Of a stretch of 64,000 bases of DNA, positions 1 through 64,000 are shown one piece after another. Under the pieces are notes generated by a model, which saw nothing but the letters and a program-made list of their open reading frames with translations, was not told where the DNA came from and did not search any database. Source of the DNA: Megamonas funiformis (GTDB taxonomy: Bacteria > Bacillota > Negativicutes > Selenomonadales > Selenomonadaceae); the NCBI RefSeq assembly GCF_010669225.1, contig NZ_CP048627.1, positions 620,001 to 684,000 on the forward strand. The letters run 5' to 3'. The stretch's first letter is position 1. Each line of letters starts with the position of its first letter. The translations under genes and the position numbers were made by a program.

Positions 1-50
1 GATTTATTGAAAAGGTGTAACCTTATAAAGTAATTTATAAGTTTTCAGTA

Positions 51-825
51 ATGGTGATAATTGTGATTGATGTATGGGATATAACTATACCAGAATTAAC
101 AGGCCAAGAAAATAGGAAAATATATATATCTTCCAAATTCTTATAATGAAAAACCAGACGAATATTATCCTGTATTATATATGTTTGATGGACAAAATGT
201 ATTTTTTGACAGCGATGCCACTTATGGAAAATCATGGGGATTAAAAGAATATCTTGAATATACAAATACACAAATGATAGTAGTGGCCCCAGCTTGTAAT
301 CAAAATCCAGATAATGGTAGATTAAAAGAATATACACCATATCCATTTAAAGATAAAACATTTGGAAATATCAAGAGCTTAGGAAAAATTACTATGGAGT
401 GGTTTGTCAATGAATTAAAGCCAACAATTGATAATACTTTCCGCACACTCTCTGATAGAAATAATACATTTATCGCAGGAAGCTCCATGGGAGGATTAAT
501 GAGTTTATATGCAATACTTGAATACAATCATATATTCTCTAGAGCGGCAGCTTTATCACCATCTATATGGACAGGTCCACAAAAATTAGCCAAAATGATA
601 AAAAACGCTAATATTAATCCAGATACTGTAGTTTATATGGATTATGGTACAGAGGAACTTCCACGATACAAACATATGATACAAAAATTTGCGATGATAT
701 CTTCAGTGTTGATGAAAAAAAATATCAGATTGAATGCTCGCATTGTGCCAAATGGTACGCATAGTGAAGCAAGTTGGGAAAAACAAATTCCTTTCTTTGT
801 TGAAACTTTATTATATGAAAAATAA
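51..825 (+). pseudogene. Esterase (alpha/beta hydrolase, esterase D type), frameshifted near its N-terminus
   Basis: The main open frame runs from 181 to 825 (about 214 residues) and starts abruptly at MFDGQN, which in this family is an internal motif preceded by a YPVLY strand. The missing N-terminus is visible upstream in another frame from ATG 51 (MVIIVIDVWDITIPELTGQE...RKIYI). The two join if one AT unit is added to the run of five AT dinucleotides at 120-129, giving RKIYIYLPNSYNEKPDEYYP. The nucleophile elbow is GSSMGG (positions near 478-495) and a late histidine sits in NGTHSEASW. So it is a slippage frameshift in an otherwise well-kept gene, or a sequencing error. The family hydrolyses carboxyl or acyl esters; the substrate is unknown. 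The next two genes follow on the same strand and may be co-transcribed. No good ribosome binding site precedes ATG 51. Confidence 0.7.
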
Positions 826-871
826 AAAATAATAAGAGGTGAATTTTAGCTACTATATGTAGTGATAGTTT

Positions 872-1624
872 ATGGAAGTACAGTATTTTAAAAGATATAG
901 CTATAATTTAAATAGAGATATGGAATTTAAAGTATATGGTCATGCAGGTAGACCAGTTTTATATATTCCTTGTCAAGATGGGCGTTTTTTTGATTTTGAG
1001 AATTTTAAAATGACAGATACTTGGGCTCCATGGATAGAAAGCGGTCAAGTGATGGTTTTTTCCATAGATACAATGGATAAAGAAACATGGTCAAATAAAG
1101 GCGCTGACCCAAGATGGAGAGCAGAACGTCATGAACAATGGATGAGATATATTACAGATGAAATGGTTCCTTTTATGCGAGATATGGTGAATTTGCGTAA
1201 TGGTTGGACTGGTTATCCTGGAATAATGGTCTTTGGTTGTAGCTTAGGTGCTACACATGCAACAAATTTATTTTATCGTCGACCAGATTTATTTGATAGA
1301 TTATTGGCATTAAGTGGTATTTACATTGCAAGCTATGGATTTGATGGCTATATGGACGATATTGTTTATAATAATTCTCCTGTGGATTATTTAAAAAATA
1401 TGCCAGATGACCACCCATATATTCATTTATATAATCTAAAAAAATCTGTGATTTGCGTAGGTAAAGGAGCTTGGGAAATACCTTCTTCAACAGGTCAACT
1501 TGATGATATTTTGAGAGAAAAAAATATTAATACTTGGGTAGATTATTGGGGCTATGATTGCAGTCATGATTGGGATTGGTGGTATAAACAAGTAGCTTAT
1601 TTTGTACCATATTTACTAGATTAA
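872..1624 (+). CDS. Putative esterase, alpha/beta hydrolase (COG4947-like)
   Basis: A 250-residue cytoplasmic alpha/beta hydrolase with no signal peptide. The nucleophile elbow is GCSLGA around residue 128, preceded by the buried strand GIMVFG. A C-terminal SHDWDWW supplies the likely catalytic histidine and resembles the end of the COG4947 esterase group. It starts at ATG 872 because a stop codon lies two codons upstream in frame; an AGAGGTG sequence is about 30 bases upstream, so the ribosome binding site is not ideal. It sits 46 bases after another esterase gene and 31 bases before an ATP-grasp gene, all on one strand, suggesting an operon. The substrate cannot be read from the sequence. 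Confidence 0.75.
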   Translation: MEVQYFKRYSYNLNRDMEFKVYGHAGRPVLYIPCQDGRFFDFENFKMTDTWAPWIESGQVMVFSIDTMDKETWSNKGADPRWRAERHEQWMRYITDEMVPFMRDMVNLRNGWTGYPGIMVFGCSLGATHATNLFYRRPDLFDRLLALSGIYIASYGFDGYMDDIVYNNSPVDYLKNMPDDHPYIHLYNLKKSVICVGKGAWEIPSSTGQLDDILREKNINTWVDYWGYDCSHDWDWWYKQVAYFVPYLLD

Positions 1625-1655
1625 GACGAAGAGAGATGAAAGAAAGGATAATATT

Positions 1656-2849
1656 ATGAAGAATTTTATATTTATATCTCCCAATTTTCCTGAGAATTAT
1701 TGGCATTTTTGCAGAGAATTAAAAAACAATGGCTTAAATGTCTTAGGTATTGGTGATGCTCCTTATGATTATTTATGCCCAGAATTAAAAGATAGTTTAA
1801 ATGAATATTATAAAGTTGGCAGTCTTGAAAATTATGATGAAGTTTGTAGAGCTGTAGATTTCTTTAGAAATAAATATGGTGAGATTGATTGGTTAGAGTC
1901 CAATAATGAATATTGGTTAGAACGCGATGCTAGATTGCGTACAGATTTTAATATTAAAACTGGTTTTCATAATGAAGATATGCCAAAGGTAAAATATAAA
2001 TCGAGAATGAAAGAGTTTTATGCTCGAGTTGGCATACCTACAGCTCGCTATCATATTGTAGATAGCTGGGAAAACTGTATGGCGTTTATTCAAGAAGTTG
2101 GTTATCCTGTAATTGTAAAACCTAATAACGGTGTGGGTGCTAGCTTCACATATAAACTTAATAATCAAGATGAAGTGGCATATTTCTTTGCAACAAAATT
2201 TTCGCACATAGAATATATTATGGAAGAATACATATATGCAGAGATAAATTCTTATGATGCGATTATCAATTCTCATGGAGAGCCAATTTTTGAGATTGGT
2301 AATGTAACTCCAATGTCTATTATGGACGTGGTAAATAATGCAGATAATAGTATTTTTTATATTTTAAATAATTTAGCTGATGATACACGTGCTATGGGCA
2401 GAGCTACAGTAAAAAGCTTTGATGTAAAAAGTCGTTTTGTGCATTTTGAATTTTTCCGTTTATTGAAAGACCATGAAGGTTTAGGTAGAAAAGGTGAGCT
2501 CATTGGGCTTGAAGTAAATATGAGACCAAGTGGCGGTATTAGCCCAGACATGATGAACTTTTCTCAAAGTACTAATGTATATAAAATTTGGGCAGATATG
2601 ATAGCATATGATAGTTCCTTAAGAGGAATTGGTCAGACTGCTTTTTGTGCATTTGCTGGTCGTCGTGATGGTAAAAACTTCGTGATGAGTGATGAAGATA
2701 TAATGCATAAATACGGTGCTAACATGAAGATGTCAGGACGAGTAGCGGATGCTCTTTCTGGGGCAATGGGAAATCAAATGTATATAGCTAATTTCAATAC
2801 AAAAGAAGAAATGGACGCTTTTTATAATGATGTGTTAGCTTGTAGATAA
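1656..2849 (+). CDS. ATP-grasp domain carboxylate-amine/thiol ligase-like protein
   Basis: A 397-residue protein with an ATP-grasp fold. An N-terminal pre-ATP-grasp domain (FISPNFPENYWHF) is followed by the nucleotide-binding strand YPVIVKPNNGVGASFTYKL near residues 150-170 and the adenine-contact EEYI. The metal-binding region GLEVNMRPSGGISPDMMN lies near residues 288-305. Such enzymes join a carboxylate to an amine or thiol through an acyl-phosphate. The family is carbamoyl-phosphate-synthase-like in annotation, but the substrates are unknown. Its position after two esterases suggests a small pathway that makes or tailors an ester or amide. An AAAGG ribosome binding site lies before ATG 1656. 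A strong terminator follows, so it is the last gene of this unit. Confidence 0.75.
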   Translation: MKNFIFISPNFPENYWHFCRELKNNGLNVLGIGDAPYDYLCPELKDSLNEYYKVGSLENYDEVCRAVDFFRNKYGEIDWLESNNEYWLERDARLRTDFNIKTGFHNEDMPKVKYKSRMKEFYARVGIPTARYHIVDSWENCMAFIQEVGYPVIVKPNNGVGASFTYKLNNQDEVAYFFATKFSHIEYIMEEYIYAEINSYDAIINSHGEPIFEIGNVTPMSIMDVVNNADNSIFYILNNLADDTRAMGRATVKSFDVKSRFVHFEFFRLLKDHEGLGRKGELIGLEVNMRPSGGISPDMMNFSQSTNVYKIWADMIAYDSSLRGIGQTAFCAFAGRRDGKNFVMSDEDIMHKYGANMKMSGRVADALSGAMGNQMYIANFNTKEEMDAFYNDVLACR

Positions 2850-2874
2850 ACTTTAAAACTAAATATAAAAGACA

Positions 2875-2914
2875 AAAAAGATGAGATATTTTAAATAGAT
2901 ATCTCATCTTTTTA
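2875..2914 (+). terminator. Rho-independent terminator after the ATP-grasp gene
   Basis: A 15-bp perfect stem (AAAAAGATGAGATAT paired with its complement at 2899-2913) with a 9-base loop and a following T-rich stretch. It closes the esterase/ATP-grasp unit and separates it from the DeoR gene. Confidence 0.85.
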
Positions 2915-2979
2915 TTTTGGATTTTTAGGCTATGCAGTAAAATAATAAGGGGAATAATTTAGTTTTGAAGGTGATAAAA

Positions 2980-3744
2980 GTGTTTGTAGAAGAAAGACAT
3001 GCTTTGATTATACAAGAATTAAAAGAAAATGGTCGTGTGAAAGTAAAAGAGTTAAGTGCAAAATTTAAGGTCAGTGAAGATTTAATTCGTAAGGATTTAG
3101 CTTTATTAGCTCAGCAAGGCAAATTGAAAAAAACGTATGGCGGAGCTGTATTAGTAAAGGAAAATGTGCATCGTGAATTTGCTACACAAAGAAAATCCAT
3201 TAATTTAGTAGCTAAGCAAAAGATAGCACAAAAAGCATTATCCTTGATAAAAGATGATTATGTTGTATTTTTAGATATATCTACGATAAATATTGAGCTG
3301 GCTTATCTCATTGCTAAAAGTGATTTGAAAGCTATTATTGTAACGAATATGTTGGAGATAGTGAATATATTGGCAAAATCAAATATAAGAGTGATTTTTA
3401 TCGGTGGAGAATTTGATTTTGGCAAAGATGGTTTTGTGGGCAGCTTAACAATAGAGATGTTGAAAAATTTCCGTTTTGATTTAGCTTTTATGGGTGTTGT
3501 CAGTGTGGATATTCACGATAATGCAGTAACTACTTATATGGCAAATGATGGTATTACGAAAAAAGAAGTGTTAAATATTAGTAGAAAAAGTTATATGATG
3601 GCAGAAAGTGAAAAATTAAAACAATCGGGAAGTTATAAATATGCTAATATCGAAGATTTTCAAGGAATAATTACTGATGAAAATTTGACGGAAACAGAAG
3701 AAAAAGAATTATTAAAATATAATATAGAAATTATCAACAGATAA
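2980..3744 (+). CDS. DeoR-family transcriptional regulator
   Basis: About 254 residues. The N-terminal winged helix is typical of DeoR (ERHALIIQELKENGRVKV...LSAKFKVSEDLIRKDLALL, then GKLKKTYGGAVL). The C-terminal DeoR sensor domain is an ISOCOT fold that usually binds a phosphorylated sugar (IFIGGEFDFGKDGFVG). I place the start at GTG 2980, which has GAAGGTG 6 bases upstream; TTG 2965 is an alternative in the same frame. It lies directly upstream of a glycyl radical enzyme, its activase and an aldolase, and probably controls them in response to a sugar phosphate. A promoter lies between it and the glycyl radical enzyme gene. Confidence 0.85.
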   Translation: MFVEERHALIIQELKENGRVKVKELSAKFKVSEDLIRKDLALLAQQGKLKKTYGGAVLVKENVHREFATQRKSINLVAKQKIAQKALSLIKDDYVVFLDISTINIELAYLIAKSDLKAIIVTNMLEIVNILAKSNIRVIFIGGEFDFGKDGFVGSLTIEMLKNFRFDLAFMGVVSVDIHDNAVTTYMANDGITKKEVLNISRKSYMMAESEKLKQSGSYKYANIEDFQGIITDENLTETEEKELLKYNIEIINR

Positions 3745-3779
3745 AATAATAATAAATAATAAAAAATAATATAAATTTG

Positions 3780-3807
3780 TTGACAATAATAAGAAATTTT
3801 ATATAAT
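3780..3807 (+). promoter_or_regulatory. Sigma-A promoter for the glycyl radical enzyme operon
   Basis: TTGACA at 3780-3785, a 16-base spacer and TATAAT at 3802-3807, both full consensus. It lies 55 bases before the glycyl radical enzyme start. An operator for the neighbouring DeoR protein is expected here, but I could not define one. Confidence 0.8.
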
Positions 3808-3862
3808 AAAATTAATGAATGGAATTTTCTGACAGTTGCTTATAGTTGAGGAGAGTGTATTT

Positions 3863-6199
3863 ATGACAAAAAATCGCATACAAATTTTAAAAGAAAAAAT
3901 GTTGTCCCAACCTAGATATGTCAGTATAGAACAAGCATTAATTATTACAAAAACATATAAACAACATGAAAATGAACCTATAATTTTAAAACGAGCTTAT
4001 GCACTAGTAAATGCTTTGCGAGAATTAGAAATCGGTATAGAAAATGAAGAATTGATAGTGGGAAATCGCACTAAAGGTGTGCGCTATGGTGTTGTTTTTC
4101 CTGAAAGCGGTATTTCTTGGGTGGATAGAGAATTTGAAACTATTCCCACACGAAAACAAGATAAATTTTTAGTAAGAGATGAAGATATAAAAATTTTTCG
4201 TGAGCAGATAGTACCTTACTGGAAGGGCAAAAGTCTAGAAGATGTAATAAAACAAAATTTTGGACAAGAAATAAGTGTGATAAACAAAGTAGTAAAAATA
4301 AATCAAACAGACCATGCACAAGGTCATATTTGTCCAAATGTAGAAAAATGGCTACAAAAAGGGGTCAGCGGTCTACTAGAAGATGCTCAAAATCATTATG
4401 AGAATGCAGATGAAGATAAGAAAAATTTTTATCAGGCAATAATTATTGTGATGAAAGCTGTACAAGATTTTATGCTTCGTTATCATGATTTATTGATTGC
4501 TACTGCCAAAACTGATGAAAAAAATAGAGCTAGCTTAATAAAAGTAGCCGATATTTGTAAAAATATCAGCCAAAGACCACCGCAAACATTTCATGAAGCT
4601 GTGCAGGCTACATGGTTTTTATTCGTGATTTTGCATATGGAAAGTAATGCGTCTAGTTTTTCTCCAGGTAGATTAGATAAAATTTTATATCCATATTATA
4701 TAAAAGATATAGAAAATAATATTTTAACTAAAGATGAAGCTTTAGAAATTATTGAATGTCTATGGTTAAAATTCAATGAAATTGTTTATTTACGCAATCA
4801 GCATAGTGCAAAATACTTTGCAGGTTTTCCTATTGGCTTTAATATAGCTGTTGGCGGTGTAGATGAACATGGTAATGATTTTAGCAATGATTTATCAGAA
4901 CTATTTTTATCAGCACAAGAAGATTTAGGCTTGCCACAACCTAATTTATCGGTAAGACTTCATGAAAAAACTAATGATAAATTATTAAAACATGCTATTC
5001 GTGTAGTAGCCAAAGGCAGTGGAATGCCACAATTTTTCAATGATAAAGCTATCATTAAAGAAATGGAAAATTTAGGTGTAACTCATCAAGATGCTATGAA
5101 TTATGCTATTGTTGGCTGTGTAGAACTCACAACTCAGGGCAATAATCTTGGTTGGAGTGATGCGGCTATGTTCAATATGAATAAAGTATTAGAGTTAACT
5201 TTAAATCATGGTAGATGTCTATTGACAGATAAACAGATGGCACCTGATTTTGGTTCACTTAGTACTTATAAAACTTTTGCAGATTTAGAAATAGCTTTAG
5301 AGCAAACAATGAATTATTTTGTAGAAAAGATGATACCTTGTTGTGAAGCTGTGGAAAAAGGTCATATTGCAATATTGCCAACAGCATTTTTATCTAGTGT
5401 AATTGATGATTGCATGGAAAAAGGCATTGATGTAACAAAAGGTGGAGCAAAATATAATTTATCGGGAATACAATTTATTCAGGTGGCTAATTTAGCAGAT
5501 AGTTTAGCTGTGATAAAACAATTAGTATTTGATGAACAAAAAGTATCAGCAAAAGTTTTAGAAGAAGCTTTGAAAAATAATTTTGCTAATCAAGAAATTC
5601 TTTGTCAAAAATTATTAAATCATGTACCTAAATACGGCAATGATATTGCTTGGGTAGATGAATTGGGCGTTAAATGGGCTAGAAAATTCAGAGCAAAACT
5701 CAGAGAATTTACAAATTATCGAGGTGGAGCTTATCATATGGGCATGTATACAGTTAGTGCTCATGTGCCTATGGGCGAAAATTTAGGAGCTAGTGCAGAT
5801 GGTCGTTTATCGCAAACTCCATTAGCAGATGGCGGTATGTCTGCTGTATATGGTAGAGATTTGAATGGCCCAACAGCAGTACTGAAATCTGTTTCCCGTT
5901 TAGATAATAATTTGACGACAAATGGCGGATTATTGAATATGAAGTTTTTGCCAGAATTTTTCCAAACACAGACAGGTATAGATAAATTTGCTAATTTTTT
6001 AAGAACTTTTGTCGATTTAGAAATACCGCATATTCAATTTAATGTAGTGTGTAGAGAAGATTTGCTAAAAGCTCAAAAAAATCCAGAACAATATAGTTCA
6101 CTCACTGTTAGAGTGGCAGGTTATACAGCGTATTTTACAGAGCTTGCAGGGGAGTTACAAAATGAAATCATTGCCAGAACAACATATGATAATGTCTGA
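3863..6199 (+). CDS. Glycyl radical enzyme, PFL2/YbiW-PflD type (candidate anhydrosugar-phosphate lyase)
   Basis: A 778-residue glycyl radical enzyme. The thiyl-forming cysteine is in VGCVE (Cys419, with Glu421 two residues later), and the radical glycine is in RVAGYTAYF (Gly753), 25 residues from the C-terminus as expected. The GCVE signature is that of dehydratase/lyase members rather than pyruvate formate-lyase, which has two adjacent cysteines. I chose ATG 3863 because GAGGAG precedes it. The activase gene overlaps its end and an FSA-type aldolase follows, the same trio as in E. coli (ybiW-ybiY with fsaA; pflD-pflC with talC). For that pair, ring opening of 1,5-anhydroglucitol-6-phosphate to 1-deoxyfructose-6-phosphate has been reported, as I recall. 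Assigning that reaction here is an inference. Confidence 0.85.
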   Translation: MTKNRIQILKEKMLSQPRYVSIEQALIITKTYKQHENEPIILKRAYALVNALRELEIGIENEELIVGNRTKGVRYGVVFPESGISWVDREFETIPTRKQDKFLVRDEDIKIFREQIVPYWKGKSLEDVIKQNFGQEISVINKVVKINQTDHAQGHICPNVEKWLQKGVSGLLEDAQNHYENADEDKKNFYQAIIIVMKAVQDFMLRYHDLLIATAKTDEKNRASLIKVADICKNISQRPPQTFHEAVQATWFLFVILHMESNASSFSPGRLDKILYPYYIKDIENNILTKDEALEIIECLWLKFNEIVYLRNQHSAKYFAGFPIGFNIAVGGVDEHGNDFSNDLSELFLSAQEDLGLPQPNLSVRLHEKTNDKLLKHAIRVVAKGSGMPQFFNDKAIIKEMENLGVTHQDAMNYAIVGCVELTTQGNNLGWSDAAMFNMNKVLELTLNHGRCLLTDKQMAPDFGSLSTYKTFADLEIALEQTMNYFVEKMIPCCEAVEKGHIAILPTAFLSSVIDDCMEKGIDVTKGGAKYNLSGIQFIQVANLADSLAVIKQLVFDEQKVSAKVLEEALKNNFANQEILCQKLLNHVPKYGNDIAWVDELGVKWARKFRAKLREFTNYRGGAYHMGMYTVSAHVPMGENLGASADGRLSQTPLADGGMSAVYGRDLNGPTAVLKSVSRLDNNLTTNGGLLNMKFLPEFFQTQTGIDKFANFLRTFVDLEIPHIQFNVVCREDLLKAQKNPEQYSSLTVRVAGYTAYFTELAGELQNEIIARTTYDNV

Positions 6200-7109
6200 A
6201 GATAAAGGCTTAGTTTTTGATATTAAGCGTTTTGCTGTGCATGATGGGGCAGGAATTCGTACAACTGTATTTTTGAAGGGCTGCCCCCTTCGTTGTAAAT
6301 GGTGTCAAAATCCAGAAGGATTGGATTATAAACAGCAGATATTATATTTAGAAAATAAATGTATAAAGTGTAAGACTTGTGAGCATATTGCCGAAAATGA
6401 TGCGATAAAATTTGTAGATGATAAGATGAATATAAATCGTCAGCAAGATAGCAATTGGTTGCAGATCATAGAAGAATGTCCAACAAGAGCCTTGCAATTT
6501 GATAGTAAATACTATAATTTACCAGAAATTATGCAAGAAATAACGAAAGATGAAGCTTTTTTTAAATATGGTGGAGGTGTTACGCTTTCTGGCGGAGAGC
6601 CATTATTCCAACATGAATTTGCCTTAGCTATATTAAAAGCATGTAAGCAAAAGAATTTGCATACAGCGATAGAAACATCATTATTTGTTAAACGAGAAGT
6701 TTTAGCCAAAATATTGCCATATGTTGATGAGTTTTATACTGATTTAAAAATTTTTGATAACGATTGGCATAAAAAATGTACAAATGTAGATAATCAAGTA
6801 ATAAAAGATAATTTAAAGTTTTTATTGCAAACTGATAAAAAAGATTGTGTAATTGTAAGAACACCGCTTATTCCAACATTGACGGCTACAAAAGAAAATA
6901 TTGAGCAAATCAGTAGATTTATTAGTAGTTGTTATGATAAAGTAAAGTATGAATTATTAAATTATAATCCATTAGCAAAAGCTAAATATAGTTATTTAGA
7001 TAAAAAATATTATTTTACAGAAAATCCTAAATTGTATAGCAATGCACAATTGCAATTTTTTTATGATATTGCTAAACAAAATGGAATAAAAAATTTAATT
7101 ATTGAATAG
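6162..7109 (+). CDS. Glycyl radical enzyme activase (radical SAM)
   Basis: A 315-residue radical SAM protein that abstracts hydrogen from the partner's glycine using S-adenosylmethionine. The SAM-cluster motif is C41-PLR-C45-KW-C48, preceded by HDGAGIRTTVFLKG; GGGVTLSGGEP is the glycine-rich SAM-contact segment. Between them lies a ferredoxin-like insert, but only four cysteines remain (C67, C70, C73 and C106 in ECPTRAL) instead of the usual eight, so it may hold one [4Fe-4S] cluster rather than two. I chose ATG 6162, with AGGGGAG 7 bases upstream; the gene then overlaps the glycyl radical enzyme gene by 38 bases. Translational coupling is likely. Confidence 0.88.
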   Translation: MKSLPEQHMIMSEDKGLVFDIKRFAVHDGAGIRTTVFLKGCPLRCKWCQNPEGLDYKQQILYLENKCIKCKTCEHIAENDAIKFVDDKMNINRQQDSNWLQIIEECPTRALQFDSKYYNLPEIMQEITKDEAFFKYGGGVTLSGGEPLFQHEFALAILKACKQKNLHTAIETSLFVKREVLAKILPYVDEFYTDLKIFDNDWHKKCTNVDNQVIKDNLKFLLQTDKKDCVIVRTPLIPTLTATKENIEQISRFISSCYDKVKYELLNYNPLAKAKYSYLDKKYYFTENPKLYSNAQLQFFYDIAKQNGIKNLIIE

Positions 7110-7120
7110 GAGCGATAATA

Positions 7121-7798
7121 ATGAAAATTTTAGTTGACCATGCTGACATTAATGCCATTAAAAAAATGTATGAATATTATCCTGTAGATGGTGTTACTAC
7201 AAATCCTTCAATTTTGAAAAAAGCAGGAAGAAATCCTTTTGATGTTTTAAGTGAAATCAGAGCTTTTATTGGCAGTGAAGCTGAACTTCATGCACAAGTT
7301 ATCTCTAAAGATGCGCAAGGTATGATCAAAGAAGCTTATAAAATGCGTGAAGTATTAGGTGAAAATACTTTTATCAAAATTCCTGTAATTCCAGAAGGAT
7401 TAAAAGCAATCAAAGCTTTAGCTAAAGAAGGCGTAAATATCACAGGTACTGCAATTTACAATCAGATGCAAGGCTTTTTAGCAGGTAAAGCAGGGGCAAA
7501 ATATGTAGCACCATATGTAAATCGTATTGATAATTTAGGTGCAAATGGTATTCAAGTAGCAAAAGATATTCATGATATGTTGAAAAATGCAGGTCTTGAA
7601 ACTGAAATTTTAGCTGCAAGTTTTAAAAATTCCCAACAAGTATTAGAGCTTGCTAAATATGGTGTAGGTGCAAGCACAATTGCTCCAGATGTAATTGAAA
7701 ATCTCATCAAAGTTGATGCTGCAAGATGTGCAGTTGATGTATTTGTAAAAGATTTTGAAGCTCTTTGTGGCGAAAATAAAACTATGAATAATCTTTAA
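7121..7798 (+). CDS. fsa: Fructose-6-phosphate aldolase / transaldolase-like protein (FSA type)
   Basis: A 225-residue single-domain class I aldolase of the short transaldolase family, the size of E. coli FsaA/FsaB. The Schiff-base lysine is Lys86 in FIKIPV. The N-terminal phosphate-sugar signature is DGVTTNPSILKK and the ITGTAIY strand follows. It begins 11 bases after the activase gene with GGAGCG upstream and ends at a strong terminator. In this context it most likely cleaves a ketose-phosphate product of the glycyl radical enzyme to glyceraldehyde-3-phosphate and a small ketone. Plain transaldolase activity (TalC-like) is the alternative. Confidence 0.88.
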   Translation: MKILVDHADINAIKKMYEYYPVDGVTTNPSILKKAGRNPFDVLSEIRAFIGSEAELHAQVISKDAQGMIKEAYKMREVLGENTFIKIPVIPEGLKAIKALAKEGVNITGTAIYNQMQGFLAGKAGAKYVAPYVNRIDNLGANGIQVAKDIHDMLKNAGLETEILAASFKNSQQVLELAKYGVGASTIAPDVIENLIKVDAARCAVDVFVKDFEALCGENKTMNNL

Positions 7799-7807
7799 TA
7801 AAAGAAG

Positions 7808-7841
7808 AAAAGATTTCTTGAATTTTCAAGAAATCTTTTTT
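7808..7841 (+). terminator. Terminator of the glycyl radical enzyme operon
   Basis: A near-perfect 14-bp stem (AAAGATTTCTTGA and complement) with a short loop and a run of Ts at 7836-7841. Confidence 0.85.
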
Positions 7842-7939
7842 GTTAGGAAGATATTTTTAGAATGATAAATGCAAGTATGTATTTTTTTTTAGAAAAATGC
7901 TAGAATAATTTTATTATAAAGATAAAGAGGTGCTTTGAT

Positions 7940-8497
7940 ATGAAAATTGGAATTATTAGCGATACACATGGTTGTCATGAAAGATTTTCACTTGCTTTTG
8001 ATAAATATTTTAAAGATGCAGATATGATTATTCATGCAGGAGATGTTTTATATCATGGACCAAGAAATCCTATGCTTTCCGATTATAATCCTGCCAAACT
8101 TGCAGAAAAATTAAATGCTTGTAGTATGCCTGTGGTTATCTGCCGTGGTAATTGTGATAGTGAAGTTGATACTTTAGTATTAGATATGCCAATTCAAGCA
8201 CCATATACTTATGTAGTAGCAGAAGGCTTAAAGATAGTTACTACTCATGGTCATTATGTAGAAACAGATGAAGCAAAAGATAAAATGGCTAAAGCTTTAA
8301 AAGCAGATATTTTCATTTCTGGTCATGTGCATATTAATGTTTTAGAAAAAAGAGGAAATACAGTATTTTTAAATCCGGGTTCTCCATCACTTAGTAAACG
8401 TGAAGATAATAGAGCAACTGTAGCTGTATTAGAGGATAAAACTATTAAAATTATCGATATAGATACAGATGAAGTGATAATGACTTTGACATTATGA
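7940..8497 (+). CDS. yfcE: YfcE/MJ0936-type metallophosphodiesterase
   Basis: A 185-residue calcineurin-like phosphoesterase. Metal-binding motifs appear in the usual order: DTHG (residues 8-11), HAGD (32-35), GNCD (around 71-74), THGH (around 95) and GHVH (around 124-127), then NPGSPS. Members are Mn-dependent phosphodiesterases with broad in vitro activity; the physiological substrate is not settled. AAAGAGGTG precedes ATG 7940. It stands alone between two terminators. Confidence 0.85.
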   Translation: MKIGIISDTHGCHERFSLAFDKYFKDADMIIHAGDVLYHGPRNPMLSDYNPAKLAEKLNACSMPVVICRGNCDSEVDTLVLDMPIQAPYTYVVAEGLKIVTTHGHYVETDEAKDKMAKALKADIFISGHVHINVLEKRGNTVFLNPGSPSLSKREDNRATVAVLEDKTIKIIDIDTDEVIMTLTL

Positions 8498-8517
8498 TAA
8501 GAATTGCTATAATAAGT

Positions 8518-8558
8518 GAGGATACAAATGAAATCAGTTGTATCCTCTATTATTTTGT
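8518..8558 (+). terminator. Terminator after yfcE
   Basis: A 10-bp stem (GAGGATACAA at 8518-8527, complement at 8538-8547) followed by a T-rich but interrupted tail. Confidence 0.65.
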
Positions 8559-8605
8559 ATAGGTAATTAGTATTTTTAGAAGAAAAGAAGAAATGGTAGG
8601 TAATT

Positions 8606-9724
8606 ATGTTCAATATTAGAGAGCATCGAACACTGCGTCGGTTAGATTTGCCTTTGACTTTAGCAGTCATTGGAATTTTAATAGTAGGTCTTATTACAAT
8701 AGCTAGTGCAACTCATGTAAATACACCTAGCGATGATAGATATTGGTATTTACAAAGACAGGGCATGTTTGCAGTTGGTGGATTGATTTGGGCTTTTATG
8801 ATAACGAATTTTTTCGATTATCGAGCTTTGAAAAACTGGGGTAATAAGATATATATTTTCAATTTAATCATGTTACTTGCTGTTATGTTTTTCGGTCATG
8901 CAGCATTAGGGGCACAGCGTTGGATACAGATAGGGCCTATCAGTATACAGCCATCAGAGTTTTCTAAAGTAATTATGATTATCGCTTTGGCGACATTATT
9001 AGAAAGTCGAATTGGACATCTAAGCAAATGGAGAGAAGTAATACCAGTTGCTTTATTTGTTTTAGTGCCGTTCTTATTGGTAGCAAAACAGCCGGATTTG
9101 GGTACAGGTTTAGTATTTTTAGCTATTTTCTTGGGTATGATTTTCGTCGCAGGTATTAGTTTAAAAATATTAGGAATTGTATTTGGTGCATTTTTGGCGA
9201 TGTTGCCGATAATATGGCAATTTTTACATGATTATCAAAAAATGCGTATCATGGTATTTATTGACCCAAATGTTGACCCATTAGGCTCAGGATATCATAT
9301 CATACAATCAAAAATAGCCATTGGTTCAGGAATGCTTTTTGGTAAAGGTCTTTTTGGTGGTACACAAAGTCAATTAAACTTCTTACCAGAAAATCATACG
9401 GACTTTATTTTCGCCGTTGTTGGTGAAGAATTTGGTTTTATTGGTGCAGCATTTTTATTATGTCTGTATTTAATCGTATTGTGGCGTGGTGTTAAAATAG
9501 CGCGAGAATGTAAAGACGCTTTTGGTATGTTATTAGCTTCAGGCATTACCTCTATGTTAGCTTTCCATTTATTAGTAAATGTAGGTATGACAATGGGGGT
9601 TATGCCAGTAACAGGTATACCACTTCCTCTTATGAGTTATGGTGTAAGTTCATTGTTGACGAATGTAACATGTTTAGGCTTATTGATGAATATTCATATG
9701 AAGCAACAAAGTTTACACTTTTAA
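8606..9724 (+). CDS. rodA: RodA peptidoglycan glycosyltransferase (SEDS family)
   Basis: A 372-residue polytopic membrane protein with about ten hydrophobic segments. Family motifs include GAQRWIQIGPISIQPSEFSK, KQPDLGTGLVF (the catalytic Asp region of SEDS polymerases) and ENHTDFIFAVVGEEFG near residue 270, and the C-terminal PLPLMSYGVSS. RodA polymerises glycan strands with a class B penicillin-binding protein during rod elongation. The length and an N-terminus without a large extension fit RodA better than FtsW. It is tail-to-tail with tmcAL, with only 15 bases between them. Confidence 0.9.
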   Translation: MFNIREHRTLRRLDLPLTLAVIGILIVGLITIASATHVNTPSDDRYWYLQRQGMFAVGGLIWAFMITNFFDYRALKNWGNKIYIFNLIMLLAVMFFGHAALGAQRWIQIGPISIQPSEFSKVIMIIALATLLESRIGHLSKWREVIPVALFVLVPFLLVAKQPDLGTGLVFLAIFLGMIFVAGISLKILGIVFGAFLAMLPIIWQFLHDYQKMRIMVFIDPNVDPLGSGYHIIQSKIAIGSGMLFGKGLFGGTQSQLNFLPENHTDFIFAVVGEEFGFIGAAFLLCLYLIVLWRGVKIARECKDAFGMLLASGITSMLAFHLLVNVGMTMGVMPVTGIPLPLMSYGVSSLLTNVTCLGLLMNIHMKQQSLHF

Positions 9725-9739
9725 TTTTTAGTCGAAAAA

Positions 9740-10990
9740 TTAATTTTCATTATTCGTTTTAAAATAATATGGAGATGTAGTGAAATCTTTTCCATATGGT
9801 TTAAACGGATTAAAGCATAAATTATATAATTCAGTAGCGTAAGTATCTATAGCTAACATTTCTTCAAACGTTGTCAATTTTTGTTGGCAACGTTTTTTGC
9901 TGTCTAAATATGATGTTGTTTTAGTTATAATAGGAATAGAAGCATTTTTTTTCATTTGTTTAAGTAATTCTGTACCCTTATCATTAAAAGCTAAAACACG
10001 GGCATATAAAGCGCCTGTATCATCAAATCTTTGTATAAGGTCTTTAGTTATATTTAGTAGTAAATATAATGTTAAACGTTGTAAATTTGTCAAAGGATAT
10101 CTTTTCGATTTTAATTTTTGAAAGAAATCTTGTAAATTGATAGCTTCATTGGCAGTTTTTAACAATTTATATTCTAATCCTTCGCGAATACCATAAATTT
10201 TTGTTAATTCATCAAGTTTAGCTAGTCGTAATTTACTGATTAAATTGGTAAACAGATAATCTAAATGAGGTAAATCTTGTGTTTGGTGAATTTCTTGCAA
10301 AAGAAAATAAGTTTCATCTGGTACAACTTGTTTAAGCTTGGAAAAATTGCTATTATTTGTATATAAAGAATGGCGAATGGCTGTACCACTAGCAAAATTT
10401 TCTTGATAATTCAAGTTATTATGTTCTGCTTTCATGCGTTGAATTATATTTACGGTTAAAGGCTTTTCTAAATTTAAATTAGCTTTTAAATATTCAATGC
10501 CTAAAATAGTATTAGGAGCTTTTAAAATATCTTCAGAAATATTGGTGAGATTACTTAAAACTTCACTAGTTACAGCAGCATATGATTGACCATCAGCAAG
10601 TTTATTTTTTAACATTTGTTGAAATTTTTCACTTTGAGAAGTTTGGGCAATAAATGTTAACTCTTTTTCATTAGTGTATTCGCTACCAAAACAAATAGTA
10701 TCTACACAGTGTAATTTATGCAGTAAATCAATGCCACCTTTGGCAAAATATTGGGCGCTACGAACAGCAAATACAAAAGGAAGCTCAATGACTAAATCAA
10801 TGCCATTAGCTACAGCAAGTTTAGCTCTTTGCCATTTATCAACTAAGGCAATTTCTCCACGTTGCGTGAAATTACCACTCATAACAGCGATGAAATAGCT
10901 GTCAGGAAAATTTTCTTTATGTTTTTGAATGAGATATTTATGACCATTATGAAATGGATTATATTCACTAATAATTCCAGTTATTGACAT
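9740..10990 (-). CDS. tmcAL: tRNA(Met) cytidine acetate ligase TmcAL (YlbM)
   Basis: A 416-residue nucleotidyltransferase-fold protein starting MSITGIISEYNPFHNGHKYL; the HxGH-type motif (HNGH) binds ATP. MSGNFTQRGE and FCFGSEY-like segments follow as in B. subtilis YlbM. The enzyme activates acetate with ATP to make N4-acetylcytidine at the wobble position of elongator tRNA-Met. It reads opposite to rodA and divergently from the DUF177-rpmF unit. Confidence 0.9.
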   Translation of the reverse strand: MSITGIISEYNPFHNGHKYLIQKHKENFPDSYFIAVMSGNFTQRGEIALVDKWQRAKLAVANGIDLVIELPFVFAVRSAQYFAKGGIDLLHKLHCVDTICFGSEYTNEKELTFIAQTSQSEKFQQMLKNKLADGQSYAAVTSEVLSNLTNISEDILKAPNTILGIEYLKANLNLEKPLTVNIIQRMKAEHNNLNYQENFASGTAIRHSLYTNNSNFSKLKQVVPDETYFLLQEIHQTQDLPHLDYLFTNLISKLRLAKLDELTKIYGIREGLEYKLLKTANEAINLQDFFQKLKSKRYPLTNLQRLTLYLLLNITKDLIQRFDDTGALYARVLAFNDKGTELLKQMKKNASIPIITKTTSYLDSKKRCQQKLTTFEEMLAIDTYATELYNLCFNPFKPYGKDFTTSPYYFKTNNEN

Positions 10991-11092
10991 TTTTAATTCA
11001 CTTTCTTTGATTTTTATTTTATAATTTTTTTAGCGATAAAAAATATTTTAGCATAGAAGTAAAATTTTTCCTAAAAATTTTACTTGGATTGT

Positions 11093-11121
11093 TTGACAAA
11101 ATATATAGCTACGGCTATAAT
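11093..11121 (+). promoter_or_regulatory. Consensus promoter for DUF177-rpmF
   Basis: TTGACA at 11093-11098, a 17-base spacer and TATAAT at 11116-11121. Transcription should begin about 11128, only some 12 bases before ATG 11140, so the leader is extremely short. This excludes earlier in-frame starts for the DUF177 gene. Confidence 0.85.
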
Positions 11122-11139
11122 GAATTGAGGTTGATTGCA

Positions 11140-11643
11140 ATGATGAAAATAAATGTATCGGAAATAGCTGAACAAATTGGTCATGAAAAGGCTTTTAGTT
11201 TTGATGCAAAACCCGAAGACATTGGGCCACTTTTAGATGATTGTAAGTTAGAAGGTCCCATCATGGTCAAAGGAACCGCAACTAATACTGGTACTTGTTT
11301 TCGCTTAGAGGGAAAGATTTTTTGCACTATTTCAGAGATTTGTGATAGATGTTTAGAATATTTCCAGACAAAAAGTGAATATTCTTTTGCGGAAGAATAT
11401 ACAAGAGATGAAGAATTTGCAAAAATTAAAGAGATAAATCATTTTGACGGCGATATTATTAATATCGGCGATTTAGTGCGTGATATTATAATTTCTGCTC
11501 AGCCGACAAAACATTTATGTTCCAAAGATTGCAAAGGATTATGTAGTGTATGCGGTGCTAATTTGAATAAAACCGAATGCGGTTGCAATAGGGAAAGTAT
11601 TGACCCAAGACTTGCAGCTTTGCAGGATTTATTGAAAAAATAG
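11140..11643 (+). CDS. DUF177 (YceD) family protein
   Basis: A 167-residue protein of the DUF177 family, which is nearly always encoded just upstream of rpmF, as here. A C-terminal zinc-binding cluster is visible: C-SKD-C-KGL-C-SV-C, then ECGC. In other organisms the family is linked to 23S rRNA accumulation or assembly of the large subunit; the exact role is not settled. The start is ATG 11140 (or ATG 11143) with TTGAGG upstream; the consensus promoter ends 18 bases before it. rpmF follows after 54 bases. Confidence 0.85.
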   Translation: MMKINVSEIAEQIGHEKAFSFDAKPEDIGPLLDDCKLEGPIMVKGTATNTGTCFRLEGKIFCTISEICDRCLEYFQTKSEYSFAEEYTRDEEFAKIKEINHFDGDIINIGDLVRDIIISAQPTKHLCSKDCKGLCSVCGANLNKTECGCNRESIDPRLAALQDLLKK

Positions 11644-11697
11644 GTAAAAGCAATTTAGCTTGAAGAACCTTTAGTTATTTAAGGAGGTGTGTAGTAA

Positions 11698-11877
11698 ATG
11701 GCAGTACCTAAGCGTAAAATGTCAAAAGCTCGTCGTGACAGACGTCGTGCTAACTGGAAATTAGAAGCTCCTGGTTATGTTGCATGCCCTCAGTGTCATG
11801 AACCAAAAATGCCTCATCATGTTTGCACTGAATGTGGTTATTATGATGGTAAAGAAGTTATCGCTTCTGCAGAATAA
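11698..11877 (+). CDS. rpmF: 50S ribosomal protein L32
   Basis: A 59-residue protein beginning [19 protein letters not shown], the L32 signature. It has a zinc ribbon of two CxxC pairs (CPQC and CTEC), so this is the zinc-binding form. AAGGAGGTG lies upstream of ATG 11698. Co-transcribed with the DUF177 gene and closed by a strong terminator. Confidence 0.97.
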
Positions 11878-11895
11878 TTTTCTGGAGCGAATTAG

Positions 11896-11960
11896 TATGC
11901 TCCCTTTATAGATATAGTGATATTAAATTTCTCTATCTATAAAGGGAGCATATTTTATTT
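11896..11960 (+). terminator. Terminator after rpmF
   Basis: A perfect 19-bp stem (11896-11914 with 11934-11952) and a 19-base loop, followed by TTTTATTTTAT. It separates rpmF from the fatty acid operon, which has its own promoter. Confidence 0.85.
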
Positions 11961-12031
11961 TATAGTAAAAATAAATGTATTTTTGAGTTGGATTTTATCT
12001 TGTATAGTCAATTAGTTAAGGGAAATTATAC

Positions 12032-12060
12032 TTGCCAATTAGAAAAAAAGTTTGTATAAT
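12032..12060 (+). promoter_or_regulatory. Promoter of the fapR-plsX-fab operon
   Basis: TTGCCA at 12032-12037, a 17-base spacer and TATAAT at 12055-12060. The predicted start is near 12067, just before the FapR operator. Confidence 0.8.
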
Positions 12061-12078
12061 AACCAATTGTAACTGATT

Positions 12079-12095
12079 ATATTATCTGGTACTAA
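12079..12095 (+). promoter_or_regulatory. Putative FapR operator
   Basis: The 17-mer ATATTATCTGGTACTAA resembles the known FapR palindrome of the type TTAGTAxCTxxTACTAA. The right half is perfect (TACTAA) and the left half is partly degenerate. It lies about 12 bases after the predicted transcription start, where a bound repressor would block elongation, and 16 bases before fapR. In the family, malonyl-CoA releases FapR. Confidence 0.65.
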
Positions 12096-12110
12096 AAGTT
12101 GGTGTGAAGG

Positions 12111-12686
12111 ATGACACGTGAAAAAAAGCGAATAAGACAAAGTCTATTAATAGATTATGTGAAATCCAAACCCTTCTTTACGGATGAGGAATTGGCAAAA
12201 CTTTTGAATGTTAGTATACAGACTATTAGGTTAGACCGTTTAGAGCTAGGTATACCAGAGCTTAGAGAGCGAGTAAAACAATTAGCTGAAGCTACGCAGA
12301 AAAAAGTTAAATCTATTAGTAGTAGTGAAGTTTCTGGGGAACTATTAGAATTAGAATTGGGAAAATCAGGCATTTCGCTAATGAATATCACTGAAGATAT
12401 GGTTTTTGAAAAAACTAAAATAGCAAAAGGTGCATATATGTTTGCACAGGCAAATTCATTAGCATTAGCATTGATTGATGCTCCCATGGCGGTAACAGGT
12501 GTTGCTAATATAAAATATAAAGCTCCAGTTCGTGTTGGCGATAAATTAATCGCTAAAGCAGAGTTAAAACACAAACGAGGAAATAAATTCTTTGTTTGGG
12601 TGAAAATTAAAAATGTTACAGAAGAAGTTTTTAGAGCAAAATTTATTCTTGTTTCATTAGAAGATAATGGAGGATCCGAGGTATGA
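12111..12686 (+). CDS. fapR: FapR, malonyl-CoA-responsive repressor of lipid synthesis
   Basis: A 191-residue protein. The N-terminal helix-turn-helix carries the FapR signature [34 protein letters not shown], followed by a linker and a C-terminal hot-dog-fold effector domain (residues about 95-185) that binds malonyl-CoA in the family. It is first in the lipid operon and overlaps plsX by 4 bases (ATGA), so it controls itself and the downstream genes. ATG 12111 matches the family's N-terminus, although the GAAGG stretch sits very close to it. Confidence 0.93.
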
Positions 12687-13717
12687 AAATTGCAGTAGAT
12701 GCTATGGGCGGAGATTTTGCACCTAAAGAGATTGTAGCAGGTGCAATACTTGCAGCTAAACGCTATGATTGTGAAATTGTACTAGTCGGTGATCAAACTC
12801 AAATTCAAAAAGAGTTAGATAAAAATTATCCAGAATGGAGAAAAAGTACCATCTCCATTCATCATGCTAGTGATGTAGTGGGCATGGGTGAACACCCTGG
12901 AGTAGCAGTGCGTAGAAAAAAAGATTCTTCTATCGTTGTAGCTACTCGTTTAGTAAAAGAAGGCAAATGTGATGCTGTATTATCTGCAGGCAATACAGGT
13001 GCAGCAGCAGCATCAGCGTTATTTATTTTAGGCAGAATAAAGGGAATTGATAGACCTTCAATTGCTACACCTATACCTACAGGAAAAGGTAGCGTTACTT
13101 TATTGTTAGATTCAGGTGCAAATGTAGATTGTAAACCAAAACATCTTTGCCAAAGTGCATTGATGGGGTCAATCTATGCCAAGTGTATGCTAGGATTAGA
13201 AAATCCAGCTGTAGGTTTATTAAATATTGGTGAAGAAGCAACTAAAGGCAATGAACAGGCTCAAGCGACATATCCTATGTTAAAAAGCATGAAAACTATT
13301 AATTTCAAAGGAAATGCTGAAGGTCGAGATGTACCAACAGGCCAATTTGACGTGGTAGTTTGCGATGGATTTGTAGGAAATGTTGTTTTAAAATTTGCTG
13401 AAGGTTTAGCAAAAACTTTAGTTAGTTTAGCTAAAGAAGCCATAAATAAGGGTGGTATATTAGCTAAATTAGGAGCATTAATGTTAATGCCTGCCTTAAA
13501 AAAATTAGGAAAAGATATAGATGTTTCTGAATATGGTGGAGCTCCTTTACTAGGAGTAAATGGTTGTTGTATAATATCTCATGGTAGTTCTAATGCAAAA
13601 GCTATTTGTAGCGCTATTAGACAGGCCAGTGAATTTGTACAAAAAGATGTAATAACTCAAATTCGAGACAATATAGACAAGGAGGAGATTTGGAGCCATG
13701 ACACTGAAGTTAAATAG
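12683..13717 (+). CDS. plsX: Phosphate acyltransferase PlsX
   Basis: A 344-residue enzyme making acyl-phosphate from acyl-ACP, the first step of the PlsX/PlsY route to phosphatidic acid. Motifs: [14 protein letters not shown] at the N-terminus, [10 protein letters not shown] around residue 100, and [12 protein letters not shown]. It overlaps fapR by 4 bases and fabH by 20 bases, so translation is coupled. Confidence 0.95.
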
Positions 13718-14702
13718 TGCAGGCATTATTGGAATAGGATACCATGTTCCAGAAAAAATCCTCACTAATGCAGATATTGAAAAATTAGTAGATACTAATG
13801 ACGAATGGATAACAGAACGTACAGGTATCAAAGAAAGACGTATTTCTGCAAAAGATGAGCCAACATCAGAATTAGCGTATAAAGCTGCTATTAAAGCTTT
13901 AGAAGATGCGAAAGTATCTGCTGAAGAATTAGATATGATAATAGTAGCGACAATCTCTGCCGATTGTAATACCCCATCAACAGCATGTATTTTGCAAGAA
14001 AAATTGGGAGCTAAAAATGCAGCAGCTTTTGATTTATCTGCGGCATGTTCTGGTTTTGTTTATGGGTCTGCAATTGCAACACAGTTTATTGAAACTGGTG
14101 TTTATAAAAAAGTATTAGTTGTAGGTGCTGAAACATTATCTAAATTTGTAAATTGGCACGACAGAAATACTTGTATCATCTTTGCTGATGGAGCAGGTGC
14201 TGCTGTATTTGGTGAAGTTGAACAAGGTTATGGTATGTTATCTTTTGATTTGGGTGCTGATGGAAGTGGCGCTACCACTATTGAAATTCCAGGTGGGGGA
14301 AGTAAACATCCAGCAGACCAAGAATCTATAGATAATCATATGCATTGCTTGCATATGAATGGAAAAGAAACATTCCGCTTTGCTGTAAAAGCTATGGGCT
14401 CTACAGTAATGAAATCTTTAGAACGTGCTGGATTGCAAAAAGAAGATATTGATTATTTAATTCCGCATCAGGCAAATATTCGTATTATTGAATCTGCAGC
14501 AAAACGTTTGCATTTACCAATGGATAAAGTATTTGTAAATATAGAAAAATATGGTAATGCATCAGCGGCATCTATTCCAATTGCAATGGCTGAAGCTTAT
14601 CAATCTGGAAAATTGAAAAAAGGCGAAATCATAGCTCTTTCTGGTTTTGGTGCAGGTCTTACATGGGCATCTTGCATTATGAAATGGGCTAAGGAGGACT
14701 AA
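13698..14702 (+). CDS. fabH: 3-oxoacyl-ACP synthase III (KAS III)
   Basis: A 334-residue condensing enzyme that starts fatty acid synthesis from acyl-CoA and malonyl-ACP. The catalytic triad is visible: Cys117 in AACSGFVYG, His in IPHQAN and Asn in YGNASAAS. Family motif DEWITERTGIKERRI lies near residue 33. GACAAGGAGGAG precedes the ATG inside plsX. fabK follows after 3 bases. Confidence 0.95.
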   Translation: MTLKLNSAGIIGIGYHVPEKILTNADIEKLVDTNDEWITERTGIKERRISAKDEPTSELAYKAAIKALEDAKVSAEELDMIIVATISADCNTPSTACILQEKLGAKNAAAFDLSAACSGFVYGSAIATQFIETGVYKKVLVVGAETLSKFVNWHDRNTCIIFADGAGAAVFGEVEQGYGMLSFDLGADGSGATTIEIPGGGSKHPADQESIDNHMHCLHMNGKETFRFAVKAMGSTVMKSLERAGLQKEDIDYLIPHQANIRIIESAAKRLHLPMDKVFVNIEKYGNASAASIPIAMAEAYQSGKLKKGEIIALSGFGAGLTWASCIMKWAKED

Positions 14703-14705
14703 ACA

Positions 14706-15653
14706 ATGTTCGAAAATAATCCTATCTGTAAATTATTAAATATTAAATATCCAATTTTTCAAGGTGGTATGGCTTGGCTTGGTACAGCTGAATTAGCAGC
14801 TGCAGTGTCTAATGCTGGTGGTCTTGGAATAATTGGTGCTGGACATATGCCTCCTGATCTTTTAAGAGCTGAAATTCAAAAAGTAAAACAATGGACAGAC
14901 AAACCATTTGGTGTAAATATCATGCTTATGTCTCCATTTGTTAAAGAAGTTATTCAAGTAGTGCTTGATGAACGTGTACCAGTTGTAACAACAGGGGCAG
15001 GAAATCCTGGTGAATATATACCTGCATTTAAAGAAATTGGTACTAAAGTAATACCAGTTGTTGCATCTGTCGCACTTGCAAAACGTTTAGCTCGCACTGG
15101 TGTTGATGCACTTATTGCCGAAGGAACAGAAAGTGGCGGACATGTAGGAGAAATCACTACAATGACACTTGTACCTCAAGTTGTAGATGCAGTAGATATC
15201 CCAGTTATTGCAGCTGGTGGTATAGCTGACGCTCGTGGCATGATGGCAGCATTTGCTCTTGGTGCTCAGGGCGTACAAATGGGTTCAAGATTTGTAGTTT
15301 CTAGTGAATGTATCGCTCACGAAAATTATAAAAAATTAGTTTTACGTGCAAAAGACCGTTCTACTGTTGTAACAGGTCGTTCTACAGGGCACCCTGTACG
15401 CGTTATAGCTAATAAATTAACTCGTAAATTTGATGAATTAGAAAAAGCAAATGCACCAGTTGAAGAAATTGAAAAATTAGGTGCAGGTGGATTAAATCTT
15501 GCAGCAAGAAAAGGCGATGTAGAAATGGGTTCTGTAATGATTGGACAGATTGCAGGTATGTTAAACGAAATAAAACCTGTTCAAGAAATTATAGATGATA
15601 TCGTAAATAATCTTGCTAAAGTGATGGAAAACACACAAAACATTTGCAAATAA
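14706..15653 (+). CDS. fabK: Enoyl-ACP reductase II (FabK), FMN-dependent
   Basis: A 315-residue flavoprotein of the nitronate monooxygenase/FabK superfamily. It has the N-terminal PIFQGGMAWLGTAELAAAVS, the FMN-binding ESGGHVGEITT (around residue 142) and VIAAGGIADARGM. Its place between fabH and fabD, with no fabI or fabL in the operon, makes it the main enoyl reductase of elongation. GAGGACTAAACA is the ribosome binding region. A second, related gene lies downstream. Confidence 0.92.
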   Translation: MFENNPICKLLNIKYPIFQGGMAWLGTAELAAAVSNAGGLGIIGAGHMPPDLLRAEIQKVKQWTDKPFGVNIMLMSPFVKEVIQVVLDERVPVVTTGAGNPGEYIPAFKEIGTKVIPVVASVALAKRLARTGVDALIAEGTESGGHVGEITTMTLVPQVVDAVDIPVIAAGGIADARGMMAAFALGAQGVQMGSRFVVSSECIAHENYKKLVLRAKDRSTVVTGRSTGHPVRVIANKLTRKFDELEKANAPVEEIEKLGAGGLNLAARKGDVEMGSVMIGQIAGMLNEIKPVQEIIDDIVNNLAKVMENTQNICK

Positions 15654-15695
15654 ATAATAAATTTATAAAAATAATGGCGAAAGGGTGATTACTAA

Positions 15696-16640
15696 ATGAG
15701 TAAACTCGCGTTTTTATTTCCAGGACAAGGTTCTCAAGTAGTGGGAATGGGTAAAGATTTTTATGACAAATATGATATTGCGAAAAAGTTATTTAAAGAA
15801 GCTGATGAAGCACTTGGTTATTCCATCATGGACATGTGCTTTAACGGACCAGCAGAAGATTTAAAACTTACAGCAAATACTCAACCTGCTATTTTGACTA
15901 TGAGCGTTATTTGTAACGAATTATTAAAAGAAAACGGAATTGCTCCAGAAATCGTAGGCGGTCATAGTTTAGGTGAATACTCTGCACTTGTAGCAGCAGG
16001 CTCTTTAAAATTTGCAGATGCAGTATATCTCGTTCATAAACGTGGTATGTACATGCAAGAAGCTGTTCCTGTTGGTGAAGGCGGAATGGCAGCTGTAATT
16101 GGTCTTGATCGTGATAAAATTGTAGAAATTTGTGAAGAAGTAAGTGCAAGCACTGCTTTAGTACAGGCTGTAAACTTCAACTGCCCAGGTCAGATTGTAA
16201 TTGCAGGTACTGCTAAAGGTGTAGAAAAAGCTAGTGAAGAAATGACAAAAGCTGGTGCAAAAAAATGTGTTATTTTACCAGTTAGTGCACCATTCCATAG
16301 TAAATTAATGGAACCTGCAGCTGAAAAACTTGCTGTAGAACTTGATAAAGTTGTTGTATCTGATGCTACTATTCCAGTAGTAACAAATGTTACAGCTGAA
16401 GCTTTAACAAAAGCAGAAGATATCAAAGTAAGTCTTGTAAAACAAGCTTCAAGCCCTGTAAAATGGGAAGATTGTATCGCAACAATGAAAGATTTTTGTG
16501 CTGATACTTATGTTGAAGTAGGTCCAGGTAAAGTTTTATGTGGATTTAATAAACGTATTGACCGTAAATTGAAATCTTTAAACGTAGAAAATATAGAATC
16601 TCTTGAAAAAACTCTTGACTATTTCAAGGAGGTTCGATAA
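15696..16640 (+). CDS. fabD: Malonyl-CoA:ACP transacylase
   Basis: A 314-residue enzyme that loads malonyl onto ACP. Motifs: FPGQGSQVVGMG at the N-terminus, the nucleophile Ser in GHSLGEYSAL (around residue 90), and the catalytic His in APFHSKLM. GCGAAAGGGTG precedes ATG 15696. Only one base separates its stop from the fabG start. Confidence 0.95.
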   Translation: MSKLAFLFPGQGSQVVGMGKDFYDKYDIAKKLFKEADEALGYSIMDMCFNGPAEDLKLTANTQPAILTMSVICNELLKENGIAPEIVGGHSLGEYSALVAAGSLKFADAVYLVHKRGMYMQEAVPVGEGGMAAVIGLDRDKIVEICEEVSASTALVQAVNFNCPGQIVIAGTAKGVEKASEEMTKAGAKKCVILPVSAPFHSKLMEPAAEKLAVELDKVVVSDATIPVVTNVTAEALTKAEDIKVSLVKQASSPVKWEDCIATMKDFCADTYVEVGPGKVLCGFNKRIDRKLKSLNVENIESLEKTLDYFKEVR

Positions 16641-16641
16641 T

Positions 16642-17385
16642 ATGCTTTTAGATGGTAAGGTTGCGTTAGTAACAGGAGCATCTCGTGGAATTGGTCGTGC
16701 AGTTGCTATTGAACTTGCAAAAGAAGGTGCTACTGTAGCTATCAATTATGCAGGAAATGTGGCTGCTGCTGAAGAAGTAAAGAATATAATTACTGATATG
16801 GGCGGCAAAGCTATGATTGTTCAAGCTGACGTTAGTGATGAACAGGCTGCTAGTGAAATGGTAGAAAAAGTAATAGCTGAATTTGGACAGATTGATATTT
16901 TAGTAAATAATGCGGGTATAACTCGTGATGGTTTATTCATTCGTATGAAATCTCAGGATTGGAATGCTGTTATTAATACAAATTTAACAGGTATTTTTAA
17001 CTGTACAAAAGTAGCGGCAAAATATATGATGAAAAAACGTTCTGGAAAAATTATCAATATGACTTCTGTTTCTGGTATAATGGGAAATATAGGTCAGACA
17101 AATTATTCTGCTGCTAAAGCTGGTGTAATTGGTTTTACAAAATCTTTAGCTCGTGAAATGGCTAGTCGTGGTATTACCGTTAACGCTGTAGCTCCTGGTT
17201 TTATTGCTACTGATATGACAGCAGCTATGCCAGAAAAAGCACAGGCTCAAGTAGTGGGCTCTATTCCGCTTGGCAAAATGGGTCAGCCAGAAGATATTGC
17301 AAATGCAGTAGTATTTTTGGCATCTGATAAGGCTTCATATATTACAGGACAGGTTGTCAATGTAGATGGCGGTATGGTAATGTAA
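16642..17385 (+). CDS. fabG: 3-oxoacyl-ACP reductase
   Basis: A 247-residue short-chain dehydrogenase using NADPH to reduce 3-oxoacyl-ACP. Rossmann glycine motif TGASRGIGRA, NNAGITRDGL, and the catalytic Ser, Tyr and Lys in SVSGIMGN...YSAAKAG. ATG 16642 is chosen because AAGGAGG lies 10 bases upstream; an earlier in-frame start inside fabD has no such site. Confidence 0.95.
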   Translation: MLLDGKVALVTGASRGIGRAVAIELAKEGATVAINYAGNVAAAEEVKNIITDMGGKAMIVQADVSDEQAASEMVEKVIAEFGQIDILVNNAGITRDGLFIRMKSQDWNAVINTNLTGIFNCTKVAAKYMMKKRSGKIINMTSVSGIMGNIGQTNYSAAKAGVIGFTKSLAREMASRGITVNAVAPGFIATDMTAAMPEKAQAQVVGSIPLGKMGQPEDIANAVVFLASDKASYITGQVVNVDGGMVM

Positions 17386-17429
17386 TAATGAATAAATAAA
17401 AGGTTATTCTGAGGAGGAGGTGACGAGGA

Positions 17430-17660
17430 ATGGCTACTTTTGATAAAGTAAGAGATATCGTTGTTGATCAGTTAGGCGTTGAAGCTGATGAAGTTAATAT
17501 CGATTCTACTTTCATCGACGATTTAGGTGCAGATTCTCTTGACATTGTTGAATTAATCATGGCTTTCGAAGAAGAATTCGGTATTGAAATTCCTGACGAA
17601 GCTGCTGAAAAAATTAAAACAGTTCAGGACGTTGTATCCTATATAGACCAAAATAAATAA
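17430..17660 (+). CDS. acpP: Acyl carrier protein
   Basis: A 76-residue acidic protein. The phosphopantetheine attachment serine is Ser36 in [19 protein letters not shown]. It has a very strong ribosome binding site (GAGGAGGAGGTG) 10-20 bases upstream, fitting its high expression. A stable hairpin follows the gene. Confidence 0.97.
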
Positions 17661-17673
17661 TTTTAGCGTTTCC

Positions 17674-17711
17674 TTAGAAAAGTCCCGTGGTTACTCCACG
17701 GGACTTTCTAA
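17674..17711 (+). other. Stable hairpin after acpP without a U-tract
   Basis: A stem of about 16 bp with a GC-rich tip (AGTCCCGTGG...CCACGGGACT) but no following run of Ts. It is therefore unlikely to be a full terminator. It could protect the 3' end of an acpP message or lower transcription of the downstream genes, leaving acpP more abundant. Confidence 0.6.
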
Positions 17712-17747
17712 AGATAATAGAAGAAAAGCGGATTGGAGGAGTTATTT

Positions 17748-18692
17748 TTGAAACTTCCTGAATTGAAAATTGGCAATAAAATTGCAAAAGTACCTATTAT
17801 TCAGGGGGGCATGGCTGTTAGATTATCAACGGCAAGACTTGCAGCTGCTGTCGCTAATGAAGGCGGCATTGGTTTGATTGCTGCATCTGGTATGCCTACT
17901 GATGAATTAAGGTATGAAATTCGCTTGGCGCGATCTTTAACGTCTGGAATTATTGGTATTAACATCATGGTTGCAGCTAGAGGTTTTAGTGAAATTGTAA
18001 AAACTGCTATCGAAGAAGGTATTGACCTTGTAGTAGCTGGTGCAGGATTTTCCCGCGATATGTTTGGTCTTGGACAAGAATCTGGTACACCAATCGTACC
18101 GATTGTTTCATCTGTTAAATTAGCGAAAATATCCCAACGTCTTGGCGCTGCTGCTATTGTGGTTGAAGGAAAAGAAGCTGGCGGACATTTAGGAACTAGT
18201 ACATCTATACGTGAATTAATTCCTGATATCGCAAAAGCTGTGGATATTCCTGTTGTTGCAGCAGGCGGAGTGCTTTCCGGTCAAGACATTGTTGATCTTA
18301 TAAAGATGGGCGCAAGTGGTGTACAAATGGGTTCACGCTTTGCTGCCAGTGAAGAATCCAATGCAGCTCCGGCTTTAAAAAGATTTTATTTAAAATCTAA
18401 ACCGGACGACATTGTAGTTATACACAGCCCAGTAGGTCTTCCAGGACGTGCTGTAAGAAATCCATTTGCAGATAAAATAATGGTAGGCCCAGTTCCTCCA
18501 AAAGGATGTAAAGCATGTTTAAAGAGCTGTAAACATAATTTCTGTATAATTGATTCATTGATTCGTGCAGAACAGGGAGACGTAGAAAATGGTCTGGTAT
18601 TTACAGGCGAATATATACACAGAATCAAAGAAATATTGCCAGTTAGAGAGATAATTTCTAGAATAAAATCGGAAGTTGCGGCAATAGATTAA
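17748..18692 (+). CDS. Second FabK-like NAD(P)H-dependent flavin oxidoreductase
   Basis: A 314-residue protein of the same FMN-binding superfamily as FabK (VPIIQGGMAVRLSTARLAAAVA, EAGGHLGTSTS, PVVAAGGVLSGQDIV). Unlike the first FabK it has a C-terminal extension with a cysteine cluster, C-KA-C-LKS-C-KHNF-C, which could bind metal. The start is TTG 17748 with GGAGGA 7 bases upstream. The position between acpP and fabF suggests a lipid-related role: an alternative enoyl reductase, an unsaturated-fatty-acid enzyme, or a nitronate monooxygenase kept in the operon. Confidence 0.8.
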   Translation: MKLPELKIGNKIAKVPIIQGGMAVRLSTARLAAAVANEGGIGLIAASGMPTDELRYEIRLARSLTSGIIGINIMVAARGFSEIVKTAIEEGIDLVVAGAGFSRDMFGLGQESGTPIVPIVSSVKLAKISQRLGAAAIVVEGKEAGGHLGTSTSIRELIPDIAKAVDIPVVAAGGVLSGQDIVDLIKMGASGVQMGSRFAASEESNAAPALKRFYLKSKPDDIVVIHSPVGLPGRAVRNPFADKIMVGPVPPKGCKACLKSCKHNFCIIDSLIRAEQGDVENGLVFTGEYIHRIKEILPVREIISRIKSEVAAID

Positions 18693-18708
18693 ATGAGAGG
18701 TGTTTGTT

Positions 18709-19950
18709 TTGACAAATAGAGTAGTTATTACTGGTTTAGGAGCAATTTCCCCTATTGGTATTGGTAAAGATGCTTTTTGGCAAGGTCTTCTTGCAGGTAA
18801 AAGCGGTATAGATAAAATTACACATTTTGACGCTAGTGATTTTAAAGCTCAGATTGCAGCAGAAGTAAAAGATTTTAATGCTGCTGATTTTATCGATAGA
18901 AAAGAAGCAAAACGCATGGATAGATATACTCAATTTGCTATTGCAGCAACTAAACTTGCGTTTGAAGATGCAAATATGGATTTATCTAAAGAAGATAAAG
19001 AACGTATTGGCGTATTTATTGGTAGTGGTATTGGTGGTATTGAAACATTACATGATCAATACAATACTATATTCACTAAAGGTCCAGGTCGTGTAAGTCC
19101 TTTCTGCGTGCCTATGATGATTAGCAATATGGCAGCAGGCATGACTTCTATTACATTTGGTCTTCAAGGTCCTAGCGTTTGCCCTGTAACAGCTTGTGCA
19201 ACTGGTACAAATGCTATTGGTGATGCTATGCGTGTTATTCAACGCGGTGAAGCAGATGTAATGGTTGCTGGTGGTACAGAAGCTTGTATTTCTCCACTTC
19301 CAGTAGCAGGTTTTGCTTCCATGAAAGCTCTTTGCACAGACATGAACGACAATCCACAAAAAGCTTCTCGTCCATTTGATAAAAATCGTAGTGGTTTTAT
19401 CATGGGTGAAGGTGCTGGTATTGTTATTTTAGAAAGCTATGAACATGCAGTAGCTCGTGGTGCTGAAATTTATGCTGAGCTCGCAGGTTATGCTTCAACT
19501 TCTGATGCTTATCATATGACTAGCCCAGATCCAGAAGCAAAACAGTCTGCTCGTTGTTTCACAAATGTAGTAAAAGATGCAGGTCTTGAATTAACAGATA
19601 TTGATTATATCAATGCTCATGGTACATCTACTCCATTGAATGAAAGAACTGAAACAGCAGCTATTAAACGTGCTTTTGGTGATCATGCGTATAAATTATC
19701 TATCAGCTCTATTAAATCCATGATAGGACACCTTCTCGGTGCTGCTGGTGGTATTGAATGTATCGCTACAGCTTTAGCTGTTAAAAATGATATTATGCCT
19801 GCTACAATCAACTATGAAACTCCAGATGAAGAATTAGATTTGGATTATGTACCAAATGTTGCTAGAGAAAGAGTTATCAATGCAGCTATTTCTGATTCTT
19901 TAGGTTTTGGCGGTCATAATGCAGCTATTTTATTGAAAAAACTTAAGTAA
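18709..19950 (+). CDS. fabF: 3-oxoacyl-ACP synthase II (KAS II)
   Basis: About 413 residues. The catalytic Cys163 is in TACATGTNAIG; the two histidines are in NAHGTSTPLNE and GHLLGAAGG. It elongates acyl-ACP. The likely start is TTG 18709 with GAGAGG 8 bases upstream; GTG 18700 overlaps that site and is less likely. rnc follows after 14 bases. Confidence 0.95.
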   Translation: MTNRVVITGLGAISPIGIGKDAFWQGLLAGKSGIDKITHFDASDFKAQIAAEVKDFNAADFIDRKEAKRMDRYTQFAIAATKLAFEDANMDLSKEDKERIGVFIGSGIGGIETLHDQYNTIFTKGPGRVSPFCVPMMISNMAAGMTSITFGLQGPSVCPVTACATGTNAIGDAMRVIQRGEADVMVAGGTEACISPLPVAGFASMKALCTDMNDNPQKASRPFDKNRSGFIMGEGAGIVILESYEHAVARGAEIYAELAGYASTSDAYHMTSPDPEAKQSARCFTNVVKDAGLELTDIDYINAHGTSTPLNERTETAAIKRAFGDHAYKLSISSIKSMIGHLLGAAGGIECIATALAVKNDIMPATINYETPDEELDLDYVPNVARERVINAAISDSLGFGGHNAAILLKKLK

Positions 19951-19964
19951 ATCAGGTTTTATAA

Positions 19965-20675
19965 ATGAATTTATCAGAAAAACGCAAACAAAAATTAGGA
20001 GAATTAGTCGTTAGATTAGGTGTCAAGTTCAATGATTTAAATTTATTAAATCAAGCTTTGACACATACCTCGTATGCTAATGAGGCTAAAGACCATAGTC
20101 TTCATAATGAGCGTTTGGAGTTTTTAGGTGATGCTGTTTTAGAATTAGCTTCTAGCACATATTTATTTAAAACTTTTACGCAAATGCCTGAAGGTGAAAT
20201 GACAAAAGCTCGTGCCTCTGTTGTTTGTGAGACAAGTTTAGCGAAACTTGCTATGAATTTAAATGTTGGGCAATATTTGTTATTGGGTAAGGGCGAACGC
20301 TTAACTGGTGGAGAACATAGACCATCAATTTTAGCAGATGCTTTTGAGTCAATTATTGGAGCTATTTATTTAGACCAAGGTTGGCAGACTGCCTACGAAT
20401 ATGTGCTTGATAAATTAAATGAAGAATTTATTGCTGTAAAATATGGATATAATTTAAAAGATTATAAGACTATTTTGCAAGAAGTAGTGCAGGCAAAAGG
20501 ACAACATGTTGAGTACAAATTATTGGCAGAAACAGGTCCAGACCATGCAAAAACTTTTGAATTTGCTGTAGTTATTGATAAAAAAATTGATGGCAAAGGA
20601 AAAGGCACTACTAAAAAAGAAGCTGAACAACATGCAGCTTATGAAGCATTAAAAAAATATGGTATAGAGAAATAA
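19965..20675 (+). CDS. rnc: Ribonuclease III
   Basis: A 236-residue double-strand-specific endoribonuclease. The signature motif is ERLEFLGDAVLEL with the metal-binding Glu and Asp; the second acidic cluster is in LADAFESIIGAIYLDQG. The C-terminal double-stranded RNA-binding domain starts about residue 163 and ends GKGKGTTKKEAEQHAAYEAL. It is last in the fatty acid operon, a common Firmicutes arrangement. Confidence 0.95.
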   Translation: MNLSEKRKQKLGELVVRLGVKFNDLNLLNQALTHTSYANEAKDHSLHNERLEFLGDAVLELASSTYLFKTFTQMPEGEMTKARASVVCETSLAKLAMNLNVGQYLLLGKGERLTGGEHRPSILADAFESIIGAIYLDQGWQTAYEYVLDKLNEEFIAVKYGYNLKDYKTILQEVVQAKGQHVEYKLLAETGPDHAKTFEFAVVIDKKIDGKGKGTTKKEAEQHAAYEALKKYGIEK

Positions 20676-20727
20676 AAAAAGGTTAAGACAGATGATGAGA
20701 TATACTCATTTGTCTTAACCTTTTTTA
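20674..20727. terminator. Terminator between rnc and the MarR gene
   Basis: A stem of 16 bp (AAAAAAGGTTAAGACA with complement at 20711-20726), with As on one side and Ts on the other, so it can serve both converging genes. Confidence 0.8.
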
Positions 20728-20754
20728 CTTGATGGTAAATATATGGTAAATATT

Positions 20755-21186
20755 TTATTTTGAAGAAGATGAAAAATTTTTTTCAATTTTAGATAATAAT
20801 TCTAATAATAAAATATTTTCTTCTTTAGTTAAGCTTTTTTCTACATCAGAAATTACAGAAATATCCACTTCATTTAAAGTATCAATAAGCTCGATACCTT
20901 TATTTGTTGTAGATAAAAAAAATGCTCTTTTATCGTTAGGGTTGGAAGCTCTCTTAATTAATTCTTTTTGTTCTAATTTGTCGACAAGAACTTTTACATT
21001 ATTAGGGTCTTTTTGGATAATATCAGCTAATTTTTTCTGAGATATATTTTTATTGATGTGAATTTGATTTAATACTACCCATTGCTCTGGAGTAATATTA
21101 TATGGGGAAAATTTATGTGTCAAATTTTGATGAATTTTTCTAGCTATGGTACAAATTGTATATCCTAAAGATTTTTCGAGAAACAT
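20755..21186 (-). CDS. MarR-family transcriptional regulator
   Basis: A 143-residue winged-helix protein. The MarR core is clear: ITPEQWVVLNQIHINKNISQKKLADIIQKDPNNVKVLVDKLE, then the wing NPNDKRAFFLSTTNKG. It lies downstream of the metallo-beta-lactamase-fold gene on the same strand, with a hairpin between them. Two palindromic sites in that gene's promoter are good candidates for its operators. MarR proteins usually respond to small phenolic or oxidant ligands; the ligand here is unknown. Confidence 0.88.
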   Translation of the reverse strand: MFLEKSLGYTICTIARKIHQNLTHKFSPYNITPEQWVVLNQIHINKNISQKKLADIIQKDPNNVKVLVDKLEQKELIKRASNPNDKRAFFLSTTNKGIELIDTLNEVDISVISDVEKSLTKEENILLLELLSKIEKNFSSSSK

Positions 21187-21251
21187 TAAAATAACACCTC
21201 AAGTTTTAAATATATTTTATTGTAACATAAAATATAAAGGTGAAGATAGAT

Positions 21252-21282
21252 AAAGGAGTCTAAGATATTTAGACTCCTTTTT
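21252..21282 (-). terminator. Hairpin terminator between the metallo-hydrolase and MarR genes
   Basis: A stem of about 11 bp (GGAGTCTAA arms). T-rich bases follow on both strands, better on the plus strand; by gene order it should end the minus-strand metallo-hydrolase transcript. Confidence 0.55.
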
Positions 21283-21295
21283 TATATTTAGATAT

Positions 21296-22180
21296 TTATT
21301 TTATAGAATTAGCGATGGCTCTATCTATTTCTAATGATAAGTTATTGAGATAATTATCAATGCCTTTTTGACCTAGATAAAATGGATTATTTTCTATGAA
21401 AGTAGAATTTACTACATTATTTAATTTAGCATAACCGTTATCAGCGAATAAATGAGCAGTAGTTTCAACAACTACATTATTATCTTGACAATATTGAGAA
21501 AAATGTTCTAGGGAAGATTTATATTGGACTTTGTTTTCCATAGATTTAGGAATACCTGTGCCACCCCATTGAGCAGCCATATAAGTTTTACCTTGAGTTT
21601 TTACAGGAAAGATAAAAGAAACACAACCAGGAGAATGACCAGGAGTGGATACGACAGTAACAGTAGTATCACCTAAGGTAATTTGTTGTCCGTCTGTTAA
21701 AAATTCATCTACAGTACATTTTGGTGAACGAGAACCATTTACTCCATCAAAAGTATTATTCATATAATAAAAATCAGTGTTGCTCATAAAGATTTTAGCA
21801 TTATATTTATCTTTTAAATATTGTGCTCCACCATAGTGGTCACCGTGACCATGAGATATTAAGATATATTTTAAATTTAATCCTAATTTTTTCATGCCAT
21901 CAATGATTAATTGGGTGTCGTTATTATCCCACATTGAATCTATGAGTATGATTCCATCAGAAGTTTGTAATGCCCAAGCTACAACGCTTTTTGTACCTAT
22001 ACAATAAAGATTATCAAAAACTTTTGTAGGAGTTAGAGGAGTATTATCAAATAATTCACTAGGTAAATTAGGTGGTGGGGCTGTTTGCGATTTATCTTGT
22101 GCATAAGCAACATTAGATAATAAAATACAACAGCAAAAGAGTGTAAATAAAATATTTTTTGCTTTGGCAATATAATACAT
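21296..22180 (-). CDS. Exported metallo-beta-lactamase-fold hydrolase (B3-like)
   Basis: A 294-residue protein with an N-terminal signal peptide (hydrophobic NILFTLFCCCILLSNVAYA, cleavage likely after AYA), so it acts outside the membrane. The metal site is of the B3 type: HGHGDH around residue 110, then His in TPGHSPG, and a later His in TTAHLFAD. The fold covers lactamases, lactonases, thiolesterases and others. Subclass B3 similarity alone does not show antibiotic hydrolysis. Its promoter carries two MarR-like palindromes, so it is probably inducible. Confidence 0.8.
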   Translation of the reverse strand: MYYIAKAKNILFTLFCCCILLSNVAYAQDKSQTAPPPNLPSELFDNTPLTPTKVFDNLYCIGTKSVVAWALQTSDGIILIDSMWDNNDTQLIIDGMKKLGLNLKYILISHGHGDHYGGAQYLKDKYNAKIFMSNTDFYYMNNTFDGVNGSRSPKCTVDEFLTDGQQITLGDTTVTVVSTPGHSPGCVSFIFPVKTQGKTYMAAQWGGTGIPKSMENKVQYKSSLEHFSQYCQDNNVVVETTAHLFADNGYAKLNNVVNSTFIENNPFYLGQKGIDNYLNNLSLEIDRAIANSIK

Positions 22181-22200
22181 AAAAAATCTTCTTTTATAAT

Positions 22201-22250
22201 AGTACGTATACGTATAAAATTATATTAGTATGTATACGTATTATTGTCAA
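22201..22250 (-). promoter_or_regulatory. Promoter of the metallo-hydrolase gene with two palindromic operators
   Basis: On the minus strand TTGACA (22250-22245), a 17-base spacer and TAATAT (22227-22222). One palindrome of the type GTATGTATACGTAT lies in the spacer (22227-22242). A second, containing the perfect 12-bp palindrome TACGTATACGTA, lies just downstream of the -10 (22201-22216). The two are 26 bases apart. This fits repression by the neighbouring MarR protein. Confidence 0.7.
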
Positions 22251-22279
22251 ATAATAATTTTATTTATTTAATAATTTTA

Positions 22280-22309
22280 TTGACATTATTAGTTTAAATA
22301 TGATAGAAT
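22280..22309 (+). promoter_or_regulatory. Promoter of rplU-prp-rpmA
   Basis: TTGACA at 22280-22285, an 18-base spacer and TAGAAT at 22304-22309. It is followed by an untranslated leader of about 105 bases. Confidence 0.65.
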
Positions 22310-22314
22310 TTCAA

Positions 22315-22420
22315 GATGTAAGCCTTAAGAAATTAAGGTTTCCCAACCGCACAAAAAGGTTTATAAATAGTCTTTGACTAACCGTAATTGGCGAGTATTA
22401 ATTAAGGTAGGTGTAATTGA
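22315..22420 (+). promoter_or_regulatory. Structured rplU leader (candidate L21 autoregulatory leader)
   Basis: The roughly 105-base leader contains a short hairpin (CCTTAAGAAATTAAGG) and a longer pairing between GGTTTATAAATAGTC and GACTAACC. Leaders before L21 genes in Firmicutes form a known regulatory RNA family. I assign it by position and folding, not by a covariance match. Confidence 0.45.
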
Positions 22421-22732
22421 ATGTACGCTATTTTCCAGACAGGCGGAAAACAGTATCGTGTTTCCGAAGGTGACGTTATCACTGTTGAAAAAATCGCAGC
22501 TAATGAAGGCGATGTTGTAACTTTTGATCAGGTTTTAACTGTTGTTAATGATGCAGATGTTAAAGTTGGTACTCCAGTTGTTGAAGGTGCTAAAATCACT
22601 GCAAAAGTTGAAAAACAAGATAAAGCTAGAAAAATCTTAGTTTTCAAATACAAAGCTAAATCCAACTATCGTCGTCGTCAGGGTCATCGTCAGCCTTTCA
22701 CTAAATTAACTATTGAAAAAATCGAAGCATAA
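22421..22732 (+). CDS. rplU: 50S ribosomal protein L21
   Basis: A 103-residue protein beginning [18 protein letters not shown], with the C-terminal [19 protein letters not shown] typical of L21. Its stop codon overlaps the start of prp by one base. AAGGTAGGTG precedes the ATG. Confidence 0.97.
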
Positions 22733-23052
22733 TGATAAAAATATCTGTAATGCGTCAAGATGATGATAAAGTCATCGGTCTTTTAGTAGAAGGACATGCA
22801 GGAGCAGGCGCATATGGTCAAGATATTGTATGTGCTGGGATTTCTGCATTGGCTCAGTCAGTTATTTTAGGTTTGGCAAAACATTTACATCGTGAAATAA
22901 ATTATGATGTAAAGCCCGGATATTTAAGTGTGGCTCTGAAAGATAAAGCTGATGATTTAACAGAAGCTGTCTTTGCTGTAGCTGTACTTGGTTTTGCGGA
23001 AATAGAGAAATCTAATCCAAAAAACGTTTCTGTTCTAAATATCAGGAGGTGA
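22732..23052 (+). CDS. prp: Ribosomal-processing cysteine protease Prp
   Basis: A 106-residue protease of the YsxB/Prp family. The catalytic His is in EGHAGAGAYG and the Cys in DIVCAGISAL. It removes the N-terminal extension of L27. The substrate is encoded next door: the rpmA product begins [14 protein letters not shown], with the cleavage site between LF and A. The gene order rplU-prp-rpmA is the standard Firmicutes one. Confidence 0.93.
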   Translation: MIKISVMRQDDDKVIGLLVEGHAGAGAYGQDIVCAGISALAQSVILGLAKHLHREINYDVKPGYLSVALKDKADDLTEAVFAVAVLGFAEIEKSNPKNVSVLNIRR

Positions 23053-23058
23053 ATTTGA

Positions 23059-23337
23059 ATGTTCAATTTTGATTTACAGCTTTTCGCTCATAAAAAAGGT
23101 GTTAGTAGTACTCGTAACGGTCGTGATAGCGAATCTAAACGTCTTGGCGTTAAAGAACATGCTGGTACTATCGTTACTGCAGGTAGCATTTTAGTTCGTC
23201 AGAGAGGTACTCATTTCCATCCAGGTGCTAACGTAGGCATCGGTAAAGATGATACTTTATTCGCTAAAATTGCTGGTCGTGTTGCTTTCGAACGTAAAGG
23301 TCGTTACAACCGTCAAATCAGTGTATATGCTGAATAA
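23059..23337 (+). CDS. rpmA: 50S ribosomal protein L27 (with cleavable N-terminal extension)
   Basis: A 92-residue protein. After the 9-residue extension MFNFDLQLF comes the mature [18 protein letters not shown] typical of L27. The last four codons and stop lie inside the 43-bp left attachment repeat of the integrated element. Integration therefore left the protein sequence intact: the element restores the gene's 3' end. Confidence 0.96.
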
Positions 23338-23366
23338 TTAAGAAATAAAGTCGTAGCCTTTTATTA
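23324..23366 (+). repeat. Left attachment site repeat (attL)
   Basis: 43 bases identical to 33771-33813, beginning TATATGCTGAATAA. It covers the last codons and stop of rpmA and the left arm of its terminator. Flanking bases on either side differ, so the boundaries are exact. Confidence 0.92.
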
Positions 23367-23387
23367 TAAAGGGTTACGGCTTTTTTG
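23348..23387 (+). terminator. Terminator after rpmA (element-side copy)
   Basis: Stem AAGTCGTAGCC with GGTTACGGCTT, then TTTTTTGTTTTT. Its left arm lies in the attachment repeat; a second version stands at the right end of the element. Confidence 0.85.
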
Positions 23388-23397
23388 TTTTTATAAG

Positions 23398-23420
23398 CGT
23401 ACTAAAAACGTACTATTATA
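23398..23420 (+). repeat. Putative integrase arm-binding site, left end
   Basis: A 23-mer with two CGTACT units (CGTACTAAAAACGTACTATTA...). It matches 22 of 23 bases with 33653-33675 near the other end, in the same orientation. It sits 31 bases inside the left attachment repeat. Confidence 0.6.
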
Positions 23421-23427
23421 TTCAAGT

Positions 23428-24490
23428 TTATATATTTTGATGTAATTGTTGTAGTTTTTCAGCTAATTCATTTTGTTTATTTGGATATAAATGAGAATAG
23501 GTTTTTAAAGTTGTTTCAATTTTTTCATGTCCTAGACGTTCAGCAATCATCAATGGCGAATAACCTTGTTCAATCAATAGTGAAGCGTGGGAATGTCTAA
23601 AATCATGAATGCGAATAGTTTTTAATCCTACTAATTTAATATAATGTTTAAGCTTATTAAATAAAACAGTTGGCGAAACTTCAAATAATAAATCATGTGA
23701 TGTAATAAAATCTTTTTGAATATAATTTTTTACAATATCAACTAAAAATTTTGGTAGTGTGATAGTACGTTTACTCTTTTCAGTTTTTGGTGTGGTTATC
23801 ATTGGCTTGTAGTTTTGAATATAAACCATATTTCTAGTTATGTGTAATAGATTATTTTCAAAATCAAAATCACAAGGGCGAAGGGCTAACAGCTCGCCAC
23901 GTCGTATACCAGTCCAAAATAAAATATTAAATATAGTGTAATATGGTTCATCAGTATTAACTTTTTTTATAAATTGATTAAATTCGTCTAGTGTAAAAAA
24001 GTTTAACTCTTGACCTTTTTTCGAACCTATTGGGTCGCAAAGTTTAACAGGGTTTTTCGGCAAATTATAATATCTAACTGCAAAATTAAATATACAAGAT
24101 ATTTGAGTATTGATAGCCCTTAAATACTGATTAGCTTTAGAATTGGTATCATCTTTAATAGTACCATTGTCTAATATTGGTTGGTGTGATTTTATTTATG
24201 GCGGTATCTTTAAAATAAGGCAATACATATTTTTCAATGATAGTCGTTTTGGTGTATAAAGTAGATGCTTTTATTCTTGATTTACAATCATCTAAGTATA
24301 TAGCTACTAGCGAGCTAAATTTCATGTCGCAAGTTCCCGCCATACGTTCGAGAAATTCACGCTCAAAGGCTTGGGCTTCTCGTTTAGTGGTAAAGCCTTC
24401 TTTCTTCTTTTTCTTGCGTGTACCAGTCCAATCAGTATAATAAAAAGTCGTGAACCATGTTCCACGTTGTTCGTTTTTGTAAACAGGCAT
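23428..24490 (-). pseudogene. int: Tyrosine integrase of the element, single frameshift
   Basis: The N-terminal part (24490 to 24155) has the AP2-like arm-binding domain (MPVYKNEQRGTWFTTFYYTD...) and the start of the core-binding domain, ending ...NIRQWYY at a stop. The remainder continues one base out of frame (KDDTNSKANQYLRAIN...NFAVRYYNLPKNPVK) into the catalytic domain to 23428. There Arg in GIRRGELLAL, His and Arg in HDFRHSHASLL, His in LGHE and Tyr in TLKTYSHLYP are all present. Removing one base near 24155-24159 restores a full-length enzyme. The start is ATG at 24490 with GAAAGGAA upstream. It is likely inactive unless the shift is an error or is bypassed. Confidence 0.85.
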
Positions 24491-24578
24491 AAAAAAAATC
24501 ATTCCTTTCAAGCTAAAAAATCGTATACTTAATAAGCCTACCATTTACCAGCTTTAAAAAGAATGATATAATTTAGTT

Positions 24579-24668
24579 GCTCATAAATTTTCAGTCTAGT
24601 TAAAAACTGGAATGGTAAGAAGTAGCCTCTTGTTATGTTGGTAGCATAGCGAGGGGCTATTTTTTTAT
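24579..24668 (+). ncRNA. Candidate small RNA between int and doc
   Basis: A plausible promoter (TTTACC at 24544-24549, 17 bases, TATAAT at 24567-24572) points rightwards into a short segment. This segment holds a small hairpin (CAGT...ACTG) and then a terminator-like hairpin (TAGCCTC...GAGGGGCTA) followed by TTTTTTT. No plus-strand gene exists here, so a small RNA of roughly 90 bases is the simplest reading. No protein is encoded. This is inference from signals only. Confidence 0.3.
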
Positions 24669-24679
24669 CTAGTTTTAAT

Positions 24680-25081
24680 TTAGATTTTTTTTACATGGTC
24701 TTGTAGCCATTGTGTTAGTTCTTCACAACTCATTTTACTGGAAGCAATATCAATGATGATATTTTCTAATTCAATACTTTCATAATCCAATAAAATATCA
24801 TTGATGTATAAATAGACTAGCATACTGTGGATAGCAGTTCGTTTATTACCGTCATTGAATGGGTGATTTTTAGTCAATCCATAACAAAGTCTAGAAGCTT
24901 TATCAAATATTGTTGGATATAAATCTTGACCTGCAAAACTTTGAAATGGTGAATTTACTGCTGATTGAAGTAAATTCATATCATGGATACCGCTTTCCAT
25001 TCTATATCTATCAGTAAGTTGCTGATGAAAGTCTAAGATATCATCAAGTAAAATATTTATAATTTGTTTTTCTGTATTCAT
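24680..25081 (-). CDS. doc: Doc-type toxin (Fic/Doc fold)
   Basis: A 133-residue protein with the Doc variant of the Fic motif, HPFNDGNKRTA (around residues 71-81). The N-terminus DILDFHQQLTDRYRMESGIHD is typical of death-on-curing proteins. Doc phosphorylates elongation factor Tu in phage P1. It overlaps the small upstream gene by ATGA, the usual antitoxin-toxin coupling. It would stabilise the element after integration. Confidence 0.88.
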   Translation of the reverse strand: MNTEKQIINILLDDILDFHQQLTDRYRMESGIHDMNLLQSAVNSPFQSFAGQDLYPTIFDKASRLCYGLTKNHPFNDGNKRTAIHSMLVYLYINDILLDYESIELENIIIDIASSKMSCEELTQWLQDHVKKI

Positions 25082-25230
25082 TTATTTGCTAAATCCTTAT
25101 ATAATTGGTCATTAATTTCCATAAAATAAGCTGAAGCTTCTTTCATTTTTTTTGCTAGTTCAGGACTATTTTTACTTGTGATAATTTTAATCTTAGCATC
25201 TGGTACTGGTTTGTTTGTAATATTTTCCAT
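25078..25230 (-). CDS. Small antitoxin partner of Doc
   Basis: A 50-residue protein, MENITNKPVPDAKIKIIT... to ...YKDLANK, with a good ribosome binding site (GAGGTGAG) upstream of its ATG at 25230. The stop overlaps the doc start (ATGA). It has no recognisable DNA-binding domain. The central charged helix (SPELAKKMKEASAYFMEINDQ) could be the segment that plugs the Doc active site. The antitoxin role is inferred from position and size. Confidence 0.7.
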   Translation of the reverse strand: MENITNKPVPDAKIKIITSKNSPELAKKMKEASAYFMEINDQLYKDLANK

Positions 25231-25293
25231 ATAAACTCACCTCAATTCAATAAATTAATTGTCATTACAATAAAGTTATTTACTTTGCTTTAC

Positions 25294-25316
25294 GCTGATG
25301 AAACGCTATAACAAAA
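25294..25316 (+). repeat. Dispersed 23-base repeat, copy 1
   Basis: GCTGATGAAACGCTATAACA and three further As. It recurs with one mismatch at 28137-28159, just before a replication-module gene. Its role is unknown. Confidence 0.6.
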
Positions 25317-25367
25317 TATTTTGCATTATTACCGCCATAAGTTTTTATATTGTGGCGGTTTTAGTTT

Positions 25368-25389
25368 AACTGGTCGAATTCGACTAGTT
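25368..25389. promoter_or_regulatory. 22-bp palindrome, possible protein-binding site
   Basis: AACTGGTCGAATTCGACTAG followed by TT: the arms pair except at one position. It lies in the non-coding tract between two hairpins. No family is assigned. Confidence 0.4.
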
Positions 25390-25690
25390 TAAAAGGGTAA
25401 ACTTAATAAACTGCCAATACTTTATCAAATCATGACAAAATATGAGCCGTTTTAAGCCGTTTTCTTTTATTAGTACTTATGATTGTACCTGTGGTTATAT
25501 TATGACCTTCACAGTGTAATACCATAATCAATAATTCAAATTCAAAATATCGCCCCAATATCTTTATTGGTGGCGGTTTTTTTATTTAACTGACCAGGTA
25601 TTCATAAAATCAAATACATATTTTAATAATCAATTGCCCGAGCAAAGCAATCAATTATTTGATGCATAAATAGGTACTTGCCCGATGTAT

Positions 25691-26326
25691 CTATTTATTT
25701 TTTGACATATCATATTCATTATTTAGTTTTAATAATTGTTTATCTATACCTAAAAATTTGCTAAGTTCGTTTTGAATATTTAACATTTTTTGTATTTCTT
25801 TATTTTTTTCATCTATTGATAAATTAGTTTTATCAAAACAAATATCATCTATTCTACGGTCAGTTAAAATAATAATATTTAATATATAAGATGAGAATAA
25901 ACTTTTTTGGAAAATATTTTTTTTCTTGTCTTCCATTGTTTTATTTAACGCATTTATCGTTGAAACAATATGAGATTTATTAAGAGAAAAATTATAATTA
26001 AGTTCTAAAAACGAACAATAGATATTTTTTTCATCAATATTATTTATTACAACTCGTAAATTTTTTAATTCATTAGGATTTAATAAATCGTTAATTTCCT
26101 TTTTTAGTCGTTCATCTTCATCTGCTGGCGTTCGTCCTAGTAAATCATCTAGCGATACATTTAATAAATCAGCTATTTTTATTAGCATTTCTAGTTTTGG
26201 TTCTCTTTTTTGATTTTCATAAGCTGTATAAGTGTTGTATGGAACATCTAAAGCGTCAGCAAATTCCTTTGCTGTTGCATATCCCGCTCGTTCCCTATAA
26301 ATTCTTAGGTTTTTATCTAAATTCAT
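25691..26326 (-). CDS. Phage-type repressor (cI-like), XRE helix-turn-helix
   Basis: A 211-residue protein. The N-terminal XRE domain is clear (LRIYRERAGYATAKEFADALDVPYNTYTAYENQKREPKLEMLIKIADLLNVSLDDLLGR). The C-terminal part (from about residue 75) is charged and shows no peptidase S24 motif, so induction by RecA-mediated self-cleavage is not supported. Induction by a helper-phage antirepressor, as in satellites, would fit but is inference. It is divergent from the cro-like gene, with AGGAGG upstream of its ATG. Confidence 0.85.
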   Translation of the reverse strand: MNLDKNLRIYRERAGYATAKEFADALDVPYNTYTAYENQKREPKLEMLIKIADLLNVSLDDLLGRTPADEDERLKKEINDLLNPNELKNLRVVINNIDEKNIYCSFLELNYNFSLNKSHIVSTINALNKTMEDKKKNIFQKSLFSSYILNIIILTDRRIDDICFDKTNLSIDEKNKEIQKMLNIQNELSKFLGIDKQLLKLNNEYDMSKNK

Positions 26327-26352
26327 TATATTAACCTCCTCATCATAATATA

Positions 26353-26475
26353 ATTATAATCCCTATTTTGTATTAAATCAATATATTTTTATAATACATT
26401 TTAGGGATTTACTTTAAATAATTAATGATTTATCATGATACATATAAGGGATAAAATCGATATTTATTCCCTAAT
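26353..26475. promoter_or_regulatory. Divergent control region of the element with repressor operators
   Basis: On the minus strand the cI promoter is TTGATT (26381-26376), 17 bases, TATAAT (26358-26353). Four copies of a TAGGGAT-type half-site lie in this region: 26359-26365 (inverted, in the promoter spacer), 26402-26408, 26447-26452 and 26467-26473 (inverted). They form two inverted pairs, as expected for cI/cro switching. The plus-strand promoter is less clear. Confidence 0.6.
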
Positions 26476-26497
26476 AAGTATGAAGAAGGTGGAAGAT

Positions 26498-26701
26498 GTG
26501 AAACTAGATAAAAGCAAATTAGAATTAGCTATGGCAGATAAATGTTATTCAAAAACTAGACTTGTAGCTAATGCAGGTATCTGCTATTCAAGTTTAATCA
26601 AGTTACTCAATGGCAGAATGAAATTAACGCCCCAAACACTAGGAAAAATAGCCAAAACGTTAGAGGTTAAACCAAAAGATTTATTAAAAGATGAGGACTA
26701 A
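26498..26701 (+). CDS. Cro-like XRE-family DNA-binding protein
   Basis: A 67-residue helix-turn-helix protein: MKLDKSKLELAMADKCYSKT...CYSSLIKLLNGRMKLTPQTLGKIAKTLEVKPKDLL. I choose GTG 26498 because GAAGGTGG lies upstream and the family begins MKLDK. An ATG at 26480 in frame has no ribosome binding site and would overlap the operator region. It is first in the plus-strand early operon and divergent from cI. Confidence 0.8.
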   Translation: MKLDKSKLELAMADKCYSKTRLVANAGICYSSLIKLLNGRMKLTPQTLGKIAKTLEVKPKDLLKDED

Positions 26702-26766
26702 CCGCCAAAAAAGCAAATAAAAAAGCCCCTAGAATATCTAGGAGCTATCGAAAGGAAGTTAAAAAC

Positions 26767-27354
26767 ATGGATAATCAAAATAATTTGGTTCATATGTTCA
26801 AAAATCAAGTTGTTGTATCTAGTGTACAACTTGCAGAGCATTTTGACAAACGTCATTGTGATATTTTACGTTTACTCAACGCACTTCTGCGTTCAGCTAA
26901 TAAGCAAAGGCTTTCTAAGCACTTTTTTAAGTCGAATTATAAAGATGAAACAGGCAAAAATAACACTATGTATCTAATGGATAGGGACGGATTTAGCCTG
27001 CTTGTCATGAGTTTTAAGGGTGAAAAAGCTTTAAAGTGGAAGTTAGATTTTATTGATGCCTTCAATGCTATGGAGCAAGAAATAAGAAACAATGAACATA
27101 AATTAAATACTGATTTAAAAGATAAACTATATAATACATCAATCAAGCTTGAAAAGGTAAAAATACTTCATAATAGACTTTTTGAAGAAAGTACGAACCA
27201 ATCAGCGTTATTAAATGAAAAACGAGCTGAATTATTAAGATATAAAGCTTTTAGAGATTTAATAATAGCTAAACAGCTAGAAAATGACTCCGCTGGATTA
27301 TCATATGACGACGTTGATGAAATCGACAATAGAATTTTCGGCGAGATAGATTAA
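26767..27354 (+). CDS. Rha-family phage regulatory protein / antirepressor-like
   Basis: A 195-residue protein. The N-terminal Rha (pRha) domain spans residues 10-100: VVVSSVQLAEHFDKRHCDILR, FKSNYKDETGKNNTMYLMDRDGFSLLVMSF and GEKALKWKLDFIDAFNAME. A coiled-coil-like C-terminus follows (residues 105-170, rich in Lys, Glu and Leu). Rha proteins are lysogeny regulators found in temperate phages and islands. GAAAGGAAG precedes ATG 26767. A small hairpin (CCTAGA...TCTAGG) lies between cro and this gene. Confidence 0.8.
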   Translation: MDNQNNLVHMFKNQVVVSSVQLAEHFDKRHCDILRLLNALLRSANKQRLSKHFFKSNYKDETGKNNTMYLMDRDGFSLLVMSFKGEKALKWKLDFIDAFNAMEQEIRNNEHKLNTDLKDKLYNTSIKLEKVKILHNRLFEESTNQSALLNEKRAELLRYKAFRDLIIAKQLENDSAGLSYDDVDEIDNRIFGEID

Positions 27355-27417
27355 AACTTATTAAATTATCATTCAGTGAAGTAATAGAAATTCTAAAATA
27401 AAGAAGTGATTAAATAA

Positions 27418-27597
27418 ATGTTTTATGTACAAAACGGTATTGTAATTGATATGGCGGACTTTTTCCCATTTAATAAACATTCTATTGATGAGAAATTCCA
27501 AAGACTTCAATAAAGGATAGAAAGAGCTAAGATACTTAGAGCAAAATATAATAAAAAGAAACAAGATACCCGCCAAAAATATTCAGATTGGTGCTGA
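27418..27597 (+). pseudogene. Small phage gene interrupted by an in-frame stop
   Basis: Starting at ATG 27418 the frame encodes MFYVQNGIVIDMADFFPFNK... to RLQ, then TAA at 27511-27513. It continues in the same frame for 27 codons rich in Arg and Lys (RIERAKILRAKYNKKKQDTR...) to TGA at 27595. A single G-to-T change (GAA to TAA) would explain it. Without that change it would be 59 residues. The family is not recognised. Confidence 0.45.
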
Positions 27598-27633
27598 CAG
27601 GATTTTTATTGAACTCTAGGAGAGTTTCTATAC

Positions 27634-27834
27634 ATGGATAATCTAATAACGATTAAAATCAAAGCTACGAGTTTTGACAGGCTCATAGATGAATTAAAGA
27701 GCTTAAAAGATATGTATTTAGACTTTAGCAATAATACAGATAATATTATAACTGGCTCATCTTTTCATATTATTGTCAAAGATTTAGAAACTTTAATAGC
27801 TAAATATGAATATAAAAAAAGCCCCTCGCACTAA
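27634..27834 (+). CDS. Small element protein, unknown function
   Basis: A 66-residue acidic protein (MDNLITIKIKATSFDRLIDE... to ...KYEYKKSPSH) with CTAGGAGAG upstream of its ATG. Heptad-like leucines (LIDELKSLKDMYLDF) suggest a helical hairpin. I do not recognise the family. It lies in the early operon. Confidence 0.6.
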   Translation: MDNLITIKIKATSFDRLIDELKSLKDMYLDFSNNTDNIITGSSFHIIVKDLETLIAKYEYKKSPSH

Positions 27835-27897
27835 GACAAGGAGCATAAAAAAATTAAAAGCAAGTAAATTTTATCATGAAAGGACTGAATTGAAAAT

Positions 27898-28083
27898 ATG
27901 GAAACTGTAAAAAGTCGATTTATAACTGCCAAAGAGATTGCTGAAGACTGCAATATATCTATTTCAAAGGCTTATGAACTTATTAGAGAAATGAATAAGG
28001 AAGTAGAAGCAATGGGCAAAATCACGCTAAAAGGCAAGATAAACCGCCATTTCTACGAGAAAAAAATAAATCCTACTGATTGA
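27898..28083 (+). CDS. Excisionase-like small DNA-binding protein
   Basis: A 61-residue basic protein with a winged-helix/HTH pattern of the excisionase type: FITAKEIAEDCNISISKAYELIREMNKEVEAMGK. Such proteins in satellites and ICEs direct the integrase toward excision. The call rests on size, fold and its place in the early operon; a small regulator is the alternative. The best ribosome binding sequence (AAAGGA) is about 13 bases upstream. Confidence 0.6.
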   Translation: METVKSRFITAKEIAEDCNISISKAYELIREMNKEVEAMGKITLKGKINRHFYEKKINPTD

Positions 28084-28098
28084 TATAGCATAAAAAAA

Positions 28099-28118
28099 TA
28101 GCCCCGTTATTGGGGCTA
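28099..28118 (+). other. GC-rich hairpin in the element's early operon
   Basis: TAGCCCC...GGGGCTA with a 6-base loop and no T-run. Similar hairpins occur at about 26728-26748 and 27818-27838 between other genes of this operon. They may set mRNA ends or stability. Confidence 0.45.
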
Positions 28119-28136
28119 TAAATTTATTCTGTAGTA

Positions 28137-28159
28137 GCTGATGAAACGCTACAACAAAA
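28137..28159 (+). repeat. Dispersed 23-base repeat, copy 2
   Basis: One mismatch to 25294-25316 (GCTGATGAAACGCTACAACA and three As). It ends 15 bases before the ATG of the following gene. Confidence 0.6.
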
Positions 28160-28174
28160 CAAGGAGATGACACA

Positions 28175-28519
28175 ATGAACAATAAATCAATACCGCCAAT
28201 CTATGAAAATTTTACACAGTTAAACAATGGAGAAATTCCACAGTTTGACTATATAAAAATATATCATTCATTCTTGAAATTGAAAGCAAATGAATTAATA
28301 TTGTTTTCTCTATTATATCAGGAATGCGAAGCAGATGCAGTATATAAAAAAGGATTAAATTATCTTTATAAACGGACTAATACAACTAAGCATACAGTTT
28401 TACGTTGTTTAAGTGTTCTCATTGATAGAAATTTGATTACAAAGAAGCAAGGCACGAACAGAAATCCTAGCGAATACCATATAAATTATCAAGTTTTACA
28501 GCAATATATAGACCAGTAG
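28175..28519 (+). CDS. Winged-helix replication-module protein
   Basis: A 114-residue protein with a winged-helix domain (LKLKANELILFSLLYQECEAD, then NTTKHTVLRCLSVLIDRNLITKKQ). It resembles the N-terminal part of the next gene's product (same ELILFSLL/ELHTLNLI and LRCLSVLID/LRILKSLTD segments), so the two may be related. It may be a replication accessory or regulator. AAGGAGATG precedes ATG 28175. Confidence 0.6.
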   Translation: MNNKSIPPIYENFTQLNNGEIPQFDYIKIYHSFLKLKANELILFSLLYQECEADAVYKKGLNYLYKRTNTTKHTVLRCLSVLIDRNLITKKQGTNRNPSEYHINYQVLQQYIDQ

Positions 28520-28535
28520 ACAGGGGGCAGGCACA

Positions 28536-29525
28536 ATGGCGGGTGATGCAAAAGCTAACATTAACGAAAATATTAAAAAAGCTAATATAGATTATTTAAA
28601 GTCAACAACTTTTATTAAATATTATTTGCCTTTCTTCAAATTAGGTTTAAATGCTGATGAACTTCATACATTAAACCTAATATTTAGTTTTGAAGCAGAT
28701 AATAAAATATATATAGGTAGTTCAAAATATTTATGCGATATGTTAAATTACTCAAAACCTCGAGCTTTAAGAATTTTAAAAAGTTTAACCGATAAGGGTT
28801 ATTTAAAAAAAGAAGCTAGCAACGGTCGAATTAATAGCATATATAAAATAAATCATATGTTCTTATATCAGCAAATTAAAAACAATGAAAATTATTCACA
28901 GTTAGCTGATAATAAACAGTTACAAAATGTTACGGTTAACAGTAATAAAATGTTACGGTTAAATAATTCTAACAGTAACGAAACGTTACCGATACAGTTA
29001 CAAAATGTTACGGTTAACAGTAACGATTTATTACCCAATAAGAATATATATAAGAATAATAATAAGAATATATATGCTCATTTAGAAAATGAGCAAGTAT
29101 ATAATCACGAAGATGATAAACAAAAAGAAGATGATAACCATTCTTCTAATATCATAAAGCAGGATACTAAGAATAAGGCTATCAAAAAACAGAATAAAGA
29201 ACTAAATGAGTTGCAGGAAAAACAGTTTGATAAGTTTTGGCAAGCATACCCGAAAAAGGTAAGCAAGAAAGAAGCTCAAAAGTCATGGAATAAAATCAAT
29301 CCTTCTTTAGAGTTATTCGAGAAAATACTCAAGGCTTTAGAAATAGTCAAACAAACTGGACAATGGAATACAGACAATGGAAAATTTATTCCTTATCCTG
29401 CAACGTGGTTAAATCAAGAGCGGTGGACTGATGAAATAAAGATGATGCAGGATATTAAACCAGTGATTGAGCCAAAATTGAAAATAAAACCAGTTTATGA
29501 AAATATGTTGGAGAATGATTTTTAA
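28536..29525 (+). CDS. Phage replisome organizer / replication initiator
   Basis: A 329-residue protein in three parts. Residues 15-110 form a winged-helix DNA-binding domain (ADELHTLNLIFSF...YSKPRALRILKSLTDKGYLKKE). Residues about 120-225 are a low-complexity Asn-rich linker. The C-terminal domain (FDKFWQAYPKKVSKKEAQKSW...FIPYPATWLNQERWTDE) is typical of phage helicase-loader/replisome-organizer proteins. The linker DNA carries repeats that look like origin iterons. The helicase gene follows. Together they form a self-contained theta-replication module. Confidence 0.8.
   Translation: MAGDAKANINENIKKANIDYLKSTTFIKYYLPFFKLGLNADELHTLNLIFSFEADNKIYIGSSKYLCDMLNYSKPRALRILKSLTDKGYLKKEASNGRINSIYKINHMFLYQQIKNNENYSQLADNKQLQNVTVNSNKMLRLNNSNSNETLPIQLQNVTVNSNDLLPNKNIYKNNNKNIYAHLENEQVYNHEDDKQKEDDNHSSNIIKQDTKNKAIKKQNKELNELQEKQFDKFWQAYPKKVSKKEAQKSWNKINPSLELFEKILKALEIVKQTGQWNTDNGKFIPYPATWLNQERWTDEIKMMQDIKPVIEPKLKIKPVYENMLENDF
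28917..29023 (+). repeat. Iterons: probable replication origin inside the replisome organizer gene
   Basis: Two exact 29-base copies (28917-28945 and 28995-29023) contain the core ATGTTACGGTTAA; a third core is at 28950-28962. Between them is an inverted relative, ACGTTACCG, at about 28983-28991, plus GTTAAC/GTAAC dyads. At the protein level the repeat reads QLQNVTVNSN twice in a linker. Origins inside the initiator gene are well known in temperate phages of Firmicutes. Confidence 0.75.
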
Positions 29526-29676
29526 AAAATGGCAAACGTTTTATAAACTGAAATATATCTGACAGTTCGAGATAAAGCCACCATGAATATTTTGTCATGT
29601 TTTCGATTGATGATATATGTATCAGATAAAAAAGGCTCAAAAAAGATTATAAGCAATAATAATAAAAATAAAGGTC

Positions 29677-31008
29677 GTGAAAAATTTGAATGATAAAATA
29701 CCAATTAATATTGAAGCAGAACAAGCCGTATTAGGTGCAATTTTAATATCAAAAGATACATCAATGGCTATTGATGAAATAAATCTAAAAGTAGATGATT
29801 TCTACAGATCTAGTCATAGGATTATTTATAGAGCAATGTTAATGCTATTTAAAGCCAATAAGCCTATAGATAATTTAACTGTTATCGAATATCTAAATAA
29901 AACGAATGAACTCGAAAAAGCTGGCGGTATTGCATGCATAACAAGCTTAGTAAACTGTGTACCTTCAGCAAGCAATATAAAATATTATGCTGATATGGTA
30001 AAAGATACCGCCATAAGAAGGAAATATATTCAAGCGGGAGAGCAGATAAAAAACATAGCTTATAATGCTGAAAATATAGATAGTACAGTAAGTAAAACAG
30101 AGAAATTAATATTTGATATTTCAAAAGAAAATGTCTATAAGGGCGATATTATTGAACCTACTGATTTAATGATTGAATGTATGCAAGAAATAGAATATCA
30201 ATATGAACATAATAAAAATGGTGTATCGGGTATTGATACGGGTTATGTAGATTTAAATAAAATCACTGGCGGATTTCAAAATTCAGATTTTATTATCATA
30301 GGTGCAAGACCAGCAATGGGGAAAACAGCTCTTGTCTTAAGCATGGCTAGTAAGATTGCAAAGAAAAATATACCTGTAGCGGTGTTTTCTTTGGAAATGT
30401 CAAAAGCCCAACTCGGTAAAAGGCTAATTAGCGGGGCAAGTTGCGTTAATTCGCAAAAAATATCTACTGGTCGCTTAGATGAAAACGAATGGCAAAGAGT
30501 TATAAAAGCTACTGATATATTATCTAAAAGACCAATCTATATTGAAGATAGTGCAGAGATTAATATTTTGCAGTTGCGAAGTAAAGCAAGGCAATTAAAA
30601 AGACAAAAGGATATAAAACTTATTATCATAGACTATTTACAATTATTAGCATCTGAAAGAAAAAGAGATAATAAAGTTCAAGAAGTGTCTGATATATCAA
30701 GACAGTTAAAGATTTTAGCCAAAGAATTAAATATTCCAGTGATTGCCTTAGCTCAATTAAGTCGAAGCGTAGAAGCTAGACAAGATAAAAGACCTATGTT
30801 ATCGGATTTAAGGGAGTCAGGCTCAATTGAACAAGATGCGGATATAGTCATGTTCTTATATCGTGATGAATATTATAATGCTAATACAAATAATAAAAAT
30901 TTAGCTGAATTGATAATATCTAAACATAGAAACGGCTCAACGGGCAAAGTAAATTTATATTATCATCATGATTATTGTTTTTTTGATGATTGTATTATGG
31001 ATATTTAA
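29677..31008 (+). CDS. Replicative DNA helicase, DnaB family (element-encoded)
   Basis: A 443-residue hexameric helicase. The N-terminal domain begins IPINIEAEQAVLGAILI; the RecA-like domain has Walker A ARPAMGKTAL, Walker B LIIIDYLQLL, and FSLEMSKAQLGKRL. The start is uncertain: GTG 29677 is very close to its AAGGTC sequence, while TTG 29686 (giving MNDKIPINIE) has better spacing. It works with the preceding organizer to replicate the element independently of host DnaB. Confidence 0.9.
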   Translation: MKNLNDKIPINIEAEQAVLGAILISKDTSMAIDEINLKVDDFYRSSHRIIYRAMLMLFKANKPIDNLTVIEYLNKTNELEKAGGIACITSLVNCVPSASNIKYYADMVKDTAIRRKYIQAGEQIKNIAYNAENIDSTVSKTEKLIFDISKENVYKGDIIEPTDLMIECMQEIEYQYEHNKNGVSGIDTGYVDLNKITGGFQNSDFIIIGARPAMGKTALVLSMASKIAKKNIPVAVFSLEMSKAQLGKRLISGASCVNSQKISTGRLDENEWQRVIKATDILSKRPIYIEDSAEINILQLRSKARQLKRQKDIKLIIIDYLQLLASERKRDNKVQEVSDISRQLKILAKELNIPVIALAQLSRSVEARQDKRPMLSDLRESGSIEQDADIVMFLYRDEYYNANTNNKNLAELIISKHRNGSTGKVNLYYHHDYCFFDDCIMDI

Positions 31009-31056
31009 AAATTGGCATAATATCACTAATAAAATAAGATTAGAGGGTTTATATAA

Positions 31057-31242
31057 ATGACTGATGTAATAATTTTTCACACTGATGAACAAGGTAATAA
31101 AACAGCTTGTATAATGTCAAATAGTAATACAGCTTTTGATGATTTATTTGAATTTATAAAAGATGATAATTTTAAAATGATTAAAACCAAATTGAATGAA
31201 AAAGCATATAAAGCGTTTATTAGCCAACATTGTGAAAATTAG
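31057..31242 (+). CDS. Small protein, paralogue A of a tandem pair
   Basis: A 61-residue protein, MTDVIIFHTDEQGNKTACIM... to ...KAYKAFISQHCEN. It aligns along its length with the next gene (M..V.IF, FDD...FK, C-terminal K..KAF), so the two arose by duplication. I recognise no family. It lies between the helicase and the late-regulator gene. Confidence 0.6.
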   Translation: MTDVIIFHTDEQGNKTACIMSNSNTAFDDLFEFIKDDNFKMIKTKLNEKAYKAFISQHCEN

Positions 31243-31259
31243 TTGATGAGGATATAAAA

Positions 31260-31436
31260 ATGATAAATGTAGCAATTTTTAACGATAACGGAAAAGAAAA
31301 AGAATTAATCTTATTAGGTGTAAAAGGTAGAAATGTATTTGATGATATAGAACAATTTAAAAATCAAAATTATAAAGTCAAAATTAGTACAGTAAGTAAA
31401 GAGTCTTTAAAAGCATTTCTAAAAGCAAATATATAA
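31260..31436 (+). CDS. Small protein, paralogue B of a tandem pair
   Basis: A 58-residue protein, MINVAIFNDNGKEKELILLG... to ...KESLKAFLKANI. It begins 17 bases after paralogue A and shares the M..V.IF/FDD/KAF pattern. GATGAGG upstream is a reasonable ribosome binding site. The likely fold is a small alpha/beta protein; the function is unknown. Confidence 0.6.
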   Translation: MINVAIFNDNGKEKELILLGVKGRNVFDDIEQFKNQNYKVKISTVSKESLKAFLKANI

Positions 31437-31447
31437 TATAAAACGAA

Positions 31448-31490
31448 GGGCATTAGCTCGCTATATATGGCGGTGCTAGTGCCTTTTTAT
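31448..31490 (+). terminator. Terminator after the tandem small genes
   Basis: GGCATTAGC (near 31449) pairs with GCTAGTGCC (31475-31483), then TTTTTATTT. It closes the replication operon. Confidence 0.75.
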
Positions 31491-31526
31491 TTGTCTATGT
31501 ATAATAATATCATTGAGGTGATTTTT

Positions 31527-31676
31527 ATGACTAATATAGACCAGCTAGATAAAATCTTACAGAGTCTTAGTACAGAATTACAAAAGAACAAGGAAATAGA
31601 AGATTTAAAACAAATAGATGATAAATTTATGGAAAATGTTATATTAGATTTAAATAGTGAATTAAGTAAAATGTAG
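31527..31676 (+). CDS. Small acidic helical protein
   Basis: A 49-residue protein starting at ATG 31527 after TTGAGGTGA (MTNIDQLDKILQSLSTELQK...). Heptads of Leu and Ile suggest a coiled coil. The family is not recognised. It precedes the sigma-like gene. Confidence 0.55.
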   Translation: MTNIDQLDKILQSLSTELQKNKEIEDLKQIDDKFMENVILDLNSELSKM

Positions 31677-31711
31677 GGCTTTTATTAATCTTAAAGATAG
31701 GAGCGTTTATA

Positions 31712-32107
31712 ATGAATATAGCTAAAAAATATCTTGAACAGGCATATATTGGATATCATAGAATAATATGTTATGACTTAATGATAAAGGGCATACAAGA
31801 GGATTTATCTAAGTTTAACAATGATAAAATTATTATACCTAGATTAAAAGCTGAACTAATAAGCTATGAAAAACAAAGAAGATATTGGCTAAATAAAAGA
31901 ATAGAATTAAAACAGTTTATTATAAATTTAAATATTAAAGATAAAATAAAACAAGTTCTAATACTTAGATTTATTGAGTTAAAGAAAAGACGTGAAATAA
32001 GTGATATATTACATTATTCATTATCATATATTGATAGATTATTAAAACGAGGCTTATTTTTTATTGATGAAAAACTAAAATCTAGTAGTCAAAAAGTTGT
32101 CATTTAG
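31712..32107 (+). CDS. Sigma-like late transcription regulator (DUF1492/ArpU-like)
   Basis: A 131-residue basic protein. The N-terminal half is a long helical segment (residues 1-75). The C-terminal half looks like a region-4-type helix-turn-helix: KQVLILRFIELKKRREISDILHYSLSYIDRLLKRGLFFI. In phages such proteins sit between replication and packaging genes and switch on late transcription. Here no late genes follow, which suggests it acts in trans, on the CRISPR region, or is a relic. Confidence 0.65.
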   Translation: MNIAKKYLEQAYIGYHRIICYDLMIKGIQEDLSKFNNDKIIIPRLKAELISYEKQRRYWLNKRIELKQFIINLNIKDKIKQVLILRFIELKKRREISDILHYSLSYIDRLLKRGLFFIDEKLKSSSQKVVI

Positions 32108-32577
32108 TTGTCAGTTTTAACAATAAAAGGTTGCAAAAAGATTACAACTAAAACTATTGAAAATAAGACGTTTTTTATAATTTGATAGTCTAGAAAAACC
32201 TAGAATAATGAACATATAAACAGATTTATTGGCGGTCAAATAATGATATGAAATGTACCCCAAAGGTGCATCTTAAACAAAACAAAAAATGTCCAAAACA
32301 AAACGAAAAAGGTCCCAAAAAGGTACTGAAACAAAACAACCTAAAACGAATATGAAAAACCGCCATAAGCCTTGATAATAAAAGGTTTATATGTATTGGA
32401 AAAGGTTCAAAAATTATATAAAAAGGTTTAAAAAAATGATACGAAACAAAACGAAAATTGAACCTTTTTTTCAACTCTAATTAAGGCTTTAAAAGATATG
32501 TAAAAATTATATAAGCGTTCATCAGAGTGAGTCTATTTTATAGATATTACAAAAGCTAGTAATTTTATAAAATGGTC
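32108..32577. other. Non-coding tract with repeated AAACAAAAC and AAAGGT motifs
   Basis: AAACAAAAC occurs at 32275-32283, 32296-32304, 32329-32337 and 32444-32452. AAAGGT or AAAAGGTT occurs at least six times between 32262 and 32428. An inverted repeat AAAGGTTCAA / TTGAACCTTT spans about 32401 to 32467 and is followed by Ts. A minus-strand open frame here is only low-complexity Phe/Leu. It may be a regulatory or packaging-related site; I cannot assign it. Confidence 0.45.
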
Positions 32578-32679
32578 ATGAGGAATATTATAAAAATAGG
32601 TGATTTTGTAATAACTAAGAATATCGCCAAAGATGATGACTATTTCTGTAAAATAAAAAAAGCTGGTGCAGTCATTTAA
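32578..32679 (+). CDS. Possible 33-residue peptide before the CRISPR leader
   Basis: ATG 32578 to TAA 32679 encodes MRNIIKIGDFVITKNIAKDD... ending KAGAVI. It looks protein-like (IKIGDFVITKN) but is short, lacks a clear ribosome binding site, and overlaps a terminator hairpin. Low confidence. Confidence 0.25.
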   Translation: MRNIIKIGDFVITKNIAKDDDYFCKIKKAGAVI

Positions 32680-32697
32680 AACTACATCAGCTTTTAA
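32652..32697 (+). terminator. Hairpin terminator upstream of the CRISPR leader
   Basis: AAAAGCTGGTGCAGT (32658-32672) pairs with ACTACATCAGCTTTT (32681-32695), with one mismatch and one wobble. It insulates the CRISPR array from upstream transcription. Confidence 0.65.
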
Positions 32698-32971
32698 GAT
32701 AATGAGATTATTTATAGTATATATCGTATCATTTTAACTTTGGTATCAATCAATGAAAAATTTAAATTAATGGTGGCTCAATATTACTATGTTAATTGAT
32801 GATGCACATATTTTACCAGCTAATTTTTTATAAAATCTTAATAACTACTGTGATTACTAACTTTATAGATTTATAACCAATATTTGCCATTTGCTGGTAA
32901 ATCTTTTTAAAGTCTTGCAATATTAATAGTTTATAACTATAATGTAATTAATAAATCCTAATAACATTAGG
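32698..32971 (+). promoter_or_regulatory. CRISPR leader with consensus promoter
   Basis: An AT-rich non-coding stretch directly before the first repeat. TTGCAA (32915-32920), 17 bases and TATAAT (32938-32943) form a strong promoter whose start would be near 32950, about 22 bases before repeat 1. A 9-bp inverted repeat TTTACCAGC (32812-32820) / GCTGGTAAA (32893-32901) lies upstream; the same TTTACCAGC appears near the int gene (24544-24552). Confidence 0.65.
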
Positions 32972-33528
32972 GATAAATATCAACAGGTGCTGTACGAAAA
33001 CAATTTTTTAGAAAATCCATTTAGAGAATACATATTAGATAAATATCAACAGGTGCTGTACGAAAACGCAGGAATATTTTCTTTTATTCTTTGTAAAATA
33101 CCAGATAAATATCAACAGGTGCTGTACGAAAACTTAGGTGTTCATGCTTCTAATCCTATGCACCAATTGATAAATATCAACAGGTGCTGTACGAAAACGC
33201 CATTAATCATTACCACCTTAATATCACTATTATTGGATAAATATCAACAGGTGCTGTACGAAAACGTAAGTTCACCGCCACCTATTACAAAACCGATAAC
33301 GGATAAATATCAACAGGTGCTGTACGAAAACCACTTTTTAAATATATGCAAGTGTTTTTTTTATTAGATAAATATCAACAGGTGCTGTACGAAAACCTAC
33401 AATACTTTACACGACTATTATTAGTGATAAATGATAAATATCAACAGGTGCTGTACGAATACCCTATACAATCATAATCTTCATTGGCACATACCCATGA
33501 TAAATATCAACAGATACTGTATAAAGAA
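32972..33528 (+). CRISPR. CRISPR array of nine repeats, no cas genes nearby
   Basis: Repeats of 30 bases (begin GATAAATATCAACAGGTGCT, end GTACGAAAAC) start at 32972, 33038, 33104, 33169, 33236, 33302, 33367, 33433 and 33499. The eight spacers are 35-37 bases and all different. Repeats 1-7 are identical; repeat 8 has one change and repeat 9 about six, marking the right side as the old, leader-distal end. The promoter on the left agrees with this. Repeat plus spacer length fits class 1 systems (type I-B or III range) better than type II, but the type is not determined. No cas gene is in the window. Confidence 0.9.
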
Positions 33529-33551
33529 AATTGAATATGTATTATTTGGAG

Positions 33552-33586
33552 TATGGCGGTTATTAATAAAAATACCGCCATATTTT
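33552..33586 (+). terminator. Terminator downstream of the CRISPR array
   Basis: TATGGCGGTTATT pairs with AATACCGCCATA (33571-33582) and is followed by TTTT. It would end the pre-crRNA about 24 bases after the last repeat. Confidence 0.75.
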
Positions 33587-33652
33587 GATATATAACTATT
33601 AGTCAAAACTAATTGATATCTTGTTATATTCATATATGGCGGTTAAAATTAA

Positions 33653-33675
33653 CGTACTGAAAACGTACTATTATA
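33653..33675 (+). repeat. Putative integrase arm-binding site, right end
   Basis: Matches the left-end site at 23398-23420 in 22 of 23 bases, same orientation, with two CGTACT units. It lies 95 bases inside the right attachment repeat. Confidence 0.6.
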
Positions 33676-33770
33676 AAAAGAACAGAAAAAAATAGAAATA
33701 TTTAAATATAAAATAGCCTATATTATATAGGAAGGAAAAAGATAAAAATAAGGTGAAATTTGATTAAAAA

Positions 33771-33813
33771 TATATGCTGAATAATTAAGAAATAAAGTCG
33801 TAGCCTTTTATTA
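33771..33813 (+). repeat. Right attachment site repeat (attR)
   Basis: Identical over 43 bases to 23324-23366, including the vestigial last codons of rpmA (TATGCTGAATAA). Confidence 0.92.
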
Positions 33814-33831
33814 AAAGGTTGCGGCTTTTTG
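33795..33831 (+). terminator. Displaced original rpmA terminator
   Basis: AAGTCGTAGCC pairs with GGTTGCGGCTT, then TTTGTTTT. It is the chromosomal-side counterpart of the terminator at 23348-23387. Between here and the ilvE promoter (33832-34004) the sequence is AT-rich with no gene. Confidence 0.8.
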
Positions 33832-34004
33832 TTTTACAATGATAAAATTTATTAGATATTTTATTTTACATTATTGGCGAAGTTTAAATAAAATAAATAT
33901 TATTTTATCCTTATTATAATAATTTATTAAGCTATAAAGATAGAATAATCAGCATAAAAAGTTGTTTTATTAGTAAAAAACATGTAAATATGTAAACTTT
34001 TTTC

Positions 34005-34033
34005 TTGACTATGTAATAGATAAGTTGTACAAT
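34005..34033 (+). promoter_or_regulatory. ilvE promoter
   Basis: TTGACT at 34005-34010, 17 bases, TACAAT at 34028-34033; the gene starts 31 bases later. No T-box or leader peptide is visible. Confidence 0.8.
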
Positions 34034-34063
34034 GAATACACTATCAATTAGGGAGATGTAATT

Positions 34064-35131
34064 ATGGTTAAATTTGTTGAAACAAAAACATTAAAAGAAA
34101 AAGTTGATGTTTCCACTATTGGTTTTGGAACACATTTTACAGATTATATGTTTGAAATGACTTATGATGAAGGTCAAGGCTGGCATGATGCTCAGATTGT
34201 ACCTTACGAAGAAATAAAAGTTAGCCCAGCAAATGCAACACTTCATTATGGTCAGGCTATTTTTGAAGGTATGAAAGCTTTCCGTCAGGGAAAAGATGTA
34301 GTTATTTTCCGTACTAAAGACCATTTAAATCGTTTAAATAATTCAGCTCGTATTCTTGATATTCCACCAATTGATGTTGATTTAGTATATGATGCTCTTC
34401 ATCAATTAATCACTATTGAAAAAGATTGGGTACCAAATAAAAAAGGTCAGAGCCTTTATATTCGTCCATTCATCTTTGCAGATGATCCATTCTTAGGTGT
34501 TAGCGTATCTAAAAGATATAAATTCTATATCATTCTTTCTCCAGTAGCTGCTTACTATGCACATGGATTTGCTCCAGTAAAAATCATGGTAGAAGATACA
34601 TATGTTCGTGCAACAAAAGGTGGTTTAGGTGAAGCAAAAACTCCAGCTAACTATGCAGCAAGCCTCCATGCAGGTCTTGAAGCTCACAAAAATGGTTATG
34701 ACCAAGTATTGTGGTTAGATGGCGTACATCGTAAATACATCGGTGAAGTTGGTTCTATGAACATTTTATTCAAAATTGATGGTAAAATCGTAACTCCTGC
34801 TTTAGATGGTACTATTTTAAATGGTATTACAAGAAGAACTGTTCTTGCTGTAGCTAAAGAATGGGGCATAGAAGTAGAAGAACGTCCTATTACTATTGAT
34901 GAATTAGTAGAAGACTACGAAAATGGTAAATTAGAAGAAGTATTCGGTTCTGGTACAGCAGCTGTAATTTCCCCTGTTGGTGTACTCGGCTATAAAGATA
35001 AAGTAATGACTATCAATGATGGCAAAATTGGACCATTTGCTCAAAAAATGTTCAATTATATCACAGGACTTCAAAGCGGTGAAGAAAAAGATATTCATGG
35101 CTTCATTGATAAAGTAACAACTGTAGACTAA
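34064..35131 (+). CDS. ilvE: Branched-chain amino acid aminotransferase
   Basis: A 355-residue class IV PLP enzyme interconverting Val, Leu and Ile with their keto acids. Motifs: LHYGQAIFEGMKAFR near residue 66, VRATKGGLGEAKTPANYAASL with the PLP lysine, and VFGSGTAAVISPVG near the C-terminus. GGGAGATG precedes ATG 34064. It is a single-gene transcript closed by a terminator. Confidence 0.93.
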   Translation: MVKFVETKTLKEKVDVSTIGFGTHFTDYMFEMTYDEGQGWHDAQIVPYEEIKVSPANATLHYGQAIFEGMKAFRQGKDVVIFRTKDHLNRLNNSARILDIPPIDVDLVYDALHQLITIEKDWVPNKKGQSLYIRPFIFADDPFLGVSVSKRYKFYIILSPVAAYYAHGFAPVKIMVEDTYVRATKGGLGEAKTPANYAASLHAGLEAHKNGYDQVLWLDGVHRKYIGEVGSMNILFKIDGKIVTPALDGTILNGITRRTVLAVAKEWGIEVEERPITIDELVEDYENGKLEEVFGSGTAAVISPVGVLGYKDKVMTINDGKIGPFAQKMFNYITGLQSGEEKDIHGFIDKVTTVD

Positions 35132-35153
35132 TTTTCTTAAAGATATAAAATAT

Positions 35154-35194
35154 AAAAAAGCTCTCGAGAGATTATTTTTTTCGGGGGCTTTTTT
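35154..35194 (+). terminator. ilvE terminator
   Basis: AAAAAAGCTCTCGA with the complementary TCGGGGGCTTTTTT; a long T-tail follows. Confidence 0.75.
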
Positions 35195-35222
35195 GTTTTA
35201 AATTTGTCATATAATACTTTAG

Positions 35223-35252
35223 TTGAAAGCTTTTTTGAGAAAATGTTATAAT
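35223..35252 (+). promoter_or_regulatory. Promoter of fur-hemZ
   Basis: TTGAAA at 35223-35228, 18 bases, TATAAT at 35247-35252. Confidence 0.7.
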
Positions 35253-35338
35253 AATCATAATAAAAACTTTGTAATATAAGTATATTTTTGCTAAAATATA
35301 TATATTTGAAACTAACAGAGATTAAAGGAGGGTTTTTA

Positions 35339-35803
35339 GTGCCTGTAAAAATAACTATGGAGGATTTAAAGCAAAAGTTAGCGGGTCCTCAATATAAATT
35401 AACTCCTCAAAGAAAAATAGTATTGCAGATTTTTTTAGATAGACCTAGCCAGCACTTAAGCGCTGAAGATGTGCATTTTATTTTAAAAGAACAAAAATGC
35501 GAAATTGGTTTAGCTACAGTATATCGTAGTTTAGAATTATTGAGCGACTTAAATATTTTAAACTATCTCGATTTTGGCGATGGTTGTCGTCGTTATGAAT
35601 TAAATGATGCAAGTCCTAATGAACATCAACATCATCATTTAATTTGTGTAGAATGTGGCAAAGTATTAGAATTCACAGATGACCTTTTAGGTAATCTTGA
35701 AGAAAAAATAGAAGATACATGCAAATTTAAAATTGTAGACCATCAGTTAAAATTCTTTGGTTATTGTGAAGATTGTCAGAAAAAGCGTGAATTGAAATCG
35801 TGA
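35339..35803 (+). CDS. Fur-family metal-dependent regulator
   Basis: About 154 residues. The N-terminal winged helix (LTPQRKIVLQIFLDRPSQHLSAEDVHFIL...IGLATVYRSLELL) is typical of Fur/PerR. The metal and zinc sites are in HQHHHLICVECGKVLEF and CEDCQ, giving two CxxC pairs. It starts at GTG 35339 with AAAGGAGGG 6 bases upstream. HQHHHLICVECGK is closer to Fur/Zur than to PerR, but which metal it senses cannot be decided. It overlaps hemZ by 4 bases, tying metal sensing to haem synthesis. Confidence 0.88.
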   Translation: MPVKITMEDLKQKLAGPQYKLTPQRKIVLQIFLDRPSQHLSAEDVHFILKEQKCEIGLATVYRSLELLSDLNILNYLDFGDGCRRYELNDASPNEHQHHHLICVECGKVLEFTDDLLGNLEEKIEDTCKFKIVDHQLKFFGYCEDCQKKRELKS

Positions 35804-37290
35804 AAATAAAAACATTTTATTTAAATAGTACAAAAGAAATTATTGTAAAAATAGTAAAAGAGATTTTAGTATTATTTAAAGTAGAAATAAATGATGCAAA
35901 TGATACTATTTTCGATTACGATGAATTGAAAATAGAAAATATATATGATGATGTGGCTTTAAATGGTGTAAAAACAGTCTTGACTTTGCGTAAAGATGAA
36001 AAATTATGGACTTATACAAGACAAAGCTTTTTACATGATGATGAAAGTGTAAAAGCAGGGACTAATCGTTTAATTAAATTAAATTTATATCATATCTTTT
36101 GCGAAGATTTACAAGCTAAAAAAGCTCCTTGGGGAATACTTCATGGAGTTAGACCAACAAAAATCGTACACCGTTTAATGGAGCAAGGATTAGACCGTCA
36201 AGGTGTGATAGGACGTTTACAAGATGATTATGAGGTACAAATAGATAAAGCAAATCTAATCACAGATATTGCTTATTTACAATTACCTTTTTTAGCAAAG
36301 GCAAATGACCCAAAACTTATCAGTGTTTATGTAGGAATTCCATTTTGCCCATCACGTTGTTTATATTGTTCTTTTCCTTCAAGTATATTGCCAAGTAGCG
36401 AGATGACTCGCAAATATTTGCAGACTTTAAATTATGAAATTACTAAAATTAAAGCTTTAATAGAACAATATGATTTTAAAGTACAAAGTATTTATGTAGG
36501 TGGAGGCACTCCTACAAGTTTAAATGAAAATGATTTTGATGATTTATTATCTTTAGTGGCTAAATCATTTAAAGGCGATTATGTTGAAGAGTTCACTGTG
36601 GAAGCAGGCAGACCTGATTCTTTAAGTCTTGAAAAAGCAAAATCCATAGTAAAATATGGTGCAGATAGAGTTAGTGTAAATCCACAGACAATGCAAGATA
36701 GAACATTATCTTTAATTGGCAGAAAACATACTTCAGCAGATATTTTGCGTGCATTTAAACAAGTGCGTCAAGCTGGTATAAAGCATGTGAATACTGATTT
36801 AATCATTGGACTTCCTGGAGAAGATATAAAAGATGCTAAAGATACGATTAATAAAGTAATTGATTTAGCTCCAGATGATATAACTTTGCATGCTTTGGCA
36901 CTAAAAAAAGGTTCAGAATTAAAGCTTATAAGAGATAATATTGTTTTGCCTGATGATGAAACGGTTCAAGCTATGGCTAAGATAATGACAACTGCTATTG
37001 ATGAATATGGTTTAATTCCATATTATATTTATCGTCAAGGATATATGAGTGGTCAATTAGAAAATGTAGGTTATAGCAAAAAGGGTCAAGAAGGCATTTA
37101 TAATATTCAAATAATGGGTGAACGTCAGACTATTTTAGGTGTTGGCGGTGCAGCAACTAGTAAGATTACTTATCCAGGTAAGAGATTACAAACATCATTT
37201 AATGCAAAAGATTTATATACTTATTTAAATAGTATAGATAAATATATTGAACGCCGAGCAATGCTTTTAAAAGAAGCTTATGGCGATTAA
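35800..37290 (+). CDS. hemZ: HemZ, radical SAM coproporphyrinogen dehydrogenase family
   Basis: A 496-residue protein. Residues 1-150 are the HemZ-specific N-terminal region ending APWGILHGVRPTKI. The radical SAM core starts with YVGIPFCPSRCLYCSF (CxxxCxxC), then YVGGGTPTSL and TVEAGRPDS. It is thought to act in anaerobic haem synthesis, although not all HemZ proteins have been shown to do so. It starts at GTG 35800 inside the end of the Fur-family gene (GTGA overlap). Confidence 0.88.
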   Translation: MKIKTFYLNSTKEIIVKIVKEILVLFKVEINDANDTIFDYDELKIENIYDDVALNGVKTVLTLRKDEKLWTYTRQSFLHDDESVKAGTNRLIKLNLYHIFCEDLQAKKAPWGILHGVRPTKIVHRLMEQGLDRQGVIGRLQDDYEVQIDKANLITDIAYLQLPFLAKANDPKLISVYVGIPFCPSRCLYCSFPSSILPSSEMTRKYLQTLNYEITKIKALIEQYDFKVQSIYVGGGTPTSLNENDFDDLLSLVAKSFKGDYVEEFTVEAGRPDSLSLEKAKSIVKYGADRVSVNPQTMQDRTLSLIGRKHTSADILRAFKQVRQAGIKHVNTDLIIGLPGEDIKDAKDTINKVIDLAPDDITLHALALKKGSELKLIRDNIVLPDDETVQAMAKIMTTAIDEYGLIPYYIYRQGYMSGQLENVGYSKKGQEGIYNIQIMGERQTILGVGGAATSKITYPGKRLQTSFNAKDLYTYLNSIDKYIERRAMLLKEAYGD

Positions 37291-37314
37291 AAATATGTAG
37301 AGGTGATATTTTAT

Positions 37315-38577
37315 ATGTTGACAAAAGCTCCTCGTGGAACGAAAGACATACTTCCAGATAAAGTAGGAAATTGGTTATATCTTGAAAATTTAATTAGAAA
37401 ATTATGCGGTCAATATGGTTACCGTGAAATCAGAACACCTATTTTTGAGCATACTGAATTATTCCAACGTGGTATTGGTGAAACTACTGATGTTGTAGAA
37501 AAAGAAATGTATACTTTCACAGATAGAGGTAATAGAAGTATTACTCTTCGTCCTGAAAATACAGCAGCAGCAGTACGCTCTTACTTAGAAAATAAATTAT
37601 ATGCAGATACAAATTTATGCAAATTATTCTACATCGGTTCAATGTTTAGATATGACCGCCCACAAGCTGGTCGTTATCGTGAATTCCATCAGTTTGGTGT
37701 AGAAGCTTTAGGTGAAGCAAATCCAGCAGTTGATGCTGAAATCATTTCTTTAGCTGTACAGTTCCTAAAAGATTTAGGGCTTAAAGATATAAAATTATTA
37801 TTAAACTCTGTAGGTTGTCCAAAATGTAGACCTGTATATCGTCAAAGATTACAAGAATTTTTCAAACCTGTAATTGATGAGATGTGTGATGATTGTAAAT
37901 CTCGTTATGATAGAAATCCAATGCGTCTTTTAGATTGCAAAAATGAAAAATGTAAAGAATTGGCGCAAGATGCTCCTGCTATTACTGATTGTCTTTGCGA
38001 TGAATGTAATGATCATTTCCATAAAGTACAAGAATTCTTAACAGCTGCTGGTATAGAATTTGAATTAGACCCAGGTCTTGTACGTGGTCTTGATTATTAT
38101 ACTAAGACTGCATTTGAATTAAAATATGTACCACTTGGTGCTCAATCTGCCGTTTTAGGTGGTGGACGCTATGATGGCCTTATTGAAGAATGTGGCGGTA
38201 AATCTACACCTGCTGTAGGTTTTGCTACAGGTCTTGAAAGAGTATTGCTCGCTCTTGAAATGCAGAATTTATTACCTGAAACTAATTATGATACAGATGT
38301 ATTTATTGTAGCTTTAGGTGATACTGTACAGGCAAAAGCCTTTGAAATTTTAGCTAATTTGCGTAGAGGTGGATTTAAAGCTGCTATGGACTTTGCAGGA
38401 CGTAGTATGAAAGCTCAAATGAAACAAGCAAATAAAGCTAATGCAAAATTCACTATTATCTTAGGTGAAGATGAATTGCAAGCAAATTCTGTTGTACTTA
38501 AAAATATGAATGAAAGTACACAAGAAACAATCTCTATAGATGAATTGCTTAATAAACTCACTACATTAACAAAATAA
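37315..38577 (+). CDS. hisS: Histidyl-tRNA synthetase
   Basis: A 420-residue class II synthetase. APRGTKDILPDK at the N-terminus, motif 2 FRYDRPQAGRYREFHQFGVE, the histidine signatures LVRGLDYYT and GGGRYDGL, and a C-terminal anticodon-binding domain (YDTDVFIVALG...). ATG 37315 has GAGGTGA upstream. aspS follows after 22 bases, the usual hisS-aspS pair. No T-box leader is seen. Confidence 0.95.
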   Translation: MLTKAPRGTKDILPDKVGNWLYLENLIRKLCGQYGYREIRTPIFEHTELFQRGIGETTDVVEKEMYTFTDRGNRSITLRPENTAAAVRSYLENKLYADTNLCKLFYIGSMFRYDRPQAGRYREFHQFGVEALGEANPAVDAEIISLAVQFLKDLGLKDIKLLLNSVGCPKCRPVYRQRLQEFFKPVIDEMCDDCKSRYDRNPMRLLDCKNEKCKELAQDAPAITDCLCDECNDHFHKVQEFLTAAGIEFELDPGLVRGLDYYTKTAFELKYVPLGAQSAVLGGGRYDGLIEECGGKSTPAVGFATGLERVLLALEMQNLLPETNYDTDVFIVALGDTVQAKAFEILANLRRGGFKAAMDFAGRSMKAQMKQANKANAKFTIILGEDELQANSVVLKNMNESTQETISIDELLNKLTTLTK

Positions 38578-38599
38578 TTATTGAGGTGGAATTAGTAAA

Positions 38600-40402
38600 A
38601 TGGAAACAATGGAAGGTATGAAAAGAACTCACCATTGTGGTGAACTTCGTGCCACAAACGAAGGTCAAGAAGTAGTATTATGCGGTTGGGTATCTCACCG
38701 TCGTGACCATGGTGGACTTATTTTTATTGATTTACGTGATAGAAGTGGCCTTGTTCAGCTCGTTTTTGCTGAAGATAAAATTGGTGCAGACCAATTTCCA
38801 AAAGCAGAATCCCTTCGTTCTGAATTCGTAGTAGCTGTACGTGGTAAAGTTTCTTTACGTGATAAAGAAACAATAAATCCAAATATGGAAACTGGCGAAA
38901 TTGAAATTTATGCTGAAGAATTACGTATTTTAAATAAAGCATTAACTCCTCCATTCTATATTCAAGATGGTATTGATGTTGATGAAAACGTTCGTTTAAA
39001 ATATCGTTATTTAGACCTTCGCCGTCCTGAAATGCAGAAAAATATCATGCTTCGTCATCGCGTTACAAAATTAATGCGTGATTACTTTGATGAACATGGT
39101 TTCTTAGAAATTGAAACACCAATGCTTACAAAGAGTACTCCAGAAGGTGCACGTGACTATTTAGTTCCTAGCCGTGTAAATCCTGGTAAATTCTATGCAT
39201 TACCACAATCTCCACAGATTTTCAAACAGTTATTAATGGTAGCTGGCTATGAAAAATATTTCCAAATCGTACGTTGCTTCCGTGATGAAGACTTACGTGC
39301 TGACCGTCAGCCTGAATTCACTCAGCTTGATATTGAAATGTCCTTCGTTGACCAAGATTATATCTTAAACTTAATGGAAGGTTTAGTATCTGGCTTATTT
39401 GAAAAAACTATCGGCGAAAAAGTACAGACTCCATTCTTACGTATGACTTGGGACGAAGCTATGGAAAGATATGGTTCTGATAAACCAGATATCCGTTTTG
39501 GTATGGAACTCATGGATATTTCCGAATACGTTAAAGGCTCTGACTTTAAAGTATTTAAATCTGTACTTGATAATGGCGGACAGGTTAAAGTTATCAAAGT
39601 TGATGGCTATGCAAATATTCCTCGCCGTGAACTTGATGGTCTTGTAGAATATGCTCAAAGATATGGTGCAAAAGGTTTAGCATGGATTCAGTACACTGAA
39701 ATAGAAATCAAATCTCCATTCAAAAAATTCTACAGTGAAGAAACATTCCAGAAAATTAAAGAAGCAACTAATGCTCAAACAGGCGATTTATTACTCGTAG
39801 TTGCAGATAAACCACTTGTAGTAGCTCAAGCTCTTGGCGAATTACGTCTTGAAATGGGCCGTCGTCGTGGTCTTATTAACGAAAACGAATATAAATTCCT
39901 TTGGGTTGTTGACTTCCCTATGTTTGAATATGATGAAGAAAACAAACGTTGGAAAGCTATGCATCATCCATTCACAGCACCACGTGATGAAGATGTACAA
40001 TATCTCACAACTGACCCAGGTCGCGTAAAAGCAAAAGCATATGATATGGTATTAAATGGCGTAGAAATCGGTGGCGGTAGCCTTCGTATTTACAACAGCG
40101 ATACTCAAGAAAAAGTATTTGAAGCAATCGGCTTAACTCCAGAACAAGCTCATGAAAAATTCGGCTTTATGCTTGATGCCTTCAAATATGGTACTCCTCC
40201 ACATGGCGGACTTGCATTTGGTCTTGACCGTATGGTTATGCTCATGGCTAAACGTAATTCTATTCGTGATGTTATTCCATTCCCTAAAACTCAAAGTGCT
40301 GGTTGCTTGATGACACAAGCTCCTTCTGAAGTTGATGCAAAACAGTTACGTGAACTTTCTATTCGTACTGCTGTAGCTCCTAAGAAAAAAGCTGAAAACT
40401 AA
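38600..40402 (+). CDS. aspS: Aspartyl-tRNA synthetase
   Basis: A 600-residue class II synthetase of bacterial type. The OB-fold anticodon domain (HCGELRATNEGQEVVLCGWVSHRRDHGGLIFIDLRDRSG) comes first, then the catalytic core with FRDEDLRADRQPEFTQLDIE, the bacterial GAD insert, and the C-terminal GGLAFGLDRMVMLM. GAGGTGG precedes ATG 38600. Whether it also charges tRNA-Asn cannot be told from the sequence alone. Confidence 0.95.
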   Translation: METMEGMKRTHHCGELRATNEGQEVVLCGWVSHRRDHGGLIFIDLRDRSGLVQLVFAEDKIGADQFPKAESLRSEFVVAVRGKVSLRDKETINPNMETGEIEIYAEELRILNKALTPPFYIQDGIDVDENVRLKYRYLDLRRPEMQKNIMLRHRVTKLMRDYFDEHGFLEIETPMLTKSTPEGARDYLVPSRVNPGKFYALPQSPQIFKQLLMVAGYEKYFQIVRCFRDEDLRADRQPEFTQLDIEMSFVDQDYILNLMEGLVSGLFEKTIGEKVQTPFLRMTWDEAMERYGSDKPDIRFGMELMDISEYVKGSDFKVFKSVLDNGGQVKVIKVDGYANIPRRELDGLVEYAQRYGAKGLAWIQYTEIEIKSPFKKFYSEETFQKIKEATNAQTGDLLLVVADKPLVVAQALGELRLEMGRRRGLINENEYKFLWVVDFPMFEYDEENKRWKAMHHPFTAPRDEDVQYLTTDPGRVKAKAYDMVLNGVEIGGGSLRIYNSDTQEKVFEAIGLTPEQAHEKFGFMLDAFKYGTPPHGGLAFGLDRMVMLMAKRNSIRDVIPFPKTQSAGCLMTQAPSEVDAKQLRELSIRTAVAPKKKAEN

Positions 40403-40457
40403 TTAGATAAATTAAAAAGAATGAATAATTTTAGCGATTAGCGAATTATTTATGATT

Positions 40458-40490
40458 AAAGAACAGACAATTTTGGTCTGTTCTTTTTTC
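40458..40490 (+). terminator. Terminator of hisS-aspS
   Basis: AAAGAACAGAC and complement GTCTGTTCTTTT with a short loop and T-rich tail. Confidence 0.85.
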
Positions 40491-40532
40491 TTTATATAGT
40501 ATTTTTATTATGAAATGATAGGAGGGTTTTTA

Positions 40533-41369
40533 ATGTTAAATCATGCTATGCGTTATGTAATAATTATTATTGGGTGTTTATTGGCTGCCGCTGCTTATAA
40601 TTTATTTTTAATACCGATGAATTTTTTATCTGGTGGTTTAGCAGGGATTGCCTTTATCTTGTATTATTTATTTAATTTGCCGATTGGGATAATGAACTTT
40701 TTGTTAAATATTCCTATTTTATATATTGCTTATCGTTATTTTGGCAGATTGTATTTTTTTGATACAATTTTAGGCACAATTTTATTTTCTGTTGCTTTGG
40801 ATTTAACAGCTTTTTTAAACGCTTATCCACCATTATCAGAACCGATGTTGTGTGCTATTGTAGGAGGTGTTATCTCAGGTATTGGCTTTGGTTTGATTTT
40901 CCGCAGTAATTGCAATACAGGCGGTGTAGATGTAATAGCAGCACTGATTAAAAAATTATATTCATATAATGTCGGAACGATGGTATTTGTTTTAGACTGT
41001 TTGATTATTTTATCTAGTGTATGGTTATTTGATTATAATATTGCAGTATACACTTTTATTTGTATGTATATAGGTGGTGTACTCACCAATAAGATGATTG
41101 ATGGTTTTAATATGCGAAAATCCATCATGATAATTACAGAAAAACCAGAAGCGATAGCAGATGCGATTATGATTGAATTAGATAGAGGAGTTACTTTTCT
41201 CTATGGACAGGGGGCATATACTAAAAATAATCGTAAAGTTATTTATGTAGTGATTACTATGCGACAGGTGAGTAGAATAAAAGAGCTAACTTTGGATATA
41301 GATAAAAATGCTTTCTTTATTATTTCTGATGCAAGAGAAGTAACAGGAGAAGGCTTTTCACATCACTGA
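40533..41369 (+). CDS. YitT-family membrane protein (DUF161/DUF2179)
   Basis: A 278-residue protein with five or six membrane segments (residues about 5-175), including the family signature NFLSGGLAGIAFIL and GFGLIFRSNCNTGGVDVIA. It ends in a cytoplasmic DUF2179 domain (KPEAIADAIMIELDRGVTFLYGQGAYTKNNRKVIYVVI). ATG 40533 has AGGAGGG upstream. The transport substrate is unknown. It is a single gene between two terminators. Confidence 0.85.
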   Translation: MLNHAMRYVIIIIGCLLAAAAYNLFLIPMNFLSGGLAGIAFILYYLFNLPIGIMNFLLNIPILYIAYRYFGRLYFFDTILGTILFSVALDLTAFLNAYPPLSEPMLCAIVGGVISGIGFGLIFRSNCNTGGVDVIAALIKKLYSYNVGTMVFVLDCLIILSSVWLFDYNIAVYTFICMYIGGVLTNKMIDGFNMRKSIMIITEKPEAIADAIMIELDRGVTFLYGQGAYTKNNRKVIYVVITMRQVSRIKELTLDIDKNAFFIISDAREVTGEGFSHH

Positions 41370-41386
41370 TAATTTTAGATAAAGAA

Positions 41387-41427
41387 AATAGCCATAACTC
41401 TAAGGGTTAAAGAGTTATGGCTTTTAT
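41387..41427. terminator. Bidirectional terminator between the YitT and Tat-protein genes
   Basis: GCCATAACTCT pairs with AGAGTTATGGC, flanked by As and Ts; it serves the converging genes. Confidence 0.75.
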
Positions 41428-41475
41428 ATAAATGACAATAAGAGGAGTCATTGGGATAGGTAAGAGTTTAATATT

Positions 41476-42630
41476 TTATTTTAAAACTATTTGATGAACA
41501 AGATTGCGTACATCTTCAAGACCATTTTGAGCCATGAGATTATGCAAATACATAAATGAAACTTGTGCACCAATATAATTTCTAAAATCATTGAATAATT
41601 TACCATTTAAATCTTTATCGGAGAAATTGTAATCAGTTTTAGCGATTTCTTTAAGGTAAATTACTGTATTTTTAGCAACAATACCACTCAATACCCAGTC
41701 ATGGTCGCCTAAGTGGACAATATAACCTTCTTGATGTTGTGGTGTAGGTAATTTATCTCCAGATTTATCAAGTAAACCGTATTTTACAGGATTTTTTTGA
41801 GCAATAATACTTGCTGCTTTAATCCAGTTAACTACACTTTCTTCATCTTTATCACTGCCAGGGTGATTATGAGCACAAGCTTGAGCAACAATTTCTTCAG
41901 CAGGTAAATTGCGATAAATAGCTTCAACAAGCCCTAAAATATGATGTGCTCCTGTACCTGCAATGGAATATTCAGGAAGACATGTTCCATCTTCATTCCA
42001 CTGGAATACCCATGGCTTAGCTAAATCATGTAAAGCTTGAGCAGAAAGTACAATATCAGTATTTACAGCATAACCAAAGATTAATTTATAAGTATTGACT
42101 ACGCCTTCAGAAATAGATAAATTGGCTGCTGTATGTGTTGGAAGTCCTCCAGGATAAGAATGATGGCTAGCATAGCCACTGCCTGGAGCAGAGATGAAAT
42201 CTTGTGGATTTTTATTAGATTTTAGTGGTGGAAATAATTGTTCTGGGCTGATGATGGAAGTATCAATCAAGCCTTTATTAGCAAGTTCATTGTAAATATT
42301 AGTTACATCTGTAGAAGATGTGTATAATTGCATAAATTTAGGACGTGTATCTTTGATTAAATCTAATGTTTGTTGACGAAGCTTATTATCTGTTATTTTT
42401 TCCACACTAGAGATTATGTAATCATAAGCATTATTGACGAGCTGTGAATTAAGTGGTGCTTTTGTAGCTGGTGGTAAATCAGATAATTTAATTGGATTTA
42501 TTTTAAAATTAGAAGGTGTTATTTTTTGAGCGAAAGCTTTATGATTTAAGCCTGTTAAATCGAAAAGTGCAGCTCCAGCTAAAACACCAGCACCTAATTT
42601 AAAGAAATTACGACGAGACAAATTTTGCAT
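41476..42630 (-). CDS. Twin-arginine exported putative HD-type hydrolase
   Basis: A 384-residue protein with a Tat signal (SRRNFFKLGAGVLAGAALFD, residues 5-24), so it is exported folded. The mature part shows an HD-domain-like set of metal ligands: HHSYPGGLPTHTAAN, then ALHDLAKPW (the HD pair), GAHHILGLVEA, CAHNHPGSD and GDHDWVL. HD hydrolases are usually cytoplasmic phosphohydrolases; an exported one with a Tat signal is uncommon. The substrate is unknown. It may carry a metal loaded before export. Confidence 0.7.
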   Translation of the reverse strand: MQNLSRRNFFKLGAGVLAGAALFDLTGLNHKAFAQKITPSNFKINPIKLSDLPPATKAPLNSQLVNNAYDYIISSVEKITDNKLRQQTLDLIKDTRPKFMQLYTSSTDVTNIYNELANKGLIDTSIISPEQLFPPLKSNKNPQDFISAPGSGYASHHSYPGGLPTHTAANLSISEGVVNTYKLIFGYAVNTDIVLSAQALHDLAKPWVFQWNEDGTCLPEYSIAGTGAHHILGLVEAIYRNLPAEEIVAQACAHNHPGSDKDEESVVNWIKAASIIAQKNPVKYGLLDKSGDKLPTPQHQEGYIVHLGDHDWVLSGIVAKNTVIYLKEIAKTDYNFSDKDLNGKLFNDFRNYIGAQVSFMYLHNLMAQNGLEDVRNLVHQIVLK

Positions 42631-42754
42631 ATATCAACATTCCAATCTGCTAACGGTTGAGCAATATTTTTAAGTTGATTTTAGTATATATAGTGAATGT
42701 ATAATTTTAATTTAGCTTTGGCTAAATCTAGGTAAATAATTTGCAAAAAATAGA

Positions 42755-42796
42755 TAAAAAAAGCATTAAGAATATAAAATATATATCTTAATGCTG
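42755..42796 (-). terminator. Terminator after the secreted copper-amine-oxidase-like gene
   Basis: AGCATTAAGA and complement, with Ts on the minus-strand 3' side (42755-42761). Confidence 0.7.
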
Positions 42797-42802
42797 TTTA
42801 AA

Positions 42803-43282
42803 TTATTCAATAGTATTTAAAAGGATTTGATGATTATTATAAATCAGGCTTTCTGGATTATTTCCTTGTAAAATGCGGAAAAGTTCTGCTGGAATGTATA
42901 ATTTGTCATTGATGAGCAGTGGCCCAGAACCAAGGGAGATAGGTGCAGTCATACCAAGGGCAATAGTGCTTTGAGCAGTGTATAAATCTTGACCAATTTT
43001 TACAGTAGATTTCATATTTTTACTGTTAATGGTAGCTGTCTGTTCGTCGCTGTCCCAAGATATAGTGAAACCTAAATTTTTGCAGACATCACGAGCTGGT
43101 ACTAATGTGCAATCATTAATTATAATAGGGTAAGAATTGATTTTAGTACCATTGACGATTATTTCATCTTGTTGGGTTGGTGTACTCTCTTGATTAGTAG
43201 AAGTGGCTTCTACAGGTAGAATATAGGTAAATACGGCTAAAGCAAAAAAAGATAGAAGTAATAAACGAGAAATTAATTTCAT
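42803..43282 (-). CDS. Secreted protein with copper-amine-oxidase N-terminal-like domain
   Basis: A 159-residue protein with a signal peptide (RLLLLSFFALAVFTYILPVEA). It is followed by a single domain of the type found in Firmicutes surface proteins (IIVNGTKINSYPIIINDCTLVPARDVCKNLGFTISWDSDEQTATI). There is no catalytic oxidase domain. It is probably a cell-surface or envelope accessory protein. Confidence 0.75.
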   Translation of the reverse strand: MKLISRLLLLSFFALAVFTYILPVEATSTNQESTPTQQDEIIVNGTKINSYPIIINDCTLVPARDVCKNLGFTISWDSDEQTATINSKNMKSTVKIGQDLYTAQSTIALGMTAPISLGSGPLLINDKLYIPAELFRILQGNNPESLIYNNHQILLNTIE

Positions 43283-43483
43283 TAAATCACCTTCTGATTT
43301 TGTAAATTGTAAAATTTATTGTAGATTAGAAATAAATTGTTAATACATCTCAAATACATATTAGAGCATAATTAAGTTTAAAATCAATTACAAAAAAATT
43401 AAAATAAGATTAAAATTAAGTTAAAGCAGTCTATATTTAGATATGTTATAATTAAAATTAATTTTTATAGATAGGTGTAATAA

Positions 43484-45565
43484 ATGGATATACGAGAAAA
43501 TATACAGTTTTTAAAAGGTGTAGGTCCTAAAAAAGCACAGGCTTTAAAAAAAATAGGCATTGAAAATATATATGATTTAATCACATATTATCCTCGTCGT
43601 TATGAAGACCAAAGTCAAATTGTTCCTATCGGCAGAATAAAAGTCGGTGAAGTGGTAAATATTCAAGGTAGAATTATGGCTATGGCAGAAAAAAATACAA
43701 GGCGAGGTTTAAAATTATTAACGATTATGTTAGCTGATGATACAGGTGTTGTTCAGCTTAATTTTTTTAATCAAGATTATCTAAAAAAGAAATTAAAGGT
43801 ACAAAAAAGTAGTTTATTTGTACATGGCAAAGTGGGCTATGCCTATGGTGGATATGGTCAACTTGCCATAAGTCAGATTATTTCTTTTGACGTTATAAAT
43901 AACGATAATATAGATAGTGAAGAAAATATTAACTCTTGTGCTTTTATGCCCATATATACAATTCCAGATTATATAAAACCAAAGGATTTTCGCAATCTAA
44001 TAGAACAAGTCTGTACGCAAGATATTTTGGTGAAAGATGTAGTACCCAATTTTATTCGTGAAAAATACGATTTATGGGATAAACAAACAGCCATAAAGAA
44101 AATACATTTTCCTCAGACAAGGCAAGAATTAGAAAAAGCGAAGAAAAGTTTAATTTTTGAAGAATTATTTTTAATTCAAGCAGGTTTATTACTGTTGAAA
44201 AAGCAACATCAGGTAAAAAATAAAGGCATAAAATTTTTATCTAATAGTGAATTAGTAAAAACAGTAAAAAATAATTTGCCATTTAATTTAACAGCAGAAC
44301 AAGAAAAAGTTTGGCAAGAAATCTGTTTAGATATGCAAAAAGATGTGCAAATGCAACGCTTAGTACAAGGTGATGTAGGTTCAGGGAAAACAGTAATAGC
44401 CATACTTTCTTTAGTAAAAGCTATTGAAAATGGATATCAAGGCGCTTTGATGGCGCCAACGGAAATTTTAGCATTGCAACATTATGGCAAGATAAAAGAA
44501 TTATTAGAGCCGTTGAATATACATGTAGGCTTATTGACTGGCAGTTTGAAAGTTAAGGAAAAAAGACAGATATTAGAAGGCTTAGCTGATGGCACTATAG
44601 ATTTAGTCATTGGTACACATGCTTTGATACAAGATAATGTCATATTCAAAAATTTAGGTTTGGTAGTAACTGACGAGCAACATCGTTTCGGCGTAAATCA
44701 AAGAGCAAAATTAGAAGGAAAAGGAGAAGATTTTTTACCAGATGTATTGGTGATGACAGCGACACCTATTCCTAGAACGATGACGCTTACAGTATATGGT
44801 GATTTAGATGTTTCTTTTATCAAGGAATTACCACCAGGAAGAAAACCTATAAGAACTTTTGTGCGTATGCCAGATAGAAGAAATTTGATTTATAAATTTG
44901 TAAAAGATGAAGTAGCCAAAGGAAGACAAGCTTATATAGTTTGTCCTTTGATTGAAGAAAGTGAAAATAGTGATGCTGTTTCTGTAGAAATGATATATGA
45001 TGAACTTACATCAGGTTATTTATATGGTTTAAATTGTGCCTTGCTTCATGGTAAATTAAAACCGAAAGAAAAAGAAGATTTATTACAGGGATTTTTGTCA
45101 GGAAAAATAGATGTATTAGTATCAACTACAGTAATTGAAGTTGGTGTAAATGTGCCAAATGCTAGTATCATGGTGATTGAAGGTGCTGAACGCTTTGGGC
45201 TTGCTCAGCTTCATCAGCTTCGTGGTCGTATTGGTAGAGGTGAATATGCTTCATATTGTATTTTGATTAATCGTGGCAAGAATGCAAATTCTCTAGAGCG
45301 ATTGCATCTCATGGAAAAAATCTCTGATGGTTTTGTTTTAGCTGAAGAAGATTTGCGATTACGTGGACCAGGGCAATTTTTTGGTTCAATGCAACATGGT
45401 TTACCTGATTTAAAAATTGCAGATGTATTAAATGATGTAAATGTCTTAGTCAATGCAAGGGTAGAAGTTCAAAGAGCTATTGATTATGGCATAGATAAAA
45501 AAGTGTTAAATGAGATATTAGAATTACAATATAAACATAGATTTTTAAAGATTTCTGATGTGTAA
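43484..45565 (+). CDS. recG: ATP-dependent DNA helicase RecG
   Basis: A 693-residue superfamily 2 helicase that remodels stalled forks. An N-terminal wedge/OB domain comes first (residues 1-240; FLKGVGPKKAQALKKIGI at the start). The helicase motifs follow: Walker A GDVGSGKTVIA, DEQH box in VVTDEQHRFGVNQR, TATPIPRT, and the C-terminal QLRGRIGRG. AGGTG precedes ATG 43484. It stands at the head of a group with the VTT-family gene. Confidence 0.95.
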   Translation: MDIRENIQFLKGVGPKKAQALKKIGIENIYDLITYYPRRYEDQSQIVPIGRIKVGEVVNIQGRIMAMAEKNTRRGLKLLTIMLADDTGVVQLNFFNQDYLKKKLKVQKSSLFVHGKVGYAYGGYGQLAISQIISFDVINNDNIDSEENINSCAFMPIYTIPDYIKPKDFRNLIEQVCTQDILVKDVVPNFIREKYDLWDKQTAIKKIHFPQTRQELEKAKKSLIFEELFLIQAGLLLLKKQHQVKNKGIKFLSNSELVKTVKNNLPFNLTAEQEKVWQEICLDMQKDVQMQRLVQGDVGSGKTVIAILSLVKAIENGYQGALMAPTEILALQHYGKIKELLEPLNIHVGLLTGSLKVKEKRQILEGLADGTIDLVIGTHALIQDNVIFKNLGLVVTDEQHRFGVNQRAKLEGKGEDFLPDVLVMTATPIPRTMTLTVYGDLDVSFIKELPPGRKPIRTFVRMPDRRNLIYKFVKDEVAKGRQAYIVCPLIEESENSDAVSVEMIYDELTSGYLYGLNCALLHGKLKPKEKEDLLQGFLSGKIDVLVSTTVIEVGVNVPNASIMVIEGAERFGLAQLHQLRGRIGRGEYASYCILINRGKNANSLERLHLMEKISDGFVLAEEDLRLRGPGQFFGSMQHGLPDLKIADVLNDVNVLVNARVEVQRAIDYGIDKKVLNEILELQYKHRFLKISDV

Positions 45566-45609
45566 ATATCTTATAGATAAATTTTGAGATAAAGAAGGGA
45601 TATAAGTTA

Positions 45610-46296
45610 ATGAAAGAGTCTACGATAAAAATAATCACGGTCTTAATGTTAGTGGCGATATTAGTTGTTATTTATATTTTAAATCCTAGTTTTTATAGTG
45701 ATTTTTGGCGTGTAGCTACAAGTGGTAGTATGCAAGAAACAATGGATTATATCGCTTCATTTGGTATATGGGCGATGGTATTTAGCTTTTTATTAGATGT
45801 GTTGATAAATGCTTTAGGATTTTTGCCGTCAATATTTGTATCAACAGCAAATGGCTTGCTTTTTGGCATAGTGCCAGGAATTATTTTATCATGGCTTGCT
45901 GAAACGACAGGCGTTATTATTTCTTTTATTTTGATGAGAACTATTTTGCGTTCTTCAGCAGAAAAGTTAATTGCTAAATCTAAATATCTGAAAAAAGCAG
46001 ATGAATTCAGTGGCAAAAATGGATTTAAAATAATGTTAATTTTACGTGCTATGCCATATTTTCCTTCTGGAATATTGACTGCACTTGGTGCTGTTAGTCG
46101 CATTAGTTTAAAAGATTATGCTTTGGCAAATTTGATTGGAAAGTTTCCCTCTACTGCACTTGAAGTAGTAATAGGTCATGATGTAGTTAACTATAAAAAT
46201 AACTTAGACCGTTTAATGATTGTAATAGTGTTAGTATGTATTATTTATGGTGCAATATGGTACTATAACAGGAGAAAAGAGAGAAAAACAGCATAA
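45610..46296 (+). CDS. VTT/TVP38-TMEM64 family membrane protein
   Basis: A 228-residue membrane protein. The VTT domain (residues about 65-180) shows FLPSIFVSTANGLLFGIVPGIILSW and the conserved NGFKIMLILRAMPYFPSGILTALGAVSR. A final membrane helix and a basic tail (YYNRRKERK) follow. Relatives are linked to membrane lipid handling. GAAGGGATA lies upstream. It starts 44 bases after recG. Confidence 0.85.
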   Translation: MKESTIKIITVLMLVAILVVIYILNPSFYSDFWRVATSGSMQETMDYIASFGIWAMVFSFLLDVLINALGFLPSIFVSTANGLLFGIVPGIILSWLAETTGVIISFILMRTILRSSAEKLIAKSKYLKKADEFSGKNGFKIMLILRAMPYFPSGILTALGAVSRISLKDYALANLIGKFPSTALEVVIGHDVVNYKNNLDRLMIVIVLVCIIYGAIWYYNRRKERKTA

Positions 46297-46398
46297 AAAA
46301 GTCCATATTTAAGATTAAATCTATTGATTTTAAAGTCTTTTCCCATTATAATATTGTTCATAGTTAAAATTGTATAATTTACTAGGAGATGAATTATT

Positions 46399-47193
46399 TT
46401 GATTAAAGTTATTGTAAATGGTGCTTGTGGTCGTATGGGTAGTACCGTAGTTGATGCTGTAATGAAAGATAGTGAATTAAAGCTCGTTGGAGCTGTAGAT
46501 ATAGTTGGTGGTATGGACGCTGGTGATAAAGCTGGTTGTGGAAAAACTGGTGTTATTGTATCCACTGATTTAGAAGCTACTATTAAAGAAACAAATCCAG
46601 ATGTTATGGTAGATTTTACTCAGCCATCTGTAGTATTTAATACTGCAAGTATCGCTATTAAAAATCATGTTCGTCCTGTAATTGGTACAACTGGACTCAC
46701 TGATGAACAAAAAGCTCAATTAGATGCTTTAGGAAAAGAAAATAATACACCTTGCTTTATTGCAGCTAATTTTGCTATCGGTGCTGTGCTTATGATGAAA
46801 ATGGCTTGCGAAGCAGCAAAATATATGCCAGATGTAGAAATCATTGAACTTCATCATGATAATAAACTTGATGCTCCATCAGGAACAGCTCTTGTTACTG
46901 CTGAAATGATTAAACAAGTTCGTGAAAGCCATAAACAAGGTCATGAAAATGAAAAAGAAAAATTAGCTGGTGCTAGAGGGGCAGAATATGATGGTATGAG
47001 AATTCATAGTGTACGTCTTCCAGGCTATGTAGCTCATCAGGAAGTTATTTTTGGTGGCTTAGGACAGACTTTGACTATTCGTCATGATTCTATTGACCGT
47101 ACTTCTTTCATGCCAGGTGTTGTACTTGCTTGTAAAAAAATCATGGGTCTTAATGCAGGACTTACTTGCAATTTAGATAATATTATGGACTAA
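46399..47193 (+). CDS. dapB: 4-hydroxy-tetrahydrodipicolinate reductase
   Basis: A 264-residue enzyme of lysine/diaminopimelate synthesis. The N-terminal nucleotide-binding GACGRMG, GTTGLTDEQ around residue 95, and the catalytic ELHHDNKLDAPSGTA are all present. It starts at TTG 46399 with AGGAGATG upstream. asd follows after 26 bases, so two steps of the aspartate pathway are paired. No lysine riboswitch is seen in the short upstream gap. Confidence 0.93.
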   Translation: MIKVIVNGACGRMGSTVVDAVMKDSELKLVGAVDIVGGMDAGDKAGCGKTGVIVSTDLEATIKETNPDVMVDFTQPSVVFNTASIAIKNHVRPVIGTTGLTDEQKAQLDALGKENNTPCFIAANFAIGAVLMMKMACEAAKYMPDVEIIELHHDNKLDAPSGTALVTAEMIKQVRESHKQGHENEKEKLAGARGAEYDGMRIHSVRLPGYVAHQEVIFGGLGQTLTIRHDSIDRTSFMPGVVLACKKIMGLNAGLTCNLDNIMD

Positions 47194-47219
47194 TTATTAA
47201 TATTGGATAGGTGATATAA

Positions 47220-48257
47220 ATGAAAAAATATAATGTGGCGATTTTAGGAGCAACAGGTGCCGTAGGTCAAGAATTTTTAAATCTTATTGAAGAAAGAAAT
47301 TTCCCTTTTAATGAATTAAAATTATTAGCATCTCATCGTTCTGCTGGTAAAAAATTTCAATTCATGGGTAAAGAATATACAGTAGAAGAAGCAACTCATG
47401 ATTCTTTTGAAAATATTGATATTGCTCTTTTTGCTGGCGGTGCTGCAAGTAAAACATTTGCTCCATCTGCTGTAAAAGCTGGTGCAGTAGTAATCGATAA
47501 CTCCAGTGCATTCCGCATGGATCCAGAAGTTCCACTCGTTGTTCCAGAAGTAAACCCACAGGCTATTGCTCGTCATAAAGGTATTATTGCAAATCCAAAT
47601 TGTTCCACTATCATCATGGTAATGGCATTAAAACCAATTTATGATTTAGCAAGAATTAAACGTATTGTAGTATCTACTTATCAGGCTGTTTCTGGTGGCG
47701 GTAAAGAAGCTATGGCAGAACTTGAAGACCAAGTACAAGCTATTGTAGAAGGTAAAGAAGTAGTAGCTAATATTTTACCAGGTGCTTCTCTGCCAAAACA
47801 TTATCAGATTGCATTTAACTTAATTCCACAGATTGATGTGTTCCAAGATAATCTTTACACTAAAGAAGAAATGAAAATGATCAATGAAACACATAAAATC
47901 TTAGAAGATAATGAAATCGGTATTACAGCAACAACAGTTCGTGTACCTGTATATCGTAGCCATGCTGAATCTGTTAACGTAGAACTTGAAAAAGAAGTAA
48001 GCTTAGATGCTATCAAAGAAGCTTTGGCAAAATTTGATGGTGTAACAGTTCAAGATGATCCAGCAGAAATGGAATATCCAATGCCTCTTATGACATCTGG
48101 TAAAGATGATGTTTATGTAGGACGTATCCGCAAAGATTATTCTGTAGCTAATGCTGTAAATTTATGGCTTTGCGGTGACCAGATTAGAAAAGGTGCAGCA
48201 TTAAATGCACTTCAAATCGCTGAATATATGATTAAAAACGATATGTTAGAAAAATAA
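47220..48257 (+). CDS. asd: Aspartate-semialdehyde dehydrogenase
   Basis: A 345-residue enzyme. NADP-binding LGATGAVGQEF at the N-terminus, the active-site Cys in NPNCSTI, and the substrate-binding HAESVNVELEKE. It supplies lysine, threonine and methionine pathways. Its terminator has been split by an IS3-family insertion. Confidence 0.95.
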   Translation: MKKYNVAILGATGAVGQEFLNLIEERNFPFNELKLLASHRSAGKKFQFMGKEYTVEEATHDSFENIDIALFAGGAASKTFAPSAVKAGAVVIDNSSAFRMDPEVPLVVPEVNPQAIARHKGIIANPNCSTIIMVMALKPIYDLARIKRIVVSTYQAVSGGGKEAMAELEDQVQAIVEGKEVVANILPGASLPKHYQIAFNLIPQIDVFQDNLYTKEEMKMINETHKILEDNEIGITATTVRVPVYRSHAESVNVELEKEVSLDAIKEALAKFDGVTVQDDPAEMEYPMPLMTSGKDDVYVGRIRKDYSVANAVNLWLCGDQIRKGAALNALQIAEYMIKNDMLEK

Positions 48258-48273
48258 TATATAATTATAAATA

Positions 48274-48292
48274 AAAAGCAGTTTATGGATAT
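48274..48292 (+). terminator. Left half of the asd terminator, split by the IS
   Basis: AAAAAGCAGTTTATGGATAT stands here; its partner ATATTCGTAAACTGC plus TTTTTTT stands at 49733-49755 beyond the IS. Joined, they make a stem AAAGCAGTTTA/TAAACTGCTTT with a T-run. The insertion put 1.44 kb into the loop, so termination after asd should be lost or altered. Confidence 0.8.
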
Positions 48293-48297
48293 TGAAC

Positions 48298-48340
48298 TGC
48301 ACCCCAAAAGTTGGACAAAAAACAACTTTTGGAGGTGCAG
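48298..48340 (+). other. Hairpin in the IS left end covering the orfA ribosome binding site
   Basis: CTGCACC-CCAAAAGTTG pairs with CAACTTTTGG-A-GGTGCAG; GGAGGTG (48331-48337) is the orfA ribosome binding site. Transcripts entering from asd would fold this and hide the site. This is a known way for insertion sequences to avoid activation by outside transcription. Confidence 0.65.
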
Positions 48341-48347
48341 TTTTTTT

Positions 48348-48821
48348 ATGACTAAATACTCAAATGAATTTAAAGTTAAAGCAATTAAAATGGTTTTAAA
48401 AGGAAATTCTATTTCTCATGTAGCTAAAATTCTAAACATGCCAGATATAGCTCCTCTTTGCAGATGGATATCTCATTATGAACATGGTGGTATTCCACAA
48501 CTTCTTCATAAAAATCGTAAATATACTCCTATCTTTAAGCAAAAAGTTATTGAATATAAATGGCTACATCATTTATCATTAAATCAAACAGCAGCCAAAT
48601 TTTCCATTCCTAATACTGGTACAATTTCCATATGGGAAAAGTTGTATCATTCTTATGGCTTTTCTGGCTTACTTGCTAAGAAACGAGGTAGACCATCTAT
48701 GAAAAAATCTAAATACAAAGTTAACAAACCTAAAAAAGAACTTTCTTATGTTGAAAAATTGGAACAAGAAGTTTATCTATTAAGGATGGAAAATGACCTA
48801 TTAAAAAGTGGCATGCCTTAA
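48348..48821 (+). CDS. IS3-family transposase OrfA (probably truncated by a 1-base deletion)
   Basis: A 157-residue helix-turn-helix protein (MTKYSNEFKVKAIKMVLKGN...) with a second HTH around residues 65-105 and a C-terminal leucine zipper (VEKLEQEVYLLRMENDLLK). It ends ...LLKSGMP right after a run of five As at 48803-48807. With one more A the frame would read LLKKWHALMKQWEKEGRH before a stop, and orfB would then be in the -1 frame as in other IS3 elements. This suggests a deletion in the A-run. Confidence 0.8.
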   Translation: MTKYSNEFKVKAIKMVLKGNSISHVAKILNMPDIAPLCRWISHYEHGGIPQLLHKNRKYTPIFKQKVIEYKWLHHLSLNQTAAKFSIPNTGTISIWEKLYHSYGFSGLLAKKRGRPSMKKSKYKVNKPKKELSYVEKLEQEVYLLRMENDLLKSGMP

Positions 48822-49701
48822 TGAAGCAATGGGAAAAGGAAGGAAGACACTAGTTTTAGTAATTGCTAAATTAAGGAAAAAATATACTTTAAAAGCCCTA
48901 TTAAACTATACAAAATTAGCTAAAAGCACATATTATGATGCATTAAAAAAATTATCTAGAGAAGATAAATATAAAGGATTAAAAACATTAATTCATAATA
49001 TTTGTAATAAAAATCATGGAAGATATGGATATAGAAGAGTAACTATGCAGCTGCATAAACAAGGGATAAAAATCAATCATAAAGTTGTTATGAGATTGAT
49101 GAAAGAAGAAAATTTAACATGCAAAGTAAGAGCAAAGAAATACAAATCGTATAGAGGGCAAGAAGGAAAAATAGCTAAAAATATATTAAATAGAAATTTC
49201 AAAGCAGAAAAACCAAACGAAAAATGGGCAACAGATGTAACAGAATTTGCATTATGTAATGAAAAAATATACTTATCACCAATAATAGATTTATATAACG
49301 GAGAAATAATAAGTTATAAAATATCGAAAAGACCAATACTAAAGCAAGTATTAGATATGGTAGAAGATGCAACAAGAAAGATAAAAGAAACAAAAGGGAT
49401 AATTCTACACTCAGACCAAGGATGGCAGTATCAGAATAAAAAATATCAAAAATTATTAAAAGAAAAAGGCATTATCCAAAGCATGAGCCGAAAAGGCAAT
49501 TGCTTAGATAATGCCGTAATAGAAAATTTCTTTGGTTTACTAAAAAGCGAATTATTCTATTTAAAAAAATTCAAATCCGTTGAATATTTTATAAAAGAGT
49601 TAAAATCTTATATAAAATATTATAATACAAAACGGATAAAGATAAAACTAAAAGGACTTAGTCCTGTAGAATACAGAACTAAGTCTCAATTAGTAGCTTA
49701 A
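48808..49701 (+). CDS. IS3-family transposase OrfB (DDE integrase domain)
   Basis: The frame from 48808 encodes an HTH_21-type region (HGRYGYRRVTMQLHKQGIKINHKVVMRLMKE) and an rve integrase core with DDE residues: first Asp in WATDVTEFAL, second in LHSDQGWQYQ, and Glu in NAVIENFFGLLKSE. It is normally made as an OrfAB fusion by -1 frameshifting, probably near the AAAAG at 48834-48838. In this copy OrfA ends too early for that. GTG 48808 or ATG 48829 could start OrfB alone. Confidence 0.85.
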   Translation: MACLNEAMGKGRKTLVLVIAKLRKKYTLKALLNYTKLAKSTYYDALKKLSREDKYKGLKTLIHNICNKNHGRYGYRRVTMQLHKQGIKINHKVVMRLMKEENLTCKVRAKKYKSYRGQEGKIAKNILNRNFKAEKPNEKWATDVTEFALCNEKIYLSPIIDLYNGEIISYKISKRPILKQVLDMVEDATRKIKETKGIILHSDQGWQYQNKKYQKLLKEKGIIQSMSRKGNCLDNAVIENFFGLLKSELFYLKKFKSVEYFIKELKSYIKYYNTKRIKIKLKGLSPVEYRTKSQLVA

Positions 49702-49820
49702 TTAATATGTCCAATATTTTGGGTGCATATCAATATTCGTAAACTGCTTTTTTTATTATTTTTTCTATTATTCATAGTATAATTTTAGATAGAAGATAAA
49801 TTTTAGTGAGGTGAAAAATA

Positions 49821-50540
49821 ATGGATAGTAAAATAGCAAAAGCGATAAAATTAAAAAATCAACCGATTGCAGTATATAGAACGGATATAAAAGAAGATAA
49901 TGCACTGCAATTTAAAGAAGGTGTTTGGGGTTGTGTAATAGCTATGTTAAATGCAGCTTCTAAAGGCAAAACAGCGATTTTTTCACAAGAGACAACTGCC
50001 TGTATGGGTGGTAGAGCAGGTCTTGGATTAAAGGCATATGATTTAGGATATATAGAATATTTTTTATCTACAGGAGCAAATGATGGCAGAGAAGGAGAAT
50101 GTTATAAGAAAAATCCTGAACTTGCAAGAAATTTTATTGTGAATGTACCAAAAATAAATTCTAAAAAATATGTGGTCTTCAAGCCGTTAGAATTGGTAAC
50201 AGATGAAAATCAACCAGAAATAATTGTGTTTTTAGTAAATGTTGACCAATTATCAGCACTTACAGTCTTAGCAAATTATGACCAAGATACTCAGGATAAT
50301 GTGGAGTTAAGATTTGGAGCAGGTTGCGCACAATCCATTTTATTTGCTTTAAAACATTTTGAAGAAAATAGTATAAAGTGTACGATTGGATTGACTGACC
50401 CGTCAGCTAGAAAATGTATAGATAAAGATATTTTGTCATTTAGTATGCCATATTATCGTTATTTACAATTAGAAGCACAGGTAGAAGAAAGTTTTTTAAC
50501 TAAAACTACATGGAGAAATTTATCTAAACGTATAGAATGA
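49821..50540 (+). CDS. DUF169 family protein
   Basis: A 239-residue protein with family features: QPIAVYRTD near the N-terminus, then [22 protein letters not shown] with a conserved Cys, [19 protein letters not shown] and [17 protein letters not shown]. The conserved cysteines suggest metal or cofactor binding. Relatives occur near anaerobic metabolism genes; the function is not known. GTGAGGTG precedes ATG 49821. A terminator follows. Confidence 0.75.
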
Positions 50541-50560
50541 AAAATAAATAAAATTTAATA

Positions 50561-50607
50561 AAAAAAGCAAAGGATAATATAAACAATAGTATCACTTTGC
50601 TTTTTTT
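50561..50607 (+). terminator. Terminator after the DUF169 gene
   Basis: AAAAAAGCAAAGGATA pairs (with small mismatches) with TATCACTTTGCTTTTTT. Confidence 0.75.
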
Positions 50608-50676
50608 AGTTTCTTATTTGATGTTATAGCAATATAGTATATAATAGAAGATAAAATTTTAATGTGAGGTGGCAAT

Positions 50677-51573
50677 ATGCAGGAAAGACCTAGCATTCAA
50701 CAATTAGAAAATTTTATTATCTATGGAAAAGTGCGCAATTTTGCAACTGCGGCACATAGAGCAAATATAACTCAATCAGCATTTAGTTTTCAAATGAAAA
50801 AATTAGAGGAAATGCTCAATATACAGTTGATAACTCGTTCTAATCGTGGTAGTGATTTGACTAGAGAAGGCGAATTTTTTTTGCAAAAAATTATACCGAT
50901 AATTGATGAATTAGATGAAGCTATTGATGAATTACAAAAATTTGCAGGAAAAGCAGTATATATTAATATAGGTGCTTTGATGTCTATGGGAGATATTTTA
51001 ATGAATAGACATATCAGCTATTTTAAACAACATAATGATAATAATATCTGCTTTAATGTATATAATCTAGAAGCAAAATCCATGTTAAAAAAATTAGATA
51101 GTGGTCAAATTGATATTGCTTCTACTTTTTTATTGCCTCAAATGCATGCAGATGGCTGTGAAAAGAAATTATTCTGCAAAGATGAGTTCGTTTATTATGC
51201 TCCATGTTTGGATTTAACGCAAGATAAAATAACAGCTGATATTATACAAAGATATCCATTAGTTACACATTCACCAGATTATTTTATGACAAATTCCTTA
51301 GAGGATTATTTTGTCAAATTAAAAATACATCCACATATTGATGCTAGATTATCTACACCATACGCTATCATTCATTATTGTAAGCATAATAAAGTAGCAA
51401 CATTGATATCAAAGCGTCTTTTACAGGAATTAGGTATTACAAATGACTATTATGAGTTATTAGAACCACTTAATTTTTCTTCGTATTTATTGTATAAACA
51501 TGAAAATCCTAAAATTAAAAGTATGGAGATTTTTGTGGATTATATTTTGGATTTATATCAGCAAAATAGATAA
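50677..51573 (+). CDS. LysR-family transcriptional regulator
   Basis: A 298-residue protein. The N-terminal winged helix is IQQLENFIIYGKVRNFATAAHRANITQSAFSFQMKKLEEMLNIQLITR. The C-terminal substrate-binding domain runs from residue 90. GTGAGGTG precedes ATG 50677. An MFS transporter follows on the same strand after 121 bases and is the likely target, although LysR genes are more often divergent from theirs. Confidence 0.88.
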   Translation: MQERPSIQQLENFIIYGKVRNFATAAHRANITQSAFSFQMKKLEEMLNIQLITRSNRGSDLTREGEFFLQKIIPIIDELDEAIDELQKFAGKAVYINIGALMSMGDILMNRHISYFKQHNDNNICFNVYNLEAKSMLKKLDSGQIDIASTFLLPQMHADGCEKKLFCKDEFVYYAPCLDLTQDKITADIIQRYPLVTHSPDYFMTNSLEDYFVKLKIHPHIDARLSTPYAIIHYCKHNKVATLISKRLLQELGITNDYYELLEPLNFSSYLLYKHENPKIKSMEIFVDYILDLYQQNR

Positions 51574-51694
51574 ATTTTGATTAATTTTAGATAAAAATAA
51601 TTGATGACTCTCATTAATATCTTAAGCTATACAAATGTAAAACACATGTATACAATATGAACTATCCTTTAATTAAGATTTTGGAGATGAGAGC

Positions 51695-52942
51695 ATGAGT
51701 AGTTCTTCTAAAGAACGTTTATGGACAAAGGATTTTCTTTTGGACACGGGTATTAATTTTTTAGTTTATTTGATTTATTATTTATTGATGGTAATAATTG
51801 CTGTCATTGCTAAAAATGATTTAAATGCTAGTCTAGCTGAAGCAGGTCTTGCTTCTGGTATCTATATTGTCGGTACTTTGATTGCTAGATTATTGGCAGG
51901 ACAACAAATTGAATTATTTGGTAGAAAGAAAATGCTGTATACTGGTATGGCTTTATATTTGATAACTACTATTTTTTATTTTTATATACCAAATTTAATG
52001 ATAATGTATATTATTCGTTTAGCAAATGGCTTTGCCTATGGTGTAGTTTCCACAGCGACAAGCACAATTATTGCTAGCTGTATACCTCTTTCACGTAAAG
52101 GTGAAGGCATAAATTATTATGGTTTATCTACAAGTGTAGCTGCCGCTGTTGGCCCATTTATTGGCATGTTCATGATGACACGAACTTCTTTTACAGCTAT
52201 CATTGAATTATGTGTAGGTTTAATTGTTTTATGTGTAATAGGTTGTTTCTTCCTCAATATCAAAGAGCTTGAACTTTCTCCAGATGAAAAAGCTAAACTT
52301 CGCAAAATCTCTGTAAATAATTTTGTAGAAAGCAAAGTATCTGTAATTTCCTTCATAGGTTTTTGGGTTGCTTTTTGTTATGCAAGTGTATTGAGCTTTT
52401 TAGCAGCTTATTCACAAGAAATTCATTTAGTAGAAGCAGGTACTTTCTTCTTTGTTGTCTATGCTGTAGTAATCACTATATCTCGTCCTATAACTGGTAT
52501 TATTTTTGATGCCAAAGGTGAAAATTATGTTATGTATCCTTGCTTTGTCTGCTTAGCAATAGGTTTATTCTTATTAAGTGGTACACAAACTGCTTGGATG
52601 TTATTATTAGCTGGTGTATTTGTAGGTTTAGGATATGGTACATTTATGTCTAATGGTCAAGCCGTTTGTATAAAATTAACACCAAATCATCGTGTAGGTG
52701 TCGCTATTTCCACATATTTTGTAGCTTTGGATTTAGGCCTTGGCGTTAGCCCTTATATTCTCGGTGTATTAAGACCAATGCTTGGCTTTGAAGGTTTATA
52801 TATGTTAACTGGTGTGATGTCTGTTATTTGTCTAGTTATGTATTTTGTCATGTATGGTTCAAGAAAACAAAATTATGCAGATAAAGAAGAAATAACAGAA
52901 GAATTACATGCAAATGCTAAAATAGCAATTGATGAAAAATAA
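51695..52942 (+). CDS. MFS transporter
   Basis: A 415-residue protein with about 12 membrane segments. The loop 2-3 signature is present as GQQIELFGRKKML (around residues 69-81). It ends in a soluble tail of about 35 residues. Its substrate is unknown; the overall type resembles small-molecule exporters. TTTTGGAGATGAGAGC is the ribosome binding region. Its terminator T-run was the landing site of an IS200-type element. Confidence 0.82.
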   Translation: MSSSSKERLWTKDFLLDTGINFLVYLIYYLLMVIIAVIAKNDLNASLAEAGLASGIYIVGTLIARLLAGQQIELFGRKKMLYTGMALYLITTIFYFYIPNLMIMYIIRLANGFAYGVVSTATSTIIASCIPLSRKGEGINYYGLSTSVAAAVGPFIGMFMMTRTSFTAIIELCVGLIVLCVIGCFFLNIKELELSPDEKAKLRKISVNNFVESKVSVISFIGFWVAFCYASVLSFLAAYSQEIHLVEAGTFFFVVYAVVITISRPITGIIFDAKGENYVMYPCFVCLAIGLFLLSGTQTAWMLLLAGVFVGLGYGTFMSNGQAVCIKLTPNHRVGVAISTYFVALDLGLGVSPYILGVLRPMLGFEGLYMLTGVMSVICLVMYFVMYGSRKQNYADKEEITEELHANAKIAIDEK

Positions 52943-52976
52943 AGTAGCTACCCTTCATTTTAATAATTTTATCCAT

Positions 52977-53019
52977 AAAAAAGAGTCAATAAGTTTTTTG
53001 CTTATTGACTCTTTTATTT
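52977..53019 (+). terminator. MFS gene terminator abutting IS200 copy 1
   Basis: GAGTCAATAAG (52983-52993) pairs with CTTATTGACTC (53001-53011). The TTTT that follows is shared with the left edge of the insertion sequence. Confidence 0.85.
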
Positions 53020-53731
53020 TGTACTTTAGTTAGTTGAGTACGCAGAGCGTGCGAAACAAAAAACCACTCGTTTTACGAGTGGTTAATAAGTTTCTTATAG
53101 AAATAGAAATTCTCCTCTATTAAAATAATAAGTGTTCAAGTCATTATTAAAGAGAGGAGAATTTCTATGGAAAGAAGTTTAGCACATACAAGATGGATGT
53201 GCAAGTATCATATAGTATTTACCCCAAAATATAGAAGAAAAATTATATATAATAAATTGCGTAGAGATATTGTACAAACAATAAAAGATTTATGTAAGTG
53301 GAAAGGCATAGAGATAATAGAAGGGAAAGCTATGCCGGATCATATTCATATTTTGGTTAAGATACCACCAAAAATGAGTATATCAAATTTTATGGGGTAT
53401 TTAAAAGGAAAAAGTGCAATGATGATATTTGCAAGACATGGAAATTTAAAATATAAATTTGGAAACAATAATTTTTGGTCAACAGGATATTATGTATCGA
53501 CAGTAGGACTAAATGAAGCAACAATAGCGAAATATATAAGAGAACAAGATACGTATGATAAAATGATGGATAAAATAAGCACAAAAGAATTAAATGATCC
53601 CTTTAGGGATTGTTAAGTAATCAGTGCACAATGGCTTGAACGAAGAGAAAGCCAGCGTCATTTAGGCGCTGGCTATTGTTAAAAGCCTTATAGGCTTGTG
53701 CAAGCCACACGTTTTACGTGTGGTACTGACT
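53012..53731 (+). mobile_element. IS200/IS605-type element, copy 1 (720 bp)
   Basis: Identical over 720 bases to 56116-56835. The left end has hairpin ACCACTCGTTTTACGAGTGG and the right end has CCACACGTTTTACGTGTGG, the subterminal palindromes used by single-strand transposases. No inverted terminal repeats or target duplication, as expected. A long hairpin (GAAATTCTCCTCT with AGAGAGGAGAATTTC) covers the tnpA ribosome binding site. The true edges may lie a few bases inside because the TTTT flank is shared. Confidence 0.88.
53167..53616 (+). CDS. tnpA: TnpA transposase, HUH Y1 type (copy 1)
   Basis: A 149-residue protein. The HUH metal-binding motif is in PDHIHILV (around residue 60) and the catalytic Tyr is in AKYIREQD (near residue 127). 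It cuts and joins single-stranded DNA. No tnpB or omega-RNA gene accompanies it, so this is the IS200-like minimal form. The start ATG lies in a ribosome-binding-site hairpin that limits translation. Confidence 0.92.
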   Translation: MERSLAHTRWMCKYHIVFTPKYRRKIIYNKLRRDIVQTIKDLCKWKGIEIIEGKAMPDHIHILVKIPPKMSISNFMGYLKGKSAMMIFARHGNLKYKFGNNNFWSTGYYVSTVGLNEATIAKYIREQDTYDKMMDKISTKELNDPFRDC

Positions 53732-55048
53732 TTAGATACCACCGTAAATAATTCCGAGAACAAAAATTATAATTGTTAATGGTACATAGATATATTTAGC
53801 TGTAATTCCAAAGTAAGCACCGAGAGGTTTTCTAGCAAGTTCTAATTCTTGGCGGATTTCTTTGTAACCTAAAATGTAATAAATAGAAAATGCACCTAAA
53901 ACAGCTCCAAATGGAACAATATAGATAGTTACAATATCCATCCAAGGACCGAATTTTGGTTCAGCTTCAATGAATACGCCGATAAATAAAGCAATGATAG
54001 AACAAAGTGTAACGGCTGTTTTGCGAGAAAGATTAAATCTTGTTTGCCATGATTCACTTACTGCTTCAAACATATTTAATAGACTTGTAATACCTGCGAA
54101 AGCTACAGAAACGAAGAATAATATAGCAAATAATTGACCAAATGGCATTTGGGCAAAAATATTTGGAAGTGTGATAAACATAAGTGTTGGACCTGCATTT
54201 GGTGCAATATTGAAAGCAAAAACAGCAGGAATGATAGCAAAAGCAGCAAGTAGAGCAGCTATAGTATTAAAGAAAGTTGTGCGAATGGAAGCTTTAGGAA
54301 TATCTTCAGTTTTTGGTAAGTATGTACCATAGACAATCATACCTGAACCTGTGATTGATAGAGAGAAGAAAGCTTGTCCCATCGCCATAACCCATGTTTC
54401 AATATGTCCTAATTGTTCCCAATTTGGTGTAAATAAAAACTCATATCCTGCACCGGAATTAGGTAAAAAGTATACGCGAATAGCTAAAATTAAAAATAAA
54501 ATAAAGAATAAAGGCATTAAAATTTTATTTACTTTTTCAATTCCTGATGTAGAACCAAACATTAAAATTAAAGCTGTCATTACAATAACGAGAGTATGCC
54601 AAAATACACTGCCGAATTCTCCAGTAACTTCTTGTAAGAATACTTCGTGATGACCAGATAGCATTTCACCAGTGATAGACCACCATAAAGCTCTGAGTAC
54701 CCAACCAATGATGATTGCATAACCGATAGCTATACCAAGTGAGCCTAAAAGAGGTATCCAGCCGAGGCAATAGCCTAATTTTGATTGTTTGATTTTGCTC
54801 CAGCAATATTCATAAGCACCTAATGTACCTGTTTTAGCACGGCGACCAATGGCAAATTCAGCGGATAAACCAACAAGTCCAAATAAGATAGAAAATAAAA
54901 TATAAGGGATTAAAAAAGCACCGCCACCATATTCGCCTAAGCGATAAGGAAACATCCAAATTGTCCCCATACCTACAGCTGAACCGATACAAGCGAGGAT
55001 AAAACCTGTACTACTTTTAAATCCTCCATTTTGATGTATATTATCCAT
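53732..55048 (-). CDS. Neurotransmitter:sodium symporter family (NSS) transporter
   Basis: A 438-residue LeuT-fold transporter of about 11-12 helices. Motifs: FILACIGSAVGMGTIWMFPY (sodium and substrate site in helix 1), GYAIIIGWVLR, and AMGQAFFSLSITGSGM (helix 6). It probably imports an amino acid with sodium. Its stop codon (53732-53734) touches the right end of the insertion sequence. It is divergent from a LysR gene that likely controls it. Confidence 0.9.
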   Translation of the reverse strand: MDNIHQNGGFKSSTGFILACIGSAVGMGTIWMFPYRLGEYGGGAFLIPYILFSILFGLVGLSAEFAIGRRAKTGTLGAYEYCWSKIKQSKLGYCLGWIPLLGSLGIAIGYAIIIGWVLRALWWSITGEMLSGHHEVFLQEVTGEFGSVFWHTLVIVMTALILMFGSTSGIEKVNKILMPLFFILFLILAIRVYFLPNSGAGYEFLFTPNWEQLGHIETWVMAMGQAFFSLSITGSGMIVYGTYLPKTEDIPKASIRTTFFNTIAALLAAFAIIPAVFAFNIAPNAGPTLMFITLPNIFAQMPFGQLFAILFFVSVAFAGITSLLNMFEAVSESWQTRFNLSRKTAVTLCSIIALFIGVFIEAEPKFGPWMDIVTIYIVPFGAVLGAFSIYYILGYKEIRQELELARKPLGAYFGITAKYIYVPLTIIIFVLGIIYGGI

Positions 55049-55183
55049 AAAAAAACTCCTTTATAGAATTATTAAGAAAAATCATTTATAATTATAACTT
55101 GTGTACATAGTATTTGTAAAAACGATAATTTCTATAATATAATTCAGTTTTTTCGATAGATAATAAGGAGCAATAAATATAGC

Positions 55184-56095
55184 ATGGAATTAAGAAATTT
55201 AAAGACTTTTTTATACGTAGCAGAACAATGCAGTTTTTCGAAAGCGGCAATTTTACTAAATTATTCACAATCGACTGTTACGGCACAAATTCAAAAATTA
55301 GAAGAAGAATTAGATATTTTATTATTTGAAAGAATTAATAAAACAGTGCGCTTGACCAATGCAGGTCAAGCGTTTTTAAAATACGCTCATGAAATCATCA
55401 GAACTAGTGAAGATGCAAAAAAAGCATTGAAAAATTTACCGATAGAAACAGGTGAACTCAGAATAGCTATGGCAGAATCTATTGCTAATACTTTTTTCCC
55501 TGAGATATTAGAACGATTTCATCAACTATATCCTAAGATAAAGGTAACTTTATATACAGCTGGTACAGATAGTTTATTTCATAAATTAAGACATAATGAA
55601 GCAGATTTGCTCTATACTCTAGATAAAAGAATTTATTCCTCAGAAATAGTTACTGTGATGGAGAAGAAAGAAGAAGTATTTTTTGTAGCTAGTCCTAAAC
55701 ATAGATTAGCAGGAAAAAATTGTTTAATAGAAGATTTATTAGGCGAAGATTTTTTACTCACAGAAAAAGATATGAGTTATCGTAGACATTTAGAAGAATA
55801 TTTAGCTTCTAAATCTTTGGAGATAAATCCTTTCTTAGAATTGGGAAATGTAGAGATTTTAAAATCTTTGGTAGAGAAAAATGCAGGCATTTCTTTTTTG
55901 CCAGAATTTACGATAAAAAGACAGTTAGAAGAACAGCGATTAGTGAAAATCAATATTCCAGAAGTTTTTAAGGTCTGGCGACAATTAATCTATCATAAAC
56001 ATAAATGGGTTACTGCTTCGATGAAAGTAATGATAGATTTAATTAGAGATTATGAATATGATAAAAAGAATTTTAGCCAAAATAAAAGTCTATAG
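55184..56095 (+). CDS. LysR-family transcriptional regulator divergent from the NSS transporter
   Basis: A 303-residue protein: MELRNLKTFLYVAEQCSFSKAAILLNYSQSTVTAQIQKLEEELDILLFER is a textbook LysR winged helix, and a type 2 periplasmic-binding-like sensor domain follows. It shares a 135-base divergent control region with the symporter, the classic LysR layout. AAGGAGCAA precedes ATG 55184. Both genes lie between the two identical insertion sequences. Confidence 0.9.
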   Translation: MELRNLKTFLYVAEQCSFSKAAILLNYSQSTVTAQIQKLEEELDILLFERINKTVRLTNAGQAFLKYAHEIIRTSEDAKKALKNLPIETGELRIAMAESIANTFFPEILERFHQLYPKIKVTLYTAGTDSLFHKLRHNEADLLYTLDKRIYSSEIVTVMEKKEEVFFVASPKHRLAGKNCLIEDLLGEDFLLTEKDMSYRRHLEEYLASKSLEINPFLELGNVEILKSLVEKNAGISFLPEFTIKRQLEEQRLVKINIPEVFKVWRQLIYHKHKWVTASMKVMIDLIRDYEYDKKNFSQNKSL

Positions 56096-56113
56096 CTTTT
56101 GCTATAGACTTTA
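56084..56113 (+). terminator. LysR gene terminator just before IS200 copy 2
   Basis: AAAGTCTATAGC pairs with GCTATAGACTTT, a perfect stem; the T-rich tail runs into the insertion sequence at 56116. The LysR stop codon lies within the left arm. Confidence 0.8.
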
Positions 56114-56115
56114 AA

Positions 56116-56835
56116 TTTTATTTTGTACTTTAGTTAGTTGAGTACGCAGAGCGTGCGAAACAAAAAACCACTCGTTTTACGAGTGGTTAATAAGTTTCTT
56201 ATAGAAATAGAAATTCTCCTCTATTAAAATAATAAGTGTTCAAGTCATTATTAAAGAGAGGAGAATTTCTATGGAAAGAAGTTTAGCACATACAAGATGG
56301 ATGTGCAAGTATCATATAGTATTTACCCCAAAATATAGAAGAAAAATTATATATAATAAATTGCGTAGAGATATTGTACAAACAATAAAAGATTTATGTA
56401 AGTGGAAAGGCATAGAGATAATAGAAGGGAAAGCTATGCCGGATCATATTCATATTTTGGTTAAGATACCACCAAAAATGAGTATATCAAATTTTATGGG
56501 GTATTTAAAAGGAAAAAGTGCAATGATGATATTTGCAAGACATGGAAATTTAAAATATAAATTTGGAAACAATAATTTTTGGTCAACAGGATATTATGTA
56601 TCGACAGTAGGACTAAATGAAGCAACAATAGCGAAATATATAAGAGAACAAGATACGTATGATAAAATGATGGATAAAATAAGCACAAAAGAATTAAATG
56701 ATCCCTTTAGGGATTGTTAAGTAATCAGTGCACAATGGCTTGAACGAAGAGAAAGCCAGCGTCATTTAGGCGCTGGCTATTGTTAAAAGCCTTATAGGCT
56801 TGTGCAAGCCACACGTTTTACGTGTGGTACTGACT
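56116..56835 (+). mobile_element. IS200/IS605-type element, copy 2 (720 bp)
   Basis: Base-for-base identical to copy 1, same orientation, 3104 bases away. Its right end lies inside the 3' end of the YczE-like gene and supplies that gene's last codons and stop. Confidence 0.88.
56271..56720 (+). CDS. tnpA: TnpA transposase, HUH Y1 type (copy 2)
   Basis: Identical to the copy 1 protein (149 residues, HIH and catalytic Tyr intact). Complete identity of two copies argues that the element moved recently or that the copies are kept alike by gene conversion. Confidence 0.92.
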   Translation: MERSLAHTRWMCKYHIVFTPKYRRKIIYNKLRRDIVQTIKDLCKWKGIEIIEGKAMPDHIHILVKIPPKMSISNFMGYLKGKSAMMIFARHGNLKYKFGNNNFWSTGYYVSTVGLNEATIAKYIREQDTYDKMMDKISTKELNDPFRDC

Positions 56836-57487
56836 CTTTTAAAACTTGTTTAATTAAAAATTCGCTTTTAGGAAGCCAAAACTGCACAAGTGGGCCAGTT
56901 AAAAAAGCAGCTATGACTGTACCTACACCAACAGTACCACCTAAGATGTAGCCTAAAATAACAAAAAATAAATCACAAGTCATACGTACCCAGCGGAATT
57001 GAAATTTTTGTAATTTATCAGTTAAGATAATGGCTATCAAATCATTAGGGCCAGTACCAGCGTTGCTTTTGATGACTATGGACATGCCGATAGATAAGAT
57101 AACGCACCCTAAAATCATACCTAAAATACGCCATGGCAAGGTGGAATCAGCATTGATAAAATCGCCTAAAAGCCATGTGAAAAAATCAATGATAGGACCA
57201 CCACAAAAAGCGCATAAAATAGTACCAGGTTTTACATATCCTTTAGTAGTTAGAAGCATAACGACCAATAAGATACATAAGACAATGACGTGAAAAGTAC
57301 CTACAGATAGATTAAATGTTCGAGCAAGCCCCTGAATAAATACAGTGAAGGTATCAGTACCAAGTTCGGATAATAAAAATAAAGAAATCCCCAAATGGGC
57401 AATGATTAAACCAAGTAATAAAATACTAAGTGCAATAATCCAGTTTTTTAAACTGCGTTTTGATGTATCACTAGCAAATGTAGACAT
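56792..57487 (-). CDS. YczE/YitT-like membrane protein with an IS-derived C-terminal tail
   Basis: A 231-residue protein with about five membrane helices (for example WIIALSILLLGLIIAHLGIS, VIVLCILLVVMLLT, ILGMILGCVILSIGMSIVI) and the family-like KSNAGTGPNDLIAI. The sequence up to ...IKQVLKE is chromosomal. The last 13 residues (SVPHVKRVACTSL) and the stop are read from the right end of IS200 copy 2. Joining the flanks without the element would put a TAA directly after KE, so the insertion has lengthened the protein. Transport or regulatory role unknown. Confidence 0.75.
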   Translation of the reverse strand: MSTFASDTSKRSLKNWIIALSILLLGLIIAHLGISLFLLSELGTDTFTVFIQGLARTFNLSVGTFHVIVLCILLVVMLLTTKGYVKPGTILCAFCGGPIIDFFTWLLGDFINADSTLPWRILGMILGCVILSIGMSIVIKSNAGTGPNDLIAIILTDKLQKFQFRWVRMTCDLFFVILGYILGGTVGVGTVIAAFLTGPLVQFWLPKSEFLIKQVLKESVPHVKRVACTSL

Positions 57488-57526
57488 AGAACCTCTTTTA
57501 TTTTGTAGATTTATTTTGATGAAATA

Positions 57527-58513
57527 TTATATTTCTTCTGGATAAACTAAATTCCATTCACGGCGCAATTTAGTCATGATATCCATAACATCTTGAGTAT
57601 AAGTAAATTGTAAAAGATCAGTTTCTTCTTCTAAAATGGCTTTTTCCATATCTTCCATTTCATATTGAAGTGCTTTCTTCGTATCACCTACGATGATTTC
57701 TTGTTTTTCGCCTGTAACAGCATCTGTAATTACTGCTTTATTAGCACGAGGGAATTCCATAATTTCAATATAAGCTTTTTTACAGCTAATCATAGCTCGT
57801 TTTGGTTGTTTAGAATGAAGTGATAAAGCAATTGTTGCCATCTGATTATCTTCATTCATCAATAAAATAGTAGCTTGTTCATCAACGCCAGTAGGTGCAG
57901 GAAGCATTTGACTTAAAATTTTTGTTGGTTTACTTTGCATAAAACTGCGTGTGAGACTAAGCGCATATACACCGATATCGAGCAAAGCACCACCAGCTAA
58001 ATTTTTATTGAAAAATCTGTTAGTCATATCATAATCTTTGAAACTACCAAAGTTTACAGTAATCATCTGTACTTTACCAAATTCATTATTATGTATCATT
58101 TCCCATAATTGTTTATAAATAGGCATATGCCAAATAGTCATAGCTTCAGCTAAAATTAAATTATTTTCTTGAGCTAGTTTAACACATTCATTTAATTCAC
58201 GACTATTTAAAGTAATGGACTTTTCTACAAATAAATGTTTGTGATTTTCTAAAGCTTTTTTCATGAATGGATAATGTGTATTATGTGGAGTTGTCAAATA
58301 AATAATATCTACATCAGGATCAGTGAAGATATCTTGAAAATCATCGTAAACTTTTTCGATGCCATATTTTTTAGCAAAATCGATGGCTTTACTATGTGTA
58401 CGATTGCCAACAGCATATAATTTTTTGCCCATGTTTTGTAGCGCTTGAGCCATTTCATTGGCAATTACACCAGTACCTAGAACAGCCCAATTTAATTGTT
58501 TGTTAAAAGACAT
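57527..58513 (-). CDS. Gfo/Idh/MocA family oxidoreductase
   Basis: A 328-residue NAD(P)-dependent enzyme. The N-terminal Rossmann fold begins WAVLGTGVIANEMAQAL; the conserved HNTHYPFMKKALENHKHLFVEKSITLN contains the EK-P-type motif (here EKS, with Ser in place of Pro). It resembles dihydrodiol-dehydrogenase/glucose-fructose oxidoreductase relatives acting on sugars or inositols. Upstream on the same strand is the alpha-galactosidase gene, separated by a terminator. The substrate is unknown. Confidence 0.82.
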   Translation of the reverse strand: MSFNKQLNWAVLGTGVIANEMAQALQNMGKKLYAVGNRTHSKAIDFAKKYGIEKVYDDFQDIFTDPDVDIIYLTTPHNTHYPFMKKALENHKHLFVEKSITLNSRELNECVKLAQENNLILAEAMTIWHMPIYKQLWEMIHNNEFGKVQMITVNFGSFKDYDMTNRFFNKNLAGGALLDIGVYALSLTRSFMQSKPTKILSQMLPAPTGVDEQATILLMNEDNQMATIALSLHSKQPKRAMISCKKAYIEIMEFPRANKAVITDAVTGEKQEIIVGDTKKALQYEMEDMEKAILEEETDLLQFTYTQDVMDIMTKLRREWNLVYPEEI

Positions 58514-58611
58514 AAGTATACCCTCCTAAAATATATAATTTATTATTATTATAAAAAAAATAAACTTATAAAGGAATACTTAAATGATAAATAAAAAAAG
58601 ATAATATAAAT

Positions 58612-58648
58612 AAAAGGCTTAGCTAATCAAAAGAAAAGCTAAGCCTTA
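58612..58648 (-). terminator. Terminator after the alpha-galactosidase gene
   Basis: AAGGCTTAGCT and its complement (58614-58624 with 58637-58647), with T-rich sequence on the minus-strand 3' side. Confidence 0.75.
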
Positions 58649-58653
58649 AAATT

Positions 58654-60885
58654 TTATTTATTTGTTGCTTTTAATACATAAACTTTAGAGTCGAAATCAC
58701 AGCTTGTAGGCATATCACTAGATACCTGACCTGCGCTAGGATCATCAATTACAAGACCGATATTCATGAGTTCATCACCATAATAACAATTGCCATCAAT
58801 ATTTTGTTTATAGCAAAAATCAGGATTTAAGCCTTGGAGATAAATTCTGCTATATGGTAAATTGATACCATTTAATACACGATACCAACCAACAATAGCA
58901 GTTTCTTTATCTTCGCTTACTACCATCCAAGCAGTTACATTATTTTCAAAAGGACTGCTCAAACGATAGAATGTGCCAAATTGGAAAACTTCACGATATT
59001 CTTTCATGAATTTAATTTGTTCTTTTACTTCTTCTTGTTCAGCTGGAGTTAATTTATTTAAATCAAGCTCATAGCCAAAAGTACCAAAGTAAGCAACGTT
59101 TGCTCTAGTATGAAGAGGTGTTAAACGATATACTTGATGGTTAGGAGTAACAGAAACATGACTGCCGATGGAGCTGATAGGATAAGCAAAAGATGTACCA
59201 TATTGGATTTTTAAACGTTCAATAGCATCAGAGTCATCACTTGCCCAGCCTTGTGGAGCATAATATAAAAGACCTGGGTCAAATCTAGCACCACCACTAG
59301 CACAAGATTCAAAGAGAATATGAGGAAATTCAGAAGTTAAGCGTTCATATAAATCATATACACCTAAGATATAACGATGGAATACTTCTCCTTGTCTATC
59401 AGCAGGAAGTGCGACAGAATAACATTCTGTAATACTGCGGTTCATATCCCATTTTATATAAGAAACTTTTGCTTCACGTAAGATTTTAGCAAGCATATTG
59501 TAAATATAATCTACAACTTCTTTACGTGAATAATCTAATACATATTGATGACGACATTCACAAGAATTTCTATTTGGTACATGTAAAATCCAATCAGGAT
59601 GATTGCGATAGAGGTCAGAATCCATATTAGTCATTTCTGGTTCAATCCAAAGACCAAATTTCATGCCGAGATTTTCAATTCTTTCTGCAAGACCTTTGAT
59701 GCCATTTGGTAAGCGGTCAGTATTTGGATACCAATCGCCAAGACCTGCATAATCGGAAGTGCGTTTGCCAAACCAGCCATCATCTAATACGAATAATTCT
59801 ACGCCACATTCTTTAGCTTTGCTAGCGATAGTTACGAGTTTATCTTCATTGAAATCGAAATAAGTAGCTTCCCAGTTATTGATTAAAATAGGTCTAGCTT
59901 TATCTCTCCAATAGCCACGAGCAAGGCGTTTTTGGAATAATTTATGGAAAGATTGACTTAAATTATTTAAGCCGTTATCAGTATAAATCATTACAGCTTC
60001 TGGAGTTTGAAAAGATGTATTTGGTTCTAATTTCCAATCAAATGTAGTTGGATTAATACCCATTAAAACGCGTGTAACATCATGAGTATCAACTTCTGCT
60101 TGAGCTAAGAAGTTACCGCTATAGATTAAGCTAAAACCAATAGCTTCCCCTTTATTTTCATCTGTAGTAGGTCGTTTTAAAATGATAAATGGATTGTGTT
60201 CATGGGAAGAATGACCACGAGTGGAATTAATAGCAGTGATGCCTTGTTCTAATTTACGTACTTTTAAATGACGTTCTCTAGACCATGTACCAGAGAATTG
60301 AAGCCATTCATAATCGCAATCAGGTAAATCAAGACAAAGGCTCATAGCTGTTGTTAAATGAACATCATCTTTACCCTGATTGTAGATTTTAGCACTGCGA
60401 GCGATAATGCCATTTTGAGCAAAAATAGTATAGAGTAAATCTATTTCAACTAAAGTTACAGGGTCTTGTAAATGAATAGTTAAAGTGAGAGCTTCATCAT
60501 CATTTTCTGTGTAAGTAGCAGGTAAATTTTCAAGTTTTGGTTTGCCTTTGCTGATAGAATGACTTTGATAATGGAAGTCAGAAATTTTACTACCGTTTGT
60601 CTGGCAAATTTCAATAGCAGGCTGACGATAATCAGAAGTACCATAAACAGGATATTCTTGACGAATATGGCTCAAAGATATAATATTATGGAATTCTTCA
60701 GAAATATAGGAAGTTGTTGGACGAGCACAAGATTGAATTAAATAGGAAAAATCTGCTTTGTCATGTACTTTTTTACCAAAATATACTTGGCTTAGATGAC
60801 CATTAGGAAGTACAGTCATAATGTAACTAATTTTATCATTAGTTAAATGAAAAGTACGGCTTTGTTCATTAAATAAAATTTTCAT
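58654..60885 (-). CDS. Alpha-galactosidase, GH36
   Basis: A 743-residue cytoplasmic enzyme (no signal peptide). The GH36 nucleophile Asp is in YIKWDMNR (around residue 480) and the acid/base Asp lies in GWASDDSDAIERL. Other motifs are NNWEATYFDF, FVLDDGWFGKR and ESCASGGARFDPG. It removes alpha-1,6-galactose from raffinose-type sugars or melibiose taken into the cell. AAAGGAGCG precedes its ATG. An AraC regulator lies upstream and is the likely activator. Confidence 0.93.
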   Translation of the reverse strand: MKILFNEQSRTFHLTNDKISYIMTVLPNGHLSQVYFGKKVHDKADFSYLIQSCARPTTSYISEEFHNIISLSHIRQEYPVYGTSDYRQPAIEICQTNGSKISDFHYQSHSISKGKPKLENLPATYTENDDEALTLTIHLQDPVTLVEIDLLYTIFAQNGIIARSAKIYNQGKDDVHLTTAMSLCLDLPDCDYEWLQFSGTWSRERHLKVRKLEQGITAINSTRGHSSHEHNPFIILKRPTTDENKGEAIGFSLIYSGNFLAQAEVDTHDVTRVLMGINPTTFDWKLEPNTSFQTPEAVMIYTDNGLNNLSQSFHKLFQKRLARGYWRDKARPILINNWEATYFDFNEDKLVTIASKAKECGVELFVLDDGWFGKRTSDYAGLGDWYPNTDRLPNGIKGLAERIENLGMKFGLWIEPEMTNMDSDLYRNHPDWILHVPNRNSCECRHQYVLDYSRKEVVDYIYNMLAKILREAKVSYIKWDMNRSITECYSVALPADRQGEVFHRYILGVYDLYERLTSEFPHILFESCASGGARFDPGLLYYAPQGWASDDSDAIERLKIQYGTSFAYPISSIGSHVSVTPNHQVYRLTPLHTRANVAYFGTFGYELDLNKLTPAEQEEVKEQIKFMKEYREVFQFGTFYRLSSPFENNVTAWMVVSEDKETAIVGWYRVLNGINLPYSRIYLQGLNPDFCYKQNIDGNCYYGDELMNIGLVIDDPSAGQVSSDMPTSCDFDSKVYVLKATNK

Positions 60886-61015
60886 CTTAAAAAACGCTCC
60901 TTTATAAATATATGAATTTATGGCTTTTCGTAATTAATATCTATAAATTATTATATATGAGAATTTTATGAAAATAAAGATGGTGTTGTTAAGTAAATCA
61001 GTTTAAATGTTAAAT

Positions 61016-61049
61016 AAAAACTATAAGAGCAATACTTATAGTTTTTATT
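61016..61049. terminator. Terminator of the AraC gene
   Basis: AAAAACTATAAG pairs with CTTATAGTTTTT around a 7-base loop, T-rich on both strands. It lies between the AraC gene and the alpha-galactosidase control region. Confidence 0.75.
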
Positions 61050-61905
61050 TCATTCTATTTACAGGTTTATTAAAAGATATTTTAGGAGAAAAACTTTTGC
61101 GATACTGTGAAGGCGTAAAACCTTTTTTGGCTTTAAAGGCTTTAGCAAATACTAAAGGGTCTTGATAGCCACAAGAATTAGATATAGTTTCAATGGATAG
61201 TGTAGTTGTATTTAATAATTGTTCAGCACGAGTTATGCGATAATTAGCTAAATATTCTTGGGGAGAAATATTTAAATGTTTGCGAAATAATAAATAGAGG
61301 TAATTTCTAGTGATGCAAACATATTTAGCAATATCAGTGATTTTTAAATTATTAGTGTAGTTATTTTCGATAAATTCAATGGCTTTTTTTACATATAGAT
61401 TATTGTTGTCATTAGTCGGCAATATAGTTTTTATATCTTTACTTAAGATAGAGAAGAAAGAATATAATAGACTTTCTAGCAAAAATTGATTGCTTGTGGC
61501 AAAGTTATTATTTTTTAACATATTATGCACAATTTGTTTTAATTCTTCACTATAATTACATTGAAATGTTAGATGATTGGAACTAAGACCGATATCATTT
61601 AAATATTGAATAGCTTTAGTACCATTAAAACCAATCCAAAGATATTGCCATGGGTCATCTTTATCAGCTTGATAAAATACTTGCAAATGAGGTTCAACTA
61701 AAAATCCTTGACCTTGAGATAATTCATAGCAAGCGTTATTTACATAATATTTTCCTTTGCCTTTAGTTATATAGTGAATGATATAATTATCGCGGATACC
61801 AGGGCCAAAGCTGTGATTAGGCTCACATTTAGCTAAGCCACAAAAACATAAGTATAAATCAGAAAAATGGCGTTCTGTTATTTGGAGTACATGAGAATTT
61901 TCCAT
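61045..61905 (-). CDS. AraC-family transcriptional regulator
   Basis: A 286-residue protein. The N-terminal cupin sensor domain (residues 20-150) shows IIHYITKGKGKYYVNNACYELSQGQGFLVEP. The C-terminal double HTH has IAKYVCITRNYLYLLFRKHLNISPQEYLANYRI and SCGYQDPLVFAKAFKAKKGFTPSQYR. The start is ATG at 61905 with GAGG upstream. It lies between alpha-galactosidase (same strand, downstream) and a divergent GH13 gene, so it probably activates one or both in response to a sugar. Confidence 0.9.
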   Translation of the reverse strand: MENSHVLQITERHFSDLYLCFCGLAKCEPNHSFGPGIRDNYIIHYITKGKGKYYVNNACYELSQGQGFLVEPHLQVFYQADKDDPWQYLWIGFNGTKAIQYLNDIGLSSNHLTFQCNYSEELKQIVHNMLKNNNFATSNQFLLESLLYSFFSILSKDIKTILPTNDNNNLYVKKAIEFIENNYTNNLKITDIAKYVCITRNYLYLLFRKHLNISPQEYLANYRITRAEQLLNTTTLSIETISNSCGYQDPLVFAKAFKAKKGFTPSQYRKSFSPKISFNKPVNRMK

Positions 61906-61983
61906 AATAATTAACCTCAAATTTAATTTAGTCTTATAATATTATAATATAATAAAACAAATAAATAATAAAAGGTGATTTTT

Positions 61984-63603
61984 ATGGAAACAAAATGGTG
62001 GCAAAAATCTGTTGTTTATCAAATTTATCCTCGTAGTTTTTGTGATAGCAATAATGATGGTATTGGTGATATCAATGGTATTCGCTCTAAATTGGATTAT
62101 TTGGAAAAATTAGGTATAGAAGTAATTTGGCTAAGCCCTGTATATTGTTCACCTAATGATGATAATGGCTATGATATCTCTGATTATTATGATATTTCCC
62201 CAGAGTTTGGGACATTAGATGAAATGAAAGCTTTATTAAAAGAAGCTAAAGCACATCATATAAAAATAATCATGGATTTAGTGGTAAATCATACTTCAGA
62301 TGAACATAAATGGTTTATAGAAGCAAAGATAAATAAAAATAGCAAATACCGTGATTATTATATTTGGCGAAAAGGTGAGAACAACAATCCACCAAATGAT
62401 TTATTGTCCTGTTTTGGTGGCTCAGCATGGGCATATGATGAAACATCTCAAGAATATTATCTGCATTTTTTTAGTAAGAGACAGCCAGATTTAAATTGGG
62501 AAAATAAAGATATGCGTAAAGATATTTGGCAGATGATGAATTTTTGGATCGATTTAGGTGTTGGTGGTTTTAGAATGGACGTTATTGATATGATTGGTAA
62601 AGTTCCAGATTTAAAAATCAAAGAAAATGGGCCTAAATTGCATGAATATATTCAAGAAATGCATAAAGAAACTTTGCAAGGCAAAGATTTATTGACAGTG
62701 GGTGAATGTTGGGGAGCAAATCCGCAGATAGCACAGTTATTTTCCAGTCCAGATAGACATGAATTAAGTATGGTATTTCAATTTGAACATATTATGCTTG
62801 ACCAAGAAGGCTCGGATAAATGGAACTTGAAAAAGCTTGATTTAATTGAGTTGAAAAAAGTATTTACTAAGTGGCAAAAAGAATTAAATGGCAAAGGTTG
62901 GAATAGTTTATTTTGGAATAATCATGATTTACCAAGAATTGTATCTCGTTGGGGTAATGACAAAGAATATCGCGCGCAGTCTGCAAAAATGTTGGCGATA
63001 TTACTTCATGGTATGCAGGGAACACCATATATTTATCAAGGCGAAGAAATCGGCATGACTAATATTGAGTTTAATGATTTAGCTGATTTTGCCGATATTG
63101 AATCTGTGAATGCATATAAAGAAAGAATGGCTAATAATATACCTAAAGAAGAAATATTAAAATCTTTGCGTGCTAAAGCTAGAGATAATGCAAGAACTCC
63201 TATGCAGTGGAATAGTGATGTATATGCTGGCTTTAGCAAGGTTAAACCATGGTATAGAGTAAATCGCAATTACGTAGATATAAATGTAGAAAAAGCTTTA
63301 GCCGATAAGAATTCAATTTTTTATTGTTATCAAAAATTGATTAAGATGCGTAAAGAAAATCCTATTATGATTTATGGTGAATATGATTTATTATTAGCCG
63401 AAGATAAAAATATTTTTGCTTATACAAGAAAATATGAAGATAAAACTTGGCTTATAATATGTAATTTTTATGATAAAGAAGTTGATTTTAACTTAGAAGG
63501 CACAGGAAAAATTTTAATCAGTAATTATGAAGATACGATAACAGATTTGACAAAAGGTCATTTAAGACCATATGAAGCTGTAATTTATCAGTGGCAGAAA
63601 TAA
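61984..63603 (+). CDS. GH13 alpha-glucosidase (oligo-1,6-glucosidase type)
   Basis: A 539-residue cytoplasmic enzyme. It starts METKWWQKSVVYQIYPRSF; catalytic residues are the Asp in GGFRMDVIDM, the Glu in VGECWG and the Asp in NNHDLPR. The overall pattern (DSNNDGIGDINGI, YQGEEIGMTN) is that of GH13 subfamily 31, which acts on alpha-1,6-linked or short alpha-glucans; trehalose-6-phosphate hydrolase is a less likely reading. ATG 61984 has AAAGGTG upstream; GTG 61975 is part of that site. Divergent from araC. Confidence 0.88.
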   Translation: METKWWQKSVVYQIYPRSFCDSNNDGIGDINGIRSKLDYLEKLGIEVIWLSPVYCSPNDDNGYDISDYYDISPEFGTLDEMKALLKEAKAHHIKIIMDLVVNHTSDEHKWFIEAKINKNSKYRDYYIWRKGENNNPPNDLLSCFGGSAWAYDETSQEYYLHFFSKRQPDLNWENKDMRKDIWQMMNFWIDLGVGGFRMDVIDMIGKVPDLKIKENGPKLHEYIQEMHKETLQGKDLLTVGECWGANPQIAQLFSSPDRHELSMVFQFEHIMLDQEGSDKWNLKKLDLIELKKVFTKWQKELNGKGWNSLFWNNHDLPRIVSRWGNDKEYRAQSAKMLAILLHGMQGTPYIYQGEEIGMTNIEFNDLADFADIESVNAYKERMANNIPKEEILKSLRAKARDNARTPMQWNSDVYAGFSKVKPWYRVNRNYVDINVEKALADKNSIFYCYQKLIKMRKENPIMIYGEYDLLLAEDKNIFAYTRKYEDKTWLIICNFYDKEVDFNLEGTGKILISNYEDTITDLTKGHLRPYEAVIYQWQK

Positions 63604-63604
63604 T

Positions 63605-63650
63605 AAAAAAGCATAGTTTAATCGTTTTGATTAGACTATGCTTTCTTTTT
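63605..63650. terminator. Bidirectional terminator between the GH13 and mscL genes
   Basis: AAAGCATAGT...AATC pairs with GATT...ACTATGCTTT; As and Ts flank it so that it can serve both converging genes. Confidence 0.8.
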
Positions 63651-63656
63651 GTATAT

Positions 63657-64000
63657 TTAAGTTGTTGGTAAGTCAGAGGTACAATGAGCGCATTTAGTGG
63701 CTTCATGAGGAATTTCAGATTTACAAAATGGGCAGATTTTTGTTTTTGGCGGTTCTTTAGGAATAGGAATTAATTTGTTTAGCTGTCTAATTAAACAAAA
63801 GACTACGAAAGCCAAAATTAAAAATTGGAGAAAATCTGTTAAAAAGGCACCATAAGCAAAAACTGCACCAGCTTTTTTAGCTGTTTCAAGGTCAGCACCT
63901 TTTTCAGCAAGTATGAAAGTCGCCTTACTAAGTGGCAGATACATATTGTTGAAATCAATACCGCCAGTAAAAATACTGATTATAGGCATGATTAAATTTT
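63657..64000 (-). CDS. mscL: Large-conductance mechanosensitive channel MscL, C-terminal part with zinc ribbon (partial)
   Basis: The frame stays open to the window edge, reading NLIMPIISIFTGGIDF at the edge, so the N-terminus (first helix) is outside. The visible part has the periplasmic loop, the second membrane helix (GAFLTDFLQFLILAFVVFCLIRQLNKL) and then a linker and a zinc ribbon: C-PF-C and C-AH-C in the last 25 residues. MscL opens under osmotic downshock. The zinc ribbon replaces the usual C-terminal helical bundle. Confidence 0.85.
   Translation of the reverse strand, partial: NLIMPIISIFTGGIDFNNMYLPLSKATFILAEKGADLETAKKAGAVFAYGAFLTDFLQFLILAFVVFCLIRQLNKLIPIPKEPPKTKICPFCKSEIPHEATKCAHCTSDLPTT

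What the first reader, a model, noticed from the sequence alone, without database searches (positions are those of the whole stretch)
32915..32971. Consensus promoter 22 bases before the first CRISPR repeat, terminators on both sides
TTGCAA-17-TATAAT predicts a start near 32950. A terminator at 32652-32697 insulates the array and one at 33552-33586 closes it. Together with repeat decay at the right end this fixes orientation and suggests the array is a dedicated transcription unit, not a relic.
Basis: seen in the sequence. Interest (0 to 1): 0.55.

Follow-up and report, generated by a model that had tools for sequence, protein, structure and literature searches.

The report
CRISPR guide array carried by prophage-like element
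A small virus-like stretch of DNA in a bacterial chromosome carries its own CRISPR memory with a well-placed start signal but no CRISPR enzymes that we could recognise, while the host chromosome holds CRISPR enzymes of a fitting class elsewhere; similar arrangements are known from Clostridioides difficile.

Summary
The promoter stands up. TTGCAA-17-TATAAT (32915-32943) ends 28 nt before the first repeat. TTGnnn-17-TATAAT/TATATT ends 27-28 nt before repeat 1 in 6 of 6 intact leaders examined, from this genome and a sister species; all six also carry CTGGTAA at -78 to -80. The array (nine 30-nt repeats, eight 35-37-nt spacers, 32972-33528) is thus a leader-bearing CRISPR array in + orientation. 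The terminators are weaker: the left hairpin's T-run is mainly on the minus strand; the right one is two inverted copies of an element-specific 9-mer. The array lies in a 10.4-kb integrated element (43-bp att repeats at the rpmA end) with phage-type regulation and replication genes; no structural or cas gene was recognised in the 15 ORFs scanned. The host has a type I-B effector operon (cas6-cas8b-cas7-cas5-cas3) 70.5 kb away; no cas1 was found. Best reading: the element supplies guides to host Cas6b/Cascade in trans, as prophage arrays do in C. difficile. Main counter-evidence: the repeat's tag (ACGAAAAC) departs from the TTTGAAT ending of the five host-type repeats compared, so compatibility is inferred. 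No protospacer was found. New member of a known kind.

The parts
23324..33813 (.). Integrated prophage-like/satellite-like element, attL to attR (10,447 bp from attL start to attR start)
   Evidence: 43-bp identical direct repeat at 23324-23366 and 33771-33813, starting inside the 3' end of rpmA (L27 family)
23428..24544 (-). Tyrosine integrase read in two ORFs in different frames (24155-24544 and 23428-24063)
   Evidence: Pfam PF00589, PF14659, PF14657; frames differ
24680..25081 (-). Fic/Doc-like protein
   Evidence: PF02661, phrog_577
25691..26326 (-). HTH repressor-like protein
   Evidence: PF01381
26435..27354 (+). Cro/C1-type HTH protein and Rha/antirepressor-like protein
   Evidence: PF13443, PF09669
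28536..31008 (+). Replication initiation-like protein and DnaB-like helicase
   Evidence: phrog_270, phrog_19, PF03796
31712..32107 (+). Small protein, last gene before the array, with a weak sigma-70 region 4 match below Pfam's cut-off; a relative in the strain's other prophage lies about 2.5 kb upstream of the terminase small subunit gene
   Evidence: PF04545 E 0.0043, 17.0 bits against a cut-off of 24.1; 37% identity to G000:C1:1155894-1156160; terminase families
32655..32700 (-). Hairpin with T-run stronger on the minus strand
   Evidence: fold -15.7 (+) and -17.9 (-) kcal/mol; T count 4/8 (+) versus 7/8 (-)
32813..32900 (+). Leader inverted repeat TTACCAG (32813) / CTGGTAA (32894)
   Evidence: CTGGTAA at -78 to -80 in 6 of 6 intact leaders examined; TTACCAG at -159 to -173 in 5 of 6
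32915..32943 (+). Array promoter TTGCAA-17-TATAAT; predicted start about 32950
   Evidence: same spacing and position in 6 of 6 intact leaders examined
32972..33528 (+). CRISPR array: 9 repeats of 30 nt, 8 spacers of 35-37 nt
33552..33582 (.). Palindrome of two inverted TATGGCGGT motifs; possible weak + strand terminator or binding site
33794..33828 (+). Terminator-like hairpin in attR (a similar hairpin follows rpmA at attL)
   Evidence: only site called by the scan, where 0.6 are expected by chance; fold z -5.96; both att sequences printed

Best explanation
The finding is the leader promoter of a cas-less CRISPR array carried by a 10.4-kb integrated prophage-like or satellite-like element. 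SHOWN BY SEQUENCE: the array has a leader of the same design as the other arrays examined in this bacterium and its sister species (inverted repeat TTACCAG/CTGGTAA, then TTGnnn-17-TATAAT ending 27-28 nt before repeat 1); its repeat has the same length and hairpin position as theirs; the host chromosome encodes a complete-looking type I-B effector set (Cas6b, Cas8b, Cas7, Cas5b, Cas3) 70.5 kb away; a whole-genome search found no Cas1. INFERRED: RNA polymerase starts near 32950 and reads the repeats rightward; host Cas6b cuts each repeat after the ACAG-GTG-CTGT hairpin, leaving an 8-nt ACGAAAAC tag; the guides load into the host type I-B Cascade and, with Cas3, attack competing phages or elements, which protects element and host. 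New spacers would have been added in an earlier host or strain that still had cas4-cas1-cas2.
For: Leader and promoter register in 6 of 6 intact leaders examined. Repeat identity to five host-type repeats 16-19 of 30; summed identity (87) not reached in 20,000 shuffles; hairpin at positions 12-22, with the A-T pair at 15/19 of the trmD-site repeat being G-C here. Spacers 35-37 nt; those of the other arrays are 34-39 nt. I-B effector genes: Cas6 TIGR01877 1.6e-23, Cas5b TIGR02592 1.4e-52, Cas3 core 1.1e-36; Cas8b 1.4e-171 and Cas7b 3.2e-41 in PADLOC. The sister species has cas6-8b-7-5-3-4-1-2 plus an array at the same chromosomal place (its cas3 spans two fetched stretches, 56% identical). A prophage of about 43 kb in the same strain also carries a three-repeat array near its right end. 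Precedent: prophage arrays in C. difficile served by type I-B cas operons (passages of PMC8406132 and PMC6079278).
Against: The last 7 nt of the repeat (CGAAAAC) differ from TTTGAAT, which ends all five host-type repeats compared; these share 20-29 of 30 with each other, and the element's repeat read as its reverse complement still matches them at 13-15 of 30, so 16-19 is a modest excess. Cas6 of the two species is 86% identical, yet the tag differs. Cas8b matches no Pfam or NCBIfam family and Cas7 only NCBIfam models below cut-off; their naming rests on PADLOC. No protospacer found; the best element-spacer match, 28 of 36, is in the host's own pyrD gene and is probably chance. No expression data. 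The repeat occurs in 1 of 189 family genomes, this one, at up to 3 mismatches.
Confidence: 0.62

Rival explanations
1. The array was built for a different Cas system in another host (for example a type III-A or another I-B system) and is transcribed but not used in this strain.
For: Divergent tag ACGAAAAC; its resemblance to type III-A tags is recalled only. GTACGAAAAC repeat ends also occur in unrelated arrays: one beside type II-A genes (L036: Cas1, Cas2, Csn2) and one beside type IV genes (L033: DinG-like Csf4, Csf3). No close copy in the 188 other family genomes.
Against: Leader, promoter register, repeat length, hairpin position and spacer length all match the I-B-type arrays of this genus. 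No type III RAMP (PF03787) in the genome, though a Pfam Cas6 model (PF10040) also missed the Cas6 that is there, so this negative is soft.
Confidence: 0.22
2. An inert relic: repeats kept by chance after the element lost its structural and packaging genes and its integrase was broken.
For: Integrase read in two frames; no structural genes recognised; no cas1 found; last two repeats decayed.
Against: Seven of nine repeats identical, promoter and leader motifs intact and in register; by contrast the two-repeat remnant behind cas3 shows 5 mismatches in each repeat to the sister's repeat and has neither CTGGTAA nor the promoter match.
Confidence: 0.1
3. A decoy: repeats that host Cas6b binds but whose foreign tag yields poor Cascade loading, so the element weakens host immunity (an array-sized relative of RNA anti-CRISPRs).
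For: Hairpin close to that of the trmD-site host repeat (9 of 11 positions, the two differences being one changed base pair) while the tag matches at 3 of 8; phage-encoded repeat mimics are published (abstract start of PMC10651486).
Against: RNA anti-CRISPRs are solitary repeat units by that abstract; this is a nine-repeat array with regular spacers and a full leader.
Confidence: 0.06

Closest known systems
Prophage-located type I-B CRISPR arrays of Clostridioides difficile (CRISPR 3-4 and 16-15 in phiCD630-1/-2)
   Same: Arrays in prophages, several arrays per genome, type I-B cas operons of which the additional ones lack the adaptation module, two conserved inverted-repeat motifs upstream of every array of one strain (passages read in PMC8406132 and PMC6079278)
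   Different: There the prophage arrays are shown to be expressed and to interfere; here nothing is measured, the carrier is a 10-kb element in which no structural gene was recognised, no cas1 was found in the genome, and the repeat tag diverges from the host-type repeats
Virus-borne mini-CRISPR arrays of the archaeal viruses SPV1/SPV2
   Same: Promoter-containing leader similar to host arrays, no cas genes on the virus (abstract and passages read in PMC6858448)
   Different: Those have 1-2 spacers, with targets in rival viruses, and repeats like the host's; this has 8 spacers without known targets
Leaderless phage and prophage mini-arrays (survey cited within PMC6858448, not read itself)
   Same: Arrays on phage genomes
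   Different: Described there as lacking leader regions; this one has a full leader
Racr RNA anti-CRISPRs
   Same: Phage-encoded repeat mimics (abstract start of PMC10651486 in a search listing)
   Different: Solitary repeats, not a nine-repeat array with spacers

Membership tests
CRISPR array | Direct repeats of about 20-50 nt separated by unique spacers of similar length | tested here: met
   9 repeats, 8 distinct spacers of 35-37 nt
CRISPR array | Leader with promoter next to the intact end | tested here: met
   (sequence only, no expression)
Type I-B array of this genus | Leader of the same design (TTACCAG/CTGGTAA, promoter 27-28 nt from repeat 1) | tested here: met
   6 of 6 intact leaders examined for promoter and CTGGTAA, 5 of 6 for TTACCAG; the remnant behind cas3 (0 of 1) was examined and set apart; further G001 matches were not located
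Type I-B array of this genus | Same repeat, including the TTTGAAT tag | tested here: not met
   16-19 of 30 identical; tag CGAAAAC
Type I-B array of this genus | I-B effector genes in the genome | tested here: met
   cas6-8b-7-5-3 at G000:C1:724032-730989
Type I-B array of this genus | Adaptation genes in the genome | tested here: not met
   Cas1 PF01867: 0 of 1 genome; the same model finds the sister species' Cas1 at 7.5e-85. Cas2 and Cas4 were not searched genome-wide
Type I-B array of this genus | crRNAs processed by Cas6b and loaded in Cascade | not testable with these tools
   needs RNA and biochemistry
Virus/prophage-borne cas-less array | Array inside the borders of a mobile element without cas genes | tested here: met
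   att repeats at 23324 and 33771 enclose it; no cas family in the element ORFs scanned, 15 of the 22 of at least 60 aa listed between them
Virus/prophage-borne cas-less array | Spacers against rival phages or elements | tested here: inconclusive
   no protospacer found
Phage satellite | 7-20 kb, att-flanked, integrase, regulation and replication genes, no structural genes | tested here: met
   10.4 kb; integrase in two frames; wording of the definition from the abstract start of PMC13376191 in a listing
Phage satellite | Mobilised by a helper phage | not testable with these tools
   a prophage that lost its late genes is not excluded

The most novel reading that the evidence does not exclude
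The element's array is an array-sized RNA decoy or a re-tagged guide set: hairpins that host Cas6b still cuts, joined to a foreign tag that changes or blocks Cascade loading, so that the element reprograms or blunts the host's type I-B immunity instead of merely adding spacers to it.
Probability: 0.07. Interest if true: 0.75.

Novelty: new member of a known kind. Interest (0 to 1): 0.4.

Why it matters
It suggests, in a bacterium other than Clostridioides, the same division of labour: effector genes on the chromosome and guide arrays on prophage-like elements, here in a strain in which no cas1 was found. If the guides work, mobile elements are a route by which such a strain still receives new guide sets, and the divergent tag makes it a handy test of how strictly Cas6b and Cascade read the repeat.

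Tried and rejected
Type III-A assignment from the ACGAAAAC tag: dropped as primary after no RAMP was found and leaders and repeats matched the genus's I-B-type arrays. 'No cas anywhere': dropped; the first family searches (PF03787, PF01867, PF10040) were negative, but a sub-threshold Cas5 hit led to the I-B operon; PF10040 simply misses this Cas6. 'Only array in the genome': dropped; the exact repeat is unique, but a degenerate pattern found other arrays.

Protospacer searches without a convincing result: whole array against phages (13 records, 32-nt pieces at 87.5%, E 0.6, running from spacer 2 into the next repeat); plasmids (none); 189 family genomes (matches in 14 genomes including this one, E 6.9e-4 at best apart from the array itself; only the top 3 candidates per genome were scored; extended over whole spacers the best was 27 of 35); exact 20-mers of spacers 3, 4, 5 and 8 in viral contigs (only the identical contig L009 for spacer 3, and for spacer 5 one contig that matches 25 of 36 over the spacer). 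Spacers 1, 2, 6 and 7 were not searched in viral contigs. All 92 spacers of the seven arrays against held stretches: six reach 0.75 or more, where one composition shuffle per spacer reached 0.74; two of the six are element spacers (28 of 36 in the host pyrD gene, 27 of 35 in a stretch that had been fetched because it matched). I treat them as unproven.

Relatives of the element: in viral contigs the replication and small sigma-like proteins found one contig, identical to window 25887-33200 over 7,314 of 7,314 bases, so it is no independent comparison. In the family, the sigma-like protein matched 1 of 189 genomes (this one, twice) and the replication protein 5 of 189 including this one, the others at 38-47% identity over parts. 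Whole element against phages and plasmids, near mode: none; distant mode, window 26700-33600 against phages: the 20 of 136 records that were listed match within the dnaB gene only. Arrays ending in GTACGAAAAC: 34 genome and 14 viral stretches; by their printed contexts two, L033 and L036, were taken as CRISPR arrays besides the identical contig L009; the rest were not analysed.

The search list was capped. The 20 forward matches in this genome are all listed; the 17 reverse ones agree in number with the trmD-site and prophage arrays. In G001 about 24 of 45 reverse matches are not explained by its cas-side array and were not located, so 'six of six' means six examined, not all arrays. G047 and G063 have one match each and the backward control pattern one in each of two other genomes.

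Organism: no call names it. My recollection of genome size and gene content suggests Megamonas; not tested.

Full report
WHAT WAS CHECKED. The array has nine 30-nt repeats (GATAAATATCAACAGGTGCTGTACGAAAAC; seven perfect, repeat 8 with one change, repeat 9 with six) and eight spacers of 35-37 nt, ending at 33528.

PROMOTER. On its own a consensus match in a leader of 24% G+C is weak: 31 promoter-like sites in 2.5 kb against 18.0 (sd 4.2) in shuffles. The stronger evidence is comparative. I examined five other arrays with intact leaders: in the gap between pyrD and infC (11 repeats), behind trmD (17 repeats) and near the right end of a prophage (3 repeats) in this genome, and in the pyrD-infC gap (36 repeats) and behind the cas genes (21 contiguous repeats) in the sister species G001 (gene families of the neighbours). 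With this one, in all six, TTGnnn-17-TATAAT (TATATT in one) ends 27 or 28 nt before repeat 1, and CTGGTAA lies at -78 to -80; TTACCAG lies at -159 to -173 in five of six (alignment). In shuffles of each leader the promoter falls at 27-28 nt in 0 or 1 of 3000. A seventh leader, the remnant behind cas3 in this genome, shows neither motif and its two repeats carry 5 mismatches each; it was set apart as decayed. Limits: the leaders are related, and those of the trmD and prophage arrays nearly identical, so they are not six independent events; and G001 has about 24 more repeat matches that were not located (capped list).

TERMINATORS. Both hairpins exist (z -3.67 and -4.95) but the terminator scan calls neither. 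The left one (about 32658-32695) has 4 T in 8 on the plus strand and 7 in 8 on the minus strand. The right one is an inverted pair of TATGGCGGT. This 9-mer occurs eight times in the element and nowhere else in the window; the 10-mer TATGGCGGTW occurs 7 times against 0.09 expected. It may be a binding site. The scan's one call, 33794-33828, lies in attR; 0.6 are expected by chance, but it folds strongly (z -5.96) and resembles the hairpin at attL behind rpmA.

THE CARRIER. A 43-bp identical repeat at 23324 and 33771 starts in the 3' end of rpmA. Between the copies are a tyrosine integrase in two frames, a Fic/Doc protein, two HTH proteins, a Rha-like antirepressor, a replication initiator, a DnaB helicase and a small protein with a weak sigma-like match. 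Of 22 ORFs of at least 60 aa listed there, 15 were scanned in one or more libraries; none matched a structural, terminase or cas family. The sigma-like protein has a 37% relative in the strain's other prophage, about 2.5 kb before the terminase genes. So the element is either a satellite or a prophage without its late genes; I cannot separate the two. The only other copy found is a 7,314-base provirus contig identical to window 25887-33200, covering leader and first repeats.

THE CAS GENES. Cas1, RAMP and one Cas6 family gave nothing in the whole genome. A sub-threshold Cas5 match led to cas6-cas8b-cas7-cas5-cas3 at G000:C1:724032-730989, 70.5 kb from the array. NCBIfam confirms Cas6, Cas5b and Cas3 above cut-off, leaves Cas7 below cut-off and Cas8b unmatched; PADLOC names Cas8b and Cas7b of type I-B. 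The sister species has the same operon followed by cas4, cas1, cas2 and an array, beside the same neighbours, with Cas6 86%, Cas8b 69%, Cas5 75% and Cas3 56% identical. In this strain cas3 is followed directly by the decayed leader and repeats, with no cas4, cas1 or cas2 ORF between; only Cas1 was searched genome-wide. The Cas1 model that finds nothing here finds the sister's Cas1 at 7.5e-85.

DOES THE ARRAY FIT THE HOST'S CAS SET? For: same leader design; repeat of the same length with a 4-3-4 hairpin at positions 12-22, where the A-T pair 15/19 of the trmD repeat is G-C here; identity 16-19 of 30 to five host-type repeats, summed identity not reached in 20,000 shuffles; similar spacer lengths. 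The hairpin is weak by itself (-1.5 kcal/mol, z -0.30). Against: the final seven bases differ from TTTGAAT, which all five share; those five share 20-29 of 30 with each other; and the reverse complement of the element repeat scores 13-15. Type I-B use is therefore inferred, not shown.

TARGETS. None found. Of 92 spacers of seven arrays, six match held stretches at 0.75 or more, where one shuffle per spacer reached 0.74. Two of these are sister-species spacers that match one stretch of this genome (L091) at 28 of 35 and 28 of 36, each preceded by TTCA; one of four L091 proteins scanned matches phage tail families, the other three nothing. This hints at a PAM but is weak, as two element spacers score about as high without a sensible target.

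COMPARISON WITH WHAT IS KNOWN. In C. difficile, arrays in prophages are expressed and interfere; [quoted passage not shown]). Archaeal virus mini-arrays with host-like leaders and no cas genes are described in PMC6858448 (abstract and passages). I saw no paper on arrays in this organism's mobile elements, but the one search for it (Megamonas, CRISPR array, prophage; one paper listed, on gut phages in diabetes) rests on a genus name that I only recollect. So this is a new member of a known kind, with two features worth testing: a strain without a detectable cas1, and a divergent tag.

Noticed in passing
L103:9640-10324 (G000) and L105:9785-12119 (G001): Arrays without neighbouring cas genes in the same pyrD-infC gap of both species, with diverged repeats and different lengths (11 and 36 repeats).
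   Followed up: partly
L031:12068-12227: Three-repeat array with a full leader near the right end of a prophage, after its holin and endolysin genes; an 18-nt repeat (TTTTTGATTTTTTGTCTT) next to the integrase end of L029 and at about L031:14708 may be its att site, which would make it about 43 kb.
   Followed up: partly
L088:19096-19191 and L088:13391: The single spacer in the decayed array behind cas3 matches the strain's own cas8b at 30 of 36, the best of 92 spacers.
   Followed up: no
window 24197, 25331, 30007, 31466, 32359, 33552, 33574, 33635: TATGGCGGT occurs eight times in the element on both strands and nowhere else in the 64-kb window; role unknown.
   Followed up: partly
window 23398-23420 and 33652-33672: Paired CGTACT motifs just inside both att sites, possibly integrase arm sites.
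   Followed up: no
window 32272-32460: Several AAACAAAACGAAAA-like direct repeats between the last gene and the leader; possible origin or regulator sites.
   Followed up: no
L033:2100-3000: Alphaproteobacterial array whose repeat ends in GGGGTACGAAAAC, directly behind a type IV DinG-like Csf4 and a Csf3-like gene.
   Followed up: partly
L089:475-2216: D12-class adenine methyltransferase and a DpnII-family restriction endonuclease about 1.5 kb past the cas3 end, where the sister species has cas4-cas1-cas2 and an array.
   Followed up: partly

What the first reader, a model, noticed from the sequence alone, without database searches (positions are those of the whole stretch)
32972..33528. A cas-less CRISPR array carried by a phage-satellite-like element
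Seen: nine 30-base repeats, eight unique 35-37-base spacers, located 243 bases inside the right attachment repeat of a 10.4 kb integrated element that has no cas gene; none is in the 64 kb window. Known: some phages and islands carry short CRISPR arrays used by host Cas proteins against competitors. Inference: the element borrows host Cas proteins and aims the spacers at rival phages, its helper, or other satellites. A satellite with its own portable array would be an unusual and possibly undescribed arrangement.
Basis: partly seen in the sequence, partly recalled or inferred. Interest (0 to 1): 0.88.

Follow-up and report, generated by a model that had tools for sequence, protein, structure and literature searches.

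The report
CRISPR guide array on mobile element
A small phage-like DNA element in a gut-type bacterium carries a list of CRISPR guide sequences but no CRISPR proteins, and its host, far away on the chromosome, keeps the matching kind of cutting proteins with no working guide list of its own, so the two may complete each other; what the guides aim at, and whether the two halves really fit, is unknown.

Summary
The array is real: nine 30-nt repeats (seven identical, one with 1 mismatch, one decayed at the distal end) and eight unique 35-37-nt spacers at 32972-33528, inside a 10.5-kb element bounded by 46-bp attachment repeats. No cas gene lies in the element or window, but the host genome is not cas-less. 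About 71 kb from the array is an intact type I-B effector operon (cas6-cas8b-cas7-cas5-cas3) that has lost cas4-cas1-cas2 and keeps only two decayed repeats; a congener has the complete locus with a 21-repeat array. The element's leader, with its promoter, is homologous to the congener's I-B leader (36/60 in register; none of about 250,000 control windows as good), but the repeats match at only 16/30. The host also has a second, lone Cas6. Most likely the array is a type I-B guide cassette meant to use host Cas proteins; whether this host's Cas6/Cascade accepts the divergent repeat is open. No spacer target was found, so 'aims at rival phages' is untested. The element is satellite-like, but no packaging gene was found and its integrase is frameshifted, so it may be a prophage remnant. 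Closest precedent: Clostridioides difficile prophage arrays with partial I-B operons.

The parts
23324..23369 (.). left attachment repeat; overlaps the end of rpmA and its terminator
   Evidence: 46-bp direct repeat with 33771-33816, 1 mismatch; rpmA ends at 23337
23393..23420 (.). inner direct repeat at left end, possible integrase arm site
   Evidence: 89% identical to 33648-33675; role inferred from position
23428..24063 (-). tyrosine integrase, C-terminal part (separated from N-terminal part by a frameshift)
   Evidence: PF00589 E 3e-23, phrog_1 2e-52; frames
24155..24544 (-). tyrosine integrase, N-terminal part
   Evidence: PF14659, PF14657; frame change
24680..25081 (-). Fic/Doc-family toxin-like protein
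   Evidence: PF02661 2.5e-18, phrog_577 Doc-like
25691..26326 (-). CI-like repressor
   Evidence: HTH_3 7.7e-14, phrog_8
26435..26701 (+). Cro/C1-type regulator
   Evidence: PF13443 1.6e-9
26767..27354 (+). Rha-like antirepressor/regulator
   Evidence: PF09669 6.6e-25, phrog_518
28175..28519 (+). DnaD/replication-initiator-like protein (weak)
   Evidence: phrog_428/186 E about 1e-3
28536..29525 (+). replication initiation protein, containing iteron-like repeats at 28914-29035
   Evidence: phrog_270 9e-30; repeats D2/D3
29677..31008 (+). DnaB-like replicative helicase
   Evidence: PF03796 2e-107, phrog_19 7e-120
31712..32107 (+). sigma-70 region 4-like protein, possibly a late transcription regulator (weak)
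   Evidence: PF04545 and phrog_36, E about 4e-3
32912..32971 (+). CRISPR leader; promoter-like TTGCAA-17-TATAAT at 32915-32943
   Evidence: 36/60 identical in register to the leader of congener G038's type I-B array, 0 of 250,523 control windows as good; promoter 10/12
32972..33528 (+). CRISPR array: nine 30-nt repeats, eight spacers; degenerate end on the right, leader on the left
33648..33675 (.). inner direct repeat at right end, possible integrase arm site
33771..33816 (.). right attachment repeat

Best explanation
The feature is a genuine, leader-driven type I-B CRISPR array carried as a guide-only cassette by a small integrase-type, phage-derived element. Shown: array, leader homology and promoter-like site; absence of cas genes in the element; an intact I-B effector operon elsewhere in the same chromosome that has lost its adaptation genes and its own array. 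Inferred: the array is transcribed from its leader; a host Cas6 (operon copy or the second, lone copy) cuts the pre-crRNA at the repeat; the crRNAs load onto host Cas8b/7/5 and direct Cas3 against incoming DNA, so element and effector operon complete each other in trans. Spacers were acquired earlier, in a cell that still had Cas1-Cas2-Cas4; in this strain the array is frozen. The targets are unknown.
For: Array geometry, seven perfect repeats and decay only at the leader-distal end. Operon G000:C1:724032-730989: Cas6 TIGR01877 1.6e-23 and PADLOC Cas6b 4.7e-96, Cas8b 1.4e-171, Cas7b 3.2e-41, Cas5b TIGR02592 1.4e-52, Cas3b 1.1e-270, each over nearly the whole profile. No Cas1 in the genome; only two decayed repeats, 25/30 to the congener's repeat, follow cas3; the congener's repeat is absent from this genome. 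The congener locus is complete: cas6-8b-7-5-3-4-1-2 plus 21 repeats. Leader homology 36/60 in register, leader plus repeat 52/90, no control window as good; -35 and -10 hexamers aligned in register in both. Repeat length and spacer spacing match the congener's I-B array. Precedents for arrays on mobile elements using host Cas: PMC6079278, PMC6858448, PMC11656645.
Against: Repeat identity to the congener's is only 16/30 (composition-shuffle p 0.002, but 1630 of 231,552 host windows do as well), and the predicted 8-nt handle agrees at 2 of 8 positions (ACGAAAAC vs TTTTGAAT); viral mini-arrays normally have the host's own repeat. The repeat hairpin is no stronger than in shuffles. No protospacer was found. 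There are no expression data. The integrase is frameshifted, so the element may be decaying.
Confidence: 0.45

Rival explanations
1. Silent passenger: the array was built in another host whose I-B system used this repeat; in the present host neither Cas6 nor Cascade recognises it, no Cas1 can extend it, and it is a fossil in a decaying element.
For: Repeat is 16/30 to the congener's and handle 2/8; found in none of the other 379 class genomes at 3 mismatches and, as an 18-base core, only as single chance hits among 84,980 species genomes; integrase frameshift; no Cas1.
Against: Seven repeats and the promoter-like leader are intact; the leader is clearly of the genus I-B lineage; a second Cas6 of unknown specificity exists.
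Confidence: 0.35
2. About the carrier, not the array's function, so not exclusive with the above: the element is a prophage remnant, not a satellite. A full prophage carried an array of the genus I-B type, as C. difficile prophages do, and has lost its structural genes.
For: Gene order int-repressor-Cro-Rha-Rep-DnaB-regulator is the early region of a temperate phage; no terminase, capsid or interference gene; 1.6 kb without convincing genes before attR; broken integrase.
Against: Compact, both att repeats nearly perfect; no remnant of late genes recognised.
Confidence: 0.4
3. Decoy: the repeats are transcribed to occupy host Cas6/Cascade (RNA anti-CRISPR) and protect the element from the host system, the spacers being incidental.
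For: RNA anti-CRISPRs carried by phages are known (PMC10651486, as summarised in PMC11656645).
Against: Those are single repeats mimicking the host repeat; here are nine repeats, a leader and unique spacers, and the repeat diverges from the host's.
Confidence: 0.07
4. Not CRISPR: iterons or a protein-coding tandem repeat.
For: The element has replication genes; an accidental ORF spans part of the array.
Against: Unique spacers with 35- and 37-nt members that break the frame; homologous CRISPR leader; distal repeat decay; iteron-like repeats lie elsewhere, in the rep gene.
Confidence: 0.02

Closest known systems
Clostridioides difficile prophage-located CRISPR arrays with type I-B Cas (Boudry 2015, Hargreaves 2014, as reviewed in PMC6079278)
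   Same: Cas-less arrays inside prophages, chromosomal I-B operons in trans, additional partial operons (cas6-8b-7-5-3) lacking the adaptation genes
   Different: Here the element has no structural genes, no other working array of this or the congener's repeat type was found, and the repeat has diverged from the congener's repeat and from the decayed repeats beside the host operon; expression and targets are known for C. difficile, not here
Virus-borne mini-CRISPR arrays of Sulfolobales viruses SPV1/SPV2 (PMC6858448)
   Same: Leader-preceded cas-less array on a mobile element, leader similar to host leaders
   Different: 1-2 spacers with known viral targets and near-host repeats there; eight spacers, no known target and a divergent repeat here
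Type I-B CRISPR-Cas locus of the congener G038
   Same: 30-nt repeat, about 66-nt period, homologous leader with aligned promoter; its cas effector genes are orthologous to this host's
   Different: Array sits beside cas4-cas1-cas2 on the chromosome, not on an element; repeat 16/30 identical
Phage satellites (PICI-like)
   Same: About 10 kb, att repeats, integrase, repressor/Cro switch, own replication genes, no structural genes
   Different: No packaging, capsid-remodelling or helper-interference gene recognised; integrase broken; no related satellites found

Membership tests
CRISPR array | Near-identical repeats separated by unique spacers of near-constant length | tested here: met
CRISPR array | Leader on one side, repeat decay on the other | tested here: met
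   Degenerate copy 9 at right; leader homologous to a I-B leader at left
CRISPR array | Spacers match mobile elements | tested here: inconclusive
   No match: array vs phages, plasmids and 189 family genomes; seeds of spacers 2-5, 7, 8 in IMG/VR
Type I-B CRISPR-Cas system | cas8b with cas5-cas7-cas3-cas6 in the same cell | tested here: met
   (about 71 kb from the array)
Type I-B CRISPR-Cas system | Array linked to, or with the same repeat as, the cas locus | tested here: not met
   Host locus keeps two decayed repeats of another sequence; element repeat 16/30 to the congener repeat
Type I-B CRISPR-Cas system | Adaptation genes cas1-cas2-cas4 | tested here: not met
   No PF01867 match in the genome; none after cas3; present in congener
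Type I-B CRISPR-Cas system | crRNA processing and interference | not testable with these tools
   Needs RNA and transformation assays
Phage-borne cas-less (mini-)array using host Cas | Located within a mobile element without cas genes | tested here: met
Phage-borne cas-less (mini-)array using host Cas | Repeats (near-)identical to host repeats | tested here: not met
Phage-borne cas-less (mini-)array using host Cas | Spacers target related viruses | tested here: inconclusive
   No targets found
Phage satellite | Integrase and att sites, no structural genes | tested here: met
   integrase frameshifted
Phage satellite | Hijacks helper phage packaging | not testable with these tools
   No packaging or interference gene recognised; needs induction experiments

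The most novel reading that the evidence does not exclude
A split CRISPR system in which a mobile satellite-like element supplies a guide array with its own repeat type, and the host supplies an effector operon that has no array, linked by a lone second Cas6 specific for the element's repeat.
Probability: 0.13. Interest if true: 0.75.

Novelty: new variant of a known kind. Interest (0 to 1): 0.5.

Why it matters
If the array works, immunity of this strain depends on a mobile element: losing or gaining the element switches the host's guide repertoire, and an effector operon without its own array would be maintained by parasite-borne guides. It gives a clean test of whether array-less cas operons are kept alive by guides from mobile elements.

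Tried and rejected
PF10040 (Cas6), PF03787 (RAMP) and PF01867 (Cas1) were negative in the own genome and would have suggested a cas-less host; a sub-threshold Cas5 hit led to the real operon, so PF10040 is not a safe negative for this Cas6. The one IMG/VR contig with the repeat (L009) is 100% identical to the window over 7,314 bases, so it is the same or a near-identical strain and no independent evidence. Single matches to the repeat core in six unrelated genomes are taken as chance. Rfam: nothing relevant. Resemblance of the congener repeat to an iteron-like repeat in the element's rep gene: not clearly above chance. Empty-site comparison failed, because the similarity to the congener stops within the left repeat and its right flank is not the window's. 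The gapped leader alignment alone was weaker (44 of 5,352 controls as good); the in-register comparison is the strong one.

Full report
Observation. Copies 1-7 are identical; decay is confined to the right end (copy 8 has 1 mismatch, copy 9 a degraded 3' half), which sets the orientation: leader at left, transcription to the right. It lies inside an element bounded by 46-bp direct repeats (23324-23369 / 33771-33816), the left one at the end of rpmA, with a further direct-repeat pair just inside both ends. The element encodes a tyrosine integrase, Fic/Doc protein, CI-like repressor, Cro, Rha, replication initiator, DnaB and a weak sigma-70-region-4-like protein. No structural or packaging gene was recognised. 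The integrase is split in two frames, so mobility is doubtful.

Does the host have Cas proteins? Yes. The window is G000:C1:620001-684000 of a two-contig, 2.57-Mb genome. Searches for Cas1, one Cas6 family and RAMPs were empty, but a sub-threshold Cas5 hit at 727.5 kb led to an operon at 724032-730989 (about 71 kb from the array) encoding Cas6, Cas8b, Cas7b, Cas5b and Cas3 with near full-length matches. It is type I-B. It ends after cas3: there is no cas4, cas1 or cas2, and only two decayed repeats remain. The only congener held, G038, has the same locus complete, with cas4-cas1-cas2 and a 21-repeat array of GATTAACAGTAACAAACGTTGTTTTTGAAT; Cas6, Cas8b, Cas7, Cas5 and Cas3 are 86, 69, 78, 75 and 56% identical between the two. 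So this host has kept interference genes and lost adaptation genes and array.

Is the element's array of this lineage? The 60 bases before the first repeat match the congener's leader at 36 positions without gaps and in register with the repeat boundary; none of 250,523 AT-rich control windows reached this (maximum 35, and that best control is the host's own remnant leader region, a useful positive control); leader plus repeat gives 52/90 with no control as good. The promoter-like hexamers (TTGCAA-17-TATAAT here; TTGAAA-17-TATATT in the congener) are aligned. The controls overlap one another, so the count is not a strict p-value. The repeat itself is only 16/30 identical, which is weak alone. 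Both repeats can form a small hairpin at the same positions with an 8-nt tail, but neither folds better than shuffles, so this is a lead only. I conclude that the leader is homologous and the array of type I-B descent; repeat compatibility is open.

A second Cas6. The genome holds a lone Cas6 at 1076380-1077126 (54% identical to the operon copy), between glyS and FHA/phosphatase genes with no other cas gene or array nearby. It could serve the divergent repeat; that is speculation. Whether the congener also has it could not be checked.

Distribution and targets. The repeat (up to 3 mismatches) is in no other genome among the 189 of the family or 380 of the class that were searched; in IMG/VR only in an identical contig; in 84,980 species genomes only as single core matches. 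One genome per species is held, so strain variation is unseen. No spacer matched phages, plasmids, family genomes or the host's own sequence beyond chance, and seeds of six spacers had no hit in IMG/VR other than the identical contig. Spacers 1 and 6, AT-rich, were not scanned there.

Mechanism. Most likely a guide-only cassette used in trans by host I-B effectors (0.45), acquired when a host with cas1-cas2-cas4 was available and now frozen. The main rival is a silent passenger with a repeat foreign to this host (0.35). Independently of function, the element may be a prophage remnant rather than a satellite.

Known systems. C. difficile has several prophage-located arrays, expressed, with I-B operons including partial ones without adaptation genes (PMC6079278); archaeal viruses carry leader-preceded cas-less mini-arrays that use host Cas (PMC6858448), generally with the host's repeats (PMC11656645). 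Searches for satellite-borne arrays in the literature held found no described case, which does not prove absence. The differences here - satellite-like carrier, divergent repeat, array-less host operon, second Cas6 - make it a variant of a known kind.

Noticed in passing
L084:14380-15126 (G000:C1:1076380-1077126): Lone second Cas6, 248 aa, between glyS and FHA/PP2C genes, no other cas or array nearby.
   Followed up: partly
L042:9032-15989, 16095 and 16161 (G000:C1:724032-731190): Type I-B effector operon without adaptation genes; two decayed repeats of the congener's type remain.
   Followed up: yes
window 28914-29035: Iteron-like repeats inside the replication initiator gene, probably the element's origin.
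   Followed up: no
window 23428-24544: Integrase gene split in two reading frames; real mutation or sequencing error not distinguished.
   Followed up: partly
L076-L078 (from about G000:C1:1337 kb): A larger prophage-like region in the same genome, with integrase and a replication protein 43% identical over part to the element's; possible helper. No spacer matches it.
   Followed up: partly
L086-L088 (G000:C2, 46,189 bases): Second contig, apparently a conjugative plasmid (transfer-like ORFs, judged by eye); no array, no Cas hits, no match among plasmid records for the 20 kb tested.
   Followed up: partly
window 32108-33770: Over 1.6 kb without convincing genes at the right end of the element, holding the array and, at 32541-32617, an imperfect inverted repeat.
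   Followed up: no
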